DNA of 64,000 nt from Salipaludibacillus agaradhaerens (lineage in GTDB: Bacteria; Bacillota; Bacilli; Bacillales; Salisediminibacteriaceae), in NCBI RefSeq assembly GCF_002019735.1, contig NZ_KV917378.1, forward strand, positions 248,001 through 312,000, written 5' to 3'. Below, one piece after another: positions 1 to 64,000 of the stretch (position 1 is its first letter; each line of letters starts with the position of its first letter). The position numbers were made by a program, and so were the translations under genes. Under the pieces are notes generated by a model. It was given only the letters and a program-made list of their open reading frames with translations. It ran no database searches and had not been told where the DNA came from.

Positions 1-2
1 AA

Positions 3-641
3 AAAGCCATTAAAAGCGGTGTGGTTTCGGAAGAAAATGGCGCAACATTAACTGATAATCAAGTATATGAACTATTATTTTCAAGTGGTTTAAGCACAGC
101 TGACAAAGTATCAGATTTATCAGGGCGCGGTGTAGGGCTTGATGTGGTCAAAAATAAAATTGAGTCACTCGGTGGTAACGTCACCGTAACATCTAAGCCG
201 AATGAAGGAACCACATTCTCAATCCAATTACCACTCACATTATCGATAATTTCAGTTATGTTAGTTGAAATTCAAGATGAAATTTATGCAGTCCCACTTT
301 CTTCGATTATTGAAACGGCCATTATTAAGAAGGATGAAATCATGGCTGCACATAATCAAAAAGTGATCGATTTCCGTGGAAGTGTTGTCCCACTACTTGA
401 TTTAACAGAGTTTTTTGATGTACCAGTTACAAAAGAGGACGACGACTTTTATTCTATTGTCATCGTGCGAAAAGGTGAAAAAATGGCTGCCCTAGTCGTT
501 AATTCATTTATTGGTCAGCAGGAGATCGTCTTGAAATCGTTAGGGGACTATTTAACAAATGTGTTTGCTATTTCTGGAGCTACCATTCTAGGAAATGGTC
601 AAGTTGCTTTAATCATAGATTGTAACTCATTAATTAAATAG
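3..641 (+). CDS. cheA: Chemotaxis histidine kinase CheA, C-terminal part (cut by window edge)
   Basis: The open frame runs in from the left edge, so only about the last 212 residues are present. It contains the end of the ATPase domain with the G2-type motif SGRGVGLDVVK and a following GTTFSIQLPLTL strand. The CheW-like P5 regulatory domain comes next (from about the LAEIQDEIYAVP-like stretch to the end). CheA autophosphorylates on a His in its P1 domain (outside the window) and passes phosphate to CheY and CheB at the polar receptor array. cheW follows 59 bases downstream, as in the B. subtilis fla/che operon. Family assignment is firm; the start cannot be seen. Confidence 0.95.
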   Translation, partial: KAIKSGVVSEENGATLTDNQVYELLFSSGLSTADKVSDLSGRGVGLDVVKNKIESLGGNVTVTSKPNEGTTFSIQLPLTLSIISVMLVEIQDEIYAVPLSSIIETAIIKKDEIMAAHNQKVIDFRGSVVPLLDLTEFFDVPVTKEDDDFYSIVIVRKGEKMAALVVNSFIGQQEIVLKSLGDYLTNVFAISGATILGNGQVALIIDCNSLIK

Positions 642-700
642 ATGGCATGATATTTACTAAAAGAAATGAAATCAACTAAACCAATAGGGAGGTCTAGACA

Positions 701-1180
701 ATGAGTGAAGCAGTCATGGATGACATGAAAGTCATTGTATTTCAATTGAAAGATGAAGAGTATGGTGTAGAAGTTGAACAAGTTCGGTCCATCGAAAGAG
801 TCCAACATATTACGAGGGTTCCTAGTACACCTGATTTTGTTGAAGGAGTTATTAATCTCCGTGGGGTTGTCACACCGATTATTGATTTAAGGAAGCGATT
901 TAGTATTGAAGGAATTGACCATTCAGAAACAACACGGGTGATCATCGTGACAGTAGGAAATATGGAAGTTGGTTTAGTCGTTGATGCAGCAAATGACGTG
1001 ATTGACATTCCGAAAAGTGCTGTTGAACCACCTCCTGAAGTTGTTGGTGGTCTAGAAGCCGAATATATTCGTGGTGTGGCAAAACTAGAAAAAAGGTTAT
1101 TGATTTTACTTAACCTTGATAAAGTTTTGAACGCTGAAGAAATGAATGAATTACAAGAGATTGAAGGGCCAGTTAAATGA
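701..1180 (+). CDS. cheW: Chemotaxis coupling protein CheW
   Basis: 159 residues, the usual CheW length and a single CheW domain. Recognisable family stretches are the N-terminal FQLKDEEYGVEVEQVRSIER, then GVINLRGVVTPIIDLRKRF, and the late ILLNLDKVL strand. CheW bridges chemoreceptors and the CheA P5 domain. The ATG is preceded by GGGAGG at a normal distance. The stop codon overlaps the cheC start by four bases (ATGA), which implies translational coupling inside the che operon. Confidence 0.97.
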   Translation: MSEAVMDDMKVIVFQLKDEEYGVEVEQVRSIERVQHITRVPSTPDFVEGVINLRGVVTPIIDLRKRFSIEGIDHSETTRVIIVTVGNMEVGLVVDAANDVIDIPKSAVEPPPEVVGGLEAEYIRGVAKLEKRLLILLNLDKVLNAEEMNELQEIEGPVK

Positions 1181-1818
1181 TAGATCTGAGCAAAATTGGA
1201 GCGCAGTATTTAGATATTTTAAGGGAAGTTGGAAATATCGGTGCAGGCAATGCTGCTACGGCTCTCTCTCAAATGCTCAATAAAACAATTGATATGAATG
1301 TTCCGGCAGTTAGAGTCGTGCCTTTTAAAGAAATTGGTGATACTGTCGGGGGAGAAGAGGCAGTGGTTGCTGCGGTCTTTCTCCTTATTGAGGGAGATGC
1401 ACCAGGCAATATGTTTTTTATGCTGCCAGTTAATGAAGCCAGCCGTTTTATCCAACAGTTAACAGGAGATCCTTCCATTGATTTTTCAGACGAGCCTTTG
1501 AATGAGATGGCATCCTCTGCATTAAATGAAGTTGGGAATATTCTCGCTGGCTCATATTTATCAGCGTTATCTGATTTTACTAAATTAAATTTACAGCCTA
1601 CACCACCTGCCATTGCAGTGGATATGACGACGGCTATTTTATCTTTCGGTCTTGTGGAACTTTCACGTGCTGGTGATTATGCCATTGTCATAGATACCGA
1701 GATTAACGAAAAAAATAACGATGATACTATTAGGTCAAAAGGACACTTTTTCCTTTTACCTGATCCAGATTCATTAAACAAAATTCTGCAAGCGTTAGGA
1801 GTTCCGTTAGATGGGTGA
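1177..1818 (+). CDS. cheC: CheY-P phosphatase CheC
   Basis: 213 residues. The two-fold CheC repeat shows both phosphatase signatures with the essential Glu and Asn: EVGN at residues 17-20 and EVGN at about 118-121. CheC dephosphorylates CheY-P and binds CheD, which stimulates it, giving the adaptation feedback known from B. subtilis. The start codon overlaps the end of cheW and the 3' end overlaps cheD by eight bases, so cheW-cheC-cheD should be translated as a coupled block. Confidence 0.96.
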   Translation: MIDLSKIGAQYLDILREVGNIGAGNAATALSQMLNKTIDMNVPAVRVVPFKEIGDTVGGEEAVVAAVFLLIEGDAPGNMFFMLPVNEASRFIQQLTGDPSIDFSDEPLNEMASSALNEVGNILAGSYLSALSDFTKLNLQPTPPAIAVDMTTAILSFGLVELSRAGDYAIVIDTEINEKNNDDTIRSKGHFFLLPDPDSLNKILQALGVPLDG

Positions 1819-2299
1819 GGTAGTGAAAGTGGGGATGGCTGACTTAAATATTGCTAAACCCCCTCAAACCATTCGGACGTCTGGTTTAGGTTCGTGTGTA
1901 GGTATCATTCTCTATGATGAAAAAGTAAATGTTTCGGGCATGGCTCATATTATGTTGCCAGATTCCTCATATGCACGTGCAGGCGTATTGAATCGTGCAA
2001 AATATGCGGATACAGCCATAAACGACTTAATGGATATTTTGTCGAAAGAAGGAGTGGCGAAATATCGGATAAAAGCGAAAATCGCAGGAGGAGCCCAAAT
2101 GTTTAAATTTTCATCTAATAATGAAGCGATGAGAATTGGGCCACGTAATGTGGAGGCTGTTAAACAAATCCTTGAAAAATTAAAAATACCAATTATTTAT
2201 GAGGATGTAGGAGGAAGTAGTGGGCGGACGATTGAATTTGATCCAATGACCGGCCTCCTGGAGATTAGAACCGTTAATAAAGGTGTGGTTCAAGTATGA
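1811..2299 (+). CDS. cheD: Chemoreceptor glutamine deamidase CheD
   Basis: 162 residues, typical CheD size. The Cys-His-Thr triad described for Thermotoga CheD is visible: Thr23 and Cys29 in TSGLGSCVG, and His46 in GMAHIMLP. CheD deamidates receptor glutamines and, in complex with CheC, raises CheY-P phosphatase activity. It overlaps cheC upstream and the next small gene by four bases downstream, so it is internal to the operon. Confidence 0.96.
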   Translation: MGEVVKVGMADLNIAKPPQTIRTSGLGSCVGIILYDEKVNVSGMAHIMLPDSSYARAGVLNRAKYADTAINDLMDILSKEGVAKYRIKAKIAGGAQMFKFSSNNEAMRIGPRNVEAVKQILEKLKIPIIYEDVGGSSGRTIEFDPMTGLLEIRTVNKGVVQV

Positions 2300-2640
2300 C
2301 CAAAATGAACGTTGTCCTGTGTTTTTCTATCACATGTTTTAGTGTTGTATTTATCGCTTCTCTTACGAGTAATTTATGGCCTACTTCTTTATTTAGAGGC
2401 ATTATTGGACTAGTTGTAGGTGCTGGTTTTGGACTTATTTTTCATGCTATCTGGAAATTTGTTGTATCAACTAGACCTGAAAAAGTCACTCTAGAAGAAG
2501 AGGATTCGACAGATCGTTATATTGACGACATTATTAAAATGGAGCAGGAGTTTTCAAGAACCCCTCTTACAGAAGAACCTGAAGCTACAGCTGCTGAGGA
2601 AGAAACCAGTTACGATGTTCAAAATAGTGAGCAACAGTAA
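2296..2640 (+). CDS. Small membrane protein of the che/sigD operon, function unknown
   Basis: 114 residues. Two hydrophobic segments (about residues 5-24 and 30-55) look like a membrane hairpin; the remaining C-terminal half is very acidic (EEEDSTDRYIDDI, then TEEPEATAAEEETS) and probably cytoplasmic. The ATG overlaps the cheD stop by four bases, so it is co-translated with the chemotaxis genes. sigD starts 46 bases after it. B. subtilis has no gene at this place as far as I recall. I do not recognise a family; a role in motility is inferred from position only. Confidence 0.75.
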   Translation: MTKMNVVLCFSITCFSVVFIASLTSNLWPTSLFRGIIGLVVGAGFGLIFHAIWKFVVSTRPEKVTLEEEDSTDRYIDDIIKMEQEFSRTPLTEEPEATAAEEETSYDVQNSEQQ

Positions 2641-2686
2641 ACTTTTTCGTGTTGAGAATTAATGACCGAACAGGAGGAGTATTTCC

Positions 2687-3469
2687 ATGCCCCGAGCAAA
2701 AGAAGCACCGACGTTAGAGAATGAATGGAAGCGTTGGCAGACAGATCGAGACCCTGTAGCAGGTGACCGTTTAGTCGAAGCCTACTTGCACCTTGTGGAA
2801 TTTCATGTTCAAAGAATAAGTGCAAATTTACCACGTAGCGTTCAGGTTGAGGATCTTAGAAGTCACGGTTTAATCGGTCTCTATGATGCCTTGGAGAAAT
2901 TCGATCCAGGGCGTGAACTAAAATTTGATACGTATGCCTCGTTTCGTGTTCGTGGGGCTATTATCGATGGTTTAAGACAAGAAGACTGGCTTCCGAGATC
3001 GGTTCGTGACAGGTCTAAGAAAATTGACCAGGCGATAGAAGCGCTAGAGCAAAGACATGGAAGAAATATTTCACCAGCAGAAGTAGCAGAGGAGTTAGGG
3101 TTAAAAGAGGATGAAGTTGTTCATACGATGAATGAATCTTTCTTCTCTAATTTATTATCCATTGATGAACCTACCCAGGATTCAGAGAAAAATGATACGT
3201 ACTCTTCAACCATTGTGGACCAGCAAACCCTCACCCCTGAAGAGACGCTTGGAAAAAAAGCGGTCTATGAGGAGCTGGCGGAGATTTTAAAAACTTTAAA
3301 CCGCAATGAGCAGCTCGTGATTTCGCTATTTTATTTTGAAGAATTTACGCTAACTGAAATTGGTGAAGCGTTGAATTTATCCACATCTAGAATTTCCCAA
3401 ATTCACTCTAAAACCATTTTCAAGCTTCAACAAAAATTAAAGAATAAAGTTAGCGATTTCTTTTCATAA
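2687..3469 (+). CDS. sigD: RNA polymerase sigma factor SigD (flagellar sigma-28)
   Basis: 260 residues, FliA/SigD length. Region 2 includes RSHGLIGLYDALEKFDPG and the DTYASFRVRGAIIDGLRQ stretch characteristic of sigma-28. Region 4 has the helix-turn-helix FTLTEIGEALNLSTSRISQIHS near the C-terminus. It directs transcription of late flagellar, chemotaxis and autolysin genes. The ATG has AGGAGG upstream. It lies near the end of the fla/che operon as in B. subtilis and is followed by a terminator. Confidence 0.97.
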   Translation: MPRAKEAPTLENEWKRWQTDRDPVAGDRLVEAYLHLVEFHVQRISANLPRSVQVEDLRSHGLIGLYDALEKFDPGRELKFDTYASFRVRGAIIDGLRQEDWLPRSVRDRSKKIDQAIEALEQRHGRNISPAEVAEELGLKEDEVVHTMNESFFSNLLSIDEPTQDSEKNDTYSSTIVDQQTLTPEETLGKKAVYEELAEILKTLNRNEQLVISLFYFEEFTLTEIGEALNLSTSRISQIHSKTIFKLQQKLKNKVSDFFS

Positions 3470-3504
3470 CGAAGATATTACACAGCAGTGTCTTCGTTTT
3501 TTTG
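3468..3504 (+). terminator. Intrinsic terminator after sigD
   Basis: The inverted repeat AACGAAGA...TCTTCGTT is followed by a run of seven T residues immediately after the sigD stop. The stem also has an inner ACAC/GTGT extension. It would end most fla/che transcripts before the FapA-like gene. Confidence 0.8.
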
Positions 3505-3687
3505 TACACGAATTAAATACCTCCTGGGGAGTAGAGATACTGTTGTTCAGTAGAAGGGTATTACAAGATAATCACCATATAGATGCCTTAATTTTGACAT
3601 ATGATTGGGTAGTTGTTTAAAGTTAGCCATCAGATATTACAAGTTGGTGTAAAATTATATGTAGAGTTAAAAAGAGGGGGGATTCAG

Positions 3688-5061
3688 ATGGAGGAGTTAC
3701 ACGAGATTTTAGCTATAGAGATAAGTAGAGATAAAATGTCGGCTAAGTTAAAACAGTTACAGCCATTGCCTGAAGAGATAACGGTCGATGATTTAAAAAA
3801 ATTTGTTAAAGAAAATGGTGTTACATATGGCCTTTTTGAAGAAGTTATTGAGAAAATAGTGACCGGAAATGACACTTTACCAACCATCATTGCTAGAGGA
3901 CTTGATCCTGTTGACGGGGAGAACGCATATATTTGGTCAATTTTAGAAGAGTTGCAAGACGAAGATAACACTCAACAAAACGATCAAGAAGATATCAATT
4001 TAAAAAAAGTTATCGAAATACCTTCTGTTAAAAATGGCGAATTAGTCGGAAAAAAAATAGAAGCGACTGAAGAGAAAAATGGTGTTAATGTGTATGGCGA
4101 GGATGTAAAGGCTAAGCCTGGACGTGATCTAAAGCTACGCCCAGGAAAGAACACCCGGGTTGACGGACTAGAAATATTCTCAACAATCGACGGACAGATT
4201 TCCGTTGAACCTAAAGTGATTCATGTTTTCCCTATTTACGAGGTTAATGGGGATGTAGACATGAAAGTTGGAAACATTGATTTTATTGGCAATGTTAATA
4301 TTAGAGGAAATGTTCCTTCTGGTTTTGAAATTAAGGCTCAAGGAGATATAAGGGTACATGGCTCGGTAGAAGCGGCGATATTAAAAGCAGGGGGCTCAAT
4401 ATTTATTCAACAAGGAGTCGTAGCCCAAGGAGGCGGTATAATATCTGCCGAAGGGGATGTAGAGACATCATTTTTAAATCAGGCTAATATCGAGGCTGGT
4501 GGAGATGTAAAGGTCACTAAATCAATTTTACACAGCACCGTTAAAGCTCAAGGTTATGTATACTGCAATCAGAATAGAGGTAACATTGTGGGCGGCTCTA
4601 TCTCATCCGGGAAAGGCATTGAGGTTAATGAGGTAGGTAATCATATGAATACACCGACTACCCTTTTTCTCGGTGTGAGTGAGGAAGCAGTAGCATCTGA
4701 AAGCAAATATAAAACACAAATGCTTCAAGCACAAGAAAATACTCAAAAGCTAGGTGTTTTGCTGAAAAACATCGTGGATAAAGAGAAAACATCATCTTTA
4801 ACTGCCAAAGAAAAGGTGATGAAATTAAAAATAAAAAATTCTTTAATGGATGCTAACAAAGAATTAAATAGTGCAAAAGATAAGCTAGATGAGATCAAAG
4901 AACTATTCGAAAATCAAGATCAAGCTGAAATCCGAATCATTAAAGCCATTCACGCAAATACAGACTTACATTTTGGTAAGTATAGAAGAAAAATTGTCAC
5001 AACACATGAAAACGTGCTCTTTAAACTAGATCGTAGTGAAATTTCGTTTGAACCATTATAA
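3688..5061 (+). CDS. FapA/DUF342 family protein
   Basis: About 457 residues from the ATG preceded by GAGGGGGGA; a longer in-frame start upstream lacks a ribosome site. The middle (about 150-330) is a series of short GxI/V repeats such as VNGDVDMKVGNIDFIGNV and AEGDVETSFLNQANIEAGG, the right-handed beta-helix/polymer-forming pattern of DUF342 (Flagellar Assembly Protein A). The C-terminal third is a helical, probably coiled-coil region rich in K/E. FapA proteins are often found beside flagellar genes, and placement after sigD fits that. The molecular activity is not established. It is not in the B. subtilis operon as I recall it. Confidence 0.88.
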   Translation: MEELHEILAIEISRDKMSAKLKQLQPLPEEITVDDLKKFVKENGVTYGLFEEVIEKIVTGNDTLPTIIARGLDPVDGENAYIWSILEELQDEDNTQQNDQEDINLKKVIEIPSVKNGELVGKKIEATEEKNGVNVYGEDVKAKPGRDLKLRPGKNTRVDGLEIFSTIDGQISVEPKVIHVFPIYEVNGDVDMKVGNIDFIGNVNIRGNVPSGFEIKAQGDIRVHGSVEAAILKAGGSIFIQQGVVAQGGGIISAEGDVETSFLNQANIEAGGDVKVTKSILHSTVKAQGYVYCNQNRGNIVGGSISSGKGIEVNEVGNHMNTPTTLFLGVSEEAVASESKYKTQMLQAQENTQKLGVLLKNIVDKEKTSSLTAKEKVMKLKIKNSLMDANKELNSAKDKLDEIKELFENQDQAEIRIIKAIHANTDLHFGKYRRKIVTTHENVLFKLDRSEISFEPL

Positions 5062-5136
5062 TTAAAAGAGATCATGATATAATGAGTGATAACTAAATTG
5101 AAACAAGGGATTCTCAAGCGGACAGGAGGAATTTCA

Positions 5137-5454
5137 ATGAGTGGACTACGGTCAATTGAAATGCAAGTCGCGTTACCGAGAACACAAACTGCGGGTAAAA
5201 TTCAAGATCAAATGCAACAACGGTCAATGGTCGCCCAAGAACATATGGCACAAGCACAAGAAGAAAAAGATATTAAACAAAAAAAAACTGTGACTGAAAC
5301 AGAATTTAAAGAAAAAAATCGTTTGGACGCAGATGCTGAGTCAGGGAAAGGTCATAGCCAGTCTGATGGACAGCGAAAACAAAATAAGGGCGAAGAAGAA
5401 GAAAAAGTCGTTAAACACCCATATAAAGGTGTTCGGTTCGACGCATCTTGGTAG
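5137..5454 (+). CDS. Small hydrophilic protein, unknown function
   Basis: About 105 residues, starting at the ATG after GACAGGAGGAATTTCA. The N-terminus (MSGLRSIEMQVALPRTQTAG) is followed by a Gln/Met-rich stretch and then a strongly charged, probably disordered or helical part with many Lys/Glu. It ends in HPYKGVRFDASW. No membrane segment or known catalytic motif. It sits between the FapA-like gene and the SwrB-like gene, 15 bases from the latter, so it is probably co-transcribed. I recall similar uncharacterised proteins at this place in other Bacillaceae, but I cannot assign a function. Confidence 0.75.
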   Translation: MSGLRSIEMQVALPRTQTAGKIQDQMQQRSMVAQEHMAQAQEEKDIKQKKTVTETEFKEKNRLDADAESGKGHSQSDGQRKQNKGEEEEKVVKHPYKGVRFDASW

Positions 5455-5469
5455 TAAAAGGAGTTAACA

Positions 5470-6009
5470 ATGATTTATTTAGTCCTCATTAGCCTGTTTT
5501 TACATTTAATTAGCTTCTTTATCATTGTCGTGTTGTTCCAGCGTTTAGATAATCAAAAACCTCTTGATAAAGAAAAGACATTAAAAGAAATGGAAGATTT
5601 GCTTATTTCTTATACGACAGAAATGAAAGACAATAACGAAAGACTGGCAAGACGTATGGCGCATTTAACCCCCTCTGTTAAAGCACCGCCGTTAGTCACA
5701 CCAAAAGCGCCATTGGAACAAAAAGAGCCAGAGTCTTCTCAAATGTTCACTGAAGAAGTAGATGAGCTTCAGAGCAGTATAAATGATAAAGAAGACGTGA
5801 ACGGGCAAGTTGAAGAAACTAGCGATACAAAATATGCTGAGTATGAACCTCCTCTTCCCCCTTCAGAAAAGGAGGATATTGTCGAACCATCAGATACTTC
5901 TAAAGTATTATCGTTAAACAAACAAGGCTATACAGAGCAAGAAATAGCTAAGAAGTTGGATATGGGGGCAGGAGAAGTAGCCCTTCTGCTTAAATTTTAC
6001 AAAAACTAA
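5470..6009 (+). CDS. swrB: SwrB/YlxL-like motility protein
   Basis: 179 residues. A single N-terminal membrane segment (about residues 2-24), an acidic Pro/Glu-rich linker, and a short C-terminal helix-turn-helix-like end (VLSLNKQGYTEQEIAKKLDMG followed by EVALLLKFYKN). This architecture and the position directly before rpsB match SwrB (YlxL) of B. subtilis, a single-pass protein that promotes flagellar type III export activation and swarming. The linker is poorly conserved, so the symbol rests mainly on layout and the C-terminal motif. Confidence 0.8.
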   Translation: MIYLVLISLFLHLISFFIIVVLFQRLDNQKPLDKEKTLKEMEDLLISYTTEMKDNNERLARRMAHLTPSVKAPPLVTPKAPLEQKEPESSQMFTEEVDELQSSINDKEDVNGQVEETSDTKYAEYEPPLPPSEKEDIVEPSDTSKVLSLNKQGYTEQEIAKKLDMGAGEVALLLKFYKN

Positions 6010-6029
6010 AAAATAATTTATCAGAGCGC

Positions 6030-6058
6030 TTGTCATTGGCTGTTGGATATGATATATT
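6030..6058 (+). promoter_or_regulatory. Sigma-A promoter of rpsB
   Basis: TTGTCA at 6030-6035, 17-base spacer, and TATATT at 6053-6058 with a TGA extension just before the -10. It lies 115 bases upstream of the rpsB start, leaving a leader of about 105 bases. The long leader may carry S2 autoregulation, but I see no clear known structure. Confidence 0.75.
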
Positions 6059-6171
6059 ATTTCTCGGTGTTATTACACACGCTTATTGATTTTGGCAATG
6101 GTGCTCTTATTTTAGAGTCTTGTCGAAAAATGACATGAGCGGAGGATTAAAAACCAGAGGAGGTGAGTGGA

Positions 6172-6870
6172 GTGGCAGTGATTTCCATGAAACAATTATT
6201 AGAAGCTGGGGTTCATTTCGGACATCAAACACGTCGTTGGAACCCAAAAATGGATCGCTACATCTTCACAGAAAGAAACGGTATTTATATTATTGACCTA
6301 CAAAAGACGGTCAAGAAAGTTGACGAAGCATTTAACTTCGTGCGCGACTTAGCTGCACAAGGTGGTACAATGCTTTTTGTAGGAACGAAAAAGCAAGCTC
6401 AAGATTCTGTTAAAGAAGAAGCTGAGCGTTGTGGTATGTACTTTATTAACCAACGTTGGTTAGGTGGTACACTCACAAACTTTGACACAATCCGTAAACG
6501 TATTGCACGACTTGTTCAACTTGAGACGATGCAAGAAGATGGCACATTTGATGTCCTTCCTAAAAAGGAAGTTGTTCTTCTAAAGAAAGAAATGGACCGT
6601 CTTGAAAAATTCCTTGGAGGAATTAAAGAGATGGATCGTTTACCTGATGCGTTATTTATCATCGATCCTCGCAAAGAGCGTATCGCTGTAGCTGAAGCGC
6701 ATAAATTAAATATTCCAATCGTCGGTATTGTGGACACTAACTGTGACCCTGACGAAATTGATTATGTTATCCCAGGTAACGATGATGCAATTCGTGCGGT
6801 TCGCCTTTTAACAGCGAAAATGGCAGATGCTATCATTGAAGCAAACCAGGGTGAAGAAACAACTGCTTAA
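6172..6870 (+). CDS. rpsB: 30S ribosomal protein S2
   Basis: 232 residues from a GTG start preceded by AGAGGAGGTGAG; an in-frame upstream start would sit on that ribosome site. S2 hallmarks: [19 protein letters not shown] at the N-terminus, [23 protein letters not shown], and [12 protein letters not shown] with [10 protein letters not shown] near the end. S2 binds late to the 30S platform. tsf follows 105 bases later beyond a terminator hairpin. Confidence 0.98.
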
Positions 6871-6880
6871 ATGTTCGTTC

Positions 6881-6921
6881 AAAAGGGTGATAGAGGGCCG
6901 GACCCTTTATCACCCTTTTTT
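6881..6921 (+). terminator. Intrinsic terminator between rpsB and tsf
   Basis: AAAAGGGTGATAGAGGG pairs with CCCTTTATCACCCTTTT, followed by T residues. With no obvious full promoter between it and tsf, it probably acts as a partial terminator lowering tsf relative to rpsB. Confidence 0.8.
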
Positions 6922-6975
6922 GCAAGGAACTAAACGGATGAAAAATCATTTACACGTACTCAAGGAGGAATTTGA

Positions 6976-7860
6976 ATGGCTATTTCAGCTAAAATGGTAA
7001 AAGAATTACGTGAAAGCACAGGTGCGGGGATGATGGACTGTAAGAAAGCCCTCACTGAAACTAATGGAGATATGGAAAAAGCAGTAGATTACCTTCGCGA
7101 AAAGGGTGTTGCTAAAGCTGCTAAAAAGGCAGATCGAGTGGCAGCTGAAGGACTTGCTCATATCGTAACTGAAGGAAATAAAGCTGTACTTGTTGAGATT
7201 AATTCTGAAACTGATTTTGTTTCTAAGAATGAAAACTTTGTTAATATGGTTGAACAAGTAGCTCGTCATATACTTAACAATAAGCCTGCGACTGTGGAAG
7301 AAGCCCTTGAACAATCGTTTGATGGAGATGGTGACACATTACAAGGCTATATTACGAACCAAATTGCTAAAATCGGGGAAAAATTATCACTGCGTCGATT
7401 TGCTATCGTAGAAAGTGGTGAAAATGAAGTATTTGGTAGCTACATTCATATGGGAGGACGTATTGGTGTATTAACTGTTCTTTCAGGTAATGTAGACGAG
7501 CAAGTTGCGAAAGATGTGGCTATGCACGTTGCAGCTATTAATCCTAAATATGTAAGCCGCGATGAAGTATCAGAAGAAGAAGCTAACCATGAGCGAGAAG
7601 TACTTAAACAACAAGCATTAAACGAAGGTAAGCCAGAGAACATTGTTGAAAAAATGGTTGAAGGTCGTCTTGGGAAGTTCTTTGAAGAGATTTGCCTAAA
7701 CGAACAGCCATTTGTTAAAGATGGTGACCAAAAAGTTGGCAAATACGTTTCTTCTAAAGGTGGAGAAGTTAAAACTTTCTATCGATATGAAGTTGGTGAA
7801 GGTATGGAGAAACGTGAAGAAAATTTCGCTGAGGAAGTCATGTCTCAAGTTAAAAAATAA
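6976..7860 (+). CDS. tsf: Elongation factor Ts
   Basis: 294 residues, standard length. The N-terminal UBA-like domain carries the EF-Ts signature ([19 protein letters not shown]) followed by the second signature around [13 protein letters not shown], residues that contact EF-Tu. EF-Ts is the nucleotide exchange factor of EF-Tu. The ATG is preceded by AAGGAGG. It forms the conserved rpsB-tsf-pyrH-frr order. Confidence 0.98.
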
Positions 7861-7874
7861 TGGGAATACTGGTG

Positions 7875-7899
7875 AAAGGGACACTATGTGTCCCTTTTT
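7875..7899 (+). terminator. Intrinsic terminator after tsf
   Basis: AAAGGGACAC, a three-base loop, GTGTCCCTTT and a T run. A second perfect hairpin (AAAGCATC / GATGCTTT) follows at 7924-7944 without a long T run. Confidence 0.85.
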
Positions 7900-7959
7900 C
7901 AAAAAACTGCTATCTCTTTAAATAAAGCATCATACCGATGCTTTACTCTTGTCCAAGAA

Positions 7960-8117
7960 TTTATCACAGATAACCAACCGTCCTTAAAACTCTCGGTTAG
8001 AAATAGAGAGCAGAGTCCATCTATTTAGGCGAGAGATTACGGACGCTAATGCTGATTATTCAACTACCAATCAGTGGAGAAGAACGAAGACACCCACTGA
8101 TTGAAGGTACGTTTTAT
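7960..8117 (+). repeat. Dispersed intergenic repeat, copy R1
   Basis: About 155 bases between tsf and pyrH. It shares its 5' end (TTTATCAC.GATAAC), an AATAGAG core, the GGACGCTAAT segment, AATCAGTGG, AGAAGAACGAA and the tail GAAGGTACGTTTTAT with other copies at 11360 (minus strand), 33328, 39088 and 61801. Hairpin: AATCAGTGG at 8069-8077 with CCACTGATT at 8094-8102. AATCAG can alternatively pair with CTGATT at 8052-8057. No coding potential. Confidence 0.85.
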
Positions 8118-8145
8118 GATATTGTTTATTTAAATGGAGGGTACT

Positions 8146-8868
8146 ATGGAGGAGACAACATACAATCGTATTGTGTTAAAATTAAGTGGAGAAGCTCTGG
8201 CTGGTGACCAAGGATATGGGATAGATCCCACCATGATTCAGTCTATTGCTGAGCAAATTAAAGATATTATTGCTCTAGATGTAGAAGTAGCCATTATTGT
8301 TGGTGGCGGAAACATTTGGCGGGGAATGGCTGGAAGTGCTAAAGGAATGGATAGAGCCACCGCTGATTATATGGGTATGCTTGCGACAGTCATGAACTCT
8401 CTAGCACTTCAGGACAGCTTAGAAAATATCGGTGTCCAGACGAGGGTGCAAACCTCCATTGAAATGAGACAGGTAGCAGAACCATACATAAGACGTCGCG
8501 CTATTAGACATTTAGAAAAGAAACGAGTAGTGATCTTTGCTGCTGGTACAGGAAATCCTTATTTTTCTACGGATACAACAGCGGCATTAAGAGCAGCAGA
8601 AATTGAAGCGGATGTTATCCTTATGGCTAAGAATAAAGTAGATGGTGTTTATAGTGCCGACCCATCAAAAGACGCTAATGCGCAAAAGTATGAACAGTTA
8701 ACATACTTAGATCTATTAAAAGACGGTTTAGCTGTTATGGATTCAACGGCATCCTCACTATGCATGGACAATAATATACCACTTATTGTTTTCTCAATCT
8801 CTGAAAACGGTAATATTAAACGTGCAGTAACTGGAGACCACATTGGAACACTTATAAGGGGGAAGTAA
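8146..8868 (+). CDS. pyrH: Uridylate kinase
   Basis: 240 residues from the ATG after TGGAGGGTACT; the slightly longer frame would start on the ribosome site. Amino-acid kinase fold with the N-terminal [37 protein letters not shown] and the [11 protein letters not shown] stretch. It phosphorylates UMP to UDP and is normally GTP-activated and UTP-inhibited in Gram-positives. frr starts two bases after its stop, so the two are co-translated. It is separated from tsf by repeat R1. Confidence 0.98.
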
Positions 8869-8870
8869 TA

Positions 8871-9428
8871 ATGTCAACGGATATTTTGAACAATGCTAAA
8901 GAAAAAATGAATAAGTCAGTAGAATCTTATCAAAGAGAGCTTTCCACACTGAGAGCAGGACGAGCTAACCCTTCCCTACTAGACAAAGTCCAAGTTGAAT
9001 ATTATGGTATGATGACACCATTAAACCAGCTTGCGTCTATAACGGTACCAGAAGGTAGAATGCTGCTTATTCAACCATTTGATAAATCATCAATATCGGA
9101 TATTGAAAGAGCTATTCAAATGGCCGACCTTGGATTATCTCCGTCAAATGATGGAAACATTATACGAATCACCATTCCTGCTTTAACTGAAGAACGCCGT
9201 AACGAACTTGTCAAACTTGTCGGTAGATATTCAGAAGAAGCAAAAGTAGCCGTTAGAAATGTTCGTCGTGATGCAAATGACGAACTGAAAAAATTGCAAA
9301 AAGACGGTGAACTTACAGAAGACGAATTACGCCGCTCACAAGAGGATGTTCAAAAGCTGACAGATAATACGATTAAAACCATTGATGATATAGCTAAAGT
9401 AAAAGAGGAAGAAATAAGAGAAGTCTGA
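8871..9428 (+). CDS. frr: Ribosome recycling factor
   Basis: 185 residues, exact family length. Typical features: [20 protein letters not shown] at the N-terminus, [20 protein letters not shown], then [15 protein letters not shown] and the RR-rich helix with [11 protein letters not shown] with EF-G splits post-termination ribosomes. It follows pyrH by two bases with a GGGGGAAG-type site and is followed by a strong terminator. Confidence 0.98.
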
Positions 9429-9460
9429 GTTATACAAACAGTGGTATGTTTAGGAGAATG

Positions 9461-9489
9461 AAAGACCCTCTTTTCCACAGAGGGTCTTT
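9461..9489 (+). terminator. Intrinsic terminator after frr
   Basis: AAAGACCCTC and GAGGGTCTTT form a perfect 10-base stem with a nine-base loop, followed by a short T-rich stretch. The remaining 270 bases up to uppS hold no convincing gene. A TAGAAT-like -10 lies near 9670, with only a weak -35. Confidence 0.85.
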
Positions 9490-9761
9490 ATTACTTTATG
9501 TCATTTTTCAACGAGATTAGCCGAATCCATATCAACAATGTTGATAATGGAGATAACGTACCTCATCACATTCTAAGTCATTTTAATGAAGACGTCGTTT
9601 ATCTGAAAATTTTAAAATGCCGCTATTGAGGGGACTTTTGAATAAGCTCTTATACATAAGTTTAGTTCGTGATAGAATATAAAGGTACCACAGGGAGTTA
9701 ATTATGTGATCTGCTTAACTGACTACAGCTTGCAGTGATTGGATCATGTTGGAGGAATATC

Positions 9762-10532
9762 ATGCTTAATAAGTTAAGAGGACATCTTAAAAGCGTCCAG
9801 AATGATCCAGAGTCAATGGATCAGTTGACAGAAGAAAATTTTCCAAAACATATAGCGATTATTATGGATGGAAATGGTCGGTGGGCTAAAAAACGTGGGT
9901 TACCGAGAGTGGCAGGCCATCGTGAGGGAATGAGTGTCGTCAGAAAAATTGTTAGACACGCTAATAAATTAGGAGTGTCTATTTTGACACTCTATGCTTT
10001 CTCTACGGAAAATTGGAAACGACCGAAAACCGAGGTTGATTTTTTAATGAGGCTGCCTGAAAGATTTTTAAAAGCGGAATTACCGACACTCATAAAGGAA
10101 AACGTCGTCGTTAGAATAACAGGTGATCGACATAACTTGCCTGATTATACGAAAAGGGCGGTCGATGAAGCCGTTGCTACCACAGCGAGTAATACAGGAT
10201 TGGTGTTAAATTTTGCACTTAACTATGGAAGTCGTTCTGAAATTATAGATGGTATGAAATCTCTTTTTCAGGATGTACAGGATGGCAAATTAGCAATAGA
10301 AGACCTTTCTGAAGCCTCCTTTTCAAAACATTTAATGACAGCAGGGCTTGACGACCCAGATTTATTAATTCGGACGAGTGGCGAATTGCGATTGAGCAAT
10401 TTTATGCTTTGGCAGCTTGCATATTCAGAGTTTTGGTTTACTGATGTGTTGTGGCCTGACTTTTCTCAAGAACATCTAGAAGAAGCTATTAAAGTTTATC
10501 AAAAAAGACAGCGGCGATATGGCGGAGTTTAG
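9762..10532 (+). CDS. uppS: Undecaprenyl diphosphate synthase (cis-prenyltransferase)
   Basis: 256 residues from the ATG preceded by GGAGGAATATC. The catalytic Asp and diphosphate-binding loop are in IMDGNGRWAKKRGLPRVAGH; other signatures are LYAFSTENWKRP and the C-terminal RTSGELRLSNFMLWQLAYSE. It makes the C55 lipid carrier for peptidoglycan and teichoic acid synthesis from FPP and IPP. cdsA follows 12 bases later, as in most Firmicutes. Confidence 0.97.
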   Translation: MLNKLRGHLKSVQNDPESMDQLTEENFPKHIAIIMDGNGRWAKKRGLPRVAGHREGMSVVRKIVRHANKLGVSILTLYAFSTENWKRPKTEVDFLMRLPERFLKAELPTLIKENVVVRITGDRHNLPDYTKRAVDEAVATTASNTGLVLNFALNYGSRSEIIDGMKSLFQDVQDGKLAIEDLSEASFSKHLMTAGLDDPDLLIRTSGELRLSNFMLWQLAYSEFWFTDVLWPDFSQEHLEEAIKVYQKRQRRYGGV

Positions 10533-10544
10533 GGAGGTATTAAC

Positions 10545-11339
10545 ATGAAGCAGCGAGTTATTACAGGTGTCATTGCAGGAGCAGCTTTTGTTACCCTTAT
10601 CATTCTAGGTAACCTTCCATTCACTCTTGTTATGATCGCTTTAGCAACAATAGGCATGTGGGAATTGTTAAGGATGAAAAGGATCCACCCGTTAAGTATT
10701 CGAGGGATTGCAGGAATGCTATTTATGTGGCTTTTATTAATACCGGAAAATGTTATAGGGGTATTTGATTGGGTTCACCTTGAGCGATTGGAGCTTTTTC
10801 TATTGCTCATTATCGTCTTACTGGCATTGACGGTCATCACTAAAAATAGATTTACGTTTGATGAAGCAGGCTTTGTCGTGTTAGCTTCAGTGTATGTAGG
10901 TTTTGGTTTTCATTACTTTATGCACGCCCGATTTTTAGAAAATGGACTAGCCATGATCTTCTTTATTTTAATCATTGTCTGGTCAACGGATTCTGGAGCT
11001 TATTTTGCTGGGCGTCGCTTTGGAAAACATAAATTATGGCCAGAAATTAGCCCTAAGAAGACAATTGAAGGTTCGATGGGTGGCACACTATTAGCCCTTC
11101 TAATTGGTAGTATCTATACTGTCTTTTTTCCTGTATTTTCTACATGGATGACAACTGTATTATTTATGATTGTTGTTTCTCTAGCAGGACAGTTAGGAGA
11201 TTTAGTTGAATCAGCTTTTAAACGGCATTATGCTGTTAAAGATTCTGGACACGTATTACCAGGTCATGGAGGTATCCTTGACCGATTTGATAGCTTAATA
11301 TTTGTCATGCCAATTATCTATTTGCTCGGTTTTCTTTAG
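10545..11339 (+). CDS. cdsA: Phosphatidate cytidylyltransferase
   Basis: 264 residues with about seven or eight membrane segments. The CdsA signature near the C-terminus is clear: SPKKTIEGSMGG, GDLVESAFKRHYAVKDSG and PGHGGILDRFDS, the last providing the conserved Asp residues. It forms CDP-diacylglycerol from phosphatidic acid and CTP at the membrane. It starts 12 bases after uppS with AGGGAGG. The downstream gap contains repeat R2 on the opposite strand. Confidence 0.97.
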   Translation: MKQRVITGVIAGAAFVTLIILGNLPFTLVMIALATIGMWELLRMKRIHPLSIRGIAGMLFMWLLLIPENVIGVFDWVHLERLELFLLLIIVLLALTVITKNRFTFDEAGFVVLASVYVGFGFHYFMHARFLENGLAMIFFILIIVWSTDSGAYFAGRRFGKHKLWPEISPKKTIEGSMGGTLLALLIGSIYTVFFPVFSTWMTTVLFMIVVSLAGQLGDLVESAFKRHYAVKDSGHVLPGHGGILDRFDSLIFVMPIIYLLGFL

Positions 11340-11359
11340 CGTTTAGTTGTCCTTTCCAG

Positions 11360-11495
11360 TGAGAGGATATTTGTTCCACTGATTGCCAGTTGAGTGAATC
11401 AGGACATTTAGCGTCCGTTAGCTCCCCTTGAATGGATTTGATCTCTCCTCTCTATTTTGAGCAGGGTGGGTTTATGGCCGATTATCTATGATAAA
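11360..11495 (-). repeat. Dispersed intergenic repeat, copy R2 (reverse orientation)
   Basis: Read on the minus strand it starts TTTATCATAGATAATCGGCC, continues with CAAAATAGAGAGGAGAG and ACGGACGCTAA, and ends with CTGATTCACTCAACTGGCAA then TCAGTGGA, matching copies R1, R4 and R5 over most of their length. The GAAGG(T)TCGTTTTAT tail is absent or diverged. The hairpin CTGATT-N12-AATCAG is conserved. It fills most of the cdsA-dxr gap. Confidence 0.8.
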
Positions 11496-11555
11496 TTGTT
11501 GGTAAGTGATGAATTATGCCGTGGAATACAATTTTTTCGTTAGGAGTAAGATGTG

Positions 11556-12704
11556 ATGAGGAAAATCAATCTTATTGGATCTACAGGATCTATAGGTGTT
11601 CAAACACTTGATGTTATGCGTTCCCACCCTGAGGAATTCAATTTAGAAGCTTTGAGTTTTGGGTCGAATTTTAAAGTGGGTATCGAGCAGATTGAAGAAT
11701 TTAAACCCAAATTAATTAGTGTTCAGTCTGAAGCGGTAGCTCAAGAAGTTAAGGAACACATTAGTTATAAAGCAGACATTATGCACGGGCTAGAGGGATT
11801 AACAGAAGCAGCTGTTTATGGTGAAGCAGATATTCTCGTTAATGCGGTTATGGGACGTGTTGGTCTTGAACCAACGATAAAAGCCATTAAGTCAGGAAAA
11901 GATGTGGCTATCGCCAATAAGGAAACGCTCGTTATGGCAGGGAATATCGTCACAGCATTAAGTGAAAAATATGGCACCCGCCTTATTCCAGTTGATAGTG
12001 AGCATTCAGCTATTGCTCAATGCTTACATGGTAATAAAGAAAAAGAGGTATCTAAACTTATTCTAACTGCCTCTGGTGGAAGTTTTAGAGACCTTTCCCG
12101 CGAAGAGTTAAAGCATGTTACTGTGAAAGAAGCATTAAACCATCCAAACTGGAATATGGGAGCTAAAATTACGATAGATTCAGCGACCATGATGAATAAA
12201 GGTTTAGAAGTCATCGAAGCCAAGTGGCTCTTTGATATGGCATATGATGATATTGATGTATTACTTCACAAAGAGAGTATTATTCATTCTATGGTTGAAT
12301 ATATTGACGGTAGTATACTTGCCCATTTAGGTACTCCTGATATGAGAGTGCCGATTCAATATGCCCTTTCAGAGCCTAACAGGCTTGATTTAAAAGGGGG
12401 AGACAGGTTAAAATTATGGGAAGTTGGCACGTTACATTTTGAAAAGATGGATTACGATCGCTTTAGATGCTTGAAAATGGCCTTCGAAGCTGGCAGGGCA
12501 GGAGGGATTGCTCCTGCAGTGTTGAATGCTGCAAACGAGGTTGCTGTCTCACTGTTCCTTGAAGGTAGAATATCATTTCTTGATATTGAAGTTTTCGTGG
12601 AAAAGGCGCTCCATAGACACACCCCAATCAGTAACCCGTCACTAGAAGACATCGTTTCGGCAGATAAAGAAGTACGATCAGACGTTTTATCCTATTTAAG
12701 CTAA
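11556..12704 (+). CDS. dxr: 1-deoxy-D-xylulose 5-phosphate reductoisomerase
   Basis: About 382 residues; the ATG at 11556 is chosen over the adjacent GTG because of spacing from TAGGAG. The NADPH-binding motif [15 protein letters not shown] is at the N-terminus. Metal and substrate residues are in [23 protein letters not shown] and [24 protein letters not shown]. It converts DXP to MEP, the first committed step of the non-mevalonate isoprenoid route that feeds UppS nearby. rasP follows 16 bases downstream. Confidence 0.97.
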
Positions 12705-12720
12705 AGGGTGTGGTATAACA

Positions 12721-13980
12721 ATGAACACGTTAATAGCTGTCATCGTGATTTTTGGCATACTTGTATTTGTACACGAGTGGGGGCATTTAGTCGTTGCTAA
12801 ACGAGCAGGTATACTCTGTCGTGAATTTGCAATTGGATTTGGGCCAAAGATCTTTTCATTTAAACGAAACGAAACAGTGTATACGATTCGGTTACTTCCT
12901 CTCGGGGGTTTTGTTAGAATGGCCGGGGAAGACCCTGAAATGATCCAAATAAAACCGGGCTATGAAGTTGGGCTTTTATTTAATCAATTAGGTAAAGTGA
13001 GTCGAATCATTATCAATAACAAGTCAAAGCATCCTGATTGTAAAGTAATTCAGGTGGAAAAAATTGATTTGGAACACGACTTGTTTGTGCAGGGATATGT
13101 TGAGGATAAGGAAGAATTGGTCACTTATGAGATAGATGATAAAGCTGAATATGTTCATGACGAACAGCCAACACAGATAGCCCCATATGATCGACAGTTC
13201 TCTGCTAAAACAGTGGGACAAAGAGCAGCTGCTATTTTTGCAGGCCCTCTAATGAACTTTGTATTAGCGGTTTTTGTCCTTATATTGTACGCAGCATTTG
13301 CAGGTATGCCTGTAGATGAGCCTGTTGTTGGTGAAGTTACTGAAGACGGGGTAGCGATTCAAGCTGGATTAGAAAGTGGGGACCGTATCGTTTCCATAGA
13401 CGGTGAAAGTGTTGCCAGTTGGGAAGAAATGACCAACATTATTGTACAACATCCGAATGAATCACTTGATTTTATTATTGAACGTCAAGGCGAACAATTT
13501 GATGTCACAATGACAGCGCAAGAACGTCTTGGCGCTGATGACGAACAAATAGGTGTTATTGGTATTACAGCACCGAGAGAACATAATATAGGTCAAGCCG
13601 TTTTATTTGGGTTTACGGAAACCTATGAGTACACCGTTCTTATTTTTGAAGCGTTAGGCATGCTCGTTACAGGACAGTTTAGCTTAGATCATTTAGCAGG
13701 CCCTGTAGGCATTTACAATTATACTGGTGAAGTAGCCTCAATGGGACTGTTAGTTCTATTCCAATGGGCTGCCATCCTAAGTGTTAACCTCGGGATTATC
13801 AATTTATTACCACTTCCGGCTTTGGACGGAGGACGCCTTCTTTTTATCGGTTTGGAAGCTGTGAGAGGGAAACCTATTGACCCTCAGAAAGAAGGACTTG
13901 TGCACTTTGTTGGATTTGCGTTACTTATGCTGCTAATGCTTGTTGTCACGTGGAATGATATTAATAAATTTTTCATGTGA
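12721..13980 (+). CDS. rasP: Site-2 metalloprotease RasP/RseP
   Basis: 419 residues, as in B. subtilis RasP. Zinc-binding HEWGH at residues 18-22 in the first membrane segment (HExGH consensus kept). A PDZ domain lies at about 200-280 ([18 protein letters not shown]), and the second active-site part [15 protein letters not shown] in a late membrane helix supplies the Asp. It cleaves anti-sigma factors and other membrane proteins within the bilayer. It is clustered with dxr and proS as in other bacilli. Confidence 0.97.
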
Positions 13981-14062
13981 ATGAATGCATATTAGTTTTC
14001 AACATGAGTAAGCGAACAAGCAAATATTAAATTAAATAGTCGTTTCTAAAAGGATTTCAGTA

Positions 14063-14138
14063 AAAGACGGTGACTTCCGGAGAGAGCGGAGGTCTGTATC
14101 GAAAGATCGATGCCTTAGTCGTTTTTTACAAGTCTATT
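14063..14138 (+). ncRNA. Branched structured RNA element upstream of proS (unassigned)
   Basis: The rasP-proS gap holds a foldable element. The outer arms AAAAGAC and GTCGTTTTTT enclose a hairpin GACTTCCG-GAGAGAG-CGGAGGTC (eight pairs, one G-U) and a second hairpin ATCGA-AAGA-TCGAT (five pairs), giving a three-way junction that ends in a T run. It could be a branched terminator, a proS leader element or a small RNA. There is no T-box (no AGGGTGG-type antiterminator sequence). The fold is by eye only. Confidence 0.45.
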
Positions 14139-14217
14139 TTGTATTATGAAATTGGTTTATGTAAATTATTTCTCTTTAAATTAAGAGAATTTTAGTGAAA
14201 GTAGAGGTGGCTTATCG

Positions 14218-15918
14218 TTGAGACAAAGTACGTATTTGGCACAAACGCTACGTGATATACCAAGTGATGCAGAAGTAAAAAGTCATCAGTTAATGTTAAG
14301 AGCAGGCTTGATCCGCCAAAGTACCTCAGGTGTGTATTCTTTCTTACCAATTGGCTTAAAAGTGTTAAAAAAAGTAGAAAACATTGTGAGGGAAGAAATG
14401 GATAAAGCAGGGGCACAAGAGATGCTACTGCCTTCAATTCAACCTTCTGAACTCTGGAAAGCTTCAGGAAGATGGGAAGAGTATGGGGCTGAACTCATGC
14501 GGATAAAGGATAGACACGATAGAGAGTTTGCTTTAGGACCAACCCATGAGGAAGTCATTACAACTATCGTGCGTGATGACGTGAGATCATATAAAAAGCT
14601 GCCGATGACACTTTATCAAATTCAAACGAAATTTCGTGATGAAAGAAGGCCGAGATTCGGTATTTTAAGAGGCCGAGAATTTCTCATGAAGGATGCCTAC
14701 TCATTTGATACAAGCTTTGAAGGACTTGATGAAAGCTATCAAAAGATGTATAGCGCCTATTGTAATATCTTTACACGATGTGAGTTGAATTATCGGGCTG
14801 TCGTAGCGGACTCTGGGGCAATGGGTGGAAAAGATACTCACGAATTTATGGTGCTTTCTACCGTAGGAGAAGACACGATTGCTTATTCTGACTCATCAGA
14901 TTTTGCAGCTAATATTGAAATTGCACCGGTGAATGTGACTTATGAAAAGTCCTCAGATCAACCAAAAGCACTTGAAAAAATGGAGACACCTAGTAAGAAG
15001 ACGATTGAAGAGGTGGCAAATTTTCTTTCCATTGCGAAAGAAGATTGTATTAAATCTATGCTATTTTTAGTTGATGAAAAACCTGTTCTCGTCCTTGTTC
15101 GTGGTGACCATCAGGTAAATGAAGTGAAAATTAAACATTTATTCGATGCGCGTTCCGTTAAATTAGCTGGAGAAGCAGAGACTGAAAAGTGGTTAAGCAC
15201 AGAGACAGGCTACATAGGGCCAGTGAACGTGGATGACAACATCACTATTATTGCTGATAAAGCTGTTGAAGTAATGGTGAATGCCGTTTGTGGGGCAAAC
15301 GAGCAAGATGCACATTTCATTAACGTTAATCCTGGGCGTGACTTTAACGTTTCAAACTATGCCGATTTAAGAAACATTCAGGAAGGTGATCCTTCTCCAG
15401 ACGGTAAAGGGACTATTAAATTCAAGGAAGGCATTGAAGTGGGGCACGTATTCAAACTAGGCACGAAATATAGTGAAGCATTAAATGCCCAATTCCTTGA
15501 TGAAAATGGTAAAGCTCAGCCGATGGTGATGGGGTCCTACGGGATAGGTGTTTCACGTACAGTGGCTGCCATTATCGAGGAGCACCATGATGAAAATGGT
15601 ATCGTATGGCCAATAAGTGTGGCGCCATTCCATATTCACCTTATGCCTATTAATGTCAAGCAAGATGAACAACGTAAGCTTTCAGAAGAATTATACGAGA
15701 GTTTAAATAATAAGCGTTATGAGGTTCTATACGATGACCGTGCAGAACGACCAGGTGTGAAATTTAAAGATGCGGACTTATTCGGATTGCCTTTACGCAT
15801 AACAGTTGGGAAAAAGGCCGAAGAAGGGATCTTGGAAGTTAAGATTCGAAAAACTGGAGAAGTACTAGAAGTGCATCGGGATAACCTTTTGGAAATAATA
15901 GAGAAATATATTGGGTAA
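14218..15918 (+). CDS. proS: Prolyl-tRNA synthetase (bacterial-type ProS)
   Basis: 566 residues, TTG start after AGAGGTGG. Class II motifs: [14 protein letters not shown], motif 2 with [21 protein letters not shown], and motif 3 [14 protein letters not shown]. The INS/YbaK-like editing domain lies between motifs 2 and 3 (about 225-400) and the anticodon-binding domain is at the C-terminus. It charges tRNA-Pro and edits Ala-tRNA-Pro. It follows rasP and precedes polC, the usual order. Confidence 0.97.
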
Positions 15919-15919
15919 T

Positions 15920-15971
15920 AGAGAGGTTGTCTCCTCAGCTTGAATGATCGTCTGAAGAGGCAACCTCTCCT
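15920..15971 (+). terminator. Stem-loop after proS
   Basis: GAGAGGTTG and CAACCTCTC form long arms around a loop of about 30 bases. There is no clear T run, so termination strength is uncertain. It partly separates proS from polC. Confidence 0.5.
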
Positions 15972-16016
15972 ATGTTTCCTTTCCATGGAGTAAAGTGTAA
16001 AGCAAGGAGGCCAATG

Positions 16017-19000
16017 ATGAACGACGAACTGAAAATCAGGCAAGAACGTTTTAAGTTACTGATGGAACAAGTGGTCATGCCTGATGAGCTCATAACGAAT
16101 TACTTACAAGGTGCTCACATTAATAAGCTTGATGTATATACGAAATCAAAACGGTGGCATTTTGAATTTTGCCTACCTGATGTTTTGCCATTCCAAGCTT
16201 TTGAATTGTTTAAAAGTCGTATTGTACAAAACCTTGCCCATATTGCAACCGTCGATTTTACTTTGACGTATGAGGCAGAAATAAATATGAAAAAACATTT
16301 ACCTGCCTACTGGCCGCTTATCGTAGAGACATTACGATCTTCAACAAATGGATTAATACAGCGACTACAAGAACAAACACCTGTGATTGAAGGACGAAAA
16401 GTGACGATTGCTGTATTAAATGAGACGGAAGCAGAAATGGTTCAGCGTCGCGTGAATGAGCCTTTACAACAAGTGTGTCACGAACTTGGTTTTGGACAAG
16501 TTGAGCTTGGCGTAGCGATAAAGGAATCTCAAGAAGCGATGGCACGCTTTGCTGAGCAAAAGAAAGAAGAAGATCATCATAAAGTCGTTGAAGCGATGAT
16601 GGAAAAACAAAAGCAACAGGAGCAAGCAAAAGACCTTAAACATAATGTAGCGGTTTCAATGGGTGTGACGATTAAGGACGAGCCACAACCGATTCAAACG
16701 ATCGTAGAAGAAGAGCGAAGGATTACAATTCAAGGATATGTATTTGAAGCTGAAACGAAAGAATTAAAGAGCGGTAGAACGCTTCTAACCTTCAAAGTGA
16801 CTGATTATACAGACTCCATCATAGTTAAAATGTTCTCTAACAGTAAAGAAGATGTACCTGTTTTTGAATCTGTTAGCAAAGGCATGTGGTTGAAAGTCCG
16901 TGGCAGTGTGCAAATGGACACCTTTATCCGTGACCTTGTCATGATGGCTAAAGACTTCGATCAAGTGACACCACCAGCAAGACAAGATAAAGCACCTGAA
17001 GGTGAAAAACGTGTGGAATTGCATTTACACTCACCTATGAGTCAAATGGATGCCGTCACCTCTATAGGCGCCTATGTAGAACAAGCTAAAAAATGGGGAC
17101 ATGACGCGATTGGATTAACTGATCATTCTGTACTGCAAGCTTTCCCAGATGCTTATGGAGCAGGTAAGAAACATGATGTAAAAATTCTTTATGGTGTAGA
17201 AGCAAATTTAGTGGATGATGGTGTTCCTATTGCTTATAATCCAACTGATCGTCCTCTTTTGGACGCAACTTATGTCGTTTTTGATGTGGAAACAACTGGC
17301 TTATCAGCTGTTTACAATACGATTATTGAATTAGCTGCTGTTAAAGTTAAAAATGGGGAGATTATAGATAAATTCGAATCATTCGCAAATCCTCATGAAA
17401 AATTAAGTCCACTAATCATTGATCTTACGGGAATTACCGATGACATGGTAGAAAACGCACCAGAAGTAGATGATGTCCTTAAAGATTTTCATAAGTGGAT
17501 GGGTGACGATATTTTAGTGGCGCATAACGCAAGCTTTGATATGGGCTTCTTGAACGCAGGATATCAACGGATCGGTTATAGTAAAGTGCCTAACCCAGTC
17601 ATTGATACGCTAGAGCTCGGTAGATTGCTGTATCCTACCTTTAAAAATCATCGTTTAAACACGCTTTGTAAGAAGTTTAACATTGAGCTAGTTTCACATC
17701 ACCGTGCCATCTATGATGCTGAAGCAACAGGGCACCTATTATGGAAAATGGTGAAAGATGCGATTGAAAAAGAGATCACTATCCATGCGCAATTGAACGA
17801 ACAGACCTCTACTGACGATTATAAAAAACAACGGCCAACTCATTGTATTATTTATGCAAAGAATAACACTGGACTAAAAAATTTATATAAGCTTGTTTCA
17901 TTATCGCATATCAATTATTTTTATAGGATGCCTCGTATTCCTCGGTCTGAACTCATTAAACACCGTGAAGGATTAATTATCGGCTCAGGGTGTGATCGAG
18001 GTGAAGTATTTGAAGCGATGATGCAAAAATCGCCTGAGGAAGTTGAAGAAGCTGCCAAATTTTATGATTATTTAGAAATACAGCCACCGGCAAACTATCA
18101 CCATTTAGTAGAAAAAGAGATCGTAAGGGATGAATTAGCTGTCAAAGATATTATCAAAAACATTATTGAGCTAGGTGATAAACTCGATAAAAAGGTTGTT
18201 GCAACAGGAAATGTTCATTACTTACAGCCAGAAGACCATATTTATCGAAAAATTTTAATTGCTTCTCAAGGGGGGGCAAACCCATTAAATAAACAAACAT
18301 TGCCACAAGTCCATTACCGTTCAACGGATGAAATGCTAGATTGTTTCAGCTTTTTACCAAAAGAAAAAGCGAAAGAAGTTGTAGTAACCAATACACAAGC
18401 TATTGCTGATGAGATCGATGAGATCAAACCTGTACCAGATGATTTGTTTACTCCTCATATTGAAGGAGCAGACGAGGAGATTCGGGATATTTGTTATACA
18501 AGAGCAAAAAGCATTTACGGTGAAGAATTACCCCAAATCGTAGTGGAAAGACTTGAAAAAGAATTGACGAGTATCATCAGCAACGGCTTTTCAGTCATTT
18601 ATTTAATATCTCAAAAGTTAGTGAAAAAATCCCTAGAAGACGGTTATCTTGTTGGTTCCCGGGGATCAGTTGGTTCGAGCTTAGTTGCGACCATGATGGA
18701 GATAACGGAAGTAAACCCCCTTCCACCACATTATGTATGCCCGTCGTGTCATCATTCTTATTTCTTTAACGATGGAAGTGTCGGCTCAGGGTTTGACCTC
18801 CCTGATAAATCATGTGAAAAATGTGAGTCAACTTATAAAAAGGATGGCCATGATATTCCTTTTGAAACTTTCCTTGGATTTAAAGGGGATAAAGTGCCAG
18901 ATATCGACTTAAATTTCTCAGGAGATTATCAGCCAATAGCCCATAATTACACGAAGGAATTATTTGGTGAAGAGTATGTTTACCGAGCAGGGACGATCGG

Positions 19001-20318
19001 TACGGTAGCGGAAAAAACAGCCTATGGCTATGTAAAAGGGTATGAAAGCGATGAACAAATCCAACTTCGTGGAGCAGAGATAGATCGTCTTGTCTCAGGC
19101 TGCACAGGCGTAAAACGAACTACAGGACAACATCCTGGGGGGATCATCGTCGTTCCTGATCACTTAGATATTTATGATTTTTCCCCAATTCAATTTCCGG
19201 CTGATGACCGTGAATCAGAATGGAAGACGACCCATTTCGATTTCCATTCAATTCATGATAATTTATTAAAGCTGGACATTCTAGGTCATGATGATCCAAC
19301 CGTGATACGTATGTTGCAAGATTTAAGTGGCATAGACCCTAAAGACATTCCTGTCGATGACCCTGAAGTATTTAAACTCTTTGGGGGAACAGAAGCATTA
19401 GGGGTAACGGAAGATCAAATTATGTGTAAGACAGGAACATATGGTATCCCTGAATTCGGTACGCGCTTTGTGCGTCAAATGCTAGAAGAAACGAAACCGA
19501 CGACCTTTAGTGAACTTGTCCAAATTTCAGGTCTTTCTCACGGCACAGATGTTTGGCTTAACAATGCTGCAGACCTAATTGCTGATGGAACGTGTGTCCT
19601 AAAAGATGTGATCGGCTGTCGGGACGATATCATGGTCTATCTTATTTATAAAGGGCTAGAAGATTCTCTTGCATTTAAAATTATGGAGTTTGTTCGTAAA
19701 GGTAAAGGGCTTCAAGAAGAATGGATAGAGGAAATGAAAAAGCACGGCGTACCAGACTGGTATATCGGCTCATGTTTAAAAATAAAATATATGTTCCCGA
19801 AAGCACATGCTGCTGCCTATGTTCTCATGGCAATTCGAATTGCTTATTTCAAAGTCCATCATCCTATCCTATTTTATGCTGCCTACTTTACTGTTAGAGC
19901 AGATGATTTTGAACTAGAGACAATGACACGAGGGTCAGCCACTATCCGGAAACGAATTGAGGAAATCTATCAAAAGGGCCTTGAGGCGACGCCAAAAGAA
20001 AAAAGCCTTGTAACGGTGTTAGAATTGGCATTGGAAATGTGTGAAAGAGGATTTTCTTTCCAAAAAGTTGATTTGTACAAATCAAAAGCCTCGGAGTTTC
20101 TAGTAGATGGGGATTCACTTATACCACCTTTTAATGCCTTAACAGGAGTTGGGACGAATGCTGCCATAAATATCGAAAAAGCACGTGAAAATGGCGAGTT
20201 TCTTTCTAAAGAAGACTTAAGACAACGAAGTAAAATTACAAAAACTGTTTTGGAAAATCTTGATGAGCATGGTTGTCTAGAAGGGATGCCTGAATCCAAT
20301 CAGTTATCATTGTTTTAA
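16017..20318 (+). CDS. polC: DNA polymerase III alpha subunit PolC (Gram-positive replicase)
   Basis: About 1433 residues. Two adjacent ATGs follow AAGGAGGCCA; the second has better spacing. Domains in order: N-terminal region and OB fold ([19 protein letters not shown]), split PHP domain ([15 protein letters not shown]), DnaQ-like 3'-5' exonuclease inserted at about 420-590 ([30 protein letters not shown]), then the C-family polymerase core with PDIDLNFSG holding catalytic Asp residues and a zinc-binding set of Cys in CPSCHHS and CEKCEST. It ends in the clamp-binding QLSLF. Main leading-strand replicase. Confidence 0.98.
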
Positions 20319-20354
20319 AGGGTGGTTATGTTTTTGTAGCTGTTATGCCGGTAT

Positions 20355-20383
20355 TTGCAAGCCGGTGCGGAGTATGTTATATT
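20355..20383 (+). promoter_or_regulatory. Sigma-A promoter of the rimP-nusA-infB operon
   Basis: TTGCAA at 20355-20360, a 17-base spacer, TATATT at 20378-20383. The start point would be near 20390, just before a terminator hairpin and about 175 bases upstream of rimP. Confidence 0.7.
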
Positions 20384-20412
20384 ATTGAAGGACACAGTTC
20401 ATAACCAACGGC

Positions 20413-20444
20413 AGAAAGAGTGGGGAAACCCGCTCTTTCTTTTG
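20413..20444 (+). terminator. Leader terminator/attenuator upstream of rimP-nusA
   Basis: AGAAAGAGTGGG and CCCGCTCTTTCT (one wobble) with a GAAA loop and TTT following. It lies downstream of the promoter at 20355 and upstream of rimP, so it can only act on the operon leader or on polC read-through. NusA-dependent autoregulatory termination in the nusA operon leader is known in B. subtilis; its application here is inference. Confidence 0.7.
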
Positions 20445-20563
20445 CACTTAATAACCTTCCATATGAAGGAAGTATAAGAAGATGACTGGTAAGTGTTGTG
20501 ATGAGTGGTTTATAAAAGGACAAATGTACTGAGATTTTGTCTTGTGAAAAGGAGGTAGATGTT

Positions 20564-21034
20564 ATGGCAGAGTCGATTCAATCAACAGTCGAACAACTCG
20601 TTCAACCGGTTCTTGAAGAGCTATCATTGGAGCTCGTAGATGTAGAATTCCAAAAAGAAGGGAAAAGTTGGTTTTTACGAGTCTATATAGATGGTGATGG
20701 TGGGGTAGACTTGGATGATTGCACCTCGGTGAGTGAGCGTTTAAGCGAGTTACTGGATGAACACGACCCTATTGAGCAAGCATATTATTTGGAAGTGTCT
20801 TCTCCAGGAGCTGAACGGCCATTAAAAAAAGAAAAAGACATGGAAAATGCAATTGGAAAAAATGTGTTCGTAACGACGTATGCGCCAATTAATGGTGAAA
20901 AAGCCTTTGAAGGTAAGCTGACACAATTTGATGGGGAAACATTAACAATTGATACTAAAATCAAGACCCGAATCGTGCCAGTTAATATTCCTTATAATAA
21001 AGTGGCAAAAGCAAGATTGGCTGTCGTTTTTTAA
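20564..21034 (+). CDS. rimP: Ribosome maturation factor RimP
   Basis: 156 residues from the ATG after AAAGGAGGTAGATGTT; an upstream in-frame start lacks a site. Family features are the N-terminal alpha/beta domain with [20 protein letters not shown], the segment [31 protein letters not shown], and a C-terminal Sm-like barrel. RimP supports 30S maturation. First gene of the rimP-nusA-rnpM-ylxQ-infB-ylxP cluster. Confidence 0.96.
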
Positions 21035-21057
21035 TATTGAAAGGGGGATTGAGTACC

Positions 21058-22263
21058 ATGAATAGTGAATTTATGGATGCATTAGCCACCATTGAAAAGG
21101 ACAAGGGGATAGACAAAGAAATTATACTTGAAGCGATTGAGCAAGCATTAATTACAGGTTACAAACGTAATTTTAACTCTGCGCAAAATGTTCGTGTGGA
21201 TATTGATCGCCAAACGGGTGTTATTCGAGTATTTGCTAGAAAAGAAGTGGTGGAAGAAGTATTCGATGCAAGGTTAGAAATTTCAGTGAATGAAGCTAAA
21301 GGCATTAATCCGCTTTATGATGTCGATGATGTGGTGGAAATTGAAGTGACACCTCGAGACTTTGGCCGAATCGCTGCTCAAACAGCGAAACAAGTCGTAA
21401 CACAACGTGTACGAGAAGCAGAACGAGGCATTATTTATTCCGATTTTATTGATCGTGAAGAAGACATCATGACGGGTATCGTTCAGCGGCAAGATCATCG
21501 CTTTATTTACGTCGATCTAGGTCGGGTTGAAGCTTTAATGCCTGTTGGAGAACAAATGCCCAATGAGACTTATCGTCATAACGACCGTATTAAAGCCTAT
21601 ATTACAAAAGTGGAAAAGACGACAAAAGGTCCGCAAATTATGATCTCTCGGACCCATCCAGGACTTCTGAAGCGCCTGTTTGAATTGGAAGTTCCTGAGA
21701 TTTATGATGGTACAGTTGAAGTAAAGTCTGTTTCTCGTGAAGCGGGGGAGCGATCTAAAATCTCTGTTCATGCTGAAGATGAAGATGTAGATCCAGTAGG
21801 GTCTTGTGTAGGCCCTAAAGGTCAACGAGTTCAGACAATTGTAAACGAATTAAAAGGTGAAAAAATTGATATTGTAAAATGGTCGGAGGATCCTAAAGTA
21901 TATGTGGCTAATGCTTTAAGCCCTTCTAAAGTTTTACAAGTCACTGTGAATGAAGAAGAGAAAATGACGCAAGTGGTTGTACCTGATTATCAACTATCCC
22001 TTGCCATTGGTAAACGCGGACAGAATGCCCGTCTTGCAGCTAAATTAACTGGATGGAAAATTGATATTAAAAGCCAAACTGACGCTGAAGAATTAGGACT
22101 TTATAATGCTGACGGCCCCTTGATGGCACAAAGTAGTCATGAAGAAGCTGATGATGATGCGCAACCAGATTGGGATAAGTTAGAAGGTCATGCAAACGAT
22201 ATAAGTGAACCTATTTACGAAGATGATCTCATGATAGATGACGAAGAAGATCAAGATCGTTAA
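21058..22263 (+). CDS. nusA: Transcription termination/antitermination factor NusA
   Basis: 401 residues. N-terminal RNA polymerase-binding domain, S1 domain (about 130-200, [22 protein letters not shown]), KH1 (around [19 protein letters not shown]) and KH2 (around [18 protein letters not shown]), then a short acidic tail. There are no E. coli-type acidic repeats, as in Firmicutes. It enhances pausing and intrinsic termination. The start is the ATG after AAAGGGGGATTGAGTACC. It starts 23 bases after rimP. Confidence 0.97.
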
Positions 22264-22273
22264 GGAGGACACT

Positions 22274-22549
22274 ATGGCAACGAAAAAGAAAACACCTCTT
22301 CGCAAATGTGTCATCACGCAAGAAATGAAACCGAAAAAAGAACTCATTAGAGTCGTCCGTTCTCCTGAAGGAGAAGTCTTTATTGACCATACATCAAAAA
22401 AGTCTGGACGAGGTGCCTATATTTCAAATGATGCAGTGGTGATCAAAGAAGCACAAAAAAAGAATGCTTTAGCGCGACATTTAAAGGCCACGGTTCCAGA
22501 CTTTATTTATGAAGATTTGCTAAAACTAAGTGGAGAGAGCCAGCCATGA
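22274..22549 (+). CDS. rnpM: YlxR/RnpM family RNA-binding protein
   Basis: 91 residues, start at the ATG after AAGGAGGACACT. The family core is intact: PLRKCVITQEMKPKKELIRV, then SGRGAYISND. YlxR (renamed RnpM) binds RNA and has been linked to RNase P RNA modulation in B. subtilis. It lies between nusA and ylxQ; its stop overlaps the ylxQ start by four bases. Confidence 0.93.
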   Translation: MATKKKTPLRKCVITQEMKPKKELIRVVRSPEGEVFIDHTSKKSGRGAYISNDAVVIKEAQKKNALARHLKATVPDFIYEDLLKLSGESQP

Positions 22550-22842
22550 CGCAATGGTCATCTCTTCTAGGTCTTATGCAAAGAGCAGGCAAGCTTATTA
22601 CAGGGGAAGAACTAGTGGTTAAAGCAATACAAAATAAAAAAGCTCACCATGTCATTATTGCATCTGATGCTTCTGAGAACACAAGAAAAAAAATTACTGA
22701 TAAATGTCACTATTATAAGATTCCTTATACACTTTTTGAAAATAGATTTTCGATTGGCCAGGCGATTGGTAAAAGAGAACGGGTCGTCGTAGCCATGATT
22801 GATAAAGGATTTGCAACAAAATTTCGCTCAATTATTGAGTAA
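22546..22842 (+). CDS. ylxQ: L7Ae-family protein YlxQ
   Basis: 98 residues with the L7Ae/L30e/Gadd45 fold pattern: [21 protein letters not shown] at the N-terminus and [17 protein letters not shown]. Members bind kink-turn RNA, though a YlxQ target is not established. Start overlaps the rnpM stop (ATGA). Its conserved place between nusA and infB suggests a role tied to translation or RNA metabolism. Confidence 0.92.
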
Positions 22843-22901
22843 TATTCGTAGGGGAAAACCGGTATTTTATTGGCTCAGCTATGAATACAGGAGGTATGTA
22901 T

Positions 22902-24980
22902 ATGAAAAAAGTGCGTATTTATGAATATGCTAAAGAAAAGAATCTAGCAAGTAAAGATGTGATTGAACAACTGAAAAAATTAAATGTTGATGTCTCTAAC
23001 CATATGAGTGTAATTACGGAAGAAGATATCAAAAAATTGGAATCACCTCAAACTAAGGCTGTAGACAAACCAAAAAAAGAAGAGGCGAGTAAGCCTAAGA
23101 AGGAAGAAGCTAAAAATTCAACTAAGCGGCCTTCCAAAAAAGATAAGAACAAAAGAAATAAGCGTTCTTCGCAGCAAACTAATCAGCAAACACAAACTCC
23201 TGCAAAAAAAGCGGAGAGTAAGCAAAGTGTACCTTCTAAAGTCACCTATTCAACCCCGATTACAGTGGGAGAATTTGCTGAAAAACTTAACAAAGAACCA
23301 TCAGAAATTATAAAAAAACTCATGTTTCTTGGTGTTATGGCAACAATCAATCAAGAATTAGATAAAGATACAATTGATATTATTGCTGAAGAATTCGGCG
23401 TCGAAGCAGAAGAAGAAGTGATCATTGACAAAACTGATTTCGAATCAATGATGGAAGACGATGCTCCTGAGGATCTTCAAGAGCGCTCTCCTGTTGTCAC
23501 AATTATGGGACACGTAGATCACGGAAAAACAACCTTGCTTGATAGTATTCGCCATACAAAGGTGACAGCTGGAGAAGCTGGTGGGATTACACAACATATC
23601 GGTGCTTATCAAGTTGAAGATAATGGTAAAAAAATAACATTCCTTGATACGCCTGGTCACGCCGCTTTTACAACGATGAGAGCAAGAGGCGCCCAAGTGA
23701 CTGATATCACCATTCTTGTCGTGGCAGCAGATGATGGCGTCATGCCACAAACAATCGAAGCCATTAATCACGCTAAAGCAGCTGAAGTTCCAATCATTGT
23801 TGCTGTTAATAAAATTGACAAAGAGGGAGCAAACCCTGATCGTGTCATGCAGGAACTAACCGAACATGAACTAGTAGCAGAAGCTTGGGGCGGCGAAACA
23901 ATCTTTGTAAATGTGTCAGCATTGAATGGCACTGGCATTGACGAACTGCTTGAAATGATTCTGCTCGTTTCAGAAGTTGAAGAATTAAAAGCAAACCCTA
24001 ACAAAGAAGCGATGGGAACAGTTGTAGAAGCAGAGCTTGATCGCGGGCGTGGCCCGGTTGCGACACTTCTCGTTCAAGCTGGTACCTTAAACATCGGCGA
24101 CCCGATCGTGGTAGGAAATGCTTTTGGTAAAGTAAGAGCAATGGTAAATGATGTAGGGCGCCGAGTTAAAACAGCAGGACCATCTATGCCAGTTGAAATT
24201 ACTGGATTAAACTCAGTTCCACAGGCTGGAGATCAGTTCCGTGTGTTCAAAGACGAAAAACAAGCACGCCAAATTGGTGAAGCCAGAGCGAGTAAACAAA
24301 GAGAAGCAGATCGTAAAGAAAGCTCACGTGTAAGTCTTGATGACTTATTCGATCAGATCCAGCAAGGTGAACTTAAAGAGATTAACATTATTGTAAAAGC
24401 AGATGTCCAGGGGTCAGCTGAAGCAATGAAAGGATCTCTTGAAAAGATTGAAGTGGAAGGTGTGAAAGTAAACATCATCCATACTGGTGTAGGGGCCATC
24501 GCTGAATCTGATATCATCCTAGCATCAGCGTCTAATGCCATCGTAATTGGCTTTAATGTACGCCCAGATGTGAATGCGAAGCGGACAGCTGAAGTAGAAA
24601 AAGTGGAAGTAAGACTTCATCGCGTGATTTATGATGCAATCGAGGAAGTTGAGGCAGCCATGAAAGGAATGCTGGATCCTGAATATGAAGAAAAAGTCAT
24701 TGGTCAGGCAGAAGTACGTCAAGTATTTAAAGTGTCTAAAATTGGTTCAATTGCTGGATCATATGTAACAGAAGGAAAAATTACAAGGGACTCCTCTGTT
24801 CGTTTAATTAGAGATGGTGTCGTGATCTTTGAAGGTGACATTAAAGACCTTAAACGCTTTAAAGACGATGTTAAAGAGGTTGCACGAAACTATGAGTGCG
24901 GTATTACGTTAGAAAACTTCAACGATGTGAAAGAAGGAGATGTTGTTGAAGCTTATATTATGGAGGAAATTAAGCGTTGA
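22902..24980 (+). CDS. infB: Translation initiation factor IF-2
   Basis: About 692 residues from the ATG after ACAGGAGGTATGTAT. The N-terminal IF2_N motif ([11 protein letters not shown]) is followed by a Lys/Glu/Ser-rich linker to about residue 110 and a second IF2_N segment. Then comes the G domain with [12 protein letters not shown] (G1), DTPGHAAF (G3) and NKID (G4), and domains II, III and IV. IF-2 brings fMet-tRNA to the 30S and promotes subunit joining. The linker is shorter than in E. coli, as usual in bacilli. Confidence 0.98.
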
Positions 24981-25258
24981 TAATTGGCGTTCTCGTCGTT
25001 GAAGCTGTTATTTACGACTCCGGTTCACTTAAAGAAAAACGCTCAGTTTTAAAGAGTGCTTCGACCAAGATTAAACAACGATTTAATGTCTCTATCGCTG
25101 AAACAAACCATCAAAATGTTTGGCAACGAACAGAATGGGCTATTGTTTCTGTAAGCTCAGAAAAAGTTCAGGTTGAAAAAGAATTGCAAAAATCGCTCAA
25201 ATTATTGGAATCTTATACAGAATTAGAGATTTCTAATGTCAGTTGGGAATGGCTTTAA
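24977..25258 (+). CDS. ylxP: DUF503 protein YlxP
   Basis: 93 residues. The TTG start overlaps the infB TGA (TTGA), with GGAGGAAATT upstream. Matches the DUF503/YlxP pattern: [20 protein letters not shown], then [20 protein letters not shown] and an [11 protein letters not shown]-like segment (here [12 protein letters not shown]). Small ferredoxin-like fold, biochemical role unknown; nearly always between infB and rbfA. Translational coupling to infB is evident. Confidence 0.92.
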
Positions 25259-25406
25259 GCTTTGTGACATCTCTTATTGAAGCGCCTGAATCTCTTTCTA
25301 ACCAAACGGTAAAGCTAGTTAGGCGTAGAGACTCTACTTTTAATAAACATAGAGGCTTCTGACATGTAACACGAGCCGAGTTTTAAAACGATAGGAGTGT
25401 CGTAAA

Positions 25407-25757
25407 ATGAGTAAAGTTCGTGCCAATCGAGTAGGAGAACAAATCAAAAAAGAATTAACTGATATTATTCAACGTGGCCTGAAGGACCCGAGAATTGGTT
25501 TTGTGACAGTAACAGATGTAGAAGTGACTGGTGACTTACAGCAGGCGACCGCATTTATTACGGTGTTTGGAGAAGAAGAAGAAAAAGAAAAAACACTTCA
25601 AGCTTTAGAAAAGGCCAAAGGGTTTATTCGTTCGGAAATAGGGAAACGAATTCAGTTGAGAAAAACACCTGAGCTAACATTTAGTTTTGATAAAAGCATT
25701 GAGCAAGGAAATAGAATTGATGCATTGCTACGCAAACTAAATGAAGAAGACAAATAA
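25407..25757 (+). CDS. rbfA: 30S ribosome-binding factor RbfA
   Basis: 116 residues with the KH-like RbfA fold: [39 protein letters not shown], then the C-terminal [18 protein letters not shown]. It assists 16S 5' end processing and cold adaptation. The ATG follows GATAGGAGTGTCGTAAA. A perfect terminator lies eight bases after the stop. Confidence 0.96.
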
Positions 25758-25764
25758 ATGGATG

Positions 25765-25793
25765 AGAGGATAGAGCAATCTATCCTCTTTTCT
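25765..25793 (+). terminator. Intrinsic terminator after rbfA
   Basis: AGAGGATAGA, loop GCAA, TCTATCCTCT, then TTTCTTT. Perfect ten-base stem directly after rbfA. Confidence 0.85.
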
Positions 25794-25877
25794 TTGCGAC
25801 TTTCCTTATAACACCTTGAGCTTGTAAATAATGAATGTTTTATGCTTTAATTTATTTGATGGAGGCGTAAAGAGATT

Positions 25878-26804
25878 ATGAAATCAATAACAGGTATTTT
25901 CCCGCTTTGGAAACCTAGAGGTATGACGTCATTTTCCGCTGTTAAAGAAGTAGGTAGACAATTTAAAACAAAAAAAGCTGGCCATACTGGAACTCTTGAT
26001 CCAGATGTAGAAGGCGTTCTACCTATCTGTCTAGGAAAAGCGACTAAACTTGTTGAATATTTAACAGCCGACACTAAAACATACTGTGGTGAGGTGACAC
26101 TAGGAGTGTCGACTACAACAGAGGACGCCTCTGGTGAGATCGTTGATGAAGCTTATATAGAAGAGGTAATGACGCGACATGATGTAGAAGACATGTTTGA
26201 AGAACTCACTGGCTCAATTGAGCAAGTTCCTCCTATGTACTCAGCAGTAAAAATTAAAGGTAAAAAACTATATGAGTATGCGAGAGAGGGAAAAACAATA
26301 GAAAGACCAGCACGCCAAGTGACAATACATGAGTTAAAACTTACCTCTGACCCGCTCTTACATGAAGGAAAGGTCTCATTTACATTCGAAGTAACGTGTA
26401 GTAAAGGAACGTACATAAGAACCCTCTGTGTGTCCATTGGAGAAAAGTTTGGTTACCCTGCTCATATGTCAAGCTTGACACGAGAAGCATCAGGCGCATT
26501 TAATCGTACAAACTGTTTTACACTTGAAGATCTAACAGATGCAGCTGCTAAAAACAGCCAAGAAAAACTCCTAATGTCAGTGGAGCAAGCATTGACGCGA
26601 TTTCCGATTGTTAAAGTTGATGAAGAAACTGAAAAGAAGGTATTGCAAGGGGCTATTCTACCTTTACATGCTGAGGCTGCTGTGGACGAAGAAGTATGGG
26701 CTTTGTATAATCAACGAGAGGAATGTCTCGCTCTGTACAAAAAAGACCCTAAACGTGATGGGATGATGAAACCAGAAAAAATGATCAGATCAATTCACGA
26801 CTAA
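25878..26804 (+). CDS. truB: tRNA pseudouridine-55 synthase
   Basis: 308 residues. N-terminal GIFPLWKPRGMTSF, catalytic Asp in GHTGTLDPDVEGVLPI, and the KKLYEYAREGK and CSKGTYIRTLC motifs identify TruB. It makes psi55 in the T loop of tRNAs. Start ATG after GATGGAGGCGTAAAGAGATT. It is followed after a short gap by ribF, the standard order. Confidence 0.97.
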   Translation: MKSITGIFPLWKPRGMTSFSAVKEVGRQFKTKKAGHTGTLDPDVEGVLPICLGKATKLVEYLTADTKTYCGEVTLGVSTTTEDASGEIVDEAYIEEVMTRHDVEDMFEELTGSIEQVPPMYSAVKIKGKKLYEYAREGKTIERPARQVTIHELKLTSDPLLHEGKVSFTFEVTCSKGTYIRTLCVSIGEKFGYPAHMSSLTREASGAFNRTNCFTLEDLTDAAAKNSQEKLLMSVEQALTRFPIVKVDEETEKKVLQGAILPLHAEAAVDEEVWALYNQREECLALYKKDPKRDGMMKPEKMIRSIHD

Positions 26805-26842
26805 ACTATTTAACGCGCATAAATGGAATTGAGGTGGCACCG

Positions 26843-27772
26843 TTGAGAGTAGAATATATTAAACATCCGCATCCCCCATTGGACTTACCCCCTACAGCTT
26901 TGGCATTGGGCTTTTTTGATGGTGTTCATCGGGGACATCAACAAGTCATCAATACAGCGAAGCTGGAGGCTGAAAAACGTCATCTTAAATCAGCCGTGAT
27001 GACATTTTATCCGCATCCTAAAGAAGTGCTTAGCAAGCAAAATGTCACTGTAAATTATCTTTCCCCCATACAAGAAAAGATAACGTTATTAGAAAAGACA
27101 GGTATAGATATATTGCTCATCATATCATTTGATGCTCGCTTTTCTGAGTTGTCACCTCAGCAATTTGTGGACACTTATTTAATTGACTTAAACGTGAAAC
27201 ATATTGTGGCAGGATTCGATTATTCTTACGGGCGATTAGGAAAAGGGACGATGGAAACTTTCCCCTTTCATTCTCGTAGCTTATTATCCCATACGACTGT
27301 CCCAAAGTTAGCCGAAGATAATGAAAAAATCAGCTCTACCGTTATTCGCGAAGCATTAGCTGTAGGAAACATAGAGAAAGTGAATGACTATTTAGGGAGG
27401 ATCTACACTGTAGAGGGAGTCGTAGAACACGGGGAAAAAAGAGGACGGAAGATTGGCTTTCCAACAGCGAATGTGAGTCCTGACTCTAATAAAGAATTAC
27501 CTGCCACAGGCGTCTACATTGTAAAGGTTGTTGTTGATGGAACAACATTTGAAGGTGTGTGCAATATTGGGTTTAATCCGACCTTTAATAGTGGAAAAGG
27601 AAAGACGATTGAAGCCCATATCTTTCATTTCACAAAAGAGATTTACGAGAAAAAAATTAAAGTGGCTTTCATTAAGCGAATTCGAGGAGAAAAGGCGTTC
27701 AATGGCGTGGAGGAGCTAAAGAAAAGAATCGAAGCAGACATAGCTATTGCCCGTCACTATTTTTCAACATAA
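26843..27772 (+). CDS. ribF: Bifunctional riboflavin kinase / FAD synthetase
   Basis: About 309 residues. The TTG at 26843 is preferred because GAGGTGG lies just upstream; a GTG nine bases earlier overlaps that site. The N-terminal FAD synthetase half has the nucleotidyltransferase motif LGFFDGVHRGHQ. The C-terminal flavokinase half has GRKIGFPTANV and GVCNIGFNPTF. It converts riboflavin to FMN and FAD. Follows truB. Confidence 0.97.
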   Translation: MRVEYIKHPHPPLDLPPTALALGFFDGVHRGHQQVINTAKLEAEKRHLKSAVMTFYPHPKEVLSKQNVTVNYLSPIQEKITLLEKTGIDILLIISFDARFSELSPQQFVDTYLIDLNVKHIVAGFDYSYGRLGKGTMETFPFHSRSLLSHTTVPKLAEDNEKISSTVIREALAVGNIEKVNDYLGRIYTVEGVVEHGEKRGRKIGFPTANVSPDSNKELPATGVYIVKVVVDGTTFEGVCNIGFNPTFNSGKGKTIEAHIFHFTKEIYEKKIKVAFIKRIRGEKAFNGVEELKKRIEADIAIARHYFST

Positions 27773-27788
27773 AAGTTTTGAGGAGCCC

Positions 27789-27817
27789 TTGTAATAACAC
27801 GCGAAAACTAGTATGAT
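27789..27817 (+). promoter_or_regulatory. Sigma-A promoter of rpsO
   Basis: TTGTAA at 27789-27794, 17-base spacer, TATGAT at 27812-27817. The transcript leader to rpsO is about 80 bases. Confidence 0.7.
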
Positions 27818-27824
27818 ATAACAT

Positions 27825-27904
27825 GTTAACAACCAATGCTTGGCATGACGATTCACCAACGTATGCGAGGCACTTGGGGATACTAGATAAGGAGGTGGAA
27901 CAGG
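27825..27904 (+). promoter_or_regulatory. Possible S15 autoregulatory leader
   Basis: The 80-base leader between the promoter and rpsO contains short complementary stretches (for example GCTTGGCATG with later GCGAGGCACTTGGGG) and ends in a strong AAGGAGGTGG site. S15 autoregulates through a leader structure in bacilli. I cannot draw the known fold confidently, so this rests on position and known family behaviour. Confidence 0.35.
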
Positions 27905-28174
27905 ATGGCATTAACTCAAGAACGAAAAAATGAAATTATTGACCAATTCAAAACTCATGAGAATGATACTGGTTCTCCTGAAGTACAAGTGGCTATCCTT
28001 ACAGAGCAAATCACTACGCTGAATGATCACTTACGTACTCATAAAAAAGACCATCATTCACGTCGCGGTCTGTTAAAAATGGTCGGTCAACGTCGTAACT
28101 TACTTACGTATTTGCGTAATAAAGACGTTACTCGTTACCGTCAACTAGTCGATAAGCTTGGCCTTCGTCGATAA
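27905..28174 (+). CDS. rpsO: 30S ribosomal protein S15
   Basis: 89 residues, exact S15 length. Signature: the stretch from [19 protein letters not shown] through [23 protein letters not shown]15 is a primary binder of the 16S central domain. It has its own promoter and terminator and precedes pnp as in most bacteria. Confidence 0.98.
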
Positions 28175-28176
28175 TT

Positions 28177-28204
28177 AAAAGCGGGATATTCTCCCGCTTT
28201 TTTC
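28177..28204 (+). terminator. Intrinsic terminator after rpsO
   Basis: AAAAGCGGG, a seven-base loop, CCCGCTTTT with additional T residues. It begins just after the rpsO stop. Confidence 0.88.
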
Positions 28205-28419
28205 TATGGCATAAGCTATCGGTTTAATCTTCTGTTTCGTTACGTATCTTTTTTTGATATGATATAAAAGCTAGGGCTTTAACTATGTTTGTGCTATATA
28301 CACACTTAACAAGCCAATAATATGCTTTTTACCTCATACATCAGGTTTACTACATACAAAAAAGCGAAACACTAGGTGTAAGAAGACTAATTATAAAGTT
28401 GAGAGGAGTACACGATAAG

Positions 28420-30516
28420 ATGAATCAAGAAAAACAAATTTTTTCGATGGAATGGGCCGGTCGTACATTAACGGTTGAAGTAGGGCAGCTTGCTAAACAA
28501 GCTAATGGGGCTGTTCTCGTACGTTACGGTGATACATCGGTATTATCTACGGCCACTGCTTCAAAGGAACCGAAGGATCTACCCTTTTTTCCTCTAACGG
28601 TCAATTATGAAGAAAGACTATACTCAGCAGGAAAAATACCTGGAGGATTTATTAAGCGTGAGGGTCGTCCAAGTGACCATGCTGTTTTAACAAGCAGATT
28701 AATTGACAGACCAGTACGTCCGTTGTTTCCAGATGGCTTCCGTAACGATGTTCAGGTGATTAGTATGGTCATGAGTAATGATCAAAATTGTTCACCTGAG
28801 ATGGCTGCTATGGTAGGGTCTTCTCTTGCCCTGTCCATTTCGGACATTCCTTTTGCAGGACCTATTGCCGGGGTGACGATCGGAAGAGTGGACGGCAATT
28901 TTATTATCAATCCTAAAACAGACGAAATGGACAACAGTGATATTAATTTAATCGTTGCTGGTACGAAAGATGCTATAAACATGGTGGAAGCAGGTGCGAA
29001 TGAAGTGCCTGAAGAAGTCATGCTTGATGCTATCATGTTCGGTCATGAAGAGATTAAACGACTCGTTGCTTTCCAAGAAGATATCGTCTCAAAAGTCGGT
29101 AAAACGAAAATGGATGTGCAGCTCATTACCATTGATGAAGAGTTGGCAGCAGAAATTCGAGAAAAAGCAGAAAGCAAACTAATTAAAGCAGCTACTGTTG
29201 TTGAAAAAGGTGAGCGTGAGACTGCTATTAAAGAAGTGTACAATGAAATATTGGAAGATTACACTGACGAAGAAAATGACAGAACGAAAGATGCACGAGA
29301 CGTTTTGGACAAGTTGTTAAAAGAAACAGTGAGAAAACTTATAACAAAAGAAAATATTCGCCCTGACGGAAGAAAAGGCAATGAAATTAGACCTTTAGCT
29401 TCTGAAGTTGACATTCTTCAACGAACACATGGTTCTGGCTTATTTACTCGCGGTCAAACTCAAGCTCTAAGCGTATGTACATTAGGGGCTTTAGGTGATG
29501 TTCAAGTTCTTGACGGACTAGGGATTGAAGAATCAAAGCGTTTTATGCACCATTATAACTTCCCATCCTTTAGTGTAGGTGAAACGGGACCAATTAGAGG
29601 GCCTGGACGCCGGGAAATTGGACACGGAGCTTTAGGCGAAAGAGCTCTTGAGAAAGTGATCCCTTCAGAGCAGGAGTTCCCTTATACGATCCGTCTTGTA
29701 TCTGAAGTTTTAGAATCCAATGGTTCAACCTCTCAAGCAAGTATTTGTGCAAGCACGTTAGCTATGATGGCTGCGGGGGTTCCAATTAAATCTCCGGTAG
29801 CAGGAATTGCTATGGGCTTAGTAAAGCACGAAGATGATGTGGTTGTTCTGACGGATATTCAAGGAATGGAAGATGCCCTAGGTGATATGGACTTTAAAGT
29901 TGCCGGAACGTCAAAAGGGGTAACAGCCCTTCAAATGGATATTAAGATAGAAGGAATAGATAAAGCGGTCCTTGAAGAAGCCTTATCCCAAGCAAGAGAA
30001 GGGCGTCTGCAAATTCTTGATAACATGCTCTCAGCCATTCCTGAACCAAGAACGGAATTGAGTGCCTATGCACCGAAGATTCTGACGATGAAAATTCATC
30101 CAGATAAAATCCGTGATGTTATTGGACCGAGCGGTAAAATGATTAATCAAATAATCGATGACACTGGCGTGAAAATTGATATTGAACAAGATGGAACGGT
30201 CTATATCTCATCTACCGATCAACAAATGAACAATAAAGCAAAACAAATCATTGAAGATCTTGTTCGAGAAGTTGAAGTGGGTCAAACGTACCTTGGAAAA
30301 GTAAAGCGGATTGAAAAATTCGGGGCCTTTGTGGAAATTTTCAAAGGAAAAGACGGTCTTGTTCATATTTCACAACTGGCGAATGAACGAGTAGCTAAAG
30401 TTGAAGATGTCGTATCAATCGGTGACGAAGTCCTTGTTAAGGTAACAGAAATCGATAACCAAGGCCGTGTCAATTTATCCCGCAAAGCTGTCTTACCTGA
30501 ACAAAAAGAATCATAA
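28420..30516 (+). CDS. pnp: Polyribonucleotide nucleotidyltransferase (PNPase)
   Basis: 698 residues from the ATG after GAGAGGAGTACACGATAAG. Two RNase PH domains, the first with [16 protein letters not shown] and the second with the [11 protein letters not shown] and [17 protein letters not shown] catalytic segments. A KH domain ([13 protein letters not shown]) and a C-terminal S1 domain ([21 protein letters not shown]) follow. It degrades RNA 3'-5' using phosphate and partners RNase Y (also in this window). Followed by a terminator. Confidence 0.98.
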
Positions 30517-30523
30517 TGGAAGG

Positions 30524-30552
30524 AAGAGCCCTTTAGCACGGCTCTTTTTTTA
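30524..30552 (+). terminator. Intrinsic terminator after pnp
   Basis: AAGAGCC and GGCTCTT arms followed by a run of T residues, starting eight bases after the pnp stop. Confidence 0.85.
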
Positions 30553-30704
30553 ATGGTTAAATAAAGAGAGGGGCCTTGTGCCTGTAAGCAGTTAACTAAC
30601 TGCTTTAATTATGAAATTTGACTACGCCATCCCGGTTTTAATCGCATAATTGTCGGTTCTACCTTGTCCTCTCAGCACATATTTTTTAAGGGGAGGGGAT
30701 AGAT

Positions 30705-31667
30705 ATGTTAAAGAAAATCGCGATTCAATTGGGAACCTTCTTTTTTCTGTTAATTGTAACATTGTCTCATATACAAAATCCTGTCACTGGTGGATATATT
30801 GAAGAATTAAGAGGACAAGCAGAACAAGTGATGAAAGAAGAAAGTCCTCTTTATATGGAAATACTTCGAGTGAAGCAGGAGTATGAAGTTTCACCGATCA
30901 ATGCACGTATCGATCCTGTTTGGAAAGCAATTCCCGGCTACAATGGGAGAGAAGTGGACGTTCAAAAATCTTATGAAAACATGAAAAAACGGGGAGACTT
31001 TCAAGAAGAGGATCTCGTTTTTAAAGAAACGCCACCAGAGATAACACTTAAAGATCTTCCTGCATCCCCTATTTATCGGGGCAATCCGGAGAAACCAATG
31101 GTTGGTTTTATGGTTAATGTCGCTTGGGGAAACGACCATTTACCAGACATATTAAAGACGTTTAAAGAAAATAATGTAAAAGCAACCTTCTTTTTAGATG
31201 GCTCATGGGTGAAAAAAAACTCGAATCTTGCTATGATGATAAAGGAAGAAGGACATGAAATAGGAAATCATGCCTACTCACATCCCGATATGAAGAAGTT
31301 AGCTCGAGAAAGTATCCGTGATGAGATAGTGAGGACGAACGAAGTAATTGATGCAGCTCTCAATGAAGAGCCTGTTTGGTTTGCACCGCCGAGCGGTAGT
31401 TTTCGTGAAGACGTCGTCACGGTGGCTAGTGAGTTAAATATGTATACGATACTGTGGACTGTTGATACGGTTGATTGGAAAAACCCCTCATCTACCCAAA
31501 TGACGCAGCGTGTCGTTAATCATGCAGAGCCTGGCTCACTCATCCTTATGCATCCCACAGCATCTTCAGCCAATGGGCTAGAAGCCATGATTACTGGTCT
31601 TAAGAAAAAGGATTTACAAATTGGAAAGTTATCAGAGGTCCTTAGTGAAAAACGACTCTCGGATTAA
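30705..31667 (+). CDS. ylxY: YlxY-type polysaccharide deacetylase-like protein
   Basis: 320 residues. An N-terminal signal/anchor helix (about residues 3-22) precedes an extracytoplasmic NodB-homology domain (about 140-315). The zinc His pair is visible in EIGNHAYSHPDMKKL, and the late motif PGSLILMHPT is kept. The usual first motif with catalytic Asp (TFDDG) is replaced by MVNVAWGND, as I recall for B. subtilis YlxY. Deacetylase activity is therefore doubtful. Sits between pnp and mlpA as in B. subtilis; ATG after GGGGAGGGGAT. Confidence 0.9.
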   Translation: MLKKIAIQLGTFFFLLIVTLSHIQNPVTGGYIEELRGQAEQVMKEESPLYMEILRVKQEYEVSPINARIDPVWKAIPGYNGREVDVQKSYENMKKRGDFQEEDLVFKETPPEITLKDLPASPIYRGNPEKPMVGFMVNVAWGNDHLPDILKTFKENNVKATFFLDGSWVKKNSNLAMMIKEEGHEIGNHAYSHPDMKKLARESIRDEIVRTNEVIDAALNEEPVWFAPPSGSFREDVVTVASELNMYTILWTVDTVDWKNPSSTQMTQRVVNHAEPGSLILMHPTASSANGLEAMITGLKKKDLQIGKLSEVLSEKRLSD

Positions 31668-31695
31668 ATGATATTTGACAGTAGGAGGATAAGTC

Positions 31696-32937
31696 GTGAT
31701 TAAACGTTATAAATGTAAAAATGGCGTAAGAATTGTATTCGAACCAATAGAAACAGTCAGGTCAGTCGCCGTAGGAATATGGGTAGGCACAGGATCGCGC
31801 TTTGAAAAAAAAGAAGAAAATGGGATGTCTCATTTTATTGAACACATGTTTTTTAAAGGGACTAAATCCCGTTCAGCTCATGAGATAGCTGAATCTTTTG
31901 ATTCGATTGGGGGACATGTAAATGCCCTTACTTCTAAAGAATATACGTGCTACTATGCCAAAGTACTAGATACACATGCTAAGTATGCAGTAGATGTGTT
32001 GGCAGATATGTACTTTAACTCTACCTTTGAAAAACAAGAACTGGAAAAAGAAAAAGGGGTCGTATTAGAAGAAATTAAGATGTATGAAGATACGCCAGAT
32101 GATCTCGTTCATGATTTACTTAGTAAAGCGAGCTATGGGGAACATCCATTAGGATTTCCTATTCTCGGGACAGAGCAAACATTAGGTTCATTTTCTTCAG
32201 ATGATTTATTTTCATATATGAAACAATATTATCATGCAAACAATGTTGTGATTTCCATATGTGGTAACGTCGACGAGTCATTCGTATCGTATGTTGAGGA
32301 TTTGTTTTCCTCCCTTCCAGGAACATCATTAACCGATGTGAAGCTAGAAAAACCAGCATTTCTACCAGATAAAATAGTGCGTCAAAAAGAAACTGAGCAA
32401 GCCCATTTATGCTTAGGGTTTGATGGTTACGCACTAGATGATGATAAAATATACGCCTTAACTTTGATGAACAATGCATTAGGTGGCAGTATGAGTAGCA
32501 GGTTGTTTCAGGAAATTAGAGAAAATAGAGGGCTCGCGTATTCTGTTTTCTCCTATCACTCCGCTTATAAGGATTCTGGCATGCTGACTGTATACGCCGG
32601 CTCAGCACCGGAGCAACTGGAACAAACATTTGATGTTATGTTGGAGACGATAGCAAAAGTAGCGGACAATGGCTTAACTGATAAAGAACTTAAAAATGGT
32701 AAAGAACAGTTAAAGGGAGGTTTGATGCTTGGCTTAGAAAGTACGAACAGTCGAATGAGTCGAAACGGTAAAAATGAATTACTCCTTGGCAAGCATCGCT
32801 CATTAAATGATATAACGAAGGCCATCGATAGTGTCACAATGGCCGACATTAAAGCAACGAGTCAAGATATTCTTTCAAAAGAATATTCCTTAACATTAAT
32901 AACGCCAAATGGAAAATTACCTCCCTCTATACATTAA
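31696..32937 (+). CDS. mlpA: M16 family zinc protease MlpA
   Basis: 413 residues, GTG start after TAGGAGGATAAGTC. The inverted zinc motif HFIEH (in MSHFIEHMFFKGT) and the downstream Glu in VVLEEIKMYEDTPDD are intact. M16 N- and C-terminal halves are present, including RLFQEIRENRGLAYSV. Homologue of processing peptidases; in B. subtilis MlpA (YmxG) affects extracellular protease production. Conserved between ylxY and ymxH. Confidence 0.95.
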   Translation: MIKRYKCKNGVRIVFEPIETVRSVAVGIWVGTGSRFEKKEENGMSHFIEHMFFKGTKSRSAHEIAESFDSIGGHVNALTSKEYTCYYAKVLDTHAKYAVDVLADMYFNSTFEKQELEKEKGVVLEEIKMYEDTPDDLVHDLLSKASYGEHPLGFPILGTEQTLGSFSSDDLFSYMKQYYHANNVVISICGNVDESFVSYVEDLFSSLPGTSLTDVKLEKPAFLPDKIVRQKETEQAHLCLGFDGYALDDDKIYALTLMNNALGGSMSSRLFQEIRENRGLAYSVFSYHSAYKDSGMLTVYAGSAPEQLEQTFDVMLETIAKVADNGLTDKELKNGKEQLKGGLMLGLESTNSRMSRNGKNELLLGKHRSLNDITKAIDSVTMADIKATSQDILSKEYSLTLITPNGKLPPSIH

Positions 32938-32999
32938 GCCGTCATATGAGCTGTACCTCTCCACATAAGCTTGTAATAAAGGAAAGGTGGTGCTTTGTT

Positions 33000-33233
33000 A
33001 TGAGGTTAAGTGAAATAAGTCAAAAGGAAATCATTGACTATCAAAAAGGTGAGAGGCTAGGGGTTCTAGGCCAAACAGACCTTATGATTGATGAAAAAAC
33101 GGGTCATATCGAAGCTTTTGTCATTCCCACATTAAAGTGGTTTGGTTTAGGCAAAAGGGAAAAAGAAGTAACGGTCTATTGGAAACAGATTAAAAAAATT
33201 GGTACCGATATGATTATTATAGAAGTTAAATGA
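33000..33233 (+). CDS. ymxH: YlmC/YmxH family PRC-barrel protein
   Basis: 77 residues from the ATG preceded by GGAAAGGTGGTG; an upstream in-frame start gives 18 extra residues without a site. The core MRLSEISQKEIIDYQKGERL and the C-terminal KIGTDMIIIEVK match the short YmxH/YlmC family. Function unknown; these small PRC-barrel proteins are common in spore formers, and dipicolinate synthase genes follow. Confidence 0.9.
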   Translation: MRLSEISQKEIIDYQKGERLGVLGQTDLMIDEKTGHIEAFVIPTLKWFGLGKREKEVTVYWKQIKKIGTDMIIIEVK

Positions 33234-33290
33234 ACAAGGGCTATTGAGAAAACACACGTTTAATAAAAGCCATGATAATCTTAGAGCATG

Positions 33291-33328
33291 AAGGGTGTCC
33301 CAAAAGTATTTTTTGGGACACCCTTTCT
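33291..33328 (+). terminator. Strong intrinsic terminator after ymxH
   Basis: AAGGGTGTCCCAAAA and TTTTGGGACACCCTT form a perfect 15-base stem with a five-base loop, then TCTTTT. Repeat copy R3 begins immediately after it. Confidence 0.9.
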
Positions 33329-33437
33329 TTTATCACAGAAACTCTCCGTAAAACGCTCGCCTCAAAATAGAGAGTAGAGAAAACCTATTTAAGCGGGAGA
33401 TAACGGACAAGCCTCTCCTGATTAAAGAGGTGTTTTA
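33328..33437 (+). repeat. Dispersed intergenic repeat, copy R3 (3'-shortened)
   Basis: Starts TTTTATCACAGA, then CCGTAAAACGCTCGCCTC, AAAATAGAGAGTAGAGA, CTATTTAAGCGGGAGATAA and CGGACAAGCC, closely following R4. The 3' hairpin and tail are lost, ending near GTGTTTTATAT. Within a 670-base gap without a gene. Confidence 0.75.
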
Positions 33438-33452
33438 TATAAATGTATGTCC

Positions 33453-33466
33453 ATTGAACGTTCAAT
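33453..33466 (+). promoter_or_regulatory. Perfect 14-bp palindrome, possible operator
   Basis: ATTGAACGTTCAAT is fully self-complementary and lies in the gene-free stretch before dpaA, about 440 bases from its start. It resembles a repressor half-site pair, but no binding protein can be named. The rest of 33470-33760 shows nothing I can assign. Confidence 0.3.
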
Positions 33467-33765
33467 CTGAATACTAACTAGTTTCTACATCGTTGTTTAT
33501 AAAATGAGCCGTAGTGAAGAAGGTAAATTTCGGAGAATAAAGACCCGATGATAGGGAAGGATTTATCGCATTAATCAGCTTACAGCAAGCCTTTTGGAAA
33601 GCGCCCTAACAAAAGACAAATGTCACATGTCAATACATCATACAACTGAGACGCTGTTATAACTTGTTTCAGGGCAGGGGCCTCCTTCTGAATGACTTAG
33701 TTAAATATGAAGTGCAAATGATGAAACCACCGTGGAATTATTATAAGAATTTTTATACTCCTATC

Positions 33766-33792
33766 ACCAATTGTCATTGCCATCATAAAATA
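33766..33792 (+). promoter_or_regulatory. Sigma-K-type promoter of dpaAB
   Basis: AC at 33766-33767, a 16-base spacer and CATAAAATA at 33784-33792 fit the sigma-K consensus AC-N16/17-CATANNNTA. The dipicolinate synthase operon is sigma-K-dependent in B. subtilis. The start of dpaA is about 110 bases downstream. The leader contains two small hairpins (GAGC..GCTC and CCTTTCCGAAAGG). Confidence 0.6.
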
Positions 33793-33904
33793 TGGTGAGC
33801 ATCCGCAAGGCTCATGTGTCCCTTTCCGAAAGGTGCTGTGACACTGCCCACTGAAAGCATGTCATTAGCTTACCGAAAGTTTTATCGAAGGGGAGGTAGA
33901 GACG

Positions 33905-34807
33905 TTGTTAACTGGAATGCAGGTAGCTATTATTGGAGGAGATTTAAGGCAGATTGAAGTTATTCGTAAACTATCTACTTTAGATACTTCTCTTTATTTA
34001 ATTGGGTTTGATCAGCTCGATGATGGATTTCTTGGAGTGGAAAACAAAACGTTTGAAACAGTGGATACCGACCTGTTGGACGCCATTATATTGCCGGTAA
34101 ATGGTGTAAATCACAATGGTGAAGCGGATACTGTATTTTCAGGGCACCCTCAAGTGTTAGAAGACAAATGGCTTGCAAAAACACCGGAACATTTAAAAAT
34201 TTATACTGGTATTGCCAACAAAACCTTAAAAAATATTGCACAACAATCAGAAAAGTCCCTTGTTGAATTAATGAACAGGGATGATTTAGCTATTTATAAT
34301 TCTATTCCTACAGCAGAAGGGGCAGTCATGTTAGTCATTCAGCATACAAATGTGACGATTCACCGTTCCAACGTATTGGTTACTGGTTTTGGGCGAGTAG
34401 GCCAAACGATCGCTAGAACCTTTGCTAGTTTGGGTGCACATGTCTCGGTTGCTGCAAAGGAAAGAGAACTTTTAGCTAGAATTTACGAAATGAATTTAAC
34501 CCCGATTCCTCTAAATAGTTTAAATGATGCAGTATCAGAGGCAGATGTTGTCATCAATACGATTCCTGCCCACATTTTAACGTCTACTGTTATCGCAAAA
34601 ATGCAAAATCACGTGCTTATTCTTGATATTGCCTCTAAGCCTGGAGGAACGGATTTTAATTTTGCTAACAAAAGAGGTATTCATGCAATCTTAACACCTG
34701 GCTTACCTGGTCTAGTTGCTCCGAAAACTGCAGGTATTCAGCTTGCTGAATTACTATCTACGTTACTTGAGAAACAATGGATTGATCAGAAAGGAGGCCG
34801 CCACTAA
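33905..34807 (+). CDS. dpaA: Dipicolinate synthase subunit A
   Basis: 300 residues, TTG start after GGGGAGGTAGAGACG. N-terminal MLTGMQVAIIGGDLRQIEV and a Rossmann nucleotide-binding motif VLVTGFGRVGQTIARTFASL at about 156-175, ending with the PGLPGLVAPKTAG motif. With DpaB it oxidises a dihydrodipicolinate-pathway intermediate to dipicolinic acid in the mother cell during late sporulation. The stop overlaps the dpaB start (TAATG). The substrate comes from DapA, encoded 3 kb downstream. Confidence 0.97.
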   Translation: MLTGMQVAIIGGDLRQIEVIRKLSTLDTSLYLIGFDQLDDGFLGVENKTFETVDTDLLDAIILPVNGVNHNGEADTVFSGHPQVLEDKWLAKTPEHLKIYTGIANKTLKNIAQQSEKSLVELMNRDDLAIYNSIPTAEGAVMLVIQHTNVTIHRSNVLVTGFGRVGQTIARTFASLGAHVSVAAKERELLARIYEMNLTPIPLNSLNDAVSEADVVINTIPAHILTSTVIAKMQNHVLILDIASKPGGTDFNFANKRGIHAILTPGLPGLVAPKTAGIQLAELLSTLLEKQWIDQKGGRH

Positions 34808-35400
34808 TGTTATTAAAAGGCAAGCATATCGGTTTTGGATTAACAGGTTCTCATTGTACGTATGAAGAGGTGATGCCTGAAATTGAAAATCTTGTCTCAC
34901 TAGGAGCGAAGGTCACACCTTTCGTTTCTTATACAGTACAAACGACCGATTCAAAATTTGGGAAAAGTGATGATTGGATCAAAAAAATTAAAGATATTAC
35001 ATCAGAACCACTCGTGGATACAATTGTAAAGGCAGAGCCTTTTGGACCTAAAACCCCATTAGATTGTATGGTTATTGCTCCTTTAACGGGAAATTCTACA
35101 AGTAAATTAGCCAATGCTTTAACAGATACACCTGTATTAATGGGAGCAAAAGCAACAATGAGAACAGGCGGACCGATTGTTCTTGCAGTCTCCACCAATG
35201 ATGCACTCGGTTTAAATGGTGTGAATATTATGACGCTTATGGCTGCTAAAAATATTTATTTTGTGCCATTAGGTCAAGATCATCCTTACAAAAAACCAAA
35301 CTCACTCGTAGCAGACATGACTAAAATACCTGAAACAGTAAAAAATGCTCTTGAAGGGAAGCAAGTTCAACCTGTTTTTATAGAAAGATATAAAAATTAA
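34807..35400 (+). CDS. dpaB: Dipicolinate synthase subunit B (flavoprotein-like)
   Basis: 197 residues of the flavoprotein/UbiX-like fold: KHIGFGLTGSHCTYEEVMPEI at the N-terminus, then MVIAPLTGNSTSKLANALTD and PIVLAVSTNDALG. Second subunit of dipicolinate synthase. Translationally coupled to dpaA by a one-base overlap. Proximity to asd-dapG-dapA groups the shared aspartate/lysine/DPA pathway as in B. subtilis. Confidence 0.97.
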   Translation: MLLKGKHIGFGLTGSHCTYEEVMPEIENLVSLGAKVTPFVSYTVQTTDSKFGKSDDWIKKIKDITSEPLVDTIVKAEPFGPKTPLDCMVIAPLTGNSTSKLANALTDTPVLMGAKATMRTGGPIVLAVSTNDALGLNGVNIMTLMAAKNIYFVPLGQDHPYKKPNSLVADMTKIPETVKNALEGKQVQPVFIERYKN

Positions 35401-35558
35401 TGCAATTCTCATGATCAGTTGTTAAAATAAGAGTTTAGTGACATTCGTCGCCGATAGAGTTCCCTCTTAACGGCGGCGATAATCTTGTATATAATCGGAG
35501 TAGCGGCATTTACTAAAAAGACTCTTAAAATATCTTATCACTGAAAGGAGAACTGATC

Positions 35559-36605
35559 ATGACACATCAAACATTTAACGTGGCTATTGTAGGAGCAACA
35601 GGGGCGGTAGGTGAACAAATGATCCGGACACTTGAAAAGCTCGATTTTCCGGTTGATACTCTCTTACTGCTTTCTTCTAAAAGATCAGCAGGTAAGCAAT
35701 TGACATTCAAAGGTGAACAACTAACTGTTCAAGAGGCAAAGCCTGAGTCGTTTGAAGGGGTTCAATTGGCGTTATTCAGCGCAGGAGGATCCGTTTCTAA
35801 AGCACTGGCTCCGGAGGCAGTAAAGCGTGGTGCTATCGTAGTAGATAATACAAGTGCCTTTAGAATGGATGAAAATGTGCCATTAATAGTACCTGAAGTG
35901 AATGAGCAAGCTTTAGAACGCCATAAAGGAATAATTAGTAATCCTAATTGTTCAACCATTCAAATGGTAGCGGCTCTAGAACCAGTTCGTAAAGCATTTG
36001 GACTGAAACGAATTGTGGTGTCTACATACCAAGCTGTTTCAGGAGCAGGTGTAGACGCCATTGATGAGATGTATGAACAATCTCGACAAATAATGGATGG
36101 CGAGAGCATTGACCCACAAATTTTGCCTGTTTCAGGAGATAAGAAGCATTATCAAATCGCATTTAATGCCGTTCCACAAATCGATGTTTTCCAAGAAAAC
36201 GGTTTTACGTTTGAAGAGATGAAAATGATCAATGAAACGAAAAAGATAATGGAAGATGAGTCGTTGCAAGTGGCGGCCACGTGTGTTCGTCTTCCTGTAG
36301 AAACCGGACATTCGGAGTCAGTCTATATTGAGGTACAAGAAGAAGGCTTGAACGTAGAAGAGATGCGTAAATTGCTAAGCGAAGCTGAAGGCGTCACTTT
36401 GCAAGATGACCCTCAAAATCAAGTTTATCCACTAGCTTCTGAAAGTAAAGGGAAAGACGATGTGTTTGTTGGAAGAATTCGTCAAGACCTCGATCAACCT
36501 AAAGGCTTTCATATGTGGATAGTGGCAGATAATTTACTAAAAGGCGCAGCCTTAAATTCAGTTCAAATTGCTTTTTCTTTAATTAAATTAGGCTTGTTAA
36601 AATAA
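35559..36605 (+). CDS. asd: Aspartate-semialdehyde dehydrogenase
   Basis: 348 residues. NADP-binding VAIVGATGAVGEQMIRTLE at the N-terminus, active-site Cys in SNPNCSTIQMV, substrate Arg region CVRLPVETGHSE. Converts aspartyl phosphate to aspartate semialdehyde. ATG after GAAAGGAGAACTGATC. A TATAAT lies near 35492 in the upstream gap, and a hairpin (TCGCCG..CGGCGGCGA) precedes it. dapG follows 33 bases on. Confidence 0.97.
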   Translation: MTHQTFNVAIVGATGAVGEQMIRTLEKLDFPVDTLLLLSSKRSAGKQLTFKGEQLTVQEAKPESFEGVQLALFSAGGSVSKALAPEAVKRGAIVVDNTSAFRMDENVPLIVPEVNEQALERHKGIISNPNCSTIQMVAALEPVRKAFGLKRIVVSTYQAVSGAGVDAIDEMYEQSRQIMDGESIDPQILPVSGDKKHYQIAFNAVPQIDVFQENGFTFEEMKMINETKKIMEDESLQVAATCVRLPVETGHSESVYIEVQEEGLNVEEMRKLLSEAEGVTLQDDPQNQVYPLASESKGKDDVFVGRIRQDLDQPKGFHMWIVADNLLKGAALNSVQIAFSLIKLGLLK

Positions 36606-36638
36606 AAAAATTCGTGTGTAAAGGCAGATGGAAATACA

Positions 36639-37862
36639 ATGAAAATTGTTGTTCAGAAATTCGGTGGTACGTCATTAAAAAATGATACAATGCGGGATAA
36701 ATGTAGCGAACATGTGATAGCTGCTGTAAGAAGTGGTTATAAAGTGGTTGTGGTCGTTTCTGCAATGGGGAGATCTGGCGACCCTTATGCTACTGATACC
36801 CTTTTAGATTTAGTAGGCGGTGTCACTACTTCTGTCTCTAAGAGAGAACAAGATCTATTATTATCGTGTGGTGAAACAATTTCTTCTGTTGTGTTTTCAT
36901 CTCTCCTCCAACAAAAGGGGATTTCATCACTTGCCATGACGGGGGCACAAGCAGGATTTAGAACAACTGAAGAATATACTAATGCGAAAATAACGGATAT
37001 AAAAACTGAGCGACTTTTAGCAGCAATTGAAACAACCGATGTGATTGTTGTAACGGGATTTCAAGGTGAGACTGCAAAAGGGACAACGGCAACACTTGGA
37101 AGAGGTGGATCAGATACATCTGCTACAGCGCTAGGTGCCGCTTTAAAGGCAGAGGTTGTGGATATTTTTACCGATGTGGCTGGTGTCATGACGGCGGATC
37201 CGCGCATTGTAAAAACAGCAAAGCCTATTAAAGTCGTGACGTATAATGAAATATGTAATATGGCTTATCAAGGGGCTAAAGTTATCCATCCTCGGGCAGT
37301 GGAAGTGGCCATGCAAGCAAAGGTACCAATTAGAATCAGATCAGCATCTGAAGAAGGCACAGGAACGTTAATCACGACGAGTACCTCTTCTAGCCCGGGA
37401 AAAGATATAGAGGAGCGTCCAATTACAGGTATTGCTCATGTCAAAGAAGTTTCACAAATAAAAGTGGCTGCTAGTGAAGGAGAATATGATCTTCAGGCGA
37501 AAGTTTTTAAAGCGATGGCTACAGCTAATATCTCTGTGGACTTTATTAATATTCATCCATTCGGTGTAGCTTATACGGTTCCAGAGTATCTTACAGAACG
37601 TGCAGTTAGCGTTTTGAACAGCTTAGACTTACAACCTGAAGTACAAAAAAACTGTGCAAAAGTATCCGCTGTAGGTGCTGGAATGACTGGGGTGCCAGGA
37701 ATTGCTTCTAAAATCGTTGAAGCACTTACCGACCGTCATATCCAAATACTACAGTCGGCAGATTCACACACAACCATTTGGGTACTTGTACATGAAAAAG
37801 ACATGGTCGATGCTGTAAATGCGCTTCACGACATGTTTTTACAAGATCTTGACGAAAGATAA
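36639..37862 (+). CDS. dapG: Aspartokinase I (DapG type)
   Basis: 407 residues. Amino-acid kinase start IVVQKFGGTSLKN, then GRGGSDTSATALGAAL and DVAGVMTADPRIV. Two C-terminal ACT domains lie at about 265-400. In B. subtilis DapG is the diaminopimelate-inhibited aspartokinase serving cell wall and spore DPA. Operon order asd-dapG-dapA and length support DapG rather than LysC. Feedback specificity cannot be read directly. Confidence 0.94.
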   Translation: MKIVVQKFGGTSLKNDTMRDKCSEHVIAAVRSGYKVVVVVSAMGRSGDPYATDTLLDLVGGVTTSVSKREQDLLLSCGETISSVVFSSLLQQKGISSLAMTGAQAGFRTTEEYTNAKITDIKTERLLAAIETTDVIVVTGFQGETAKGTTATLGRGGSDTSATALGAALKAEVVDIFTDVAGVMTADPRIVKTAKPIKVVTYNEICNMAYQGAKVIHPRAVEVAMQAKVPIRIRSASEEGTGTLITTSTSSSPGKDIEERPITGIAHVKEVSQIKVAASEGEYDLQAKVFKAMATANISVDFINIHPFGVAYTVPEYLTERAVSVLNSLDLQPEVQKNCAKVSAVGAGMTGVPGIASKIVEALTDRHIQILQSADSHTTIWVLVHEKDMVDAVNALHDMFLQDLDER

Positions 37863-37876
37863 GGAGAGTGGAGTAT

Positions 37877-38740
37877 ATGGCATTGGGCAATGTCTTAACA
37901 GCAATGGTAACGCCTTTTGACTTTAAAGGAAATATTGATTTTAAAAAAATGAATCGTTTGATGGATTATTTAATTGAAAATGGGACAGAAGGCGTTATTG
38001 TTGGTGGAACAACAGGAGAATCGGCAACACTTAGTATGGAAGAAAAATCTGCTTTATACGAGCATGCCGTTAAGGCGGCTGCTGGGAGAATTCCTGTCAT
38101 TGCAGGGACAGGGATGAACGACACTTATGCAACAGCAGAACTCACGGTGAAAGCAGAAAAATTAGGGGTAGATGGTATTATGCTTGTTTCCCCTTATTAT
38201 AATAAACCTTCTCAACGTGGTTTATATGAGCATTTTAAAACAATTGCTGAAAAAACATCCTTACCAGTCATGCTTTATAACATTCCAGGACGCTGTGTCG
38301 TAAACCTACTTCCGGAAACGGTTGTGGCTTTGTCGAAAATTCATAATATAACATCTATAAAAGAAGCGAGTGGGGATCTCGATCAGATGACAACGATCAT
38401 TTCTGAAACCCCTAAAGAGTTTCAAGTCTTTAGCGGAGATGATAGCTTGACGCTACCGTCTATGGCTGTTGGAGCTGACGGGATCGTATCTGTTTCAAGC
38501 CATATTGTCGGTAATGACATGCAGCATATGATAAAAGCATTTAAATCCGGTGATATAGCAACAGCTTCTGCTATTCATCAAAAGTTATTACCAATTATGA
38601 AGAGTTTATTTATCGCACCGAACCCTTCACCAGTGAAAACAGCTCTTCAAATTAAAGGGCTTGATGTAGGAGGCGTTCGCCTTCCATTACTTCCTGTAAC
38701 ACCAGAAGAACGGCTCGTTATCCAACATGCGTTGTCTTAA
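37877..38740 (+). CDS. dapA: 4-hydroxy-tetrahydrodipicolinate synthase
   Basis: 287 residues from the ATG after AAGGAGAGTGGAGTAT. TIM-barrel aldolase with GGTTGESATLS, the Tyr in YYNKPSQRG, and the Schiff-base Lys in ITSIKEASGDLDQ. Condenses pyruvate with aspartate semialdehyde; the product feeds lysine, peptidoglycan DAP and dipicolinate. Ends the asd-dapG-dapA unit at a strong terminator. Confidence 0.97.
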   Translation: MALGNVLTAMVTPFDFKGNIDFKKMNRLMDYLIENGTEGVIVGGTTGESATLSMEEKSALYEHAVKAAAGRIPVIAGTGMNDTYATAELTVKAEKLGVDGIMLVSPYYNKPSQRGLYEHFKTIAEKTSLPVMLYNIPGRCVVNLLPETVVALSKIHNITSIKEASGDLDQMTTIISETPKEFQVFSGDDSLTLPSMAVGADGIVSVSSHIVGNDMQHMIKAFKSGDIATASAIHQKLLPIMKSLFIAPNPSPVKTALQIKGLDVGGVRLPLLPVTPEERLVIQHALS

Positions 38741-38755
38741 ATTAATTTGTTTAAG

Positions 38756-38785
38756 AAAGCTGTATGCGAGGGCATACAGCTTTTT
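38756..38785 (+). terminator. Intrinsic terminator after dapA
   Basis: AAAGCTGTATGC, loop GAGG, GCATACAGCTTT plus T run. Twelve-base perfect stem. The following 300 bases to repeat R4 show no gene I can support. Confidence 0.9.
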
Positions 38786-39087
38786 CATAGCGGAATCGTA
38801 TGAAACAGATGTAATGGTCATGTAAAATGTCAGGACATAGGTGTCTCGTCCCTTAAATACAGGATGCATGATCTTAAAACATGACATGGCGCACAAATAC
38901 TATCATAGGTTATTTTGAAGAAAAAACGTTTATGTTTTACATATTATGAACTGAATGAACGTTTCTTGTATAGTTTAGATCCTTTAACTCAATTTTAGGA
39001 GAAAGAACATTAACTTCTAGCCAACTGCTATAGAACTTTAACGTTATTATAAAAATCGTGTTAGGTTCAAGCGCTCATTTATTCTTG

Positions 39088-39240
39088 TTTTATCACGGAT
39101 AACTGGCCGTAAAACGCCCGCCTAAAAAATAGAGCGCAGAGATAAAAATCTATTTAGGTAGGAGATAATGGGCGCTGATATTCAACGAGCAATCAGTGGA
39201 AGAAGAACGAAAAAGCCCACTGTTTGAAGGTTCGTTTTAT
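39088..39240 (+). repeat. Dispersed intergenic repeat, copy R4
   Basis: Full-length copy: starts TTTTATCACGGATAACTGGCC and includes CCTAAAAAATAGAGCGCAGAG, CTATTTAGGTAGGAGATAA and GGGCGCTGATATTCAACGAG. It continues AATCAGTGGAAGAAGAACGA, then CCCACTGTTTGAAGG and TTCGTTTTAT. Stems CGCCC/GGGCG and CAGTGG/CCCACTG can form. It lies upstream of rnjB. Confidence 0.85.
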
Positions 39241-39280
39241 TAATTTAGAATTAAAGAACGCGTCTCCTTCTTTTCTCACT

Positions 39281-39316
39281 TGTGATTAAAAACAATAATA
39301 AGTTATACTTATCTCC
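39281..39316 (+). promoter_or_regulatory. Likely sigma-A promoter of rnjB
   Basis: TTGTGA, an 18-base spacer and TATACT, with TTATCTCC following, about 55 bases before the rnjB start. It lies just after repeat R4. Confidence 0.5.
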
Positions 39317-39365
39317 AGAGGGCAGACCGTTTTGAAATATAGATTATTTATAGGAGGATTTACCA

Positions 39366-41036
39366 TTGTCGAATCAACAAACTGAAAAGATCCGTATTTT
39401 TTCCCTAGGTGGATTGGATGAAATAGGGAAAAATATGTATGTCCTGGAAATGGACGATGACATTATTATTATTGATGCCGGTTGTATGCATCCAGAAGAT
39501 GATATGCTAGGTGTAGACATTGTTATTCCTGATATCACTTACTTGGTAGAAAATAAAGACCGTGTTAAAGGTATTATCGTAACCCACGGCCACGATGATC
39601 ACATTGGTGCTATTCCATATGTTTTACGTGATTTAAATGTTCCTGTGTATGGTTCAAAATTTACGTTAGCGTTAGTTAAAGATAAATGTAGTGAGATTAA
39701 AGTAAAGAAAAAGCCTAGGCTTATAGAAATTCACGCTGATTCTAAAATTAAAATAGGGAAAACGCCAGTTAATTTCTTCCACACGAATCACAGTATTCCA
39801 GATTCACTAGGCGTTATCCTTCATACATCTCAAGGGCCGATCGTATATACTGGTGATTTTAAATTTGACCAAAACCCTGTAGATGGACAAACATCAGAAA
39901 TTGGAAAACTCACAGAGCTTGGAGAGAAAGGTGTCCTATGTTTACTTTCTGATAGTCAAAATGCTGAGATACCAGGAAACAGCTTATCTGAATCTATTGT
40001 GGCTGAAGGATTAAAGGATGCATTTCATGAAGCTGATGGCCGTATCATCGTGTCACTTTACGCCTCTCATATTCATCGCATTCAGCAAGTGCTTACGGCT
40101 GCAGAGAATGAAGGCCGTAAAGTTGTCGTAACAGGAACGGATATCGAAAAAGTCATTAAAATTGCCCTTGATATTGGGTATTTATCTTCAAATAATGAGA
40201 CGTTAATTGAGAAGAGCGATATTAAAAAATACGCTCGAGATGAACTCGTTATATTGACGACAGGTAGTCAGGGGGAACCAGTAAGTTGTCTTGCAAGAAT
40301 GGCTAAGGGCTCTCATAATTTAGTTAAAATTGAAGCAGATGACCGCATTATTATCTCTGCAATGCCTAATCCGGGAAATGAAAAAGCTGTTTCTCAAATG
40401 GTTGATTTACTATCTCGTACAGGTGCTAACGTTATTTATGGAAAAAATAAGAAAATTCATGTTTCTGGTCATGCCAATCAAGAAGAATTAAAAATGATGC
40501 TTAATCTCGTTAAACCTCAGCATTTTATCCCAATAAGTGGTGAATTTCGGATGCAATATGCTCACAGGCACTTAGCGCGATCTGTTGGTATGGATGATAG
40601 TCGTATTTTTCTCTTAGAAAAAGGAGAGTTAGTTGAATTTACGAAAAGAAAAGGAAAACGGGGCAATAAAATTCCTTCAGGACATGTGTTAATAGACGGG
40701 CTAGGCGTTGGAGATGTAGGGAATATTGTGTTAAGAGATAGACGCCTCCTTTCCAAAGACGGTATACTTGTTGTGGTTGTAACGCTCAATAAAAAACATA
40801 GTGCTATATTATCAGGCCCTGACATTATTTCCAGAGGGTTTGTGTACGTGAGGGAGTCAGAGGCCCTTATTAATCAAGCAGAAAAACTTGTAACTGAAAC
40901 GCTTCAACATGCCATGGAACAAAATCAGACAGAGTGGTCGCAATTGAAAACACAGGTTCGTGATCAATTAAGTCGCTTTTTATACGAAAAAACGAAGCGC
41001 CGCCCGATGATTATGCCTATTATAATGGAAGCTTAA
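39366..41036 (+). CDS. rnjB: Ribonuclease J (RnjB-position paralogue)
   Basis: 556 residues, TTG start after TAGGAGGATTTACCA. Metallo-beta-lactamase/beta-CASP RNase: GGLDEIGKNMYVLE, the metal motif HGHDDH at residues 74-79, HSIPDSLGV, YTGDFKFDQ, HVSGHANQEE and the C-terminal FLYEKTKRRPMIMPIIMEA. Position between dapA and tepA equals B. subtilis rnjB (ymfA). Unlike what I recall of the degenerate B. subtilis RNase J2 site, the HxHxDH motif here is complete. RNases J process and degrade mRNA with 5' exonuclease activity. Confidence 0.93.
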   Translation: MSNQQTEKIRIFSLGGLDEIGKNMYVLEMDDDIIIIDAGCMHPEDDMLGVDIVIPDITYLVENKDRVKGIIVTHGHDDHIGAIPYVLRDLNVPVYGSKFTLALVKDKCSEIKVKKKPRLIEIHADSKIKIGKTPVNFFHTNHSIPDSLGVILHTSQGPIVYTGDFKFDQNPVDGQTSEIGKLTELGEKGVLCLLSDSQNAEIPGNSLSESIVAEGLKDAFHEADGRIIVSLYASHIHRIQQVLTAAENEGRKVVVTGTDIEKVIKIALDIGYLSSNNETLIEKSDIKKYARDELVILTTGSQGEPVSCLARMAKGSHNLVKIEADDRIIISAMPNPGNEKAVSQMVDLLSRTGANVIYGKNKKIHVSGHANQEELKMMLNLVKPQHFIPISGEFRMQYAHRHLARSVGMDDSRIFLLEKGELVEFTKRKGKRGNKIPSGHVLIDGLGVGDVGNIVLRDRRLLSKDGILVVVVTLNKKHSAILSGPDIISRGFVYVRESEALINQAEKLVTETLQHAMEQNQTEWSQLKTQVRDQLSRFLYEKTKRRPMIMPIIMEA

Positions 41037-41044
41037 ACAGTTAG

Positions 41045-41083
41045 AACCGCTATGGTCTTATTATAAGATTATAGCGGTTTTTT
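41045..41083 (+). terminator. Intrinsic terminator after rnjB
   Basis: AACCGCTAT and ATAGCGGTT arms with an inner TCTTA/TAAGA extension, then TTTTT. Confidence 0.88.
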
Positions 41084-41166
41084 GTGAGGAGCTTCGTTTT
41101 ATAGATTAAGTATGAAAGAAGCCGTCTCCTTCCATACTAAGCAAAAAAGGGAGGAGATTATGAATT

Positions 41167-41910
41167 ATGAGCAATCAGCAGGATCAACCACAACGTGAAC
41201 AAGAAAGTCCAGGAACCGAAAAGGCGAGCGGGATTGTTGATAAAATTCAACAACTAGGTCAAACAAATATTCCTCAAATGGAAGCAAGCAATATCCATGT
41301 CTTGACGATAATCGGTCAAATTGAAGGTCATATGCAGTTGCCACCACAAAATAAAACGACTAAGTATGAGCACGTTATTCCTCAACTAGTAGCAGCAGAA
41401 CAAAACCAAAAAATTGAGGGGCTTTTGCTCATTTTAAATACAGTTGGAGGAGATGTAGAGGCAGGTTTAGCATTGGCAGAAATGATTGCCTCCATGTCTA
41501 AACCAACCGTGACACTCGTGCTCGGTGGTGGTCATAGTATTGGGGTGCCGATTGCTGTGGCAGGAAAACACTCCTTTATAGCTGAAAGTGCTACGATGAC
41601 CATTCATCCAGTACGACTTACTGGGCTTGTTATCGGTGTTCCACAATCATTTGAATATCTAGATAAGATGCAAGACAGAGTGATTCGCTTCGTAACGAAT
41701 CATTCGTCCATCTCGGAAGAAGATTTTAAAGACCTTATGTTATCTAAAGGAAATCTAACGAGAGATATTGGAACAAATGTAATCGGAAATGATGCCGTAA
41801 AATACGGATTGATTCATGAAGTAGGCGGTTTAGGAGAAGCAATAAAAAAACTAAATGAACTTATTGAAGCTAATAGACCACTAGATGATTCGAAGGAAGT
41901 GATCCAATGA
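41167..41910 (+). CDS. tepA: TepA/YmfB, ClpP-like serine protease
   Basis: 247 residues of the S14 ClpP/crotonase fold. [21 protein letters not shown] precedes the nucleophile segment [17 protein letters not shown], and [10 protein letters not shown] holds a likely catalytic His. TepA (translocation-enhancing protein) acts in the cytoplasm in B. subtilis; the exact substrate is unclear. ATG after GGGAGGAGATTATGAATT. It overlaps ylzJ by four bases. Confidence 0.92.
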
Positions 41911-42122
41911 TACTGTATACATACCAGCAACTAGATATGGTTTTTCCGCCTGCTCAAAACAGCTATACATCCTATAAAATGGTACAAATCCCTGGAGGAC
42001 ATCTCATTTTAGAAAAAGAAGATGAAGGAGAAGGGTACAGGATTAGCCGCCTAATAGCAACTGATCCTAATATGTACCTAAACCCGCACTATACTCCTGG
42101 TCGCTCTATTAATTCAAATTAG
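41907..42122 (+). CDS. ylzJ: YlzJ-like small protein
   Basis: 71 residues, start overlapping the tepA stop (ATGA). [15 protein letters not shown] at the N-terminus and [18 protein letters not shown] near the end match the YlzJ family found between tepA and spoIIIE. Function unknown. Confidence 0.88.
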
Positions 42123-42135
42123 TGGATGATACCTG

Positions 42136-42165
42136 TAGTCACACTTCTGTTCTCTATGATATAAT
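42136..42165 (+). promoter_or_regulatory. Likely promoter upstream of spoIIIE
   Basis: TAGTCA at 42136-42141, 18-base spacer, TATAAT at 42160-42165 with a TGA extension. A terminator follows at 42196, before the spoIIIE start. Confidence 0.55.
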
Positions 42166-42195
42166 AGTTGAAACAAACGTTCGTTAATCCGGGAA

Positions 42196-42227
42196 AAGCA
42201 GCCGACAGAATCTCGGCTGCTTCTTCA
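42196..42227 (+). terminator. Intrinsic terminator between ylzJ and spoIIIE
   Basis: AAGCAGCCGA and TCGGCTGCTT form a perfect ten-base stem with a seven-base loop, followed by CTTCAATTT. It ends the tepA-ylzJ transcript and might attenuate the promoter at 42136. Confidence 0.8.
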
Positions 42228-42256
42228 ATTTGTAAAAGTGATATGGGGTGGTTGTA

Positions 42257-44677
42257 ATGGCACGAAAACGGAAGAAAAGGACGCCTAAATGGCGAAAACA
42301 ACTAACATTTGAGTTGACGGGATTATTTCTATTCATCGTGTCTATTGTCACATTTGCAAGGCTTGGTATTGTTGGTGAAGGCTTAATAGAACTGTTTCGT
42401 TTCTTTTTAGGCAGCTGGCACATTTTATTAACGATTAGCTTATTCCTCTTCTCCATTTACATCATGTTGAAACGGGAGCTTCCTGTTATGTGGAATCGTC
42501 GTTTTATTGGCTGTTATCTATTTGTCTTTTCGTTAACACTTTTAAGTCACGTCCAATTATTTAGGGAGATGAGTGAGAAAGTAGAATTTCTTGACCACTC
42601 TGTGATACGAAATACGTGGGACCTATATTGGCAGCAGCTGCAAGGAACTGCGCCTGTAGATAACCTAGGTGGTGGGATGATAGGAGCAATTGCTTTTTCA
42701 GTTAGTCACGTTTTATTTTCTTCAGGAGGGACGATTGTATTTGCTATTGGTCTTATGATTGCAGCACTCGTTTTAGTAACGGGAAAGTCGTTTATCGACG
42801 TGATTAAAAAAAATGGACGAGGACCTGCAGGACTAGTTATAGCTGCTAAAAATAAAATAAGTACGTCCTTTCAATCTTTAGTAACAGCGATAAAAGAAAG
42901 AATTTCAGCGAAATCAAAACAGCGAGAAGTTAACAAAGAAGCTTCAGAGCAATTTGCTCCAGACGTTGACACTTATCATGTGAAAGAGGGAGAAACCGAG
43001 GAACCAATTATTTATGATTTCACAAAAACAGCGTATGACGATTCGTCTCACAATGAACCAGAATATCTTGACGTTATACCGATTGAAAATACGGAGAGAG
43101 ACAAGACTAATGATGGCATAACAACTGAGACAACTGGTCTTACCTATCGCCCTAAGCAAAACGAGAGAACAAAAGAGACAGATCATCCTGTCTCTACTTC
43201 CCTTGTCGTCTCAGAAGCTGAGAACGCATCTTACGAATTACCGTCGTTTGATTTATTGCAAAACCCTGCTAAAGCCAGTCAAGCAAAAGAACATTCAATG
43301 CTCTCAAAAAACGCCCGAAAGCTCGAACGAACATTAGAGAGCTTTGGTGTAAGTGCAAAAGTAACAAAAGTGCATTTAGGTCCGTCTGTCACAAAGTATG
43401 AAGTGTACCCAAGCACTGGCGTTAAAGTGAGTAAGATTGTGAATTTAACAGATGACTTAGCTTTAGCTTTGGCGGCTAAAGATATTCGGATGGAAGCGCC
43501 TATCCCTGGAAAGTCAGCCATCGGCATTGAAGTTCCTAATCAGGAAGTATCGCTCGTAACGTTAAGAGAAGTGCTTGATTCATCGGTAATGAAGGAAAAG
43601 AGTAACCACTTGGCAATTGCACTTGGGCGAGATATTTCAGGTGAAGCTGTTATTGCAGAATTAAACAAAATGCCACATTTACTTGTAGCAGGAGCTACTG
43701 GTAGTGGTAAAAGTGTGTGTATTAACGGCATTATTATCAGCTTATTAATTCGCAGTAAACCTCATGAAGTAAAGCTGATGATGATTGATCCAAAAATGGT
43801 TGAACTTAATGTCTATAATGGAATTCCTCACCTTTTATCACCGGTGGTCACCGAACCTAAAAAAGCGGCACAAGCGTTGAAGAAAGTCGTAAACGAAATG
43901 GAGCGACGATATGAACTATTTGCTGCATCCGGTACGCGGAATATTGAAGGTTATAATTCGTACATAGAAAAAGAGAATAAGAAAAGAGATACAGAAGATG
44001 CCTATTCACCTTTACCGTTTATTGTAGTAATTGTGGACGAGCTAGCAGACTTAATGATGGTTGCTTCCTCAGAAGTGGAAGATGCTATTACACGTTTAGC
44101 GCAAATGGCAAGAGCTGCAGGTATTCATCTAATTATTGCGACGCAACGACCTTCAGTCGATGTGATTACTGGGGTAATAAAAGCTAATATACCTTCTCGA
44201 ATTGCTTTTGGGGTTTCAAGTTCTACGGATTCACGTACAATTTTAGATGGTAACGGGGCTGAGAAGTTGTTAGGAAAAGGAGATATGCTATTTTTGCCGG
44301 TAGGGGCGTCAAAAGCGACACGTATACAAGGTGCCTTTTTATCGGATGATGAGGTTGAAAGAGTTGTTAGACATTGCATTGAACAACAAAAAGCCCAATA
44401 CTCAGAGGAAATGATGCCTAAAGAAGGAGAGCAGGAAGAAATAAGCGAGGAAGTGACAGACGAGCTCTATTATGATGCAGTACAACTTATTCTTGATATG
44501 CAAACGGCTTCCGTCTCTATGCTTCAACGACGCTTTAGAATTGGATATGCTAGAGCTGCTCGTTTAATTGATGAAATGGAAGTGAGAGGTGTCGTGGGTC
44601 CTTATGAAGGGAGTAAGCCGAGAGAAGTCCTAATAGGAAAAGATGATGATAATATCGTCTCACGTGATTCCTTGTAG
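42257..44677 (+). CDS. spoIIIE: DNA translocase SpoIIIE/FtsK
   Basis: About 806 residues from the ATG after GGGGTGGTTGTA. Four N-terminal membrane segments (about 20-175), an acidic linker to about 340, then the FtsK alpha/beta motor with Walker [14 protein letters not shown] and Walker [16 protein letters not shown]-terminal gamma winged helix ([21 protein letters not shown]) reads oriented DNA sequences. It pumps the chromosome into the forespore and clears trapped DNA. Standard length and position. Confidence 0.97.
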
Positions 44678-44783
44678 GATCATGATATGGTGAGCATAAA
44701 AATGATAGTCCAAACTGGGAATTCGTGTTACATTTACTATATAGAAATTCGCAACGACTTGGTCAGCAGGAGGAGTATAAAAG

Positions 44784-45506
44784 ATGATAAAATCGGATCA
44801 GCGCCCGTTATACTTGCAAGTCATTGATAGAATTAAACAAGATATTGAAGATGGAGCTTACGAGACAGGTGAACGCCTGCCGTCGGAATTCCAACTGTCA
44901 AAGCAATTAGGTGTAAGCAGGGCTACATTACGTGAAGCATTACGAATGTTAGAAGATGAGAGTATCATTATAAGACGCCATGGTGTTGGGACTTTTATTA
45001 ACTCTAAACCGTTATTTTCATCAGGGATAGAAGAGCTCTTTAGTGTCACAGATATGATTAAACGTGGGAACAAAGAGCCTGGTACAAACTTTTTGTCCTC
45101 CTCCATTGAAAAGCCATCAGAGGATGATCAACGACGCTTTTATGACGAGCAGATAGATGACATGATTGTGCTAGAACGGGTTAGGACAGCAGATGGGGAG
45201 CCTGTCGTCTACTGTTTAGATAAAATTCCAAAACATCATTTACCTGATTATGTCTCCCATGAAGAACAATCGATGTTTGATCAGTTGGAGAAAAACGGTA
45301 ACACGATTACCTATGCTATGACACAGATTGAACCGCTTGGTTATCATGAAAGAGTATCGGAAATACTAGCCTGTGATCCAGAAACAGCGCTTCTCGTACT
45401 GAAGCAAATGCATTATAACGAGCAAGAGGAGCCTGTTCTTTACTCTTTAAATTACTTCAGAGCTGATAAGTTTAAATTCCATGTATTACGAAAAAGAGTG
45501 TATTAG
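44784..45506 (+). CDS. ymfC: GntR/HutC-family regulator YmfC
   Basis: 240 residues. GntR winged helix at the N-terminus ([19 protein letters not shown] then [19 protein letters not shown]) and a UTRA ligand-binding domain (about 85-235). It follows spoIIIE as in B. subtilis; ligand and targets are unknown. ATG after AGGAGGAGTATAAAAG. Stands alone between spoIIIE and a terminator. The MFS and membrane genes (ymfD, ymfE) that follow in B. subtilis are absent. Confidence 0.9.
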
Positions 45507-45542
45507 AATTTCTTCAAGAGCTCTTCTTGAGGAAATTTTTAT
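45507..45542 (+). terminator. Intrinsic terminator after ymfC
   Basis: AATTTCTTCAAGA and TCTTGAGGAAATT (with wobble) around GCTCT, followed by TTTTATT. Confidence 0.7.
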
Positions 45543-45691
45543 TGTGCTTTTTCAGTTGATTGCCAGAGCATTTTATGAACATGAAAATAATTCTTCTGTT
45601 AAAATCAGTACTAAGTAGAAATTAACAATAGATTAACGACATATTCATTCGGATTTAAGGTATATTATGACTAATAAGAGGAGGGAATAAT

Positions 45692-46987
45692 ATGGAACCA
45701 GATCGCATGATTCAGTTTCAGTCTGGATCACTTAACGTACACATCATTCCATCAAAAACATTTAAAACAACCACATTTAACATTCAATTAAATGCGCCCT
45801 TAACAAAAGAAACAGCAACAAAACGGGCGCTGCTATCACATATTTTGCAAAACAGTACTGCCGATTATCCATCACGACAGCAATTGAGAAGTGCTCTTGA
45901 AGAACTCTATGGAGCGTCTTTAACATCTGATGTGACAAAGAAAGGCGAGCATCATATTGTGTCTATTAGAATGGATATAGCAAATGAGAAATTTCTAAAA
46001 GATCAAACACCACTCATGGAGGAAGGGATTAAACTCTTATCCTCAGTGTTGTTAAATCCAAATGAAGAGAATGGAAAATTCAACGATAAAGTCGTCGAAG
46101 AAGAAAAACGTACCCTTGCTCAAAAAATATCGTCCGTATACGATGACAAAATGCGATATGCTAATAAACGGCTAACTGAAGAGATGTGTCAAGATGAACC
46201 ATTCGGGGTGCATGTTCTCGGATATGAAGAAGATTTGCAAGCCATTACAAGTCACGCTTTATATGACTACTATCACGAGGTATTAAAGAAAGACAAAATA
46301 GATTTATACATCATGGGTGATGTAGAGGAAAAAGAAATAAGATCTTTCATTACGCGCTATTTCCCTACCGATCAAACCGATAAAGGAGAGAATCATCAGT
46401 TAATTGAGAGATCACCTATCAAGTTAAAAGATACTCCGAATGAGGTAGTGGAAGAACAGTCAGTCCAGCAAGGAAAACTCCATATAGGTTATCGAACAGA
46501 TGTGTTATATGGGGACGATGATTATTTTGCCATGCAGCTGTTTAACGGTATCTTTGGTGGCTTCTCACATTCAAAATTATTTATTAATGTCCGAGAAAAG
46601 GCGAGTTTAGCCTATTACGCAGCATCAAGAGTTGAAAGCTTTAAAGGCTTGTTAATTGTTATGTCAGGCATTCAATCGAGTCATTATAAAAAAGCCTCAG
46701 ACATTATTTTTAAGCAAATGGAAGAAATGAAACACGGGAATTTTACTGAAGAAGATATTGTACAAACAAAAGCCGTCTATAAGAATCAAATCCTAGAAAC
46801 AATGGATGTACCTAGAGGCCGAATTGAATTAGAATATCAAAATGAGTTAACAGAGAATCCTATCCCTCTTAATGAGTGGATTGAACGTACAGATAGTGTG
46901 ACGAAAGAGGATATCGTGAATGTAGCTAAAAAAATCACGTTGGACACCGTCTATTTCCTTAAAGGGAAGGAGGAAGTAACAAAATGA
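45692..46987 (+). CDS. ymfF: M16-family peptidase-like protein YmfF (degenerate zinc motif)
   Basis: 431 residues with an M16 layout but lacking the HxxEH motif; the equivalent stretch reads ALLSHILQNS. The C-terminal half shows RGRIELEYQNEL and KASLAYYAASRVESF-like M16 features. It overlaps ymfH by four bases, and ymfH carries the intact site. This suggests an inactive/active M16 pair, as in AlbE/AlbF-type or PqqF/G-like heterodimers. Physiological substrate unknown. ATG after GAGGAGGGAATAAT. Confidence 0.9.
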   Translation: MEPDRMIQFQSGSLNVHIIPSKTFKTTTFNIQLNAPLTKETATKRALLSHILQNSTADYPSRQQLRSALEELYGASLTSDVTKKGEHHIVSIRMDIANEKFLKDQTPLMEEGIKLLSSVLLNPNEENGKFNDKVVEEEKRTLAQKISSVYDDKMRYANKRLTEEMCQDEPFGVHVLGYEEDLQAITSHALYDYYHEVLKKDKIDLYIMGDVEEKEIRSFITRYFPTDQTDKGENHQLIERSPIKLKDTPNEVVEEQSVQQGKLHIGYRTDVLYGDDDYFAMQLFNGIFGGFSHSKLFINVREKASLAYYAASRVESFKGLLIVMSGIQSSHYKKASDIIFKQMEEMKHGNFTEEDIVQTKAVYKNQILETMDVPRGRIELEYQNELTENPIPLNEWIERTDSVTKEDIVNVAKKITLDTVYFLKGKEEVTK

Positions 46988-48288
46988 CGAAACAGACATT
47001 TGATCAACTTCAAGAGACATTACATTTTGATAAATTACCGAATGGTTTACACGTCTATGTCTTACCTAAAAAAGGGTTTAATAAAACGTTTGCTACGTTC
47101 ACAACGAAATATGGGTCTATAGACAATCATTTTGTTCCCCTTGGAGAAGAGGAACCATTACGGGTGCCTGATGGGATCGCTCATTTCCTCGAACATAAGC
47201 TTTTTGAAGATGAAGAAGGCGATGTTTTTCAAGAGTTTAGTAAGAAGGGGGCTTCCGCGAATGCTTTTACAAGCTTTAACAGAACAGCATATTTATTTTC
47301 AAGCACAATGAATATTGAAGACAATTTAGAAACCTTAATGAATTTTGTGCAGAAGCCCTATTTCACAGATGAGTCAGTTGACAAGGAGAAGGGGATTATT
47401 GAACAAGAAATTAAGATGTATGAAGATAATCCAGATTGGCAAAATTTCTTTGGTCTTTTAAAAGCGATGTTTAAAGAGCATCCGGTGGGTATTGATATAG
47501 CTGGGACGGTAGAATCCATCAATCAAACAACAAAAGACTTACTTTATACGTGTTACAAAACATTTTACCATCCAGGGAATATGGTGCTTTTCATCGTCGG
47601 GAATGTTGAGCCTGAAAAAATTCTCCAACAAGTGAGACAAAACCAAGAAAATAAAACGTTTCCAGAGCCAGAGGATATTCAACGTGTGACGGTGAAAGAA
47701 CCAACAGAAGTCGATGAGAAAAAAGTTGTTATTCCGATGGCTGTGAATACAGGTAAATGCTTAGTAGGTATAAAAGAACACCGTCATGACAAGCAAGGGG
47801 AGGACTTACTAAAGCAAGAATTATCTATACAACTTTTATTAGAAATGATGTTTGGTCAAAGCTCTGAAAATTACCAAGCATTGTATGAGCAAGGGTTGAT
47901 AGATGATACGTTCAGTTTTGATTATACAGGTGAATATGGTTTTGGCTTTTCTGTTATTGGCGGAGACTCAAAAAATCCAGAAGCCTTAGGAAATACGATA
48001 AAAACAATGATTTCTGACTTTTTACAACAGCCGATAAATAAGGACGTAGTGGAGCGTATACGTAAAAAGAAAATTGGTTACTTCCTCAAAGCGATGAATT
48101 CTCCAGAATTTATTGCGAATCAGTTTACGCGATATCGGTTTAATGATATGGATTTATTTCATGTCATACCTATGTTGGAAGCATTAACAACAGAAAGTTT
48201 ACAGGAAACCCTCAATGATCATTTTAATGTTGACACACAAATGAGCCAATGTTTAATCGTACCAGACGGTGAAGCGCAGCGTGGATAA
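46984..48288 (+). CDS. ymfH: M16-family zinc peptidase YmfH
   Basis: 434 residues. Intact inverted zinc motif HFLEHK (in DGIAHFLEHKLFEDE) and the distal Glu in GIIEQEIKMYEDNPDW. Start overlaps the ymfF stop (ATGA). Probably forms a complex with YmfF. The gene is conserved in bacilli; role in peptide turnover is inferred. Confidence 0.93.
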   Translation: MTKQTFDQLQETLHFDKLPNGLHVYVLPKKGFNKTFATFTTKYGSIDNHFVPLGEEEPLRVPDGIAHFLEHKLFEDEEGDVFQEFSKKGASANAFTSFNRTAYLFSSTMNIEDNLETLMNFVQKPYFTDESVDKEKGIIEQEIKMYEDNPDWQNFFGLLKAMFKEHPVGIDIAGTVESINQTTKDLLYTCYKTFYHPGNMVLFIVGNVEPEKILQQVRQNQENKTFPEPEDIQRVTVKEPTEVDEKKVVIPMAVNTGKCLVGIKEHRHDKQGEDLLKQELSIQLLLEMMFGQSSENYQALYEQGLIDDTFSFDYTGEYGFGFSVIGGDSKNPEALGNTIKTMISDFLQQPINKDVVERIRKKKIGYFLKAMNSPEFIANQFTRYRFNDMDLFHVIPMLEALTTESLQETLNDHFNVDTQMSQCLIVPDGEAQRG

Positions 48289-49021
48289 GAGGCGCCCACT
48301 TGCACTAGTCACTGGCGCTTCAGGAGAGATTGGCCGCGCAATCAGTTTAAAACTGGCAGCCAGCGGCCACGACCTCATCCTTCACTATTGTCAAAATAAA
48401 GTAAGGGCAGAAGAGCTGAAAATGTTAGTTGAATCTACTTTTGATTGCAAATGTTCTCTCCTCCAAGTTGATTTTAGTGACTATGAGCATACAAAGGAAA
48501 AGATCGGTACGTTAAAAGATGTAGTGATAGATGTTATCATCCATAATGCAGGGGAGCCATCTATCGGCTTGTATCAAGAGGAAACCGAAGAGGACATGAA
48601 AAGACAATTGGCAATTAGTCTTATGGCTCCTTCGTTCATTACAAAAACTTTTTTGCCTAAGATGATAGCTCAGAAAAAAGGCAAAATTGTTGTTATAACG
48701 TCAATTTGGGGTTTAAGTGGTGCTGCATGCGAAGTGACCTATTCAATGGTTAAAGGCGGTCAAAATGCTTACGTAAAAGCGTTAGCTAAAGAAGTAGCAC
48801 CAAGCGGGATTAATGTGAATGGGGTGGCGCCCGGTGCGATTCAAACACGTATGCTCTCAGAGTATTCCGAAGAAGAAAAAAAGGCTTTATGTGAGGAGAT
48901 TCCGGCTGGCCGACTAGGTGAGTCGGAAGAAGTTGCAGAACTGGTCACTTTTTTAGTATCAGAAAAAGCCAACTACATAAATGGCCAAATCATGTCTGTT
49001 AATGGTGCATGGCATTGTTAA
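48281..49021 (+). CDS. ymfI: Short-chain dehydrogenase/reductase YmfI
   Basis: About 246 residues. Cofactor motif TGASGEIGRAI, NAG motif IIHNAGEPSIG, catalytic Ser in VITSIWGLSGAA and YxxxK in TYSMVKGGQNAY, C-terminal FLVSEKANYINGQIMSVNG. FabG-like fold; substrate unknown. The start is uncertain: GTG at 48281 gives a normal N-terminus, an in-frame GTG at 48269 adds four residues. Either overlaps ymfH, so coupling is likely. Confidence 0.9.
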   Translation: MDKRRPLALVTGASGEIGRAISLKLAASGHDLILHYCQNKVRAEELKMLVESTFDCKCSLLQVDFSDYEHTKEKIGTLKDVVIDVIIHNAGEPSIGLYQEETEEDMKRQLAISLMAPSFITKTFLPKMIAQKKGKIVVITSIWGLSGAACEVTYSMVKGGQNAYVKALAKEVAPSGINVNGVAPGAIQTRMLSEYSEEEKKALCEEIPAGRLGESEEVAELVTFLVSEKANYINGQIMSVNGAWHC

Positions 49022-49097
49022 TACCGATGTTTACATGCATATTATTCCTTGATTGTGAAAAGCTAGAGAAGAAAGATATCACAAGGAGGAATGACTT

Positions 49098-49346
49098 ATG
49101 TCAGTTCTTGATAACTGGGAGCAGTGGAAAAATTTTTTAGGCGACAAACTTGATCAAGGCCAACATGAAGGTATGGATCAAAAGACTGTGTCAGAAGTAG
49201 CTTACCAAGTAGGGGAATATTTATCTGAAGAAGTTACCCCAAAGAATGAGCAAGAAAAAGTGTTAGCAGACCTTTGGCATGTAGCAAGTGAGGAAGAGCA
49301 GCATGCCATTGCTAATATGATGGTCAAACTCGTTCAGCAAAGGTAA
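49098..49346 (+). CDS. ymfJ: DUF3243 protein YmfJ
   Basis: 82 residues, all helical in character: SVLDNWEQWKNFLGDKLDQG to IANMMVKLVQQR. Matches the small DUF3243 family between ymfI and ymfK in B. subtilis. Function unknown. ATG after CAAGGAGGAATGACTT. Confidence 0.9.
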   Translation: MSVLDNWEQWKNFLGDKLDQGQHEGMDQKTVSEVAYQVGEYLSEEVTPKNEQEKVLADLWHVASEEEQHAIANMMVKLVQQR

Positions 49347-49350
49347 TGCT

Positions 49351-49382
49351 AAAAAGTATCGTCGTTAAGACGATGCTTTTTA
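49351..49382 (+). terminator. Intrinsic terminator after ymfJ
   Basis: AAAAAGTATCGTC and GACGATGCTTTTT (one wobble) around GTTAA. The next 600 bases up to ymfK contain no gene I can support, only a repeat remnant. Confidence 0.8.
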
Positions 49383-49702
49383 TCTTTCTTATTAATTGCA
49401 CTTATTTTATCTATGTTAAAACTCAGTATTTTTGTGATTTTATATACGACTTTGATAGAAAAATAACGAAAATTGTAGTGTTTTGAATAATAATGATATA
49501 AATCTCTTTTAATGAAGAGAAAAATCCATTATGATGTTATCAGGAAGGCGATTGTACATTCAACATAAGAATACATAAATAAGCGACAATGGGACGTTTG
49601 TGGAGCGGCTATTTTAGGGAAATAACGTAAAAGATGAAGTATAAACATGAATGAATGTCATATTATTCAAAACAAGACGTCAAAATGCTAATAATGGCTG
49701 TG

Positions 49703-49750
49703 ACCTTCACTTCAGACGGACTAATGTCCTGATTGAAGGTTCGTTTTATC
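49703..49750 (+). repeat. Remnant of the dispersed repeat (R6)
   Basis: ACGGACTAATGTCCTGATTG followed by AAGGTTCGTTTTATC corresponds to the 3' third of copies R1, R4 and R5 with the internal hairpin deleted. ACCTTCA upstream pairs with TGAAGGT, giving a new hairpin. Confidence 0.55.
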
Positions 49751-49989
49751 ATCTGCATATTAAATGAAATTTATTGAATATTAGTCGTGCTATTGCTTTA
49801 AAAACATCATTATGAAGTTGGCTCACATATAAATGATAAACGAGGCAGATGATGACTTTTTAATGAGAACATATAAGACATCATTTTATTACTATCGGCA
49901 TCCTTATAATTTCATAGGTCATTTGTTCTCCATAAAGTTTGATACTTTCACATTAAGTCGTTACTCAAAGGGAAGAAAGGAGTTGTCAA

Positions 49990-50763
49990 GTGAAACAAAA
50001 AGAGTGGTATATGGAATATCAAATTAATGAGAATCGCCCAGGATTATTGGGTGAAATATCATCACTCCTAGGTATGCTACGAATTAATATCTTAACCATC
50101 AACGGTGTGGAGCATAGACGGCGAGGGATGCTGATTAAAAGTGTCAGTGATGAAGCGATTATGCGACTTCGTTATATCATGGAAACGATGGATGTGATAA
50201 CATTAAGGAAAATCCGAGAACCGAAGCTACGAGATAGACTGGCAGTAAGACACGGACGCTATATCGAACGAGATGAAGATGAAAAGAAAACGTTTCGCTT
50301 TGTACGTGATGAGTTAGGTCTTCTCGTTGACTTTATGGCAGAGCTGTTTATGAAGAGCGGACATCGACTTATCGGTATTCGTGGTATGCCAAGGGTAGGA
50401 AAAACAGAATCTGTTGTTGCGGCAAGTGTTTGTGCCAATAAACGCTGGTCGTTTCTCTCTTCCACGTTATTGAGACAGACGATAAGGAGTCAGTTGGCTG
50501 ACGATGAAATGTCAGAAGACCATATTTACATTATTGATGGTATCGTGTCAACGATGAGAGCGTCAGAGCGACATCAGGCACTTATTTCAAAAATGATGCG
50601 ACTTCCAGCTACTAAAGTCGTGGAGCATCCTGATATTTTTGTAAGAGAGACAGAATATTCTTTAGATGATTTTGATTATATCATTGAGCTTCGAAGTGAT
50701 GAGAGTGAAGAAATTACATATGATTCTATTGAATCAGGATTCTCATCCTTTGATATCAGTTAG
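49990..50763 (+). CDS. ymfK: DUF3388 protein YmfK
   Basis: 257 residues, GTG start after GAAAGGAGTTGTCAA. The N-terminal ACT-like segment is ENRPGLLGEISSLLGMLRI. The central P-loop-like GMPRVGKTESVVAAS (about 135-150) is followed by acidic C-terminal sequence. Conserved in bacilli upstream of ymfM (rodZ). Nucleotide binding is suggested by the P-loop, but activity is unknown. Confidence 0.88.
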   Translation: MKQKEWYMEYQINENRPGLLGEISSLLGMLRINILTINGVEHRRRGMLIKSVSDEAIMRLRYIMETMDVITLRKIREPKLRDRLAVRHGRYIERDEDEKKTFRFVRDELGLLVDFMAELFMKSGHRLIGIRGMPRVGKTESVVAASVCANKRWSFLSSTLLRQTIRSQLADDEMSEDHIYIIDGIVSTMRASERHQALISKMMRLPATKVVEHPDIFVRETEYSLDDFDYIIELRSDESEEITYDSIESGFSSFDIS

Positions 50764-50773
50764 GTGGTAGGTG

Positions 50774-51649
50774 TTGAGTGTGTCTGAATTAGGAATTAGA
50801 TTAAAAAATGCAAGAGAAGAAAAAGGGTATTCTCTAGATGAACTTCAACGAGTAACTAAAATACAAAAACGGTATTTAATTGCTATTGAAGACGGGGATT
50901 TTTCTAAAATGCCTGGCGATTTTTATGGCAGAGCATTTGTAAAAAGCTATGCAGAAGCCGTTGAGTTAGACCCAGACATGATTTTTGAGGAACATAAAAA
51001 TGAGCTCCCTCAAACCAAAAAAGAGCCTGTCGATCTTCCGCCAAGAGTGAATAGGTCCAAACCAAAGACCGTTAGGAAAAAATCTAAAATTGCTTCACTT
51101 CTTCCTACGTTAGTTGTGATTCTATTTATACTAGCCATAGGACTAGCTTTTTGGATATTCCGACAAGGAGATACAGATGATTCTGGGGGTGTCCCACGAG
51201 ACAATCAAGAAGCCCCTTCTATCGAAATAACCGATAATGATGTGGAAGAAGATAATAACGTAGAGAATAACAATGAAGGTGCCAATGACAATAACGCTAG
51301 TAACAATGAAGAAAATGAAGAGAATGAGGAAGAACAGGAACAATCCCTTTCCTTTGAAGAAAGTGAAGGAAATCGCTATACGTATACGTTAACTGGAATA
51401 GATGATCTCGATGTCAGTCTCTCGTTTTCTGGAGACAGCTGGCTGCAGATTTTAGATTCGAATGGTGACGAAGTTCATCAAAGTAGTCATGGTGATGGCG
51501 ACGAAATTGATTTTGACTTGTCAGGAGAATCTGAGATTACATTTAATATGGGTAATATAAGAACAGCTGATATTTACATTAATGATGAATTGCTGGATTA
51601 TGAGAGTGACGATCACCGCCAGTATGTCATTATTCGAGTAGAAGACTGA
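50774..51649 (+). CDS. rodZ: RodZ/YmfM cell-shape protein
   Basis: About 291 residues. The N-terminal XRE-like domain (LGIRLKNAREEKGYSLDEL, then FYGRAFVKSYAEAVELDP) binds MreB in RodZ. One membrane helix lies at about 112-133 (LVVILFILAIGLAFWIF). A striking Asn/Glu-rich low-complexity linker follows, then a C-terminal DUF4115 domain. Start ambiguous: TTG at 50774 has the best spacing from AGGTGG; GTG at 50771 and 50780 are alternatives. Before pgsA as in B. subtilis. Confidence 0.92.
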   Translation: MSVSELGIRLKNAREEKGYSLDELQRVTKIQKRYLIAIEDGDFSKMPGDFYGRAFVKSYAEAVELDPDMIFEEHKNELPQTKKEPVDLPPRVNRSKPKTVRKKSKIASLLPTLVVILFILAIGLAFWIFRQGDTDDSGGVPRDNQEAPSIEITDNDVEEDNNVENNNEGANDNNASNNEENEENEEEQEQSLSFEESEGNRYTYTLTGIDDLDVSLSFSGDSWLQILDSNGDEVHQSSHGDGDEIDFDLSGESEITFNMGNIRTADIYINDELLDYESDDHRQYVIIRVED

Positions 51650-51671
51650 CAAAATAGTTATTCTTTCTTTC

Positions 51672-51709
51672 ACAACAGCTCCCCTTCTTAGAGGAGCTGT
51701 TGTTCTTTT
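51672..51709 (+). terminator. Intrinsic terminator after rodZ
   Basis: ACAACAGCTCC and GGAGCTGTTGT arms with a ten-base loop and TCTTTTCC. pgsA therefore probably has its own promoter. Confidence 0.85.
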
Positions 51710-51866
51710 CCTTAATAGGCTTAATTATAGATATGCTAGTGCTATGGCGCTACTAATTATACATACTTTTAGTCGGTACAATTAGCAATATAGTTGCCTT
51801 TTTGATAAAATTGAAGAGGCTTCATCAATACGGTATGAGTGTAGACAAAAGACAGGAGGATCATTC

Positions 51867-52445
51867 GTGAATATTCCAAACCAGATTACCATTTCCAGAA
51901 TAGTATTAATTCCATTATTTATGGTATTTCTTCTCGTGCCATTTAATTGGGGCGAATTAGCTCTTCTTGGTGCCACTATTCCGGTTCATCATTTTGTGGC
52001 AGCCATTATTTTTATTTTCGCAGCATCGACCGATTGGCTAGATGGTTACTATGCTAGAAAATATAACCTTGTCACAAACATGGGGAAGTTCCTAGATCCC
52101 TTGGCGGATAAATTATTGATTACTGCGGCGTTTGTGTCTTTGACAGGGCTTGATATGTTTCCTGCATGGGCAGCTGTGGTCATTTTAAGCCGAGAATTTG
52201 CTGTTACAGGCTTAAGGCTCGTAGCTTCCGGTGAAGGGGATGTGATTGCAGCAAGTATTTGGGGTAAATGGAAAACAGTCAGTCAAATTGTGGCGGCTTC
52301 ATCCGTTTTATTACATAATATTATTTTTGAAATGTTCGCCATACCATTTCACACCATTATGATTTATGTAGCTGTCATATTGACTATTTTCTCAGGTGTT
52401 GATTATTTTGTGAAAAATAAACATGTGCTTAATAAATCCATGTAG
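51867..52445 (+). CDS. pgsA: Phosphatidylglycerophosphate synthase
   Basis: 192 residues, GTG start after CAGGAGGATCATTC. The CDP-alcohol phosphotransferase motif is complete: DWLDGYYARK, a gap, then GKFLDPLADK. Several membrane helices. Makes PGP from CDP-diacylglycerol (product of CdsA, also in this window) and glycerol 3-phosphate. cinA follows 23 bases later. Confidence 0.97.
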   Translation: MNIPNQITISRIVLIPLFMVFLLVPFNWGELALLGATIPVHHFVAAIIFIFAASTDWLDGYYARKYNLVTNMGKFLDPLADKLLITAAFVSLTGLDMFPAWAAVVILSREFAVTGLRLVASGEGDVIAASIWGKWKTVSQIVAASSVLLHNIIFEMFAIPFHTIMIYVAVILTIFSGVDYFVKNKHVLNKSM

Positions 52446-52468
52446 GTTTTTGGAAGGGTGTCTTGTTC

Positions 52469-53701
52469 ATGAATGCTGAAATTATTGCTGTTGGTTCTGA
52501 GCTCTTATTAGGCCAAATACAAAACTCAAATGCGACTTATTTATCTAGAGAGTTATCAAAAGTGGGTATTGATGTCTATCATCATACAGTTGTAGGTGAT
52601 AACCAAGAACGATTAATGGACGTGGTTAAGAAAGCTCTTGAACGGGCTGATGTGTTAATTTTCACAGGAGGATTAGGACCAACTAAAGATGACCTTACAA
52701 AAGAGACTGTTGGAGAAGTAACTGGGACGCCGCTGGACTATGATCCAGAGACGGAAGCGCGAATAAGGGATTTTTTTGCTACTCGTAAACGTAACATGAC
52801 TGAGAATAATCGTAAACAAGCGCTTGTGTTAAAAGGAGCACACATTTTTCCAAATGACCATGGGCTTGCCTGTGGGATGGCATTAGAAATAGCAAGTAAA
52901 CAGCTCATTTTACTTCCTGGCCCTCCAAGCGAATTGATTCCAATGTTTGAGACATATGCGTTGCCTTTTTTATTAAAGAATGTTCATCAAAAAGAAGAAA
53001 TTCAATCAAAGGTTCTCCGTTTTTTTAATATTGGTGAATCTCAGCTTGTAGAAAAAATAGATGACTTAATTGAACAACAGTCAAACCCTACTATTGCACC
53101 TCTTGCTTCTGATGGAGAAGTCACGCTGCGACTCACTGTTAAGGGCTCGGATGATAAGGAGAATGAACGCCTACTAAATCATGTGAAACAGCAAGTATTG
53201 GGGCGGGTAGGAGACTTCTTCTACGGTGAAGGGGAGGAAAACTTAGCAACATTATTAGTAAAAGAACTGTCAGAGAGGAGCCTGACGTTAGGGGCTGCCG
53301 AAAGTCTCACAGGTGGTCAGTTTTCTGCTGCCCTTACAGAAGTTCCTGCAGTTTCAAATGTGTTTAATGGGGCTATAGTATGTTATAGTAATGCAGTAAA
53401 GGAAACGATTCTGTCTGTCTCACCTCGGCTTTTAAGTGAGGAGGGAGCAGTTAGTGCTGCTTGTGCTAAACAGTTAGCCGAAAATGTTAAAAAAGCGTTA
53501 CATAGTGATGTAGGTGTGAGTTTTACAGGAGTAGCTGGCCCCGGTGAACTTGAAGGACATGCTCCTGGGATCGTATATATCGGTATTGCTACACAACATA
53601 CCACAGAAGCTTATAAGTTACATTTGGCGGGGAGCAGAGAAAATATCCGTGACCGCTCAGTTAAATATGGACTTTATTATTTATTGAAAGATTTACGTTA
53701 A
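52469..53701 (+). CDS. cinA: CinA, competence/damage-inducible protein
   Basis: 410 residues from the ATG after GAAGGGTGTCTTGTTC. N-terminal MoaB/MogA-like COG1058 domain (ELLLGQIQNSNATYLSREL, FTGGLGPTKDDLT) and C-terminal CinA domain (GAAESLTGGQFSAAL, GVAGPG) with nicotinamide-mononucleotide deamidase activity in the family. In B. subtilis cinA is directly before recA; here a helicase gene intervenes. Confidence 0.96.
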   Translation: MNAEIIAVGSELLLGQIQNSNATYLSRELSKVGIDVYHHTVVGDNQERLMDVVKKALERADVLIFTGGLGPTKDDLTKETVGEVTGTPLDYDPETEARIRDFFATRKRNMTENNRKQALVLKGAHIFPNDHGLACGMALEIASKQLILLPGPPSELIPMFETYALPFLLKNVHQKEEIQSKVLRFFNIGESQLVEKIDDLIEQQSNPTIAPLASDGEVTLRLTVKGSDDKENERLLNHVKQQVLGRVGDFFYGEGEENLATLLVKELSERSLTLGAAESLTGGQFSAALTEVPAVSNVFNGAIVCYSNAVKETILSVSPRLLSEEGAVSAACAKQLAENVKKALHSDVGVSFTGVAGPGELEGHAPGIVYIGIATQHTTEAYKLHLAGSRENIRDRSVKYGLYYLLKDLR

Positions 53702-53721
53702 GAAAAGGTGGATGAATAGAC

Positions 53722-55305
53722 ATGATGAAATTTGAAGATTTCCAAATCTCTGATGACCTGAAAAGGGCGATTAAAGATATGGGGTTTGAAGCCCCCTCTC
53801 CAATTCAAGAAAAGGTCATTCCAGAAATTTTAAAAAAGCAAGATGTGATTGGCCAAGCACAAACTGGTACAGGTAAAACGGCCGCTTTTGGTATTCCACT
53901 CCTAGAGCATATTTCAGCAAGCAACCATATTCAATCTCTTATTTTAACACCTACTAGGGAATTGGCTATTCAAGTAGCTGGTGAGCTTCAAAAGCTGTCA
54001 AAATTCAAAAAAGTGACGACATTACCTGTTTACGGTGGTCAGTCAATTGGTCAACAAATTAAATCGTTAAAGCGAGGTGTGGATGTTGTCGTTGGGACAC
54101 CAGGTAGAATCCTTGACCACCTCAATCGAAAAACACTTAAATTGCAACACGTACACACCCTTATTTTAGATGAAGCTGATGAAATGCTTGATATGGGTTT
54201 CATTGAAGATATTGAAAAAATCTTGCAACAAGTGAATCGTGAACGGCAAACTTTGCTTTTTTCTGCTACGATGCCCCCGCCGATTCGCAAGCTCTCTAAT
54301 AAATACATGAAGCAGCCTAAACAAGTGACGATCAGTAAAGGGGAAGTAACGGCCCCATCCATCAATCAAGTTTATTATAAAGTACTAGAAAGAAATAAAC
54401 TTGATTCTCTCTGTCGCGTTATAGACAGCGAAACGATCGATTTAGGCATCATCTTTTGTAGAACGAAAAAAGGGGTTGCTGAGTTAACGGAGGCACTCCA
54501 AGCGAGAGGCTATCAAGCAGATGGTTTGCATGGGGATTTAACACAATCTCAGCGAGATATGGTTATGAAGAAGTTCCGTGACTCTTCTATTGAGTTTCTC
54601 ATCGCCACTGATGTTGCGGCACGTGGTATAGACGTTCAAAATGTTAGTCATGTCATAAATTATGATATCCCGCAAGATCCAGAAAGCTACGTGCACCGAA
54701 TTGGTCGAACGGGTCGTGCTGGACGAGATGGTATAGCATTAACACTTGTTACGCCAAGGGAAATGAAGCATCTTCGCTCGATAGAAGCCGAAATTAAAAT
54801 GACGATCCCATCTCAAAACCTTCCTTCAGTTGAAGAAGTTGTGGAGAAACAGCAGCATGTATGGAAAGGACAAATCATCGACTTAATTGAAAACGATGAT
54901 GAGGGAGCCAATTTGTACGATGCCCTCGTAACGGATTTACTTGATCGGTATCCAGCAGAAAAAGTCGTCACATCACTTATGAAGCTGGCATTTTACAGCC
55001 GTGATAATTTAAATGATGATGGCTATGATTTTGGGGAAACTGGTGCACAAAAAGGCATGACCCGCTTTTTCATTAATGTAGGGAGAAATGTCGACTTAAC
55101 TCCGAAAAAACTCGTAGATGAAGTTGCAAGACTCATTGGAATTAACCCTAAATCAGTAGGGAAAGTCGATATATTTGAAAATTTCACCTTTATGGAAGTA
55201 CCTGAAGAAGTGGCGCCGTTTGTCTATGAAGGGTTAAAATACGCCCGAGTGAGTGGCGCAAGGATTAACCTAGAACCGGCAAAACCTCGCCCGAAACGAA
55301 AGTAA
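53722..55305 (+). CDS. DEAD-box RNA helicase with C-terminal DbpA-type RNA-binding domain
   Basis: 527 residues. Helicase core: Q motif GFEAPSPIQEKVIP, AQTGTGKTAAF (motif I), PTRELAIQV, DEAD box in LILDEADEMLDMGFI, SAT, and HRIGRTGRAGRDG (motif VI). The last 80 residues (TRFFINVGRNVDLTPKKLVD to RINLEPAKP) form a DbpA/CsdA-type RNA-recognition fold. Likely acts in ribosome assembly or mRNA turnover. Starts 20 bases after cinA. Similar to CshA/DeaD/YxiN proteins; exact orthology undecided. Confidence 0.93.
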   Translation: MMKFEDFQISDDLKRAIKDMGFEAPSPIQEKVIPEILKKQDVIGQAQTGTGKTAAFGIPLLEHISASNHIQSLILTPTRELAIQVAGELQKLSKFKKVTTLPVYGGQSIGQQIKSLKRGVDVVVGTPGRILDHLNRKTLKLQHVHTLILDEADEMLDMGFIEDIEKILQQVNRERQTLLFSATMPPPIRKLSNKYMKQPKQVTISKGEVTAPSINQVYYKVLERNKLDSLCRVIDSETIDLGIIFCRTKKGVAELTEALQARGYQADGLHGDLTQSQRDMVMKKFRDSSIEFLIATDVAARGIDVQNVSHVINYDIPQDPESYVHRIGRTGRAGRDGIALTLVTPREMKHLRSIEAEIKMTIPSQNLPSVEEVVEKQQHVWKGQIIDLIENDDEGANLYDALVTDLLDRYPAEKVVTSLMKLAFYSRDNLNDDGYDFGETGAQKGMTRFFINVGRNVDLTPKKLVDEVARLIGINPKSVGKVDIFENFTFMEVPEEVAPFVYEGLKYARVSGARINLEPAKPRPKRK

Positions 55306-55409
55306 TGCTATACATCCGTCTTAGCAGCTAAAAGTGCCTTTTATCAATACATCGGTGATGGTCTTACCTTAAGCGATGTTCTCTGTCATTAAAAGGTTAT
55401 CACTTTTCT

Positions 55410-55438
55410 TTGACAAGGCGGATGTTTCCGTTTATAAT
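55410..55438 (+). promoter_or_regulatory. Consensus sigma-A promoter of recA
   Basis: TTGACA at 55410-55415, exactly 17 bases, TATAAT at 55433-55438: a perfect consensus, placed about 100 bases before the recA start. Confidence 0.9.
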
Positions 55439-55444
55439 AAAAAG

Positions 55445-55458
55445 CGAACGGATGTTTG
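55445..55458 (+). promoter_or_regulatory. LexA (DinR) box of recA
   Basis: CGAAC-GGAT-GTTTG matches the Gram-positive SOS box CGAAC-N4-GTTCG with one mismatch and sits at the transcription start of the consensus promoter, so LexA would block initiation until DNA damage. Confidence 0.85.
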
Positions 55459-55535
55459 TAGTTTTTAAATAAAGAAGATAATAAATGAGATATCGTCCTG
55501 TGCGAGATCATTTAATGTATAAAGGAGAGTTGAGA

Positions 55536-56588
55536 ATGTCAGATCGAAAGCAAGCATTAGATATGGCTTTGAAACAAATTGAGAAACAATTCGGAAAAGG
55601 TTCTATTATGAAATTAGGTGAGCAAGCAGAGCGTCGTGTGTCCACGATATCAAGTGGTGCCTTAGCACTTGATATTGCCTTAGGAGTAGGTGGATATCCC
55701 CGAGGAAGAGTAATTGAGATTTATGGACCTGAATCATCTGGTAAGACAACTGTTGCTCTTCATGCTATTGCTGAAGTTCAGCGCAATGGTGGTCAAGCAG
55801 CTTTTATAGACGCTGAGCATGCTTTGGATCCTGTTTATGCACAAAATTTAGGTGTTAATATTGATGAATTATTATTATCTCAACCAGATACAGGAGAGCA
55901 AGCTTTAGAAATTGCTGAAGCTCTTGTACGAAGTGGCGCTGTTGATATTCTCATTATTGACTCTGTGGCTGCGCTCGTTCCAAAAGCGGAAATAGAAGGG
56001 GAGATGGGCGATAGCCATGTAGGTTTGCAGGCTCGTCTTATGTCTCAAGCACTTCGGAAACTGTCAGGAGCTGTTAGTAAATCCAATACAATTGCCGTTT
56101 TCATCAACCAAATTCGTGAAAAAGTGGGCGTCATGTTCGGAAATCCGGAAACGACCCCTGGTGGGCGTGCACTTAAATTCTATTCCTCTGTACGACTGGA
56201 AGTTCGGCGTGCAGAAACATTGAAACAAGGAAACGATATGATTGGAAATAAAACAAAATTAAAAGTTGTTAAGAATAAAGTAGCCCCTCCATTTAGAACG
56301 GCGGAAGTTGATATTATGTATGGGGAAGGGATTTCACGTGAAGGATCTATTTTGGATATTGCATCAGATCTAGACATCGTCCAGAAAAGCGGGGCGTGGT
56401 ACTCATACAATAATGATCGTATGGGTCAAGGACGAGAAAACGCTAAACAATTCCTTAAGGAAAATGAGGACGTGACGAAAGAAATAGAGAATCGCATTAG
56501 GGAATACCATGGATTGCTTGGAACACAAGAAGTACCTGCAGAAGAGTCTTCTGACGAAGGAGAAGACCTCAGTTTAGATTTGAAGTAA
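55536..56588 (+). CDS. recA: Recombinase RecA
   Basis: 350 residues from the ATG after GGAGAGTTGAGA; a longer in-frame start lies near the promoter and lacks a site. Walker [14 protein letters not shown], the [20 protein letters not shown]-type segment (here [19 protein letters not shown]), Walker [12 protein letters not shown]2 with [20 protein letters not shown]. Acidic tail. Central to homologous recombination and SOS induction by LexA autocleavage. Regulated by the promoter and LexA box directly upstream. Confidence 0.98.
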
Positions 56589-56621
56589 ACGTGTATTAGT
56601 CTCGTATAAAATCGTTTATTT

Positions 56622-56660
56622 AAGATTCCGATTATCGTCAGATGATCGGAATCTTTTTCG
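56622..56660 (+). terminator. Intrinsic terminator after recA
   Basis: AAGATTCCGAT and ATCGGAATCTT with TATCGTCAGATG between, then TTTTCG. The following 225 bases up to the end of the minus-strand regulator hold no feature I can assign. Confidence 0.88.
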
Positions 56661-56886
56661 TAGTTACTTTTAAAAAAACTTCTATGTCTATGTGACTTCC
56701 TAAGTTCACCGCCGTGGCATGAATCTATATTTTAATATTCTTATCGTTTCTCCTCATAATCTTTTCATCTCCATTAACAGCATTCACTACACTAGATCAT
56801 TGACGTTATATAGCTTTTCTCTTTGAAAGAAGCTTAATAACAAGCAACTGACAAGGTTCTATTGGATCATAACAATTACAGAATTA

Positions 56887-57762
56887 CTAAGTAGTATCTG
56901 TTTTTAAATCTTTTATATAGTCGTCTAGCTTTTTGACAGACTTTGAATCGCTTTTTGCTTGAAAGACATCTTTTGAAAGTTGAAAAAAATGATGGGCCTC
57001 ATCAAGGTTATTTTGCTTTATATGAGCAACGGCACTCTGAAAATAGAGTTCACCTAATAAATAAAACGATTCAATTTCTAATGAGAAAGACACGCCTTTA
57101 TTGCAATAGAAAAGTGACTCCTTATTGTCATCCAGTTCGTAGAGTGATTTTGCTAAATTGTAGTAGACTCGAACAATAATCCGAGGATTTATTTCCATGA
57201 AAGATTGATCTTTTATCTTTAAAATATTTTTGAAGATTGCTATGCCGCCATCTAGTTTGTTTGCCTCGCAGTAAATGATGGCTTTACTGTTTAAGATTTC
57301 GATATCTTGAGGTGTTAAGTGATTGGTAGGGCTCATAGCTAATGAGGTATCCAGATGGAGAATGGCATGTTCAAAATGATCATTTAGGTAGTAGTGCAGT
57401 ATACCTTCGTGCCACTTGATAAATTGTTGCTCATGGACATGTTTAAAGCTAGGATGGTTCTTCAGTTTGTTTACTAGCCGTCTCACTTCTTTATAGTTTT
57501 TTTGACGAATTTCTTTACGAATGGCTTTTCTACTCTCTTGAATAAATGCATATTGTGGCTTTATAAGAATGTCTATTAGAAATCCTGGTTCGACACCTAG
57601 CTTTAAAGCCATTTGTACTAATGTATGAACATAAGGGCTGATTTCACCATTTTCAATTTTACTAATTTGAGACTGACTACAAATATCTTTGGCAAATTCT
57701 TTTTGGGTATAACCTAATGATTGCCTTAACTCTTTAATCGTCTTTCCTAAATGATTTAACAT
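56887..57762 (-). CDS. PlcR-like RRNPP quorum-sensing regulator (XRE domain plus TPR-like repeats)
   Basis: 291 residues, similar to PlcR in length and layout. An XRE helix-turn-helix lies at about 5-60 (LGKTIKELRQSLGYTQKEFA, then SQSQISKIENGEISP). The rest is helical and carries degenerate TPR repeats, for example RVYYNLAKSLYELDDNKESL and LGELYFQSAVAHIKQNNLDEA. RRNPP proteins (Rap, Rgg, NprR, PlcR, PrgX) bind re-imported short peptides in the TPR groove. The ATG follows AAGGAGAAAAGCT on the minus strand. A divergent 38-residue propeptide starts 186 bases away, which supports a peptide-regulator pair. Specific partner and targets are inferred. Confidence 0.85.
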   Translation of the reverse strand: MLNHLGKTIKELRQSLGYTQKEFAKDICSQSQISKIENGEISPYVHTLVQMALKLGVEPGFLIDILIKPQYAFIQESRKAIRKEIRQKNYKEVRRLVNKLKNHPSFKHVHEQQFIKWHEGILHYYLNDHFEHAILHLDTSLAMSPTNHLTPQDIEILNSKAIIYCEANKLDGGIAIFKNILKIKDQSFMEINPRIIVRVYYNLAKSLYELDDNKESLFYCNKGVSFSLEIESFYLLGELYFQSAVAHIKQNNLDEAHHFFQLSKDVFQAKSDSKSVKKLDDYIKDLKTDTT

Positions 57763-57780
57763 AGCTTTTCTCCTTATAAA

Positions 57781-57796
57781 TATTCCTAAAAGAATA
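57781..57796. promoter_or_regulatory. Inverted repeat TATTC-N6-GAATA near the regulator start
   Basis: A perfect five-base inverted repeat lies 19 bases upstream of the regulator start codon, overlapping where its own transcript would begin. Candidate operator for autoregulation. A second longer-spaced pair, GATATG (57817) and CATATC (57848), lies further into the divergent region. No canonical PlcR box (TATGNAAN4TTNCATA) was found. Confidence 0.35.
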
Positions 57797-57867
57797 CTGA
57801 TTGGAAAAAATTAAGGGATATGCCTCGTTTTTTTGACGCTACCTTCTCATATCGTTAATTATTGTAA

Positions 57868-57896
57868 AATCATTCACTGTTAATTTCTATTATACT
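57868..57896 (+). promoter_or_regulatory. Likely activator-dependent promoter of the peptide operon
   Basis: TATACT at 57891-57896 is a good -10 (five of six) but the hexamer 17 bases upstream (AATCAT) is a poor -35, a pattern typical of promoters needing an activator. An AT-rich inverted repeat TTTAAAT-N9-ATTTAAA follows at 57912-57934 in the predicted leader. The propeptide start codon is about 45 bases downstream of the predicted start point. Confidence 0.45.
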
Positions 57897-57948
57897 CATA
57901 TTAGTTAAGTGTTTAAATATTAAATCTATTTAAAAGTGAGGGCGAGAA

Positions 57949-58065
57949 GTGATTAAACTATTCACTAGTATTCTATTAGCTTCGTCATTATTGTTTAGTT
58001 CTTCTACTGAAGTAGTTAGTTCTTCATATGAGATATCACCTAAGATTTTTGACTATGAACATTAA
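57949..58065 (+). CDS. PapR-like secreted signalling propeptide
   Basis: 38 residues, GTG start preceded by GTGAGGGCGAGAA (GAGGG site). N-terminal MIKLFTSILLASSLLFSS is a short Sec signal; the tail reads SSSYEISPKIFDYEH. PapR of the Bacillus cereus group is a comparable secreted propeptide whose C-terminal hepta- or pentapeptide ends in P-F-E plus an aromatic residue or His and activates PlcR. The aromatic-Glu-His ending here, the size and the adjacent PlcR-like gene together make a pheromone precursor likely. The mature peptide is not known. Confidence 0.75.
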   Translation: MIKLFTSILLASSLLFSSSTEVVSSSYEISPKIFDYEH

Positions 58066-58070
58066 TTTTA

Positions 58071-58080
58071 CAAGGAGGTG
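58071..58080 (+). promoter_or_regulatory. Near-perfect ribosome binding site of the 16-residue ORF
   Basis: CAAGGAGGTGATT is complementary to the 16S rRNA 3' end over essentially the whole anti-Shine-Dalgarno, with a six-to-nine base spacing to ATG at 58087. It is among the strongest sites in the window, which argues that the tiny ORF is truly translated. Confidence 0.85.
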
Positions 58081-58086
58081 ATTCAT

Positions 58087-58137
58087 ATGAAAAAACAAGA
58101 ATGGTTAGTTGTTAAAGCAGAATGGTTAGTGGTTTAA
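58087..58137 (+). CDS. 16-residue peptide with duplicated EWLVV, candidate RiPP precursor
   Basis: The full product is MKKQEWLVVKAEWLVV. EWLVV occurs twice, separated by KA, so the ORF looks like a tiny leader (MKKQ) plus two copies of a core. The two copies are not identical in codons (TTAGTTGTT versus TTAGTGGTT), so the peptide repeat is kept despite base change. It lies between the signalling propeptide and a HemN-family radical SAM gene and is followed within ten bases by a terminator, a layout common for RiPP precursors. Alternatives: a pheromone releasing EWLVV, or a Trp-codon leader peptide. No database match was tested. Confidence 0.6.
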   Translation: MKKQEWLVVKAEWLVV

Positions 58138-58145
58138 TTACGACA

Positions 58146-58182
58146 GAAAAAGTGTGAAGGGCTATCCTCACACTTTTTCTCA
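58146..58182 (+). terminator. Intrinsic terminator/attenuator between the peptide ORF and the radical SAM gene
   Basis: GAAAAAGTGTGA and TCACACTTTTTC form a perfect 12-base stem, extended by GG/CC inside, followed by T. It starts nine bases after the stop codon of the 16-residue ORF. Partial read-through would give abundant peptide and less enzyme. Confidence 0.85.
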
Positions 58183-58202
58183 TTAAAAAACGAGGTGATG
58201 AG

Positions 58203-59570
58203 ATGAAACAGATTCCTTATAATGAAATTCCTCAGTTATGGAACTTTTTTTATCCGATTGCAGGTGCTGTTAATCAATCACAAGAAATCGCTGAAAATAT
58301 AACTAAAATGCAGCTCTCACGCACCGCGGATAATAATGACGGGTTAAATAGCCTTTACTTACACATTCCGTTTTGTGATACTATCTGTACATTTTGCCCA
58401 TTTATAAAAACGACAAACTATGCTGATACGCTAGAGCCGTATTTAGATGCATTAATTGAAGAAATCAAGATGGTTTCATCGATGCCTAGAATAAAAAGTA
58501 AAAAGATTGATGCGATTTATATCGGGGGAGGGACCCCATCAGTTTTAAAGCCTGATCAAATTAAACGACTAGGTGAAGCGATAACACATTCCTTTGTATT
58601 AGCAAATGATTATGAGTGGACATTTGAATGTGCGGCACTTACAGCCACTGAAGATCGTATAAAAGCAATGGCTGAGATCGGTGTAAATCGTGGTAGCTTT
58701 GGTGTACAAACCTTTAATCAAAAGTATAAAAAAATGTTCAACTTACAGTGGACGATGGACCACATTCAGTCCGCAAGAGATTTAATGATGAGCTACTTTA
58801 ACGCCTGTAACATGGATTTACTTTATCATCTTCCTGGTCAAACACATGAAGAATTAATGGAAGACGTCGATCACGCCATCGCTTTAGGAACATCAAGTAT
58901 TGATGTGTATCCATTAGAATATTTAGCAACCTCCAATTCTTTTCTAAGAAAGATAATAAATAAACAGTTAGAAAATCCTCCTACTCCTATTGAAAAAATC
59001 AAACAAAATAAACTAATCTATAACAAATTAAACGACTCAGGTTATTTTCAAAATTATGTTTACACGTTCACAAAAAAAGAGGCTAAATATAAACGCTTTA
59101 AATTTAGTGAAACAATATATGGAACTTATGAGGATGAATTTATTGCTCTAGGGGTTGGAGGGAGATCAACGATAAAAGGCTTAGCTTACGATAATATAGC
59201 TGATATCAAAACATATATTGCAACTGTTAATCAAGGGAAGCAACCTGTTGCAAGGGCAATAGACTATCATGCATACGAGCGAGGCTTAATCTTCTTTCCT
59301 AAAAAAATGCGGATTTCTCGTCAAGACCTTCGTAAATATGGACTCGACAAGACATATAAGCAAAAATTTGAGGAATTAGAAGAGAAACAACTTATTATAC
59401 AAGATGAGGATCAAATAGTGTTAACAGATGAAGGGAAAATATGGTTTGCAAATATTATGGTTGATCTTTTTCCAGAAGATCAAAGAAAAAAATTGAATCA
59501 AGTCATAGGAAATATTCAAGAGGCAAAGGAATGGTACGAAGAATCAAAAGTACTCGAAACGACAAATTAA
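58203..59570 (+). CDS. HemN/HemW-family radical SAM enzyme, candidate peptide maturase
   Basis: 455 residues, ATG after CGAGGTGATGAG. The [4Fe-4S] motif is CxxxCxxC at Cys58, Cys62 and Cys65 in YLHIPFCDTICTFCPF. The SAM-binding GGGTPS lies at 108-113 and GVNRGSFGVQTFNQ matches the HemN-family barrel. A C-terminal winged-helix (HemN_C-like) segment ends in QIVLTDEGKIWFANIM. Residues N-terminal to the cluster lack the HemN coproporphyrinogen oxidase signature. HemN-like enzymes include class C radical SAM methylases and cyclopropanases acting on natural products. Context with a tiny peptide gene and exporter suggests peptide modification; no heme genes are nearby. Confidence 0.85.
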   Translation: MKQIPYNEIPQLWNFFYPIAGAVNQSQEIAENITKMQLSRTADNNDGLNSLYLHIPFCDTICTFCPFIKTTNYADTLEPYLDALIEEIKMVSSMPRIKSKKIDAIYIGGGTPSVLKPDQIKRLGEAITHSFVLANDYEWTFECAALTATEDRIKAMAEIGVNRGSFGVQTFNQKYKKMFNLQWTMDHIQSARDLMMSYFNACNMDLLYHLPGQTHEELMEDVDHAIALGTSSIDVYPLEYLATSNSFLRKIINKQLENPPTPIEKIKQNKLIYNKLNDSGYFQNYVYTFTKKEAKYKRFKFSETIYGTYEDEFIALGVGGRSTIKGLAYDNIADIKTYIATVNQGKQPVARAIDYHAYERGLIFFPKKMRISRQDLRKYGLDKTYKQKFEELEEKQLIIQDEDQIVLTDEGKIWFANIMVDLFPEDQRKKLNQVIGNIQEAKEWYEESKVLETTN

Positions 59571-59599
59571 TCATAACAAGGTTTAATGGGGGAGGTTTT

Positions 59600-59656
59600 G
59601 TGAACTCCCTCTTAACAATTAAGGGGGACATAGACATTGTCGATTTGGAAAAATAA
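59600..59656 (+). CDS. Possible 18-residue leader ORF before the MFS gene
   Basis: GTG start four bases after GGGGGAGG, product MNSLLTIKGDIDIVDLEK, overlapping the MFS start region by 20 bases in another frame. A small hairpin (GGGAG / CTCCC) covers its own ribosome site. Such leader ORFs regulate some macrolide exporters, but this could equally be chance. Confidence 0.2.
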   Translation: MNSLLTIKGDIDIVDLEK

Positions 59657-60878
59657 AAATTTTAATTACTTATATTTTGGCCAATTGTTTTCCGTTTTCG
59701 GTGATTGGATCAAGACGGTTACACTCATTACCTTTATTTATTATTTGACGGGTGATGCGAAAATGACCGGTGTTTTATTTATATTAGCTATTCTTCCTCA
59801 AATAGTTGTCTCATTCTTCTCAGGTCCAATTATAGATAAAAATAATAAAAAGAAACTCATTATCTTCTTAGATATTGTTCGGTTTCTGTTAGGTATTGTG
59901 CTTGTTTATGCAGCTTATATCGAAAGTTTGGGGCTGTTACTAAGTGTCATTTTTATTACGAATATTTTCTCGGCTATTTTTGTACCAACTCGTTCGTCCT
60001 TTATCCCTCAAATTATTAAAAAGGAGCAGATTGTCAGTGCAACTAGTGCCATTTTGATTAGTTTTAATGTGATGATGGTTGTGGCCACCGCTATGGGTGG
60101 CATTTTATCAGAATGGCTAGGTGTGATTCCAATCTTGATAATAGCTGCGGGGACGTATTTAATTGCTGGATTATGTATTCTCCCTATTACCTATGAGCAT
60201 AAAAAAGATAGTGATAGTGAACGTGACAGTTCTAGTTATTGGAATGATTTAAAGGTTGGATATGAAGCAACAATTTCTTCACCACAACTTAGAAGTACAT
60301 TTATATTAAATGGGACGAGGGATTTCGTTTTAGGTGCGGTTAATGTCATGTTTAATGCGATTATATTAAGTACATTCCTTGCTGGAGAGACAGGTATTGG
60401 ATTTGGCTATACAGCTACAGCTTTAGCGTACATTGTTGTTGGCTTTTACGTAAAAAAACAAATAAAAGTGAAAACAATGGAAAATGTTCGACTATTTTCT
60501 AAAATGTCGCTGTTCTTAACGATTGCCTACGGTATATTGTTGGCAGTTGGTTTTTCTACGAATTCCTTATATTTATTCCTTATATTTGTATTTTTAATGA
60601 ATATACCTCAAGGAACGATGAATATATTATTTGAATCCAGTGTTATGTACAATGCTAAGGATGATCAGAAAGGAAGGATTTTTTCTCTACTAATAACGTT
60701 TACGAGATTAGGCTATTTGTTTGGGCTACTTTTCTATATGGCACTAGGAGATTATTTGTCTTTGATAAGCGTTGGCTGGATATTATGTTTATTGTTAAGT
60801 GTAGTTGGCTTAACAAATTACATGGTTTATCGTACACATGGTCACTCAGTCACAAATGAAAAACAAATTGTAAGTTAG
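59637..60878 (+). CDS. MFS exporter of the peptide locus
   Basis: 413 residues, TTG start after AAGGGGGACATAGACA. About twelve membrane helices; the N-terminal NFNYLYFGQLFSVFGDWIKT, and GPIIDKNNKKKLIIFLDIVRF with the loop 2-3 MFS motif, resemble MFS_3/MefA-EntS-type drug and siderophore exporters. A charged cytoplasmic loop (EHKKDSDSERDSSSYWND) separates the two halves. Between the radical SAM and DinB genes, it is the obvious candidate to export the modified peptide or give immunity. Substrate unproven. Confidence 0.85.
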   Translation: MSIWKNKNFNYLYFGQLFSVFGDWIKTVTLITFIYYLTGDAKMTGVLFILAILPQIVVSFFSGPIIDKNNKKKLIIFLDIVRFLLGIVLVYAAYIESLGLLLSVIFITNIFSAIFVPTRSSFIPQIIKKEQIVSATSAILISFNVMMVVATAMGGILSEWLGVIPILIIAAGTYLIAGLCILPITYEHKKDSDSERDSSSYWNDLKVGYEATISSPQLRSTFILNGTRDFVLGAVNVMFNAIILSTFLAGETGIGFGYTATALAYIVVGFYVKKQIKVKTMENVRLFSKMSLFLTIAYGILLAVGFSTNSLYLFLIFVFLMNIPQGTMNILFESSVMYNAKDDQKGRIFSLLITFTRLGYLFGLLFYMALGDYLSLISVGWILCLLLSVVGLTNYMVYRTHGHSVTNEKQIVS

Positions 60879-60888
60879 GAGAGATATT

Positions 60889-61413
60889 ATGGAAATAGAA
60901 ACGTTTATAGGTAGTTGGGAAAATGCTAGAAAGCGTACAATGAGATATGTAGAGAATTTTCCTTCTGATTTAATAAACTTTCAGCCAAGTAAGGAGACAT
61001 TTAGTTTCTGTAAGCAGATTTTGCATATTATTAGTTGGGAACAAATTATGTTTTCTCGATTATTAGATGAGATACCTGTTGAAGATGAATTTCGGGAGGA
61101 TGAAGTAAAAGATAAATCAGAGTTACAGAATTTATTAGTCATGGTAACTAATGAAACACAAGAAAAAATACAACAAATGAAAAAAAGTGAATGGAAAAAA
61201 ACGATTCCGATCGATGGAAATATGATCCCTTTTAAAGATGTATTTTTAGACCTGATTGAGCATGAAGCCCACCATAGAGGCCAATTAGCTGTTTACTACC
61301 GGCTGTCAGGTCTCCAACCACCAAGTTATTTAGAGGAAGAATTTGATATTAATAAGACACATTTATTAACACGACCACATGTTGAGGTGTTTATATCAAG
61401 TATGATTATATAG
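60889..61413 (+). CDS. DinB-fold protein at the end of the peptide locus
   Basis: 174 residues. The four-helix DinB pattern is evident, with likely metal ligands His46 (QILHIISWEQ), His125 and His129 in EHEAHHRGQLAVYYR. DinB-like proteins include metal-dependent thiol transferases and many of unknown function. Starts ten bases after the MFS gene with GGAGAGATATT, so it is co-transcribed. A role in self-protection or in tailoring the product is possible but not shown by the sequence. Confidence 0.85.
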   Translation: MEIETFIGSWENARKRTMRYVENFPSDLINFQPSKETFSFCKQILHIISWEQIMFSRLLDEIPVEDEFREDEVKDKSELQNLLVMVTNETQEKIQQMKKSEWKKTIPIDGNMIPFKDVFLDLIEHEAHHRGQLAVYYRLSGLQPPSYLEEEFDINKTHLLTRPHVEVFISSMII

Positions 61414-61428
61414 GAAATGAGTGTTGTC

Positions 61429-61468
61429 TGTCCCCACTGCCTAGGAGAGTAGATGGGGTCTTTTTCTG
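61429..61468 (+). terminator. Intrinsic terminator after the DinB gene
   Basis: GTCCCCACT and AGATGGGGTC-type arms around a 17-base loop containing CCTAGG, followed by TTTTTCT. It closes the peptide operon. Confidence 0.7.
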
Positions 61469-61800
61469 CTAAAAAATGTGTTTGTTGGTAGAGAATAGTG
61501 AGGAGTGTGTTATATATTTTTTCTAGTCAAATGGTTTACAGCGATCAATTGATCAACGTAAACTACCATGGCTACCGTAAAAGGCTCTTAATTTTGATGT
61601 CACCATGTCAGACAGATACTATAATATATGTGCAAACTAATGGCTCTGAAAAAGCGACTATTGAAGTGGTCATCTGTAGCGGGAAGTATTAATTATTATC
61701 CATTTATATAGTTTGAGTTAACTCATAGATGATAATCGAAATTAAGAAGGATTTTTCCAGTTTGAGCATCCCATGAAATGGTCTTTTTTGCGAGCTCTAA

Positions 61801-61941
61801 TTTTATCGCAAATAACCGTCCTAAAGAGAGCAAAGATAAATCTATAGAGGCGAGAGACAATGGACGCTAATGTCTTGATTTACTCAACGCCAATCAGTAG
61901 GAGAAGAACGAAAACGTCCAGTGATTGAAGGTTCGTTTTAT
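61801..61941 (+). repeat. Dispersed intergenic repeat, copy R5
   Basis: Starts TTTTATCGCAAATAACCGTCC and contains GGCGAGAGACAATGGACGCTA, then TTGATTTACTCAACGCCAA, AATCAGTAGGAGAAGAACGA and GTGATTGAAGGTTCGTTTTA. CGTCC/GGACG arms can pair. It lies in the 810-base gap between the peptide locus and rny. The rest of that gap shows no gene I can support. Confidence 0.85.
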
Positions 61942-62225
61942 AAAAATGACATTATTCATGTATCATTAGGGGAAAACACTCATTTCATTCAGAAAACGGT
62001 CTTTTTTAAACGACATGTTCTTACTTAAAAAACATATTGTTTGAGTCCTTGCCAAAGCTTGACATTATACGTTATGAAGCATACAATTAGTGAGAATACT
62101 GCATTAAACGACTGTTTATTATTAGTCGTACTGGATGAATAGTTTGCATTATTTTTACAAAAAGATGAACTTGAAAAATGGACATGTTTGACCACAAAGA
62201 AATAGCATGAGGAGGTGAATCAGTA

Positions 62226-63791
62226 TTGGATAATCTGATCATACAAATCCTCATTTTGCTATTCACTGTAGCAATCGGTATCTTGATTGGATACTTCGTT
62301 CGTAAATCAATCGCCGAAGCAAAGATTTCAAGCGCGGAGGCTTTGGCCCGACAAACAATTGAAGATGCTAAGCGGGAAGCGGACTCTAGTAAGCGTGAAG
62401 CCATCCTTGAGGCAAAGGACGAGGCACATAAAATGCGTATGGAGGCAGAGCAGGAAGTTCGCGATCGTCGAAACGATATTCAGAAACAAGAGAACCGGTT
62501 GGTTCAAAAGGAAGAAATATTGGATCGAAAAAGTGAAACGTTGGACAAAAAGGAAGAGACTCTTGAAAAACGAGAAGAGCAATTGTCAAAACGTCAACAT
62601 GAAATCGACGAGATGAATAGCAAAGTCGAGGAGTTATTTAATCAACAGCAGCAAGAATTAGCAAGAATTTCTGGGTTCTCTAAAGAAGATGCCAAAGAAA
62701 TCATTATGAAAACGGTAGAAAATGAGCTAACCCATGAAAAAGCTGTTCTCGTCAAAGAGGCTATTACACAAGCTAAGGAAGAAGCTGATAAAAAAGCGAA
62801 AGAAATTCTTTCTTTATCTTTACAGCGATGTGCAGCTGATCATGTGGCTGAGACGACCGTTTCTGTCGTAAACTTACCGAATGATGAAATGAAAGGTCGA
62901 ATTATCGGACGGGAAGGTCGAAACATACGAGCTTTAGAAACGTTAACTGGCATTGACCTCATTATTGATGATACGCCGGAAGCTGTTATCTTATCTGGTT
63001 TTGATCCGATAAGAAGAGAAATCGCTAAAACAGCGCTTGAAAAACTTGTTCAGGATGGACGAATTCACCCTGCCCGAATTGAAGAAACAGTGGATAAAGC
63101 TAGACGTGAAGTTGACGAATTAATTCGTGAGTATGGAGAACAAACAACGTTTGAAATGGGAATTCACAATCTACATCCTGATTTAATCAAAATAATGGGA
63201 CGTCTAAAATTCCGAACAAGCTATGGACAGAATGTCTTAAAACACTCTATGGAAGTTGCTCATCTAAGTGGAATCATGGCTGCCGAGTTGGGAGAAGATG
63301 TTCAACTTGCCAGACGTGCAGGCCTCTTACATGATATTGGTAAAGCAATTGACCATGAGGTTGAAGGAAGTCATGTTGAGATCGGTGTGGAGCTTGGTAA
63401 TAAGTATAAAGAACATCCAGTTGTCATAAACAGTATTGCATCACACCATGGTGATACAGAAGCGACCTCTGTTATTGCCACGTTAGTTGCTGCTGCGGAT
63501 GCATTATCTGCTGCGCGACCTGGTGCACGTCGGGAGACATTGGAGACGTACATTAAGCGACTTGAAAAGCTTGAGGAGATTTCTGAATCCTTTGAAGGCG
63601 TTGAGAAAACATATGCCATTCAAGCTGGACGTGAAGTGCGTATTATGGTGAAGCCTGACTACATTACGGATGAAGATTCGTATAGATTAGCTAGAGATAT
63701 TACAAAGAAAATTGAAGATGAGCTTGACTATCCGGGACATATTAAAGTAACGGTCATTCGTGAAACACGGGCAGTTGAGTATGCAAAATAA
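62226..63791 (+). CDS. rny: Ribonuclease Y
   Basis: 521 residues, TTG start after GAGGTGAATCAGTA. N-terminal membrane anchor ([20 protein letters not shown]), long coiled coil rich in Lys/Glu to about residue 205, KH domain ([19 protein letters not shown]), HD domain with [12 protein letters not shown], and the conserved end [12 protein letters not shown]. Membrane-bound endonuclease initiating mRNA decay in bacilli, known to contact PNPase and RNase J. Resumes the conserved chromosomal order after the accessory region. Confidence 0.98.
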
Positions 63792-63822
63792 AGTGGTGAT
63801 TTATTGCCACTTTATTTTTTTG
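63791..63822 (+). terminator. Intrinsic terminator after rny
   Basis: AAAGTGG and CCACTTT arms with a ten-base loop and a T-rich tail. The last 180 bases of the window contain no complete gene; they are probably the promoter region of the next gene. Confidence 0.8.
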
Positions 63823-64000
63823 GCGAAGGGATATGCTATATTAATACGTGGAAATCTTTAAGTGAAGAAGAGTCTTACACTTTTCCCTTAAGTATATTCT
63901 AATGTTACATAGTAAGGTGAATGTATACTTGATGTTCGATACGAATATGCGAAATTATATATAATGAATGTTTTAATGTCATGCTATGCTCAACATAAGG

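Follow-up and report, generated by a model that had tools for sequence, protein, structure and literature searches.

The window, a 64,000-nucleotide stretch of the Salipaludibacillus agaradhaerens genome, carries a cassette between recA and rny that encodes a PlcR-like regulator, a small secreted-type propeptide, a 16-residue peptide, a HemN/HutW-like radical SAM (rSAM) enzyme, an MFS protein, and a DinB-fold protein (Table 1). Pfam and NCBIfam results placed regulator, MFS, and DinB proteins between recA and rny, and all of the parts named by the initial annotation (positions 56887 to 61413) were recovered at or near the positions it had assigned to them. Judged by same-genus comparison, the cassette is an insertion: it is missing from six of the seven other genomes of the genus, recA lies directly beside rny in all six cassette-free genomes, and homology between the window and genome G029 (locus L064) ends at about position 56596 and picks up again at about 61917. 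The proposal that terminators bound the locus held for one side only: a strong hairpin follows recA, but the hairpin 3' of the DinB gene is weak (z -0.8, RNA folding), and folding 51 nt beyond the 3' end of the regulator gene revealed none.

Table 1. Coordinates of the cassette and of the features within it (positions in the window)
Feature	Position	Strand	Remarks
Inserted cassette, recA-rny	56597..61916 (approximate limits)	.	same-genus comparison
Hairpin terminator 3' of recA	56622..56655	+	RNA fold -21.5 kcal/mol, z -5.2
PlcR-like HTH-TPR (RRNPP) regulator, 291 aa	56887..57762	-	RNPP_C, HTH_3, PlcR 2qfc
Divergent promoter region, regulator/propeptide	57763..57948	.	similar in G030, weakly in G382
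Secreted-type propeptide, 38 aa, candidate pheromone	57949..58065	+	GTG start; C-terminal SPKIFDYEH
Putative precursor gene, 16 aa, MKKQEWLVVKAEWLVV	58087..58137	+	Shine-Dalgarno; relatives near 18/18 clade rSAM genes
Core repeat 1, EWLVV	58099..58113	+	
Core repeat 2, EWLVV	58120..58134	+	one silent change relative to repeat 1
Hairpin, precursor/rSAM gene gap	58145..58180	+	-18.7 kcal/mol; z -6.1 in a 52-nt stretch, z -1.6 in a 140-nt stretch including the gene
HemN/HutW-like radical SAM enzyme, 455 aa	58203..59570	+	CX3CX2C at C58, C62, C65
MFS exporter, 413 aa	59637..60878	+	TTG start; MFS_1 1.5e-25
DinB/YfiT-fold protein, 174 aa	60889..61413	+	DinB_2 1.2e-15; 6iz2 2e-8

The regulator combines an HTH domain (HTH_3, 5e-14) with an RNPP/TPR region (RNPP_C, 1.1e-22), the combination expected of a PlcR/PapR-type regulator, and its best solved relative is PlcR (2qfc, 5.3e-28). 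Together with the hydrophobic N-terminus of the propeptide, this lends sequence support to the earlier description of a PlcR-like regulator divergent from a small propeptide. The last nine propeptide residues are identical in genome G030, and genome G382 has a shorter ORF at the same place, ending FVFDWVHG, and a regulator that is 32% identical to that of the window. With the PlcR box consensus, we found no site with up to two mismatches between positions 57763 and 57948, and 39 such sites across the window against 50.3 expected. In the fetched flanks of 15 genomes, the regulator was detected in three (the window genome, G030, and G382), each with a small propeptide ORF, and no RRNPP-type receptor or regulator was found in the other 12; the six-gene order of the window, which the initial annotation had proposed to search for, recurs in G030 and G382 and was thus seen in three genomes. 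Given how few of these flanks contain the regulator, quorum-sensing control looks like a lineage-specific addition and not a general feature. Where the pair occurs, it appears reasonably probable that the propeptide serves as a pheromone and that the operon is under quorum control.

In the 16-codon gene, which is preceded by a Shine-Dalgarno sequence (aaggaggt, positions 58072 to 58079), a short basic N-terminus leads into two EWLVV cores, and the window contains two copies of the repeat codons GARTGGYTNGTNGT, where 0.02 would be expected. The hairpin in the gap before the rSAM gene had not been listed previously. Hairpins also lie 3' of precursors in G382, C. kochii, and G745 (z -2.0 to -2.9), and the one in the window is probably a partial terminator.

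The rSAM enzyme matches the Pfam Radical_SAM family (5.1e-17), and its only solved relatives at a threshold of 0.001 are HemN (4.1e-24) and NocN (2.5e-17); it thereby unites HemN-family homology with a CX3CX2C motif, the pairing expected of class C methylases. Residues Y34, R153, and D196 of NocN contact the second SAM (PMC12871812), and Y96 and S225 also belong to its second-SAM site. Mapped through one pairwise alignment, the equivalents of the first three are invariant in all 18 enzymes of the clade described below; that of Y96 is Tyr in 11 and Phe in 7, that of S225 is Asp in all 18, and that of C133 is Val in 10, the replacements of S225 and C133 counting against a class C enzyme. Neither Pfam nor NCBIfam matched a SPASM family at 0.001, and the two databases recognized no dedicated peptidase or peptide-recognition domain in the window cluster. 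The MFS protein matches TIGR00900 (3.1e-42) and EntS (7.1e-15), both under their cut-offs, and an MFS gene was found in all 15 genomes. In an alignment of five DinB-fold proteins, H46, H125, and H129 are conserved.

The clade comprises 18 rSAM genes, 43 to 100% identical, from 15 genomes or records, all of them Bacilli. Tiny Trp-containing genes lie near every one of the 18 (one to seven each), the opposite of an rSAM family that consistently occurs without peptide ORFs, which the initial annotation had said would refute its reading; the co-occurrence of precursor gene and modifying enzyme that characterizes RiPPs is therefore present throughout the clade, in line with the suggestion that the 16-residue peptide is the likely substrate of the enzyme. 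In total we list 35 tiny genes of 8 to 35 codons with 60 Trp residues. The residue after Trp is I, L, V, or F in 60 of 60 cases, the residue at +3 is V, I, or L in 56 (mostly V), and Glu precedes Trp in 32. Peptides of relatives include MRTEWLVV (an octapeptide in G382), MKRNEWIAI, and MKKEWVALKNEWVAL. Internal repeats occur in 15 of the 35 genes, with up to four repeats per ORF, and the genes form arrays of up to seven. Three genomes hold paralogous rSAM pairs, each enzyme having its own peptide type. Silent differences (20 in 44.7 sites) compared with replacement differences (6 in 201.3 sites) point to coding constraint on the precursor genes, although these figures come from nine selected, partly overlapping comparisons and are thus indicative.

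The 700 nt preceding the 18 clade genes yielded 23 tiny ORFs with a Shine-Dalgarno sequence and W-[ILVFM], compared with none on the opposite strand and a mean of 0.92 in shuffled sequences; two of the 23, one in G604 with a TTG start and the other the propeptide of G382, were not counted as precursors. No peptide was found on the operon strand in G525, G515, and G545, which prompted a scan of both strands that located convergent tiny genes there, so that these three genomes do not form an independent test. When both strands were scanned with a stricter motif, 34 ORFs were found near the genes (203 kb), one of them inside an MFS gene and treated as chance, and the remaining 252 kb of these loci gave 2. 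A looser pattern applied to six genomes proved too unspecific to be useful. A pair of genes in G745 has a weaker Shine-Dalgarno sequence, fails the corresponding rule of both scans, and is included only in the final list of 35. That list omits the G382 propeptide, some longer ORFs that lie within MFS genes, and a small number of further ORFs in which Trp is paired with a hydrophobic residue. Two candidates were dropped: MIFFLFQQSRWVLVYF, which falls within the MFS gene of C. kochii and was attributed to chance, and an ORF of 35 codons in G555 starting MREWLSIVN, which shares its frame with the tiny gene that follows and is absent from the upstream-scan list. Annotation pipelines normally report no genes as short as 8 to 16 codons, and the plasmid gene tables of C. 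kochii and Alicyclobacillus, which are known to be incomplete, contain no tiny genes at these places.

Outside the clade, an Alicyclobacillus plasmid encodes MRDIVWDIVW beside an rSAM gene, rSAM genes on plasmids from Xenorhabdus and Glaesserella adjoin genes for peptides of 23 to 24 residues with Trp at the end, and an ORF with four PIIW repeats, plus MERNILIIW, lies directly 3' of the rSAM gene at L044. P450 genes adjoin two distant Gram-negative relatives. No convincing peptide was found for group B enzymes with a neighboring B12-type rSAM gene (L045 to L048): three of these four loci have only chance-looking ORFs, one of which ends TIW inside the B12-type gene. A candidate near group B enzymes, MATYEL...PERWE, proved to be the C-terminus of the neighboring B12-type rSAM protein. 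In broader collections, the enzyme was found in 1 of 398 genomes of the phylum sample (the window genome itself), as distant matches only in phages (14 records, 26 to 30% identity), and at one distant locus in the genome contig collection; viral contigs gave no match, the Klebsiella plasmid gene had no DNA-level match in E. coli genomes, and PADLOC returned only HTH-level and other weak matches.

Several readings of this association can be weighed. The peptides might be consumed to give a small Trp- or Glu-Trp-derived molecule that the exporter and DinB protein handle, as PQQ is made from PqqA; the very short cores, the frequent Glu before Trp (32/60), the match of the MFS protein to the enterobactin exporter EntS, albeit below cut-off, and the lack of a recognized maturation peptidase would all suit such a route. 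We regard it as unlikely, however, as Glu is not invariant, whereas the aliphatic residue or Phe after Trp is, which suggests that the product retains this residue or that recognition requires it.

Short Trp-containing ORFs with strong Shine-Dalgarno sequences that precede 14 of the 18 rSAM genes, followed by hairpins in the window and in all three relatives folded, also recall leader peptides such as TnaC and those of drug resistance genes, which would act by ribosome stalling or attenuation on the rSAM/MFS operon, the substrate of the enzyme being a small molecule. Position rejects this reading: the tiny genes are not attenuator leaders because they lie downstream or convergent in four genomes, with four genes after the MFS gene in G535 and genes convergent to, and 3' of, the enzyme operon in G525, G515, and G545. 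The occurrence of as many as seven tiny genes in an array and of up to four repeats in an ORF is likewise not leader-like, and no Rfam match was found. We assign it a rather small chance.

A similarly improbable reading is that the tiny peptide is a leaderless quorum signal of the LCP class and the operon its target. According to Aggarwal 2023 (PMC10518010), LCPs are mostly 8 to 10 residues long, hydrophobic, and encoded beside an RRNPP receptor; most of the genes they control lie divergent from that receptor, and these targets fall into three main categories, of which RiPP clusters are one. Several of our peptides fit in length and hydrophobicity, and the window has an adjacent RRNPP receptor. 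The reading is disfavored because no RRNPP-type receptor was found in the fetched flanks of 12 of the 15 genomes; a receptor stands beside the tiny gene only in the window, G030, and G382, and in these three a propeptide is encoded by an ORF of its own. The tiny genes are further set apart from LCPs by their tandem cores, by variants as long as 35 residues, by multigene arrays, and by an rSAM gene nearby in 18 of 18 cases. Least credible of all is a HutW/ChuW heme degrader or coproporphyrinogen enzyme with incidental tiny ORFs: ChuW/HutW is the best NCBIfam model (6.3e-66), but the score of 222.9 bits falls short of the curated cut-off of 400, the enzyme's direct neighbors in the window encode a regulator, an MFS protein, and a DinB protein, with no heme genes among them, and peptide genes accompany all 18 clade members, so that cut-off and gene context reject this identity.

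The gene set, the motif, its co-occurrence with the enzyme, the coding constraint, and the insertion can be read from the sequences themselves. On this basis we consider it quite likely that the tiny genes encode minimal leaderless RiPP precursors whose Trp is modified by a class C-type rSAM enzyme to yield an MFS-exported product. The cassette would thus make a small ribosomally synthesized and post-translationally modified peptide, the 16-codon gene supplying a precursor without a conventional leader, with a basic N-terminus and two EWLVV cores. The tiny peptide is very probably the substrate of the HemN-like enzyme, which resembles two-SAM class C methylases, and the invariant Trp is its likely target. 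We tentatively favor one-carbon transfer to the indole ring, with a Trp cross-link as the alternative. House-keeping peptidases may then cleave the basic linkers, export would fall to the MFS protein, and the DinB-fold metalloprotein may tailor the product or protect the producer. In this lineage the 38-residue propeptide would be secreted and re-imported, and its C-terminal end would activate the PlcR-like regulator, which would turn the operon on, and the hairpin 3' of the precursor may hold its transcript above that of the enzyme.

We found no description of such a cluster in the open literature, and this kind of natural product is apparently undescribed. We lean toward a new RiPP class, in which, taken jointly, the whole precursor would be a leaderless Trp tag that reads W-[ILVF]-x-V in Bacilli but has the mirror order aliphatic-aliphatic-Trp in a sister group reaching gammaproteobacterial plasmids; the HemN-like two-SAM enzyme would perhaps use decarboxylated SAM where a SpeD-like gene is in the operon; and the 8-codon genes would be among the shortest proposed precursors, in arrays of up to seven, with a PlcR-type quorum switch in one lineage. 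If so, HemN-like enzymes, known chiefly for roles in heme metabolism or as tailoring methylases, can act alone in the maturation of some of the smallest peptides, leader-free precursor recognition becomes amenable to study in a bare octapeptide, and the W-motif makes the class findable in any genome.

PlcR/PapR shares the regulator architecture, the nearest solved relative, and an adjacent secreted-type propeptide, but the window propeptide is divergent from its regulator, a gene order that differs from that of papR and plcR, its C-terminal residues differ from those of PapR, and no PlcR box was found. Repeats within precursor genes and gene arrays are familiar from multi-core RiPPs. To our knowledge, biarylitide clusters contain no rSAM enzyme. 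Their precursors are likewise extremely short, five residues with a two-residue leader (PMC12951456). Their cross-link is made by a P450, whereas no P450 is among the window cluster proteins. Streptide/tryglysin RaS-RiPPs under Rgg/SHP in streptococci also combine an RRNPP-type regulator, a small pheromone, and an rSAM RiPP enzyme (PMC13361665 and PMC8092268). Their regulator is Rgg, whereas that of the window is PlcR-like, and the window enzyme is HemN/HutW-like with no SPASM family matched. The precursors of the window and its nearest relatives (8 to 16 residues with EW-type cores) and the MFS exporter also differ from the precursors and exporters of streptide and tryglysin. The closest enzymes are the class C methylases (NosN, NocN, TbtI, and C10P) of thiopeptide pathways or non-ribosomal substrates, which share the HemN family, CX3CX2C, and several second-SAM residues. 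NosN and NocN act on an indolic acid in a RiPP pathway (PMC12871812), whereas the window enzyme is the sole evident maturase of its cluster, and its substrate would be a bare short peptide.

On a single contig of 4.32 Mb, the cassette is flanked by recA and rny, both named from sequence, and comprises a minus-strand regulator gene and, in the opposite direction, a 38-codon ORF, a 16-codon ORF, and genes for a HemN/HutW-like radical SAM (rSAM) enzyme, an MFS exporter, and a DinB protein. The regulator's closest solved relative is PlcR (5.3e-28), and the only solved relatives of the rSAM enzyme at 0.001 are HemN (4.1e-24) and NocN (2.5e-17). The 38-aa product, a candidate pheromone, is hydrophobic in an N-terminal segment and polar at its C-terminus; its counterpart in the same-genus genome G030 differs at two residues, both ahead of the last nine. 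In G382, from another family, a 21-24-aa ORF at the same place ends in FVFDWVHG (PKIFDYEH in the window), and the regulators share 32% identity. No PlcR box (up to two mismatches) was matched in 57763-57948. A hairpin lies 3' of the precursor gene in 4/4 genomes folded, with the best z-score in the window. A dispersed short repeat in the window, 73-84% alike over its stretches, matches the rSAM-MFS intergenic sequence of G030 but has no match between the window's own two genes.

Tiny Trp-bearing ORFs accompany related rSAM genes. Those 5' of the first relatives' genes encode MKKEWVALKNEWVAL (Cytobacillus kochii), MRTEWLVV (G382), and MKRNEWIAI (G403); arrays were found afterwards. The final set holds 35 tiny genes of 8-35 codons for the 18 rSAM genes of one clade (15 genomes or records), lying upstream on the same strand for 14 of the 18. 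More than one Trp occurs in 15/35, and the 60 Trp residues are followed by Ile (41), Leu (15), Val (3), or Phe (1) at +1 and by Val (46), Ile (7), Leu (3), or others (4) at +3, with Glu at -1 in 32/60; none of the 35 peptides contains Cys. Among the 33 tiny genes of the both-strand scan, a Shine-Dalgarno AGGAGG or AGGGGG matched 6/6 bases in 30 and 5/6 in three; two tiny genes of G745 have just GAGG. Three genomes (loci L039, L040, and L041) carry paired neighboring clade rSAM genes, each with its own peptide type: short-gene arrays for one and a single gene of NWII-type repeats for the other.

Upstream of the 18 clade genes (12,600 nt in all), the sense strand holds 23 such ORFs and the opposite strand none (shuffle mean, 0.92). 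Two of the 23 were left out of the precursor list: a TTG ORF from G604 and the G382 propeptide, whose sequence includes Trp-Val. Scanning both strands for a strict motif gave 34 occurrences close to the genes (203,168 nt) versus two across the rest of these loci (251,526 nt), and no such ORF was found upstream of seven group B or outgroup genes. Nine repeat or orthologue comparisons yielded 20 silent and 6 replacement differences, a ratio that is indicative and not a formal test, as the comparisons were picked for mutual resemblance and three share genes. The peptide-enzyme link is well supported. No description of HemN-like enzymes with such precursors was apparent from titles and abstract openings in the open full-text literature; one may exist in subscription journals.

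The tiny peptides might alternatively be leaderless signals (PMC10518010, PMC13361665), a reading that would require a receptor. An HTH-domain profile searched against the fetched loci (E <= 0.5) matched, besides the window, just G030 and G382 within the clade; outside it, matches were two ORFs of Alicyclobacillus plasmid L006 and one small Xenorhabdus ORF. The tiny genes are probably not only signals. Attenuation of the operon is ruled out for those tiny genes that come after the exporter gene (downstream of MFS in G535) or face the operon (downstream and convergent in G525, G515, and G545), making a leader role unlikely.

Whole-genome searches, in overlapping samples of which several contain the window genome, found the rSAM protein in 2/35 genomes of its own family, 1/398 of the phylum sample, 2/39 of the G604 order, and 1/23 of the G745 family (E <= 1e-60); in 3/397 of the order sample and 14/398 of the class sample, 11 from the clade and 3 distant (E <= 1e-45); in 7/14 of the G515 order (E <= 1e-90); and in 1/29 of the G382 family (E <= 1e-100). 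Plasmids gave matches in 6/72,556 records at 1e-40. In a 30-row maximum-likelihood tree whose outgroup rows are long branches, the 18 clade proteins, including that of the C. kochii plasmid (45%), group together (support 95/98), separate from groups B (five) and C (four). The cassette is present in just one (G030) of seven further genomes of the genus (G024-G030); in the remaining six, recA adjoins rny. The closest tree neighbors after G030 belong to two other families (G382 and G745), and the two observations together point to horizontal gain; in contrast, all 7/7 genomes examined in the G555 family carry the rSAM gene (E <= 1e-100). The G745 cluster is flanked by a directly repeated 2-kb segment (two copies, 82%) that holds a 436-437-aa gene without a Pfam match.

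Positions of features in the window and in fetched loci
Feature	Record	Position	Strand
PlcR-like regulator	window	56887-57762	-
38-aa propeptide ORF	window	57949-58065	+
16-codon ORF	window	58087-58137	+
Hairpin	window	58145-58180	
rSAM gene	window	58203-59570	+
Dispersed repeat	window	61825-61941, 7960-8117, 11376-11500, 33329-33408, 39187-39241	
2-kb direct copies (G745)	L034	3145-5179, 9524-11548	
Glaesserella plasmid locus	L007	1204-4834	
Xenorhabdus plasmid locus	L063	4426-7577	
Klebsiella plasmid locus	L008	6001-11003	
Alicyclobacillus plasmid locus	L006	4213-9106	
ORFs after group B rSAM gene (G535)	L044	7117 and 7386 (reverse-complement coordinates)	-

Outside the clade, plasmid loci of the Gram-negative Glaesserella, Xenorhabdus, and Klebsiella combine rSAM and MFS genes. 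Glaesserella and Klebsiella also carry a P450 gene, which in Klebsiella is separated from the MFS gene by an ISL3 transposase gene. Glaesserella and Xenorhabdus have a gene for a SpeD-like SAM decarboxylase, and their 23-24-aa peptides share ME(S/N)A(M/I)ELF and end in Trp. On the Alicyclobacillus plasmid, an HTH-TPR regulator gene is divergent from a 10-codon ORF, MRDIVWDIVW (tandem DIVW), and from rSAM and MFS genes. Directly 3' of the G535 group B rSAM gene are two short ORFs, one of 34 codons that carries four PIIW-type repeats and one of 9 codons (MERNILIIW). At the group B loci L045-L048, a B12-binding-domain rSAM gene (Pfam run on L045) precedes the group B gene, and no convincing tiny Trp gene was found there; the L048 B12-type protein contains YYPERWE at its C-terminus.

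All 18 aligned clade enzymes contain CX3CX2C, and their invariant Y52, R163, and D205 align with Y34, R153, and D196 of the class C methylase NocN, residues in contact with its second SAM (PMC12871812), whereas NocN S225 is Asp throughout the clade. These correspondences support, but do not prove, class C-type chemistry. Since Trp is invariant in the tiny peptides and the NosN/NocN substrate is indolic (PMC12871812), we infer that the indole ring may be the target of the enzyme.
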